Of a DNA stretch of 16,314 nucleotides, positions 1-16,314 are shown piece after piece. The stretch is from the NCBI GenBank assembly GCA_019911785.1, contig JAIOJM010000186.1:1-16314 (forward strand). The letters run 5' to 3'. The first letter of the stretch is position 1, and each line of letters begins with the position of its first letter. The position numbers and the translations under genes were made by a program. This DNA is from Sulfuricella sp. GTDB lineage: Bacteria; Pseudomonadota; Gammaproteobacteria; Burkholderiales; Sulfuricellaceae. Under the pieces are notes generated by a model. It was not told the DNA's origin and did not search any database. It was given only the letters and a program-made list of their open reading frames with translations.

Positions 1-401
1 TGTTTGTCGATCAAATCGGCCAGGGTGTACAGATCCAGCGTCGCAAGAAAACTGTGCAGGGCCTCGTCCATGGCGGTTTTCAGCCGGCAGGCGGGAGCCA
101 GGATGCAGGCGCTGAAGTCGGGCTGGAAGCAGGCGACGATATCCATGTTCTCCTCCATGCTGCGCACCACGTCGCCCACCACGATCTGTTCCGGCGGGCG
201 CGCCAGTTTGATGCCGCCTCCCTTGCCGCGCAGGGTGTCGATATAGCCGTTTGCGCCGAGCTGGTGCACCACCTTCATCAGGTGGTTGCGCGAGATGTCG
301 TGATAGGCGGCGATTTCGCCGATGGTGGCGAGCTTTTCCGGTCTCATGGCGAGATAGATCAGCGTTCGCAGGGAATAGTCGGTGTAGCGGGTCAGGTGCA
401 T
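1..401 (-). CDS. nsrR: NsrR-type Rrf2 family NO-sensing repressor (3' end outside window)
   Basis: The visible 133 residues start MHLTRYTDYSLRTLIYLAM, typical of the Rrf2 winged-helix family, with the recognition region SRNHLMKVVHQL around residues 44-55. The Fe-S ligand cysteines follow as C-x7-C-x5-C in CFQPDFSACILAPAC, and then the NsrR-like stretch TLADLI near the C terminus. Family knowledge: NsrR holds an Fe-S cluster that NO destroys, which lifts repression of NO-detoxifying genes. The ATG is 16 nt after the norD stop on the same strand, so the two are probably co-transcribed, although no strong ribosome site is visible in that gap. Only the last few residues and the stop fall beyond position 1. 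The cysteine pattern and location beside nor genes favour NsrR over IscR. Confidence 0.9.
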   Translation of the reverse strand, partial: MHLTRYTDYSLRTLIYLAMRPEKLATIGEIAAYHDISRNHLMKVVHQLGANGYIDTLRGKGGGIKLARPPEQIVVGDVVRSMEENMDIVACFQPDFSACILAPACRLKTAMDEALHSFLATLDLYTLADLIDK

Positions 402-417
402 GGCGAATTTCGGTTGG

Positions 418-2256
418 TTAGCGGGTCAGCTGCGCATACAGCAGCGGCAGCTGTTTCGGCAGTTCGGAGGGTTTCCTGATTACAACATATCCGCCGATGC
501 CGAACAAGTGCGGCAGGTAGCTGCCGGCCTTTTCGTCGATGGTGACGCAGAATGGGCGCAGCCCCATCTGACGCGCTTCGAGCAGGGCGACGCGGGTGTC
601 TTCGATGCCGTAGCGCCCTTCGTACTGGTCGAGGTCGTTGGGTTTGCCGTCGGTGAGGATGAACAAAATCCTTTGCGTCGCCTGCTGTTTCGCCAGGAGC
701 TGGCTGGCGTGGCGGATGGCGGCGCCCATGCGGGTGTAGTAGCCGGGCTTGATGGCGGCGATGCGGCCGCGGATGCCGGCGTTGTATTTTTCGCCGAATT
801 CCTTGAGGACGTGGAAGCGCACGTTGTCGCGCTTGAGCGAGGAAAAGCCGTACAGGCTGAAACGGTCGCCGGTGGCGGAGAGCGCCTCGGCGAACAGGAA
901 CAGGCTGTCGCGGATGACGTCGATGACGCGGGCGGTATCGCTCACCCAGGCATCGGTGGAGAGCGACAGGTCGGCCAGCATCAGACAGGCCAGATCGCGG
1001 TCGCGGTAGTGGTGGGCGCGGTACAGGCCGCGCTCGGCGGCGTGGCCGGTGAGGCGGTCGGCGGTGAACTGTACGCAGGCGTCCAGGTCTGGCTCGGTGC
1101 CGTCGAACTGGCCCCTGATCCATACCCGCGCCGGGGTCAGCGCCTCGAACTGGCTGCGGATGCGGCGCGCGGTGGCCGTGAGGTGGTGCGGCAGCGGACA
1201 GGGCGGCGCTGCGCGCGCGACCATCGGCTGCAGGCGGCAGTGGTCGGGCTGCAGGATCTGCTTCTTGTAGTGCCACTCCGGCAGCAGGATGCCCTGCCCA
1301 AGCGGCAGGTCGTCCTGTGCCGCGGAAGGCAGGTCGAGGTCGAACCTGAGGCGCGAGGCGACGCTTTTGCCGTCCTGCGCTACGCTCAGGTGGTTGAGGT
1401 CGTCGGCGGCCGGGTCGGCGCCGGGGTCGCTGTCATCCTCGGTGGGGCGGTTGGCCTTGATGTATTCGGCCCAGCTGAAAATACTCTCGGCGCGGAAGAA
1501 CAGAATGAACGGGTTTTTGTTGTCCGGCATGTCCACCCGTTCGGCCTGGCGGCGCTGGGTGTCGTCGGTTTTTTTGCTCTTGCCGTCGCCTTCCTGCTGC
1601 GGTTCGCCGGAGGGGGCGGCGTTGCCGGCCTGAATCGGTAATGTTCGTGGCGGATTGGGGTGCAGCCACAGGTGCACCGGATACGGTGGCCGGCTGGCGC
1701 GCGGCAGCTTGTCCACGCTGCCCGGGTTGGCCAGAGCGGCGCGGATGGCCTGCTCCATGGCGGCCTCGTCTTCCGGCAGCCTGGCCGGGTCGGGGCGCAG
1801 TGCCAGCGTGGCATCGAGCAGGCGCTGATAGCGCGAGCGGATGCCGGGGAAGCGATCGAATACCGTCAAGGTGGCCTGCTGGCTGCGCGCTATCCAGGAG
1901 GGTGTGTCAGGTTTATCCACGGCCGCCAGCGCAATCAGCCACAGGTAGAGGTCGCGGTTGAGGCTGCGCTGCGGCAGGATGTCGAGTACCGCCGGCAGGC
2001 GCAGGGTGTCTTCGTCGAGCCAGGTCAGCTCGGCTCTTTCGCCGCTGCCGGCGATGCGCTGCAGCAGACTGCGGCGCGCGCCGTGTTCGGTCGCGCCGGT
2101 TGCCCTGACGCTGAGGCCGCTATCGCCGCCGAGGGCGCGGAAGAAGATGCCGGCGGTCTTGCTGATGCCTGCCAGCGTCACCGCTTCCTGCGGATAGCGC
2201 TTCTCCGCCGCACCGGTGATGAGCTTGTGCCAGAGGGCGCCGACCGTTTCTTCCAT
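418..2256 (-). CDS. norD: NorD, VWA-domain NO reductase activation protein
   Basis: This 612-residue protein has the length and layout of NorD/CbbO proteins: a long variable N-terminal half and a C-terminal von Willebrand A domain. The MIDAS metal site is complete: D429-x-S431-x-S433 in ADLSLSTDAW, T508 in GYYTRMG, and D536 in ILTDGKPND. Family knowledge: NorD works with the AAA+ protein NorQ to insert iron or mature the NorCB NO reductase. No strong ribosome site is seen before the ATG. The region before it carries a small dyad at 2276-2293. The gene is separated from norQ by about 8.6 kb, while in most nor operons norQ and norD are adjacent. It is followed by nsrR after 16 nt. Frame and motifs look intact, so it should be functional. 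Confidence 0.95.
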   Translation of the reverse strand: MEETVGALWHKLITGAAEKRYPQEAVTLAGISKTAGIFFRALGGDSGLSVRATGATEHGARRSLLQRIAGSGERAELTWLDEDTLRLPAVLDILPQRSLNRDLYLWLIALAAVDKPDTPSWIARSQQATLTVFDRFPGIRSRYQRLLDATLALRPDPARLPEDEAAMEQAIRAALANPGSVDKLPRASRPPYPVHLWLHPNPPRTLPIQAGNAAPSGEPQQEGDGKSKKTDDTQRRQAERVDMPDNKNPFILFFRAESIFSWAEYIKANRPTEDDSDPGADPAADDLNHLSVAQDGKSVASRLRFDLDLPSAAQDDLPLGQGILLPEWHYKKQILQPDHCRLQPMVARAAPPCPLPHHLTATARRIRSQFEALTPARVWIRGQFDGTEPDLDACVQFTADRLTGHAAERGLYRAHHYRDRDLACLMLADLSLSTDAWVSDTARVIDVIRDSLFLFAEALSATGDRFSLYGFSSLKRDNVRFHVLKEFGEKYNAGIRGRIAAIKPGYYTRMGAAIRHASQLLAKQQATQRILFILTDGKPNDLDQYEGRYGIEDTRVALLEARQMGLRPFCVTIDEKAGSYLPHLFGIGGYVVIRKPSELPKQLPLLYAQLTR

Positions 2257-2275
2257 GTCCGATTGCCGGGTGAGG

Positions 2276-2293
2276 GTAAACGCGATAGTTTAC
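2276..2293. promoter_or_regulatory. Small dyad upstream of norD (GTAAAC-N6-GTTTAC)
   Basis: A perfect 6-bp inverted repeat with a 6-nt spacer lies 20 bp before the norD start codon. It could be an operator or a leader hairpin. It does not resemble the FNR box or the NsrR consensus. A run of six T follows it on the plus strand, but no plus-strand gene ends there. Confidence 0.35.
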
Positions 2294-2504
2294 GCCGTTT
2301 TTTCTGTTCGGCCTTGCTCTGCATCAAGAAGCCTGGCACGCCTTCCATGCTGCTTGGCAGGCTTGTGGCGATGATGGTTCGCCGATGACTGGCGGAATCG
2401 AAAGCGGGCAGGGTTAGATAGGCAAGATCATAACGAGCAGCAGTGCCCAAGCGATGAGGCCTGCTCCGATCACTGTCTGTGTAATCGAGGCCGCCACCAC
2501 TTCC

Positions 2505-3011
2505 TCATGCATATGACAGAGCGCGTAAATGCCGTGGTAAATGATGCTGCAGGATAATCCTAGCGCCACTGTGGTAAATGATGCTGCAGGATAATCCTAG
2601 CGCCACTAAGGATACGAAGGCGTTGAAAAGCAGGCTGGGAACGAGCAAACCCAGGGAAGACAGCCACAGCGGGATTGGCGCGATTCCCGCCAGCATGTAG
2701 GCATCATGGGTGTCGATGTCAACGCTGTTTGCCTCTGCAATCGCCCTAATAAGCCACCCCATGAATATAAAGGTCATCATTTCTGCCACGAAGAACAGGG
2801 TGGCTATCAATGCCCAGGGCTTGGCGCTAAAGCCTGAAAGAAATTCATCCCCATAATGTGTGCCGGCAGAGTAAAGCATGATTGGCGGCAGGATGGAGAG
2901 GGGTAGAACCAGGAACGAAAAGATCTTTGCAACGGATGGATGGATTACCTCTAATTCAGGCCAGCCTTCCTTGGATGAAACGAACATCTTGGATAAAGTC
3001 AGAATGCTCAT
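2505..3011 (-). CDS. Yip1-family multispanning membrane protein, C terminus frameshifted
   Basis: The protein begins MSILTLSKMFVSSKEGWPEL. The hydrophobic core IFSFLVLPLSILPPIMLYSA, the THYGDEF stretch and several membrane segments match bacterial Yip1-type membrane proteins, whose function is unknown. The start at 3011 is chosen because GGAGG lies 6 nt before it; a longer in-frame start at 3047 has no such site. After residue 147 (SIIYH) an exact 37-bp tandem duplication shifts the frame. The protein then ends with 21 unrelated residues at 2505, 168 residues in all. Removing one copy restores GIYALCHMHEEVV followed by a hydrophobic helix, ending at a TAA at 2414-2416, 186 residues in total. 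The last membrane segment is therefore lost, so the gene is probably damaged unless the duplication is an assembly error. Its promoter carries a dyad shared with the marR/dsrC-like spacer. Confidence 0.75.
   Translation of the reverse strand: MSILTLSKMFVSSKEGWPELEVIHPSVAKIFSFLVLPLSILPPIMLYSAGTHYGDEFLSGFSAKPWALIATLFFVAEMMTFIFMGWLIRAIAEANSVDIDTHDAYMLAGIAPIPLWLSSLGLLVPSLLFNAFVSLVALGLSCSIIYHSGARIILQHHLPRHLRALSYA
2534..2607. repeat. Exact 37-bp tandem duplication inside the Yip1 gene
   Basis: The 37 bases at 2534-2570 (beginning GTGGTAAATGATGCTGCAGG) recur without change at 2571-2607. Since 37 is not a multiple of three, the duplication shifts the reading frame of the minus-strand Yip1-family gene. 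The perfect identity indicates a very recent event, or an assembly artefact. Confidence 0.95.
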
Positions 3012-3040
3012 GATGCACCTCCATATGCCGCAGGTTAATA

Positions 3041-3057
3041 ATATCAAACCGTGATAT
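3041..3057. promoter_or_regulatory. Operator-like dyad at the Yip1 promoter
   Basis: ATATCAAACCGTGATAT is a perfect 6-bp dyad with a 5-nt spacer. It lies just downstream of the predicted -10 box, over the likely transcription start, a classic repressor position. Two close relatives lie at 4881-4897 and 4897-4913 between marR and the dsrC-like gene, so the local MarR protein is the best candidate binder (inference). Confidence 0.6.
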
Positions 3058-3058
3058 A

Positions 3059-3087
3059 TGTATAGTATTCTGAAGGCGTATAGTCAA
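3059..3087 (-). promoter_or_regulatory. Sigma70-type promoter for the Yip1 gene
   Basis: Read on the minus strand, TTGACT (3087-3082) and TATACA (3064-3059) are 17 nt apart. This predicts a start near 3052 and a leader of about 40 nt ending in the GGAGG ribosome site. Confidence 0.6.
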
Positions 3088-3145
3088 GTAAAATTGTCAA
3101 GTATTCCTGTGCGGGCGGAAAGTGAGGCAAAGCCGAGGCATGAAG

Positions 3146-4291
3146 CTATGTTGCCGAAGCCGCGACTGTGCCGCCATATACAGACGCCAGCAAATCCAGG
3201 CGGGTCAGTATGCCAACAAGCTTCCCGTGGCCGCTCACAACCGGCAGGTGGTTGATACCGCTTTCTGCAAATATCCTGAAAGCTTCGGTCAAGTGCATGT
3301 CCTCGCTCGCAACCGTTACGGGTGCAGTCATGATCCGCACCGCTGAATAAGCTGGATGACGGGAGAACATAAGCCTGATCCTGGCCCGCATGGAGTGGCA
3401 CATGCGCCAGTCGGTGACCTTGAGGAAGTCGGCAATCGTCAAGACGCCAACCAGGTGCTGGGCATCATCGACAACAGGGACGCCACGAATACGGTGCTGA
3501 CGCAGGAGTTTCCATACCTCATCCAGGGACGCTCCTGGTTTTATTGTCACCACATCACGAGTCATGATGTCCTTCAGGCGCAAATCGCCAACCTGCCTAC
3601 GGTAGGTGTGGAGCGTTGCCAGGGAAAAAATGCGTTCCAGGTCTTCCTCGGTGACATCGATAAAGCTGTTCATTTCCTTCAACGCTGCGTGCAAGTCGTC
3701 TTTGCTGAGTCCGGGCCTGAGGTGAGGTTCATTGCCATGCCCTGCCGCATTGCCTGCGAAGGAAGGGTTGAAGGGATAATGCCGTCTGAGCACCAGTCGA
3801 TTGATTAGCAGGGTTACGCCCATCAGGATGACTACGTTGATGAGCACCGGCATCACGATGAAGTGATAGCCCATGGAATGAATCCGCTGGTCACCGATGA
3901 CAGCCAGCAACGCGGTCGCGCCCCCCGGCGGATGCAGGCAACGGAGGTAATACATGGCCAGAATGGAAAGACCGACTGCCAGTCCGGCGGAAAGATAGAC
4001 GTTGTGGAGCTCCATGGCGCAAAACACACCGATTGTGGCGGATACCAGGTGCCCCCCGATAAATGACCAGGGCTGTGAAAATGGACTATGCGGTGCGCCC
4101 AGCAGCAAGACGGTGGAAGCGCCCATGGCCGCCAGCATATAAGGGGCGGTGACCTGGCCGATGAATATGTGGGTTAACCAGGTTGTGGCAAGGATCGCCC
4201 CAACGCCGCCGAAACCCGAGATGAGTCGTTCCCGGTGGGTGACGGTGGTTTGCCGTGGGAACAGATACGCAAAGAGTCGTTGTCCAAGCAT
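3146..4291 (-). CDS. HPP-domain membrane protein with tandem CBS domains
   Basis: A 381-residue protein. Residues about 20-170 form an HPP-family membrane domain with several hydrophobic helices and the signature HPPGGATA at 120-127. A soluble linker follows, then two CBS domains starting near DIMTRDVVTI (241) and IMTAPVTVAS (310), each with the usual GVPVVD/HLPVV core. Family knowledge: CBS pairs bind adenosine nucleotides and often gate transporters; HPP proteins are integral membrane proteins, some of them linked to nitrite or other anion handling. The substrate cannot be told from the sequence. GAGGGG a few bases before the ATG supports this start. It is followed by the Yip1 gene after 134 bp with its own promoter, and preceded by marR on the same strand. 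Confidence 0.9.
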   Translation of the reverse strand: MLGQRLFAYLFPRQTTVTHRERLISGFGGVGAILATTWLTHIFIGQVTAPYMLAAMGASTVLLLGAPHSPFSQPWSFIGGHLVSATIGVFCAMELHNVYLSAGLAVGLSILAMYYLRCLHPPGGATALLAVIGDQRIHSMGYHFIVMPVLINVVILMGVTLLINRLVLRRHYPFNPSFAGNAAGHGNEPHLRPGLSKDDLHAALKEMNSFIDVTEEDLERIFSLATLHTYRRQVGDLRLKDIMTRDVVTIKPGASLDEVWKLLRQHRIRGVPVVDDAQHLVGVLTIADFLKVTDWRMCHSMRARIRLMFSRHPAYSAVRIMTAPVTVASEDMHLTEAFRIFAESGINHLPVVSGHGKLVGILTRLDLLASVYGGTVAASAT

Positions 4292-4344
4292 TTTCGCCCC
4301 TCGTAATGATCGGTCTCTAAAAAGTCGCGGCTAATCTGGATATG

Positions 4345-4361
4345 CTTTGAGGTAATCAAAG
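4345..4361. promoter_or_regulatory. Dyad between marR and the HPP-CBS gene
   Basis: CTTTGAGGTAATCAAAG is a perfect 6-bp inverted repeat with a 5-nt spacer, the same geometry as the ATATCA-N5-TGATAT dyads nearby but with different half-sites. It lies about 54 bp before the HPP-CBS start codon. It may be an operator; no convincing -10/-35 pair is seen beside it. Confidence 0.35.
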
Positions 4362-4394
4362 CCATGCGAGGCCTTGGTGACACAAACATCCAAA

Positions 4395-4850
4395 TTAATC
4401 GGCGGATTGAATTTCCTGTTTGTCTCCAACAAGTTCATGCGTGCTGGGGACTTGGAAAATGCCTTGAAGGTTCAGCAATTCGTCAATGTGGACACGTGCC
4501 AGCTTGCCCAGCGTCTTTTCTCCTTTTGGGGTGAGGTGGACCTCAACCTCGCGCCGATCTGCCCGGCCCTGCTCTCTGCGGACCAGTCCGAGTTTCTCGC
4601 ACCGGGTAACCAATGAAACAACACCGTGATGATGTGCCTGCAGGCGTTCTGCGAGTTCGCCGATGGTCGCCCATTTCCGGCCGGGAAATCCATTGATATG
4701 AAGCAACAGTAGATATTGCAGGTGGGTAACGCCATGCTTGCGTGAAATTTGCTCGCTAAAGCGGAGAAACCGTCGCAGCTGATAACGGAAATTGGAAAGC
4801 GTCTCGTACTCTTTTTTGCTGAGTCGTGTGTTCATCGTATGTCCATACAT
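4395..4850 (-). CDS. MarR family transcriptional regulator
   Basis: A 151-residue protein with the MarR layout. N-terminal helices include NFRYQLRRFLRFSEQISRKH, and a winged helix-turn-helix follows with ATIGELAERLQAHHHGVVSL and the wing VRREQGRADRREVEVHLT, carrying the conserved D-x-R-x-x. The C-terminal dimerisation helix then follows. Family knowledge: MarR proteins bind pseudo-palindromic DNA near their own genes and usually repress until a ligand or oxidant releases them. An alternative ATG five codons downstream (4835) is possible; neither has a clear ribosome site. It diverges from the dsrC-like gene. Two overlapping dyads in the 108-bp spacer suggest autoregulation and control of that gene. 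The inducer is unknown. Confidence 0.9.
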   Translation of the reverse strand: MYGHTMNTRLSKKEYETLSNFRYQLRRFLRFSEQISRKHGVTHLQYLLLLHINGFPGRKWATIGELAERLQAHHHGVVSLVTRCEKLGLVRREQGRADRREVEVHLTPKGEKTLGKLARVHIDELLNLQGIFQVPSTHELVGDKQEIQSAD

Positions 4851-4869
4851 AGTGCTGATGATCGAATAT

Positions 4870-4898
4870 TTGCAATAATCATATCATATTGTGATAAT
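4870..4898 (+). promoter_or_regulatory. Sigma70-type promoter for the dsrC-like gene
   Basis: TTGCAA (4870-4875) and GATAAT (4893-4898) are 17 nt apart, predicting a start near 4905. Both neighbouring dyads overlap this promoter and its start site. Confidence 0.6.
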
Positions 4899-4913
4899 AT
4901 CATGCCGTGATGT
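4881..4913. promoter_or_regulatory. Two tandem operator-like dyads in the marR/dsrC-like spacer
   Basis: ATATCATATTGTGATAA (4881-4897) and ATATCATGCCGTGATGT (4897-4913) share the pattern ATATCA-N4-G-TGAT with the perfect dyad at 3041-3057. They are 16 bp apart, overlap by one base, and cover the -10 box and start site of the dsrC-like promoter. They are the most likely binding sites of the adjacent MarR protein (inference). Confidence 0.6.
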
Positions 4914-4961
4914 TTACGTGTGCTGAATCTTGCCCGAACTTTAGATTTACGGAGGTAAATG

Positions 4962-5288
4962 ATGGAAACAAACATACGCATGCCAGACCTTGATGCGGAA
5001 GGCTATCTCGTGGAACCGCAGGACTGGTCGGAAGAGTTGGCCGAAGTGCTCGCTCTTCAGGAAAACATTTCGCTGACAGAGGACCACTGGGATGTCATCC
5101 GTTTCATGCGCGAGTATTACGAAGAGCACCAGGTTGCCGCCGACGCACGCTATGTGATCAAGCATTTGAGCGACCGGTTGGGGCCTGGTTCACGCAACAA
5201 GCTGTTCGAGCTATTTCCTTATGGGTACGTCAAGCAGGCATGCAAGATCGCAGGGATGAAGCGGCCGCGGGGATGGAGCACGGGTTGA
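4962..5288 (+). CDS. DsrC/TusE/RspA-family protein lacking the C-terminal cysteine
   Basis: The 108-residue protein starts METNIRMPDLDAEGYLVEPQ and contains LTEDHWDVIRFMREYYEEHQ, ending LFPYGYVKQACKIAGMKRPR then GWSTG. This is the DsrC/TusE fold signature. Family knowledge: true DsrC carries two C-terminal cysteines, one in the KQAC motif and a penultimate one, and passes sulfur as a trisulfide; TusE keeps the penultimate one. Here only the KQAC cysteine is present, and tryptophan stands where the final cysteine is expected. It is therefore unlikely to work as standard DsrC or TusE and may be a regulatory (RspA-like) or single-thiol version. GGAGG at 4951-4955 sits 6 nt before this ATG; an ATG one codon earlier (4959) is too close to it. 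No dsr genes are visible nearby. Confidence 0.9.
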   Translation: METNIRMPDLDAEGYLVEPQDWSEELAEVLALQENISLTEDHWDVIRFMREYYEEHQVAADARYVIKHLSDRLGPGSRNKLFELFPYGYVKQACKIAGMKRPRGWSTG

Positions 5289-5458
5289 AATCAAAAAGCT
5301 CGCATTGAGGATAGCAGCTGAAAAGATCCGGGATCTCAGTCTTTGAGGCGCCAGCTAGTCCCGGTTTGGTGCGGGGCGCAACCGAGGGAACTCGAGTAAG
5401 TAATTTACGGATCATGGCAAATTTTCTTGCCGAAAGCGGTGCTTATAGGGCGTGCCAA

Positions 5459-6547
5459 TTACGGGTTCCCTTTCCTGATGCCGAAGCCGCGGACCACGCT
5501 GCCGGCGGTGCTCAAGATGAAAAGCGCCAGCGCCGCGGCATTCAGCAATCCGCCGAGGCTGCGCAGATCGGGCAACGCCAGCCCATCGCCGGCGAGGCGC
5601 ACCAGCAGCGACGCATGCAGCGCCAGCAGCGGCAGGTAGAAAGTCCAGTGATAAGGCATTCTGACCCGCACCACGGCAGGAAATATCACCGGCGCGTGGC
5701 CGAATACCATCGAGAACACGAAACCGGCCAGGATGGCGTGCAGCACCGCATCGTAAGCCGCTCCGGTCAGGCTGCCGGCAGCGAGCAGGGTAATGCTGCC
5801 GACGGCAAGCCAGGCGTAGCCGGAGAGTAGGCAGACGGCGATGAAGCGGGTCAGCCCCTGCTCTTTTACCGTGCGCCGTGCGATGTCCTGGCGCAGCAGC
5901 CACAAAGCCAGTCCGAGCAGCCCCGCTCCATACAGGAAGATGCCGGCGCCGGTGCCGCTGAGAAAGCCGCCCGCCAGGATCGTGGCAAGGATGGCCGCAA
6001 AAACGCGTTTGGCAACGGGCGAGGGGGGCAGGAAGCGGGACAGTTCCAGCCGTTCGCCGGCGATGGTCAGTATCAGGAAGTTGATCCACAGCGTCACCAC
6101 CCCCGGCACCGGGGTGCCGGCCAGCCACAGCAGGTTGCCGGCCAGCCAGCTCAATGCGCCGAGCACCATGGTGACCATGAACAGTTCGCGCTGGCGCAGC
6201 ATGATCAGGGTGGTCCCGGCAAATAGCACGGCGCTGCCCAGCGCTATGGCCGTAGCACCGATGAATGGCGGAAAGCCGAGCAGGATGGCAACGCCGCCCA
6301 GCCCGGTCAGCAGCGGCCCGGCATAGGCCCAGCGGCGGCCCATGGCGACCGCCCGCTCCAGCCCGATGACGGTGCCGAGAAAGCCCGACACCATCAGCGG
6401 CCCGTGCAGCAAGGCCAGTTGTGCCGAGGGAAGCGGCACGCTCCAGCCCAGCCGCGCGAGGCCGGCCAGCACTCCCGATGCCAGGGAAGCGAATCCCAGA
6501 ATCAGGAGCGGCAGCCGGAACGGAACGCCCAGGTCGCCGGGTCGCAT
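5459..6547 (-). CDS. NnrS-like polytopic membrane protein
   Basis: A 362-residue, very hydrophobic protein with roughly ten or more predicted membrane helices. It shows the motifs LLHGPLMVSGFLGTVIGLER (His48) and HAILAGFVFSMVFGHAPVIF, an arrangement of histidines at helix ends like that of NnrS-type haem/copper membrane proteins, plus the stretch TIAGERLELSR. NnrS proteins are linked to NO stress; the link here rests on a distant motif resemblance and on location. The ATG at 6547 is chosen because GAGGA lies 7 nt before it; longer in-frame starts run back into the DUF2249 gene. It is 10 nt after that gene's stop, so the two are co-transcribed. A 170-bp spacer with nothing recognisable separates it from the convergent dsrC-like gene. 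Confidence 0.7.
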   Translation of the reverse strand: MRPGDLGVPFRLPLLILGFASLASGVLAGLARLGWSVPLPSAQLALLHGPLMVSGFLGTVIGLERAVAMGRRWAYAGPLLTGLGGVAILLGFPPFIGATAIALGSAVLFAGTTLIMLRQRELFMVTMVLGALSWLAGNLLWLAGTPVPGVVTLWINFLILTIAGERLELSRFLPPSPVAKRVFAAILATILAGGFLSGTGAGIFLYGAGLLGLALWLLRQDIARRTVKEQGLTRFIAVCLLSGYAWLAVGSITLLAAGSLTGAAYDAVLHAILAGFVFSMVFGHAPVIFPAVVRVRMPYHWTFYLPLLALHASLLVRLAGDGLALPDLRSLGGLLNAAALALFILSTAGSVVRGFGIRKGNP

Positions 6548-6557
6548 GGCGCTTTCC

Positions 6558-6812
6558 TCAGGCGCAGCAGGCCGCGACGCGGCCGATACGCACTCTCCAT
6601 ACATCGGGGCCTTCTTCCAGGTATTCCCAGCTGAACTCGCCGCCATGCTCGGCCTGGAACTGATAGTAAAGCGGCTTGGGATCGTGGTCGTTGACCAGGA
6701 GCAGGGCCTCGTCTTGAACCAGGCTGGAGAAGGTGCCGAAGATCAGCGGATGGCGGTCGCGCGGCGCAATGGCGCGGACGTCGATGGTGATATTGGAGGT
6801 TGCAGTCGTCAT
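6558..6812 (-). CDS. DUF2249 domain protein
   Basis: An 84-residue protein made almost entirely of one DUF2249 domain: DVRAIAPRDRHPLIF, then LLVNDHDPKPLYYQFQAEHG, then FSWEYLEEGPDVWRVRIGR. It ends in a CC pair. Family knowledge: DUF2249 is a small SirA/TusA-like domain often found beside hemerythrins and NO-related genes; its biochemical role is unknown. AGGAG lies 7 nt before the ATG. The gene sits between the DUF59 gene (30-nt gap) and the NnrS-like gene (10-nt gap), clearly one operon. A second, more diverged DUF2249 gene lies at 15515 beside a hemerythrin. Confidence 0.9.
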   Translation of the reverse strand: MTTATSNITIDVRAIAPRDRHPLIFGTFSSLVQDEALLLVNDHDPKPLYYQFQAEHGGEFSWEYLEEGPDVWRVRIGRVAACCA

Positions 6813-6842
6813 GATAAATCTCCTGTGGTTTGAGGTGGGGGT

Positions 6843-7145
6843 TTAACTCCAGCCTAAATGTTTGCGTGCGTGCTCGCTCATCTTGTCCGGGCTCCATGGT
6901 GGATCCCAAACCAGTTCGATGTCGATTTCTGTGTCGGTTGGCGCCAGCGCTGCCAGTGCTTCATGGACATCATCGAGTATCATCTCTCCCATCGGGCAAG
7001 CCGGCGTGGTCATGGTCAGGTCGACATGCAGCCTGTTGTCCGAAATTTCCACGCCATACACCAGGCCCAGATCGACGATATTCATCCCGATTTCAGGGTC
7101 GATGACGCCACGCAGAACAGTTCGAACTTCTTTCTCGGTGAGCAT
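6843..7145 (-). CDS. DUF59 / MIP18-family protein (PaaD/SufT-like)
   Basis: A 100-residue protein with the DUF59 signatures VIDPEIGMNIVDLGLVYGVE and TTPACPMGEMILDDV, including the conserved cysteine C50, and ending with WDPPWSPDKMSEHARKHLGW. Family knowledge: such proteins help insert or mature Fe-S clusters (SufT, PaaD, MIP18). Within an NO-response operon a role in repairing NO-damaged Fe-S proteins is plausible but inferred. The ATG at 7145 follows TTGGAAAC, which gives a modest ribosome site; a TTG four codons upstream is less likely. It lies 97 bp after the repeat protein gene, with a strong hairpin between them, and is co-directional with the DUF2249 and NnrS-like genes. Confidence 0.9.
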   Translation of the reverse strand: MLTEKEVRTVLRGVIDPEIGMNIVDLGLVYGVEISDNRLHVDLTMTTPACPMGEMILDDVHEALAALAPTDTEIDIELVWDPPWSPDKMSEHARKHLGWS

Positions 7146-7182
7146 GATTGTTTCCAACTGGCTTTGAGGCTAAGAGTAACCG

Positions 7183-7215
7183 CCACCCATCCCCGGGGGA
7201 AGGAGGGATGAGTGG
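7183..7215 (-). other. Intercistronic hairpin between the repeat-protein and DUF59 genes
   Basis: CCACCCATCCC (7183-7193) pairs with GGGATGAGTGG (7205-7215) over 11 positions, one of them a mismatch or wobble, with an 11-nt loop. No T run follows on the minus strand, so it is not a standard terminator. It could stabilise the upstream message or reduce read-through into the DUF59 operon. Confidence 0.5.
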
Positions 7216-7241
7216 CTTAACTCGATGCCTCCGGGCGTGGA

Positions 7242-7595
7242 TTAATTAATGTGAGCCGAACAACCCAGGGTGTTGAAGCTCCAGTCGGAACAGGCCAGTT
7301 GCTGCTTGTTGTTTTGGGCAGCCACGCTGGCGGGAGCCGAGTTCGTTTTCTCAATATAGGCCGAACAACCCGGGGTGTTGAAACTCCAGTCAGAGCAGGA
7401 GGCCAGTTGCTGCTTGTTGTCCTGAGCCGTTGCGCTGGCGGGGGTCTTGTTAGTCCTCTCGATATGAGCCGAGCAACCCGGGGTGTTGAAGCTCCAGTCG
7501 GAGCAGGACAGGCCATCGCTATAGGCGGACTCGGCCGACAGGGCGGCAAGGCCGACAAATGCCACGGTCAAGGTCAATGCAAGTTTGCTTTTCAT
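7242..7595 (-). CDS. Secreted small protein with three CSDWSFNTPGC repeats, unknown function
   Basis: A 117-residue protein. Residues 1 to about 24 form a signal peptide (MKSKLALTLTVAFVGLAAL then small residues), so it should be exported. The rest is three repeats of about 36 residues. Each starts CSDWSFNT-x-GCSA-(H/Y)-I, with cysteine pairs C31/C41, C67/C77 and C102/C112 (C-x9-C), joined by linkers ending NKQQLA. The third repeat stops after its core. I recognise no known family. The paired cysteines could form disulfides, bind metal or haem, or be targets of NO or sulfur chemistry; none of this is shown. AGGAAA lies 8 nt before the ATG. A sigma54 promoter about 70 bp upstream faces it, so it is probably the first gene controlled by the divergent PAS activator. 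Confidence 0.75.
   Translation of the reverse strand: MKSKLALTLTVAFVGLAALSAESAYSDGLSCSDWSFNTPGCSAHIERTNKTPASATAQDNKQQLASCSDWSFNTPGCSAYIEKTNSAPASVAAQNNKQQLACSDWSFNTLGCSAHIN
7245..7505 (-). repeat. In-gene tandem repeats (three units of about 105-108 bp)
   Basis: Units run 7505-7398, 7397-7293 and 7292-7245 (the last truncated), encoding the CSDWSFNT repeats. They are highly similar at the DNA level, indicating recent duplication within the gene and a potential for change in copy number. Confidence 0.85.
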
Positions 7596-7619
7596 GATGA
7601 TTTCCTTTCATTGGTTAAA

Positions 7620-7654
7620 AATCGTGTTTACCTGGCGAATCGTAAACAGCGATT
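7620..7654 (-). other. Hairpin at the predicted 5' end of the repeat-protein mRNA
   Basis: On the minus strand AATCGCTGTTTAC (7654-7642) pairs with GTAAACACGATT (7631-7620), with one bulge and a 10-nt loop, followed by TTT. With the sigma54 start predicted near 7651, the hairpin would sit at the very 5' end of the message. It could protect the RNA or act as a weak attenuator. Confidence 0.45.
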
Positions 7655-7661
7655 ATCTATG

Positions 7662-7677
7662 AGCTAAAACCGTGCCA
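7662..7677 (-). promoter_or_regulatory. Sigma54 (-24/-12) promoter for the repeat-protein gene
   Basis: On the minus strand TGGCACG-GTTT-TAGCT matches the sigma54 consensus TGGCACG-N4-TTGCW, with a perfect -24 element, a GG-N10-GC spacing and one change in the -12 element. It points to the repeat-protein gene, and the predicted start is near 7651. A sigma54 activator gene lies immediately divergent. Confidence 0.8.
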
Positions 7678-7735
7678 GCATCGCATTCCACTGTTTTTTA
7701 TCGATATTAATATTTTCTGGCAAGAATAAAACTTG

Positions 7736-7783
7736 CGGTCGTTCACAATAAACGCCTATAGTTACGTTTATTGTGAACGACCG
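7736..7783. promoter_or_regulatory. Large palindrome, likely activator binding site (UAS)
   Basis: CGGTCGTTCACAATAAACG (7736-7754) and its exact reverse complement (7765-7783) flank a 10-bp centre. Each arm contains GTT-N7-AAC, loosely like the GT-N7-AC element bound by NorR-type activators. It lies about 85-132 bp upstream of the predicted sigma54 start, the usual enhancer range, and ends 10 bp before the activator's ATG. Binding could therefore also control the activator itself. Confidence 0.75.
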
Positions 7784-7793
7784 GGTGTTAACT

Positions 7794-9155
7794 ATGATGA
7801 CGATTCCCATGCTTAAGTTGTTTCTGGACAGCCTGGAAGAAGGCGTGCTGTTTCTGGACAAGAACCGGAAGGTGGTGGCGGTAAACCGGGCAGCGACGCA
7901 GATGATCGGGCACGAAGATGAGAACCTGGTTAATCTGCTTTGCCCCAGCATCTTCAAGGGGACAGAGTGCGCACAGGCTTGCGAAAAGCGGGGGAGCTGC
8001 GCGCTGACTCCCGACTGGAAGGCAAGCGATATTACTCAGAATATCGTGCTGCCGCGGCCGGATAATACTTCGGTATTTCTGCGCATGTGGGCCATATTGC
8101 TCCCGCCGACGGAGAACCTTTCGTTGTACTGCGCGATCATTTTGCGCGACCGCTCGCACGAGGTAGAACTGGAACAGGAAGTGACAGAACGCCTGCAGCT
8201 TGGCAGCATGGTTGGCCACAGCCCCGCGATGCAGAAACTGTATACGCAAATAATGCGGGCCGCCCAGAGCGATGCCAGCGTGCTGCTGACAGGCGAAAGC
8301 GGAACCGGAAAAGAGTTGGTTGCCAAGGCCCTGCACGACAATTCGAACCGTTGCAAAGGACCTTATGTTCCGGTGCACTGTGCCTCGCTACCGGAAAACC
8401 TTCTCGAATCGGAATTGTTCGGCTACGCCAAGGGTGCTTTTACTGGCGCGACATTGGCAAAAATTGGTCGTTTCGAAGCCGCGGAAGGCGGAACCTTGCT
8501 ACTGGACGAAATCGGCGAAATTCCGCTGGGCACTCAAGTGAAATTGTTGCGCGTATTGCAGGAACGGGAGGTGGTGCGACTGGGTGAAAACCATGCCCGT
8601 CCGGTCGATGTCCGCGTCATTGCGGCTACGCACCGGAATCTGGCCGCAATGGTTGAGCGCGGGGAATTTCGCGAAGACCTCTATTACCGATTACGCGTCC
8701 TCCCTTTACATGTCCCGGCTCTGCGCGATCGCAAAGAAGATATTTCCATGCTTGCCAACAAGCTGCTTAACGATCTGGGAAACAGGTACAAGCGGGATAA
8801 CATGAAGCTTGCCCACGAAACGGTGCTAGCCCTGGAAACCTACGATTGGCCCGGAAACATCAGGCAGCTGTTCAATGCGCTTGAATATGCGGTAGTGAAC
8901 GCGGATGGCCCGAATATCCTGCCGCAGTATCTTCCGCCGGAGGTCCAATTGGTATCTCAACCCACGCCGGTCACAAGATCACCTGAGTCAATGCTGGTGC
9001 GCCAATATTACCGCCCCCCTCAGCAGGCTGAAAATGAAATGGAAGTCATCGCCCGCGTGCTTGCCGAAACGGGTGGAAACAAGGCTGAAGCCGCACGCAG
9101 ATTGGGCATGTCACGCACCAGTTTATGGAAGCGGCTTAAGCAGAGCCACGGCTGA
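7794..9155 (+). CDS. PAS-domain sigma54-dependent transcriptional activator, Fis-type HTH
   Basis: A 453-residue bacterial enhancer-binding protein. Residues about 7-120 form a PAS-like sensor with an unusual cysteine set, C50-x8-C59-x3-C63-x5-C69, that could hold a metal or Fe-S centre. The AAA+ domain has Walker A GESGTGKE (167-174), the sigma54-contacting GAFTGA loop (214-219) and Walker B GGTLLLDEIGE (232-242). A Fis-type helix-turn-helix NKAEAARRLGMSRTSLWKRL ends the protein. NorR itself has a GAF sensor, so this is not classical NorR. ATG 7794 is preferred over GTG 7773, which lies inside the palindrome; no strong ribosome site is seen for either. It diverges from the repeat-protein gene with its sigma54 promoter, which is the evident target. 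Confidence 0.9.
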   Translation: MMTIPMLKLFLDSLEEGVLFLDKNRKVVAVNRAATQMIGHEDENLVNLLCPSIFKGTECAQACEKRGSCALTPDWKASDITQNIVLPRPDNTSVFLRMWAILLPPTENLSLYCAIILRDRSHEVELEQEVTERLQLGSMVGHSPAMQKLYTQIMRAAQSDASVLLTGESGTGKELVAKALHDNSNRCKGPYVPVHCASLPENLLESELFGYAKGAFTGATLAKIGRFEAAEGGTLLLDEIGEIPLGTQVKLLRVLQEREVVRLGENHARPVDVRVIAATHRNLAAMVERGEFREDLYYRLRVLPLHVPALRDRKEDISMLANKLLNDLGNRYKRDNMKLAHETVLALETYDWPGNIRQLFNALEYAVVNADGPNILPQYLPPEVQLVSQPTPVTRSPESMLVRQYYRPPQQAENEMEVIARVLAETGGNKAEAARRLGMSRTSLWKRLKQSHG

Positions 9156-9165
9156 TTGCCCCGTT

Positions 9166-9309
9166 TCAGTCTGCGCCCAGGGCAGCCTTGAGCAGATGGT
9201 GGGGCACTACCTGCTCGGCGGCGGGAAAAAGTTCCGGCTCCTCCGGCCGCACAGCAACTTCGCCATGATGTTCGCGGGAGAGGGGTTGCAAGGCGGAGTG
9301 ACGTTTCAT
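9166..9309 (-). pseudogene. Internally deleted hemerythrin-like gene remnant (47 codons)
   Basis: This short open frame reads MKRHSALQPLSREHHGEVAV and then RPEEPELFPAAEQVVPHHLL followed by KAALGAD and a stop. The first 16 or so residues match the usual start of a family of hemerythrin-like (HHE) proteins of about 150-180 residues. The EPELFP-AAEQVVP part matches their last helix region, where a metal ligand pair normally precedes ELFP. The middle helices are missing, so it looks like an in-frame internal deletion. It begins 23 nt after the stop of the polyferredoxin gene, on the same strand, and converges with the sigma54 activator. It could still be expressed as a short peptide, but it cannot form a normal four-helix di-iron site. 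The family assignment rests on motif memory only. Confidence 0.55.
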
Positions 9310-9332
9310 GATGTCTCTTCAACGAGATATCC

Positions 9333-10340
9333 TTATTTCGCTGTTTCACCGCGTAAAGAGGCGATTGTCTTGATGTCCGGCCCATGGTTTGACCCGAAGC
9401 AGTGGGATGGAATGCTTTCGTGATGGCCGAAATCGCGCGCCGACTTGTCCAGCGCGCATTCATCTGCCACCCATTTCAGCAGGGTTCCTTGCGGGTTGCC
9501 GGCCTGAACCTGGGAACAGGCATTGGCGCACTGGCCGCACTGGGTGCAGGTGAACATGTGGCGTTTGATCGAGCGGGGCTTGATGCGCATCGGGCAGACG
9601 TTGTCGCAGGCGGCGTTGCAGTCGACACAGGATTCGGCGCGCTTGCGGTCGAAGCCGATCACCATCGCCTTGCGGTTGCCCATCCAGGCGAGCGACTGGA
9701 ACAGCCCGACGGCGCAGGCATAGCGGCAGAACAGGTGGCGCGCGAACATGAACTCGATGAAGAACAGGAACGTACCGACACCGATGAAGCGCGCCTGATT
9801 GCCGGTCAATTCGCCGTGCCACAGGTTGCCGTAGATTTCGGCCGGCGGCAGCAGGTAGGTGAGCAGCGCCACCGCCCAGGAGAAGGCGAAGGCCAGCGCC
9901 AGCGGCACCACTACCAGCCAGTACAGAGGATTGGCCTTGGTGATGCTGCCGTCGGCATTGCGTTCCGGCAGGGGGTGTTTGTCCCAGAGGCTCTGCTTGC
10001 CGATGGCGCGGCGCAGCACGCTGTTGATGGTTTCCACCACCGAAAAATGCGGGCACAGCCAGCCGCAGTAGAGGCGGCCGTATTTCCACGAGATCCACAC
10101 ACCGGCGCCGATCACGCCCAGGATCGGCAGGCCGCCGCGCAGGATGAGATTGAGCGCGGCCTGGGTGGCGTCGATGCGCCCGGCGAGGAAGTCGTCCAGC
10201 CCCAGCGTCCAGTTCATGCCGAGGAAGAAGAAGTGCTTGAGGTTGAGGTCGAAACGGAACAGGTCGAACACCGGCGCCAGCACGAACAGGATGAAGAAGC
10301 CGGCCTGGAACCACAGGCGTTTTTGCTGGACGTTTTGCAT
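9333..10340 (-). CDS. CcoG/NapH-like 4Fe-4S membrane protein
   Basis: A 335-residue protein with four or five membrane helices. Membrane-side cysteine motifs are CGWLCP (C92, C96) and CRYAC (C205, C209). A C-terminal two-cluster ferredoxin domain follows, with C238-x2-C241-x3-C245-x3-C249-P and C265-x2-C268-x2-C271-x3-C275. Family knowledge: CcoG, NapH, NosR and RdxA proteins of this layout move electrons or reduce copper across the inner membrane for oxidase or reductase assembly. Here the likely partner is the NorCB system (inference from context). The ATG follows the large intergenic inverted repeat by a few bases and has no obvious ribosome site, which suggests that the repeat inserted close to the start. 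It is co-directional with norQ and the membrane protein upstream. Confidence 0.85.
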   Translation of the reverse strand: MQNVQQKRLWFQAGFFILFVLAPVFDLFRFDLNLKHFFFLGMNWTLGLDDFLAGRIDATQAALNLILRGGLPILGVIGAGVWISWKYGRLYCGWLCPHFSVVETINSVLRRAIGKQSLWDKHPLPERNADGSITKANPLYWLVVVPLALAFAFSWAVALLTYLLPPAEIYGNLWHGELTGNQARFIGVGTFLFFIEFMFARHLFCRYACAVGLFQSLAWMGNRKAMVIGFDRKRAESCVDCNAACDNVCPMRIKPRSIKRHMFTCTQCGQCANACSQVQAGNPQGTLLKWVADECALDKSARDFGHHESIPSHCFGSNHGPDIKTIASLRGETAK

Positions 10341-10349
10341 AAAAGCGTT

Positions 10350-10443
10350 TTACCGCAAAGGCGCGAAGACGCAAAGAAGAACCTCAAAGAGCGGGGTCTC
10401 CAGTTCTTTGCATTTCCTTTGCGCCTTCGCGCCTTTGCGGTTT
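10350..10443. repeat. Intergenic imperfect inverted repeat (GCAAAGGCGC type)
   Basis: ACCGCAAAGGCGCGAAGACG (from 10352) is mirrored by CTTCGCGCCTTTGCGGT (10426-10442). The pair gives a long stem with bulges and a loop of about 25 nt, and CGCAAAG motifs recur. It fills almost the whole gap between the DUF4870-like gene and the polyferredoxin gene. It looks like a dispersed palindromic element of the kind common in betaproteobacterial spacers. Confidence 0.75.
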
Positions 10444-10453
10444 AAGGGTTGAA

Positions 10454-10852
10454 TCATTCGCATGGCCTTCCTACCAGCGGATAGACGTATTTCTGTCCCG
10501 CCATCGCCTTGGCCAGACCGAGCACGCCGAGCAGCACCAGGGTGGAGTGGCAGGTGGTGAAGTAGATGATCACGATCATCCAGGTTTTCGGCGCGGCATA
10601 GCCGCCGAGCAGGATGATGAGCAGGTTGGCGATCACCAGCAGGGCGCCGGCCCAGATGCTGGCGGAAATCGCCTGGCGCAGGTGACAGCGGGCGAGCGCG
10701 GGCATCTCGGCGCCGCGCTTGAAATACAGCCAGAGCAGCATGAGGAAGGCCAGCCCCGGCGCCAAGAGCAGGTTGGCGAGGTATAGCGTTTCCGCCCAGA
10801 CCGCTTGGGACTGGCCGGGGGTTTCCTGTTCGCTATCTGCCGAAGCTGGCAT
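10454..10852 (-). CDS. Small membrane protein, DUF4870/Tic20-like, overlapping norQ
   Basis: A 132-residue protein with about three membrane helices (LYLANLLLAPGLAFLMLLWL, then WAGALLVIANLLIILL, then IYFTTCHSTLVLLGVLGLAK). The histidine-containing loop ARCHLRQA and the ending AMAGQKYVYPLVGRP recall DUF4870-type proteins, although the match is loose. Its start lies 20 nt inside the 3' end of norQ with GGAG 7 nt before the ATG, so it is translationally coupled to norQ. This suggests a role in NorCB assembly or membrane insertion, but no function is known. Similar small membrane proteins are seen beside norQ in other Betaproteobacteria (from memory). Confidence 0.7.
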   Translation of the reverse strand: MPASADSEQETPGQSQAVWAETLYLANLLLAPGLAFLMLLWLYFKRGAEMPALARCHLRQAISASIWAGALLVIANLLIILLGGYAAPKTWMIVIIYFTTCHSTLVLLGVLGLAKAMAGQKYVYPLVGRPCE

Positions 10853-11615
10853 GGACGATCTCCATCAATGCGTCGGCGGTCTCCTCGTCATCAGTCAGGG
10901 TTTCCACCATCGCCGCGCGGCACGCATCCACCGGGTCGAAGCCGCTGCCGATCAGGGTCGCGGCATAGACCAGCAGGCGCGTGCTGGCAGCCTCTTCCAG
11001 ATCGTGCTCCTTGAGCGCGCGCAGGGCGTTGGCGAGGTTGACCAGGCGCTTCGCCAGCATCGCATCGGCGCCGGTCTCGCCGATCAGGATTTCTTGCTCC
11101 AGCGCGCTTTCGGGGAAATCGAAGCGCAGGGAGACGAAGCGCTGGCGCGTGCTCGGCTTCATCCCTTTCAAAAAGTTCTGGTAGCCGGGGTTGTACGAGA
11201 CCACCAGCATGAACTCCGGCGGCGCCTGCAAAATTTCGCCGGTGCGCTCGATCGGCAGGATGCGCCTGTCATCTGAAAGCGGATGCAGGACGACGGTCGT
11301 GTCCTTGCGCGCTTCCACCACCTCGTCCAGGTAACAGATTCCGCCTTCGCGTACAGCGCGTGACAGCGGCCCGTCGCTCCAGTAGGTGAGGCCGTCGCCG
11401 ATCAGATGGCGGCCGACCAGGTCGGCGGCAGTCAGGTCGTCGTGGCAGGCCACGGTGTACAGCGGCCGGTTGAGCTTGGCTGCCATGTGCGCGACAAATC
11501 GGGTCTTGCCGCAGCCGGTCGGCCCCTTGATCAGCAGCGGCAGCTGGTTACGGTAAGCGTGTTCGAACAATTCGATTTCGTTGCTGTGCGGTTTGTAGAA
11601 CGGCGCGTTGTTCAT
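10833..11615 (-). CDS. norQ: NorQ, MoxR-type AAA+ ATPase
   Basis: From ATG 11615 the protein is 260 residues, the normal NorQ/CbbQ length. It has Walker A GPTGCGKT (31-38), HDDLTAADLVGRHL, Walker B GGICYLDEV (91-99), the sensor VVSYNPGYQ and the arginine-finger region STRQRF near 155-160. Family knowledge: NorQ with the VWA protein NorD remodels and activates NorCB. An upstream in-frame extension to 11708 would run into the inverted repeat and is not conserved-looking, so the later ATG is preferred, although its ribosome site is weak. The next gene overlaps its 3' end. norD is not adjacent; it lies about 8.6 kb away on the same strand. Confidence 0.93.
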   Translation of the reverse strand: MNNAPFYKPHSNEIELFEHAYRNQLPLLIKGPTGCGKTRFVAHMAAKLNRPLYTVACHDDLTAADLVGRHLIGDGLTYWSDGPLSRAVREGGICYLDEVVEARKDTTVVLHPLSDDRRILPIERTGEILQAPPEFMLVVSYNPGYQNFLKGMKPSTRQRFVSLRFDFPESALEQEILIGETGADAMLAKRLVNLANALRALKEHDLEEAASTRLLVYAATLIGSGFDPVDACRAAMVETLTDDEETADALMEIVHASFGR

Positions 11616-11673
11616 GAGGGAACTTTCAATTCGACGAGGAAGCGTGATGGTTGCTGTGAACCTAAAAACAATT

Positions 11674-11785
11674 GACCACGAATGGCACGAATGTTCACGA
11701 ATAAACACGAATAACTTAAGAAACCCATCGAGTCGCCAAACTGATTATTAGTGAACATTCGTGTTCCATTCGTGTAATTCGTGGT
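11674..11785. repeat. Intergenic inverted repeat built of CACGAAT units
   Basis: GACCACGAATGGCACGAATG with TTCAC (11674-11698) is mirrored by GTGAACATTCGTG...CATTCGTG...ATTCGTGGT (11751-11785). The stem is imperfect and the right arm has about nine extra bases. The CACGAAT heptamer also repeats directly at about 11706-11712. It fills the spacer between norF and norQ and looks like a dispersed palindromic element. Together with the element at 10350 it brackets norQ and its overlapping partner. Confidence 0.75.
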
Positions 11786-11806
11786 TATTTGAAGTTTGTT
11801 TTAAGG

Positions 11807-12094
11807 TTATTTTAGTCCGATCAGGTAGGCGACGGCGATGCCGCCGCCGACGATCAACAGCCAGGACGCCATGATGGCGCGCCACAGCAGGCTGGTCTTG
11901 CGCAGGCCCATGAAGAAGCCGGCGACCATTTCGCCCTTGATGAAGGTGATGATCAGTACCAGCATCACGATCTGCGTGCCGCCCAGCTCCATCCTGCCGA
12001 TGCCGTAGGTGACGCTGGTCAGCGCCAAAAGGGCAAGCCAGACGCGGGTGCAGGGCCGGATGAACTGACTGCGCTGGTTTTCGATGTTGTGCAT
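11807..12094 (-). CDS. norF: NorF-like cytochrome c oxidase subunit IV family protein
   Basis: A 95-residue protein with three hydrophobic helices and the core IVMLVLIITFIKGEMVAGFF followed by MGLRKT. This is the pattern of prokaryotic oxidase subunit IV and NorF proteins. Family knowledge: NorF is a small membrane helper for full NorCB activity, not a catalytic subunit. Its ATG is 7 nt after the norE stop, and the stop codon itself overlaps its ribosome site (TGAGGAA), so the two are translationally coupled. The symbol rests on its pairing with norE and its nor context. A spacer with an inverted repeat separates it from norQ. Confidence 0.8.
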   Translation of the reverse strand: MHNIENQRSQFIRPCTRVWLALLALTSVTYGIGRMELGGTQIVMLVLIITFIKGEMVAGFFMGLRKTSLLWRAIMASWLLIVGGGIAVAYLIGLK

Positions 12095-12101
12095 TTTTTC
12101 C

Positions 12102-12692
12102 TCAACGAATGACGTAAACCAGGGGGAACAGGATGATCCACAAAAGATCCACCATGTGCCAGTATGAAGCGCCGGTTTCGACGCCGGTGTGGTGCTCCGC
12201 GCTGTAGCCGCCGCGCCGCGCCTTCAGCATTACCGCCGCCAGGATCACCATGCCGAGGATGACGTGCATGAAGTGGAAGATGGTGAGCGACAGGTAGAAC
12301 ATGTAGAAGGTATTAGTACTGAGCGAAATCCCCGCTGAGAATTTGGCGTGGAACTCGAACAGTTTGATGACCAGAAACACGCCGCCCAGGCCGATAGCGC
12401 CGGCCAACCAGTGAGCGCACTGGCGCGACAGTCCTTCGCGGATGGCGGCTACTGCACGTACCACGAAATAACTGCTGGTGATCAGTACCAAGGTATTGAC
12501 GGCGCCCGATTCGCGGTTGAGGTGTTGTTGCGATTCGTTGAACAGCTCGACATTGTGGGCGCGGGCGAAGGCGTAGGAAAGAAAAAATATGCCGAATGCC
12601 AGCAGTTCGGCAAAAATGAACAACCAGATTGCCAGGTCTCCCGGCGGAGTGCCTGGTTTATGAATATCGGTAGTGATGATTGACGAGGTCAT
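12102..12692 (-). CDS. norE: NorE-like cytochrome c oxidase subunit III family protein
   Basis: A 196-residue protein with five hydrophobic helices and oxidase subunit III features: PGDLAIWLFIFAELLAFGIF near the N terminus, FYMFYLSLTIFHFMHVILGM in the middle and a C-terminal SYWHMVDLLWIILFPLVYV. The short five-helix form and lack of subunits I/II nearby fit NorE rather than a respiratory oxidase. Family knowledge: NorE and NorF support NO reductase activity. It begins 127 bp after the norB stop. A terminator lies between the two, so norEF probably has its own promoter; TATTAT near 12750-12755 and a dyad at 12754-12771 are candidates. Confidence 0.87.
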   Translation of the reverse strand: MTSSIITTDIHKPGTPPGDLAIWLFIFAELLAFGIFFLSYAFARAHNVELFNESQQHLNRESGAVNTLVLITSSYFVVRAVAAIREGLSRQCAHWLAGAIGLGGVFLVIKLFEFHAKFSAGISLSTNTFYMFYLSLTIFHFMHVILGMVILAAVMLKARRGGYSAEHHTGVETGASYWHMVDLLWIILFPLVYVIR

Positions 12693-12753
12693 TTGAATTC
12701 TCTCGGTGCGGATCGAAAACGCGACATTCTAGCGCTTGCCGTCCGGGGATAAT

Positions 12754-12771
12754 AGCCTATTAAAATAGTCT
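12754..12771. promoter_or_regulatory. Dyad upstream of norE
   Basis: AGCCTATTAAAATAGTCT contains the perfect core CTATT-AA-AATAG, extended by partly matching flanks. It lies about 62 bp before the norE start, next to a possible -10 box, where an operator for norEF would be expected. The binding protein is unknown. Confidence 0.35.
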
Positions 12772-12783
12772 GGTATTTGAAGT

Positions 12784-12813
12784 TAAAAAAGGGAGGGGCG
12801 AACCCCTCCCTTT
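12784..12813 (-). terminator. Rho-independent terminator after norB
   Basis: On the minus strand an 11-bp stem, AAAGGGAGGGG with CCCCTCCCTTT, around a TTCG tetraloop is followed by a T run (TTTTTTAAC). It begins 7 nt after the norB stop and should end most norCB transcripts. Confidence 0.92.
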
Positions 12814-12819
12814 CAGGCT

Positions 12820-14223
<1,404 letters not shown>

Positions 14224-14238
14224 TCAGGGTGGCCAAAA

Positions 14239-14670
14239 TTAACCTTCGATGTTCGGTGGCCAATTGGCGGTGTTGATTTCGCCGGTCCATTTCAGGAATG
14301 CCACCATGTCATCCAGTTCCTGATCGGTCAGGTTGAATTGCGGCATCTGGCGACGCGCTCCCGGTGTGCCTTCAGCAGGGCGGCTTTGAATCCATGCCTT
14401 GACGAATTCACCGCCGCGGCGTTTGTAGACATTGCCGAGTTCCGGGGCGTAGTAGGCGCCTTCACCGAGCAGCGTGTGGCAACCGATGCAGTTGTTCTTT
14501 TCCCATACCATCTTGCCGCGTTCCACTGCGGGAGTGATATTTTCCCGGTGGTCGCGTTTCGGCAGGACCTGCATGGTGTCGAAAGTCAGGGCGACGAGGA
14601 GCAGGAAAAAGAATGTTGATCCCCCGAAGAAAATGTTTCGCGCCATTGACTTGGTAAATGCTTGGCTCAT
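14239..14670 (-). CDS. norC: NorC, membrane-anchored cytochrome c subunit of nitric oxide reductase
   Basis: A 143-residue protein with one N-terminal membrane anchor (about residues 12-31, FFGGSTFFFLLLVALTF) and a periplasmic monohaem cytochrome c domain. The haem motif is C61-IG-C64-H65, and M109 in RRQMPQFNLTD is the probable axial methionine. The ending MVAFLKWTGEINTANWPPNI is typical of NorC. It passes electrons from soluble cytochromes or cupredoxins to NorB. AGGAGG lies 6 nt before the ATG. It is the first gene of norCB, and the leader region is long, with an FNR-type box about 190 bp upstream. Confidence 0.98.
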   Translation of the reverse strand: MSQAFTKSMARNIFFGGSTFFFLLLVALTFDTMQVLPKRDHRENITPAVERGKMVWEKNNCIGCHTLLGEGAYYAPELGNVYKRRGGEFVKAWIQSRPAEGTPGARRQMPQFNLTDQELDDMVAFLKWTGEINTANWPPNIEG

Positions 14671-14859
14671 GTTTACCTCCTAAAATTAATCCAATAAACT
14701 TGCTTTTTGCTTCTTATTCATTTAATTGCGCAACCATTTTTTGCATGGCCCCCTTCAGGCTGGTGGCTGGTTTGCTCTATTATCCTGCTTGCAACGGAGA
14801 TGGCTCTGCTATCCTTTGCAGCGCAGACTGCAATTTAGTGGATAGGAGAGAAAGCAACC

Positions 14860-14873
14860 TTGATTTAGGTCAA
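14860..14873. promoter_or_regulatory. FNR/Dnr/Anr-type binding box
   Basis: TTGATTTAGGTCAA matches TTGAT-N4-ATCAA in nine of ten conserved positions and is the classic Anr/Dnr form; with flanks it becomes CCTTGA-N6-TCAAGG. If it activates norC from -41.5, the start would be near 14825 with a leader of about 155 nt. Seen from the hemerythrin gene it lies about -155, less typical for activation. Control of norCB by low oxygen or NO through a CRP/FNR-family protein is the likely meaning. Confidence 0.8.
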
Positions 14874-15010
14874 GGATTCGGAGAAGCGCTTAAACAAGAA
14901 TGAGAGCGCCTCCGGTCGCGGGTTTTCACCCTGATTAAAGTAGGGATTTTATTCAATGGTGGGCACGAGTTTTTATGTGATTATGCGATCATCATTGGCC
15001 CCCGATCCGG

Positions 15011-15016
15011 TATAAT
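15011..15016 (+). promoter_or_regulatory. Probable -10 box for the hemerythrin operon
   Basis: A perfect TATAAT lies 44 bp before the hemerythrin ATG. No good -35 hexamer stands 16-18 nt upstream. A TGAT-N6-ATCA dyad at 14978-14991 sits about where an activator would substitute for it. Confidence 0.5.
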
Positions 15017-15059
15017 TTCTCATTTCTTTGTAGTATCAAATTTAGCACACAGGATTATC

Positions 15060-15500
15060 ATGGACACCATCAGTAGCTATATGACCAGCGATCACCATCG
15101 CTGCGACGAATTATTCTCTCAGGCGGAAGCGGCCGCTTCCGGCCAGGATTGGGGCACGATCGCTGCCGATTTGCAGGTCTTTCTCGATTCCATGCGCCAG
15201 CATTTCAAGATGGAAGAGGAGGTGCTGTTTCCCGCTTTCGAACAGCGCACCGGCATGAGCATGGGGCCGACCCAGGTGATGCGGATGGAGCACGCCCAGA
15301 TGCGCGAATTGTTCGATGCCATGGCCAGCGCGGTGAAGCAGCAGGACCGGGACGAATTTTTGGGTCAGGCGGAGACGCTGCTGGTGATGATGCAACAGCA
15401 CAACATGAAGGAAGAGCAGATGCTCTATCGCATGGCCGACCAGGTGCTGGCAGGTGAAATGGAAGAGGTGCTGCAACAAATGCGTGCCGTAGGCGCGTAG
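15060..15500 (+). CDS. Hemerythrin-like (HHE) domain protein
   Basis: A 146-residue four-helix protein with a full set of hemerythrin-type iron ligands: H12/H13 in TSDHHRCDELF, H48-x3-E52 in RQHFKMEEEVLFP, H78 in MRMEHAQMRELFD and H114-x3-E118 in QQHNMKEEQMLY. Family knowledge: such cytosolic di-iron proteins bind O2 or NO or help repair iron centres; the related YtfE/RIC acts on NO-damaged Fe-S clusters. The helical pattern differs from YtfE, which has an extra N-terminal domain. AGGA lies 6 nt before the ATG. The DUF2249 gene follows after 14 nt in the same operon. Divergence from norC supports a role in NO handling. Confidence 0.9.
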   Translation: MDTISSYMTSDHHRCDELFSQAEAAASGQDWGTIAADLQVFLDSMRQHFKMEEEVLFPAFEQRTGMSMGPTQVMRMEHAQMRELFDAMASAVKQQDRDEFLGQAETLLVMMQQHNMKEEQMLYRMADQVLAGEMEEVLQQMRAVGA

Positions 15501-15514
15501 CGGGCGGGGCTGCG

Positions 15515-15769
15515 ATGAGTCAGGAACGCATATTGGATGTTCGCGGGCTGGAACCGCCCGAGCCGCTGGAAAGAGTGCTGGATGCCATCGCGACGCTGCA
15601 GCCGGGTGAGCGCTTACGCATGATTCATCACCGCGAGCCATGTTTGCTGTACCCGTTGCTGTCAAAACGGGGTTTTAACTATCTGGCCGAAGCCAAATCG
15701 GAAGATCATCATGAGATTCTGATCTGGCGCAGGGGGGATGCGGCGGCGCCATACGGCCTGCAAGAATGA
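15515..15769 (+). CDS. DUF2249 domain protein (hemerythrin-associated copy)
   Basis: An 84-residue protein with the DUF2249 outline: ILDVRGLEPPEPLERVLDAI, then LQPGERLRMIHHREPCLLYP, then a C-terminal EDHHEILIWRR. It differs from the copy at 6558 and has an IHHREPCLLYPLL stretch in place of NDHDPKPLYYQ, bringing the segment closer to the SirA/TusA-like form. Its biochemical role is unknown. The start follows a G-rich stretch 14 nt after the hemerythrin stop, and its stop overlaps the ATG of the next membrane protein gene (ATGA), so the three genes form a tight operon. Confidence 0.85.
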   Translation: MSQERILDVRGLEPPEPLERVLDAIATLQPGERLRMIHHREPCLLYPLLSKRGFNYLAEAKSEDHHEILIWRRGDAAAPYGLQE

Positions 15770-16314
15770 GCTTGCAGGCCGGTCTCTCCTTCAGTCAGGC
15801 ACCGCCGATCCTGGTGCCGTTCCGTTTTTTCCTGAGCGCTCCGCTGTTCGGCCTGTTGGCCGCCCTGCTTGTGCTGTGGTATGGCCCTTCCCTGATGGAC
15901 AGCCGCTGGCAGCCGTCGGTGCTGGCGCTGACCCATTTGATGACGCTCGGTTTTCTCGGCATGGCGATGGTGGGTGCCATGATGCAGATGCTGCCGGTAG
16001 TGGCCGGTTCGCCGGTTGCCCATCCGGTGGGCGTGGCGCGCGCCGTCCATGTTTTGCTGCTGCCGGGCGTGCTGCTGCTGGCGGGCGGTTTTCTCTTCGG
16101 CTCGTACTGGCCGATGCGTCTCGCAATGTTATTGCTGGGCAGCGGCTTTGCGGTGTTTATCGCCGCCGTGGGTCTGAGCCTGAAACGGGCGTCTTCAGAC
16201 AGCCCGACGGTGGTTGGGATGCGCTTTGCAGTCGGCGCGCTGGCGGTCACCGCAGCCATCGGGCTGACCCTGGCCAGCAATTACGGCTGGGATTGGTGGC
16301 TGATCGAACGGGTG
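15766..16314 (+). CDS. Polytopic membrane protein, NnrS/oxidase-like (3' end outside window)
   Basis: The open frame starts at an ATG that overlaps the DUF2249 stop by 4 nt (ATGA) and stays open for 183 codons to the window edge. It starts MSLQAGLSFSQAPPILVPFR and has about five hydrophobic helices in the visible part. The motif THLMTLGFLGMAMVGAMMQM followed by LPVVAG contains H57 at a helix end, and more histidines occur at 86 and 95. This resembles NnrS-type or haem-copper-like membrane proteins, a loose match. In its layout beside DUF2249 it mirrors the DUF2249/NnrS-like pair at 5459-6812. The function is unknown, probably NO-related by context. Confidence 0.75.
   Translation, partial: MSLQAGLSFSQAPPILVPFRFFLSAPLFGLLAALLVLWYGPSLMDSRWQPSVLALTHLMTLGFLGMAMVGAMMQMLPVVAGSPVAHPVGVARAVHVLLLPGVLLLAGGFLFGSYWPMRLAMLLLGSGFAVFIAAVGLSLKRASSDSPTVVGMRFAVGALAVTAAIGLTLASNYGWDWWLIERV

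Follow-up and report, generated by a model that had tools for sequence, protein, structure and literature searches.

Introduction

In E. coli and Salmonella, ZraP is described as a small periplasmic protein whose gene lies divergent from the genes of its sigma54-dependent system, in which ZraR is the response regulator partnered by the kinase ZraS and ZraP serves as a zinc-binding chaperone (PMC4987338). NorR, described in the same source as carrying a GAF domain (PMC4987338), works through palindromic GT-N7-AC enhancers that precede a sigma54 promoter, its targets being NO reductase or hmp genes (PMC1274295).

Here we describe a stretch of DNA of 16,314 nt from Sulfuricella sp. (the window, meaning the whole stretch analysed), in which a small repeat gene, rep, lies divergent from the gene of a sigma54-dependent activator and has a predicted sigma54 promoter, much as zraP does. 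The likeness to ZraSR/ZraP is one of gene layout. The rep product is a cysteine-loop repeat protein, and its activator has a PAS domain with four cysteines and no receiver domain among the Pfam matches listed. The regulatory logic proposed for rep, a sigma54 activator combined with a small divergent periplasmic product, is already known from ZraSR/ZraP. As with NorR and norVW, the activator is encoded near NO-detoxification genes and palindromic enhancers precede the sigma54 promoter; it differs from NorR in having PAS in place of GAF, in its apparent target, which would be rep rather than nor, and in its sites, which by eye read GT-N9-AC (GTTCACAATAAAC) where those of NorR are GT-N7-AC.

Together, rep and its activator would form a short, testable module with a private switch in sulfur-oxidising denitrifiers. 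The one-unit form of the protein from S. denitrificans is small enough for chemical synthesis and assay, which makes the ligand of the loop a directly answerable question. If rep does encode a periplasmic effector of NO or metal stress, it would represent an unknown branch of the denitrification stress response, run by a sigma54 activator unlike NorR.

Results and discussion

rep encodes a predicted exported protein with three cysteine units

The rep gene and the parts of its product are positioned in the window as follows:

7242..7595, minus strand: rep gene, predicted 117-aa exported protein with three C-x9-C units (open reading frame, repeat scan and homologues)
7518..7595, minus strand: putative Sec-type signal peptide, cleavage near residue 26, ESAYS/DG (inspection and hydropathy only)
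7458..7505, minus strand: unit 1, CSDWSFNTPGCSAHIE
7350..7397, minus strand: unit 2, CSDWSFNTPGCSAYIE
7245..7292, minus strand: unit 3, CSDWSFNTLGCSAHIN

The open reading frame starts with ATG, with AGGAAAT 5' of it, and translates to 117 aa beginning MKSKLALTLTVAFVGLAALSAESAYSDGLSCSDWSFNTPGC. By inspection, the N-terminus has a K-x-K n-region, and the hydrophobic stretch after it ends in SAESAYS/DG; in a crude test with a threshold of our own the hydropathy exceeds that threshold in 97 of 100 family members. The unit cores start at residues 31, 67 and 102 and repeat the motif CSDWSFNT(P/L)GC three times, with a DNA repeat spacing of 105 and 108 nt; Tandem Repeats Finder scores the repeat at 329, with a period of 108 and 2.4 copies. 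Homologues keep the frame and dN/dS is 0.126/0.699 against the rep gene of locus L015, which shows that rep is a true gene and not an open-frame artefact. Against L017 the values are 0.096/0.368 (46 codons), and dN is below dS in every rep pair with computable dS (9 of 10 pairs). An earlier note on this DNA had described the frame as having a signal-peptide-like start and three cysteine units, a description that the sequence and repeat scans bear out, and the export-type N-terminus is likewise supported by inspection and hydropathy.

The rep protein belongs to a family without a name in the sources searched

A phmmer search listed 34 relatives of the rep protein. Profile searches, with query rows counted in, listed 89 proteins for a profile built from 35 rows and 80 (E up to 1) for one built from 81. 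None of the proteins in either profile listing (89 and 80) has a precomputed Pfam domain, and those named by their source are called 'hypothetical protein' or 'uncharacterized'. The named hosts are Sulfuricella sp., S. denitrificans skB26 (SCD_n00449), one Betaproteobacteria MAG and one Pseudomonadota MAG. For the rep protein itself, neither Pfam nor NCBIfam gave a match that reached its cut-off; it has nothing better than E 0.37 in PHROGs and no PADLOC match at E 0.001, and family profile A3 found 0 matches among PDB sequences at E up to 10; Rfam gave no match at the gathering threshold. The claim that the protein matches no known family held in Pfam, NCBIfam, PHROGs, PADLOC and PDB sequences. 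On these sequence comparisons the rep protein belongs to an unnamed family; within open-licence PMC we recognised no paper about it, SCD_n00449 being absent among the matches listed.

Other assignments were tried and rejected. PAN_4 (PF14295) scores 18.6 bits against a gathering cut-off of 27 bits, the likeness being weak and limited to about 12 residues of the rep protein and 12 of the 51 profile positions (30-41); across the family, 8 of 51 members reach E 0.01, the best at 7.4e-5. DUF5642 (PF18702) scores 17.6 bits against a gathering cut-off of 26.2, and a mutacin model 14.3 against 115 bits. A phage or plasmid home found no tblastn match in the collections searched, with PHROGs at E 0.37 or worse.

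Counted with a regular expression that misses degenerate units, three units are present in 68 of 90 proteins, two in 18, one in 3 and none in 1. The consensus of 232 standard eleven-residue units and the residues after them is C-[SAE]-D-W-S-[FY]-N-[DT]-P-x-C-[SP]-A-[YHF]-[IL], in which Asp is found in 217 units, Trp in 203, Phe or Tyr in 229 and Asn in 200. The second position after the second cysteine is Ala in 203 units and the third is Tyr, His or Phe in 199, and Cys-Pro is found in 62; no Met is conserved, and His is confined to a single variable position, where 44 of 232 units have it. The cysteine pairs are invariant across the aligned family units, and the divergent third units of P0071, P0074, P0076 and P0081 have lost DW but kept C-x9-C. 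Under a crude cleavage rule the mature protein has an even number of cysteines in 96 of 100 family members, and 247 of the 261 successive cysteine pairs in those 96 proteins are C-x9-C, which suggests that one disulfide loop closes each unit. The rep protein of S. denitrificans has a single unit in 46 aa, the mature part of P0085 is about 20 aa by inspection, and in members of the GKAAFGE type the linkers are conserved as well.

AlphaFold modelled the window protein with a mean pLDDT of 59.5 and a pTM of 0.19, and P0051 with 66.3 and 0.27. Averaged over ten-residue blocks in both proteins, the units reach about 70-83 and the linkers about 44-67, and neither model has secondary structure other than the signal helix of P0051 and very short helices. 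These models, of low confidence and with no confident fold, fit loops on a string.

The repeat appears old rather than recently expanded

Compared with one another over 45-nt cores, the window units show 84-89% identity, and they are 87, 76 and 82% identical to the same-position units of L015. Over 48-nt cores, units 1 and 2 differ at 5 synonymous and 1 non-synonymous positions, units 1 and 3 at 4 and 3, and units 2 and 3 at 4 and 5. The earlier note had taken the near identity of the DNA repeats as a sign of recent expansion, a reading that these identities do not support; three units is also the commonest number in the family, and the differences are mostly synonymous for units 1 and 2 only, not for 1 and 3 or 2 and 3. 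Three-unit forms also occur in most of the sequence types that we told apart by eye, one type (P0070, P0073, P0083) showing only two units. The within- and between-genome identities, taken with this spread of three-unit forms, argue for an old repeat. Of the window units, unit 3 is the closest to the lone unit of S. denitrificans (93% identical), which makes it likelier that units were lost there than that the ancestor had just one. On this sequence evidence the repeat is old, with occasional unit loss and under strong constraint.

A dedicated sigma54 activator with rep as its apparent main target

Three further features make up the divergent regulatory region:

7662..7677, minus strand: predicted sigma54 -24/-12 promoter, TGGCACGGTTTTAGCT, 11 of 12 consensus positions, best match in the window
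7736..7783, no strand: predicted enhancer (UAS), a perfect inverted repeat of 19 nt containing two GTTCACAATAAAC sites that start 25 nt apart; it lies upstream of the -24 box at a distance of 63 nt
7794..9155, plus strand: dedicated sigma54 activator with PAS, AAA+ sigma54-interaction and Fis-type HTH domains (Pfam); alternative start GTG at 7773

The activator matches PF00158 at E 2e-71 and PF02954 at E 4.7e-13, and its AAA+ domain with a GAFTGA loop and its Fis HTH are those of a sigma54 bacterial enhancer-binding protein. The Pfam matches listed (25 of 27) include PAS but no GAF domain, and the identity of NorR itself was rejected at 335.9 bits against the NCBIfam cut-off of 476, over residues 131-455 only. 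The PAS domain (window 7794-8213) contains C-x8-C-x3-C-x5-C, whose four cysteines are kept in four of four orthologues; they may constitute a possible Fe-S or thiol sensor, the Fe-S cluster being a guess.

With sigma54 sites scored over 12 consensus positions, GG and GC being required, the single 11/12 site of each of L015, L016 and L017 lies at the same place as that of the window; L023 has TGGCATGATTCTGGCA (10/12) at this place and an 11/12 site elsewhere in the locus. First-order Markov simulation gives 0.17-0.33 such 11/12 sites per locus by chance, and 0.0003 for the intergenic stretch of the window (1 in 3000 simulated stretches). All five cluster-linked loci combine the sigma54 promoter with GTTCACARTRAAC-type enhancer sites at a spacing of 63-65 nt, the last site lying 63 nt from the -24 box in the window, 63 in L015, 65 in L017, 64 in L016 and 63 in L023. 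Four loci have two sites with starts 25 nt apart, one of the L023 copies with one mismatch to GTTCACARTRAAC, and L016 has one. The inverted repeat was also flagged by a terminator scan; we rejected an intrinsic terminator because L016 keeps a GTTCATTGTGAAC site without long arms.

A search for GTTCACARTRAAC across four whole genomes found two exact matches each in G244 and G063, every one of them at rep. G001 has one, at rep and beside a one-mismatch partner, and G080 has two, of which one is at rep and the other elsewhere. Besides these 7 exact matches and the G001 partner, the four genomes hold 19 further one-mismatch hits against 13 for a reversed-pattern control, so a few weaker true enhancer sites elsewhere are possible.

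Of 399 genomes of the order, 3 (G063, G080 and G244) gave a match to the activator PAS/N-domain, each time beside rep; counts from the 399-genome searches are lower bounds, since scoring in larger genomes was confined to the 10-12 best candidates of a first look. Among eight genomes picked for a rep-family match, the activator is present in the same three and was not found in G001, G036, G214, G359 or G404, and G001, a 2.0-Mb draft, nevertheless retains rep together with its UAS and promoter. The view of the earlier note, that a dedicated sigma54 activator has rep as its main target, is supported by the enhancer, the promoter, their spacing and the co-occurrence, and from these sequence features rep appears to be that target.

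The nor genes have a putative regulatory site of another kind:

14860-14873: DNR/FNR-like box TTGATTTAGGTCAA, flanked by norC and the hemerythrin-like gene, identical in L017 and perfect in L015

This TTGAT-N4-ATCAA-like box lies 5' of nor in three of four loci: it is perfect in L015 and has 1 mismatch in both the window and L017, whereas L016 (3 mismatches) lacks it; three boxes with up to 1 mismatch occur in the whole window against 0.41 expected by chance. Upstream of nor, none of the four loci has a sigma54-like site above 9/12. With a DNR/FNR-like box at nor and a sigma54 site at rep, nor probably answers to DNR/FNR and rep to the activator.

Genomic neighbourhood and distribution

Divergent from the activator, rep is followed in the window by three genes:

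6843..7157, minus strand: Fe-S assembly protein of DUF59/SufT-like type, encoded by the first gene downstream of rep
6558..6812, minus strand: DUF2249 protein
5459..6646, minus strand: membrane protein, apparently polytopic by inspection, conserved in the cluster, with no Pfam or NCBIfam match

An NnrS-like label for the last of these finds no support in Pfam. The window further contains norC-, norB-, COX3-, COX4- and NorQ-type genes, a VWA-domain gene, a hemerythrin-like gene and a TusE/DsrC-like gene. The same arrangement of rep, divergent activator and nor genes recurs in L017 (G244, taken as S. denitrificans skB26, with a repeat protein identical to P0085), L015 (G063) and L016 (G080), the last being more distant (activator 65-66%, NorB 63%, repeat protein 39%). 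The DUF59, DUF2249 and membrane-protein genes come after rep in three loci (window, L015 and L017) and before it in L023 (G001), and tblastn found none of them in L016. On the downstream side of its rep, L016 encodes a hybrid histidine kinase (6779-9784, minus strand; PAS, HisKA, receiver and Hpt). Such a gene was not seen in the other cluster-linked loci, nor any kinase among the window ORFs scanned; the position of the L016 kinase makes another signal input possible there. A secretin gene lies near rep in L023.

Two family members lie elsewhere. L019, the second member of G063, is near genes for RF-1-, CHASE2- and M48-domain proteins, the M48 peptidase being two genes away, and L020 (G404) is near a gene for a GGDEF/EAL protein. 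Neither is near nor genes, so the link with nor is not general to the rep family, and neither has a sigma54 site of at least 9/12 within 400 nt upstream. The two share a palindrome, CCGACTATTTTTGTCGGGTA, upstream of 10032 in L019 and of 6922 in L020, which resembles an IscR/Rrf2-type box. With up to 1 mismatch, the pattern has its sole match in each of G063 and G404 at this place and is absent from G244, a lack of recurrence at other genes that argues against a general IscR box.

In the order, profile A1 found family matches in at least 6 of 399 genomes and profile A3, at a stricter E, in at least 5 of 399; there were matches too in at least 5 of 22 and at least 2 of 18 genomes of two families (profile A2), in at least 1 of 4 of a third (A3), and in at least 1 of 369 in a draw from the class. 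Stop codons fall inside the matches of G036 and G359 (a weak match) and inside that of G244 as extended. In G036, L021 holds at about 8580-8760 a partial family member with an internal stop, possibly a decaying copy.

Candidate functions of the rep protein

We propose that the rep product would be exported via Sec and that, in the periplasm, each unit would close as a nine-residue disulfide loop displaying the conserved Asp, Trp, Phe/Tyr and Asn together with the following Ala-Tyr/His-Ile, flexible linkers joining the units like beads on a string. The divergent PAS-type activator would bind the paired sites and drive the rep promoter, its signal probably being redox, Fe-S or NO, perceived through the four conserved PAS cysteines. 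Each loop would most likely be a binding module, and the protein may be a multivalent, ZraP-like periplasmic stress effector, a holdase or buffer, working alongside the neighbouring genes of NO-reductase and Fe-S type. From sequence, what this explanation says on regulation and structure is highly probable, whereas a ZraP-like stress-binder function during NO respiration is a tentative proposal by analogy, on balance doubtful; we put the whole, an exported disulfide-loop protein driven by the activator and acting on periplasmic stress, at somewhat below an even chance. Multivalency is not essential, given that S. denitrificans manages with one unit. Bolder and rather unlikely is a new class of exported effector, in which a minimal disulfide-ring module, C-x-D-W-S-F-N-x3-C-x-A-Y-I, would be used one to three times under a private PAS-cysteine sigma54 switch as a self-contained response, in the periplasm, to NO or Fe-S damage in Sulfuricella-like betaproteobacteria, binding its ligand or partner in a way unlike known families.

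The main rival to the stress binder is metal or haem binding, the units of a periplasmic protein offering Cys, Asp and Tyr/His as ligands for copper, iron or haem freed by NO damage. The DUF59, DUF2249, hemerythrin-like and nor genes nearby would suit such a role, as would the Tyr, His or Phe three positions after the second cysteine, the Cys-Pro pairs and the palindrome, similar to an IscR-type box, upstream of the unlinked L019 and L020; yet no Met is conserved, His reaches just 44 of 232 units at its best position, the C-x9-C pairing and even cysteine count suggest disulfides, and there is no match above threshold in Pfam, NCBIfam or PDB sequences, which leaves the idea unlikely. Reduced periplasmic cysteines might instead be consumed by NO, nitrosothiols, sulfide or persulfide, a scavenging role in keeping with the nor cluster and TusE/DsrC-like gene of the window and with the cysteines of the activator PAS. 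We consider it improbable, as the cysteines of the family occur almost only in pairs, their even count argues for disulfides over free thiols, and conservation extends to Asp, Trp, Phe/Tyr and Asn, for which a purely sacrificial thiol protein would have no need.

The cores might also be cut from their linkers as secreted cyclic peptides or signals, the S. denitrificans form yielding a disulfide ring of about 20 residues. One to three near-identical cores between variable linkers, and the short mature part of P0085, resemble such a precursor, but the conserved linkers of the GKAAFGE type do not, and no peptidase or peptide-modifying enzyme is common to the cluster-linked loci among the neighbours scanned, the M48 peptidase being near the L019 member and the secretin near the L023 rep; its probability is slightly lower still. 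Lowest of all, and very improbable, is a drifting, repeat-rich gene of no important function that lies by chance beside a regulator with other targets. Its rarity (at least 6 of 399 genomes of the order), unstable unit number and the internal stops in the G036 match and, weakly, in that of G359 would accord with drift, against which stand a dN well below dS, a conserved promoter, enhancer and spacing, and exact enhancer sites at rep alone in two of four genomes.

Other features of the window

One structured element lies between rep and the DUF59 gene:

7182..7216, minus strand: 13-bp GC-rich hairpin without a T-run, z -4.5 and -4.9

The corresponding region has a z of -3.2 in L015, from a different stable stem, -1.6 in L017, -1.8 in L023 and 0.5 in L016. 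The hairpin is a possible mRNA stabiliser or attenuator. Elsewhere in the window, positions 2534-2607 hold a perfect 37-nt tandem duplication, of a length not divisible by three, near the 3' end of a Yip1-domain ORF (2505-3047, minus strand).
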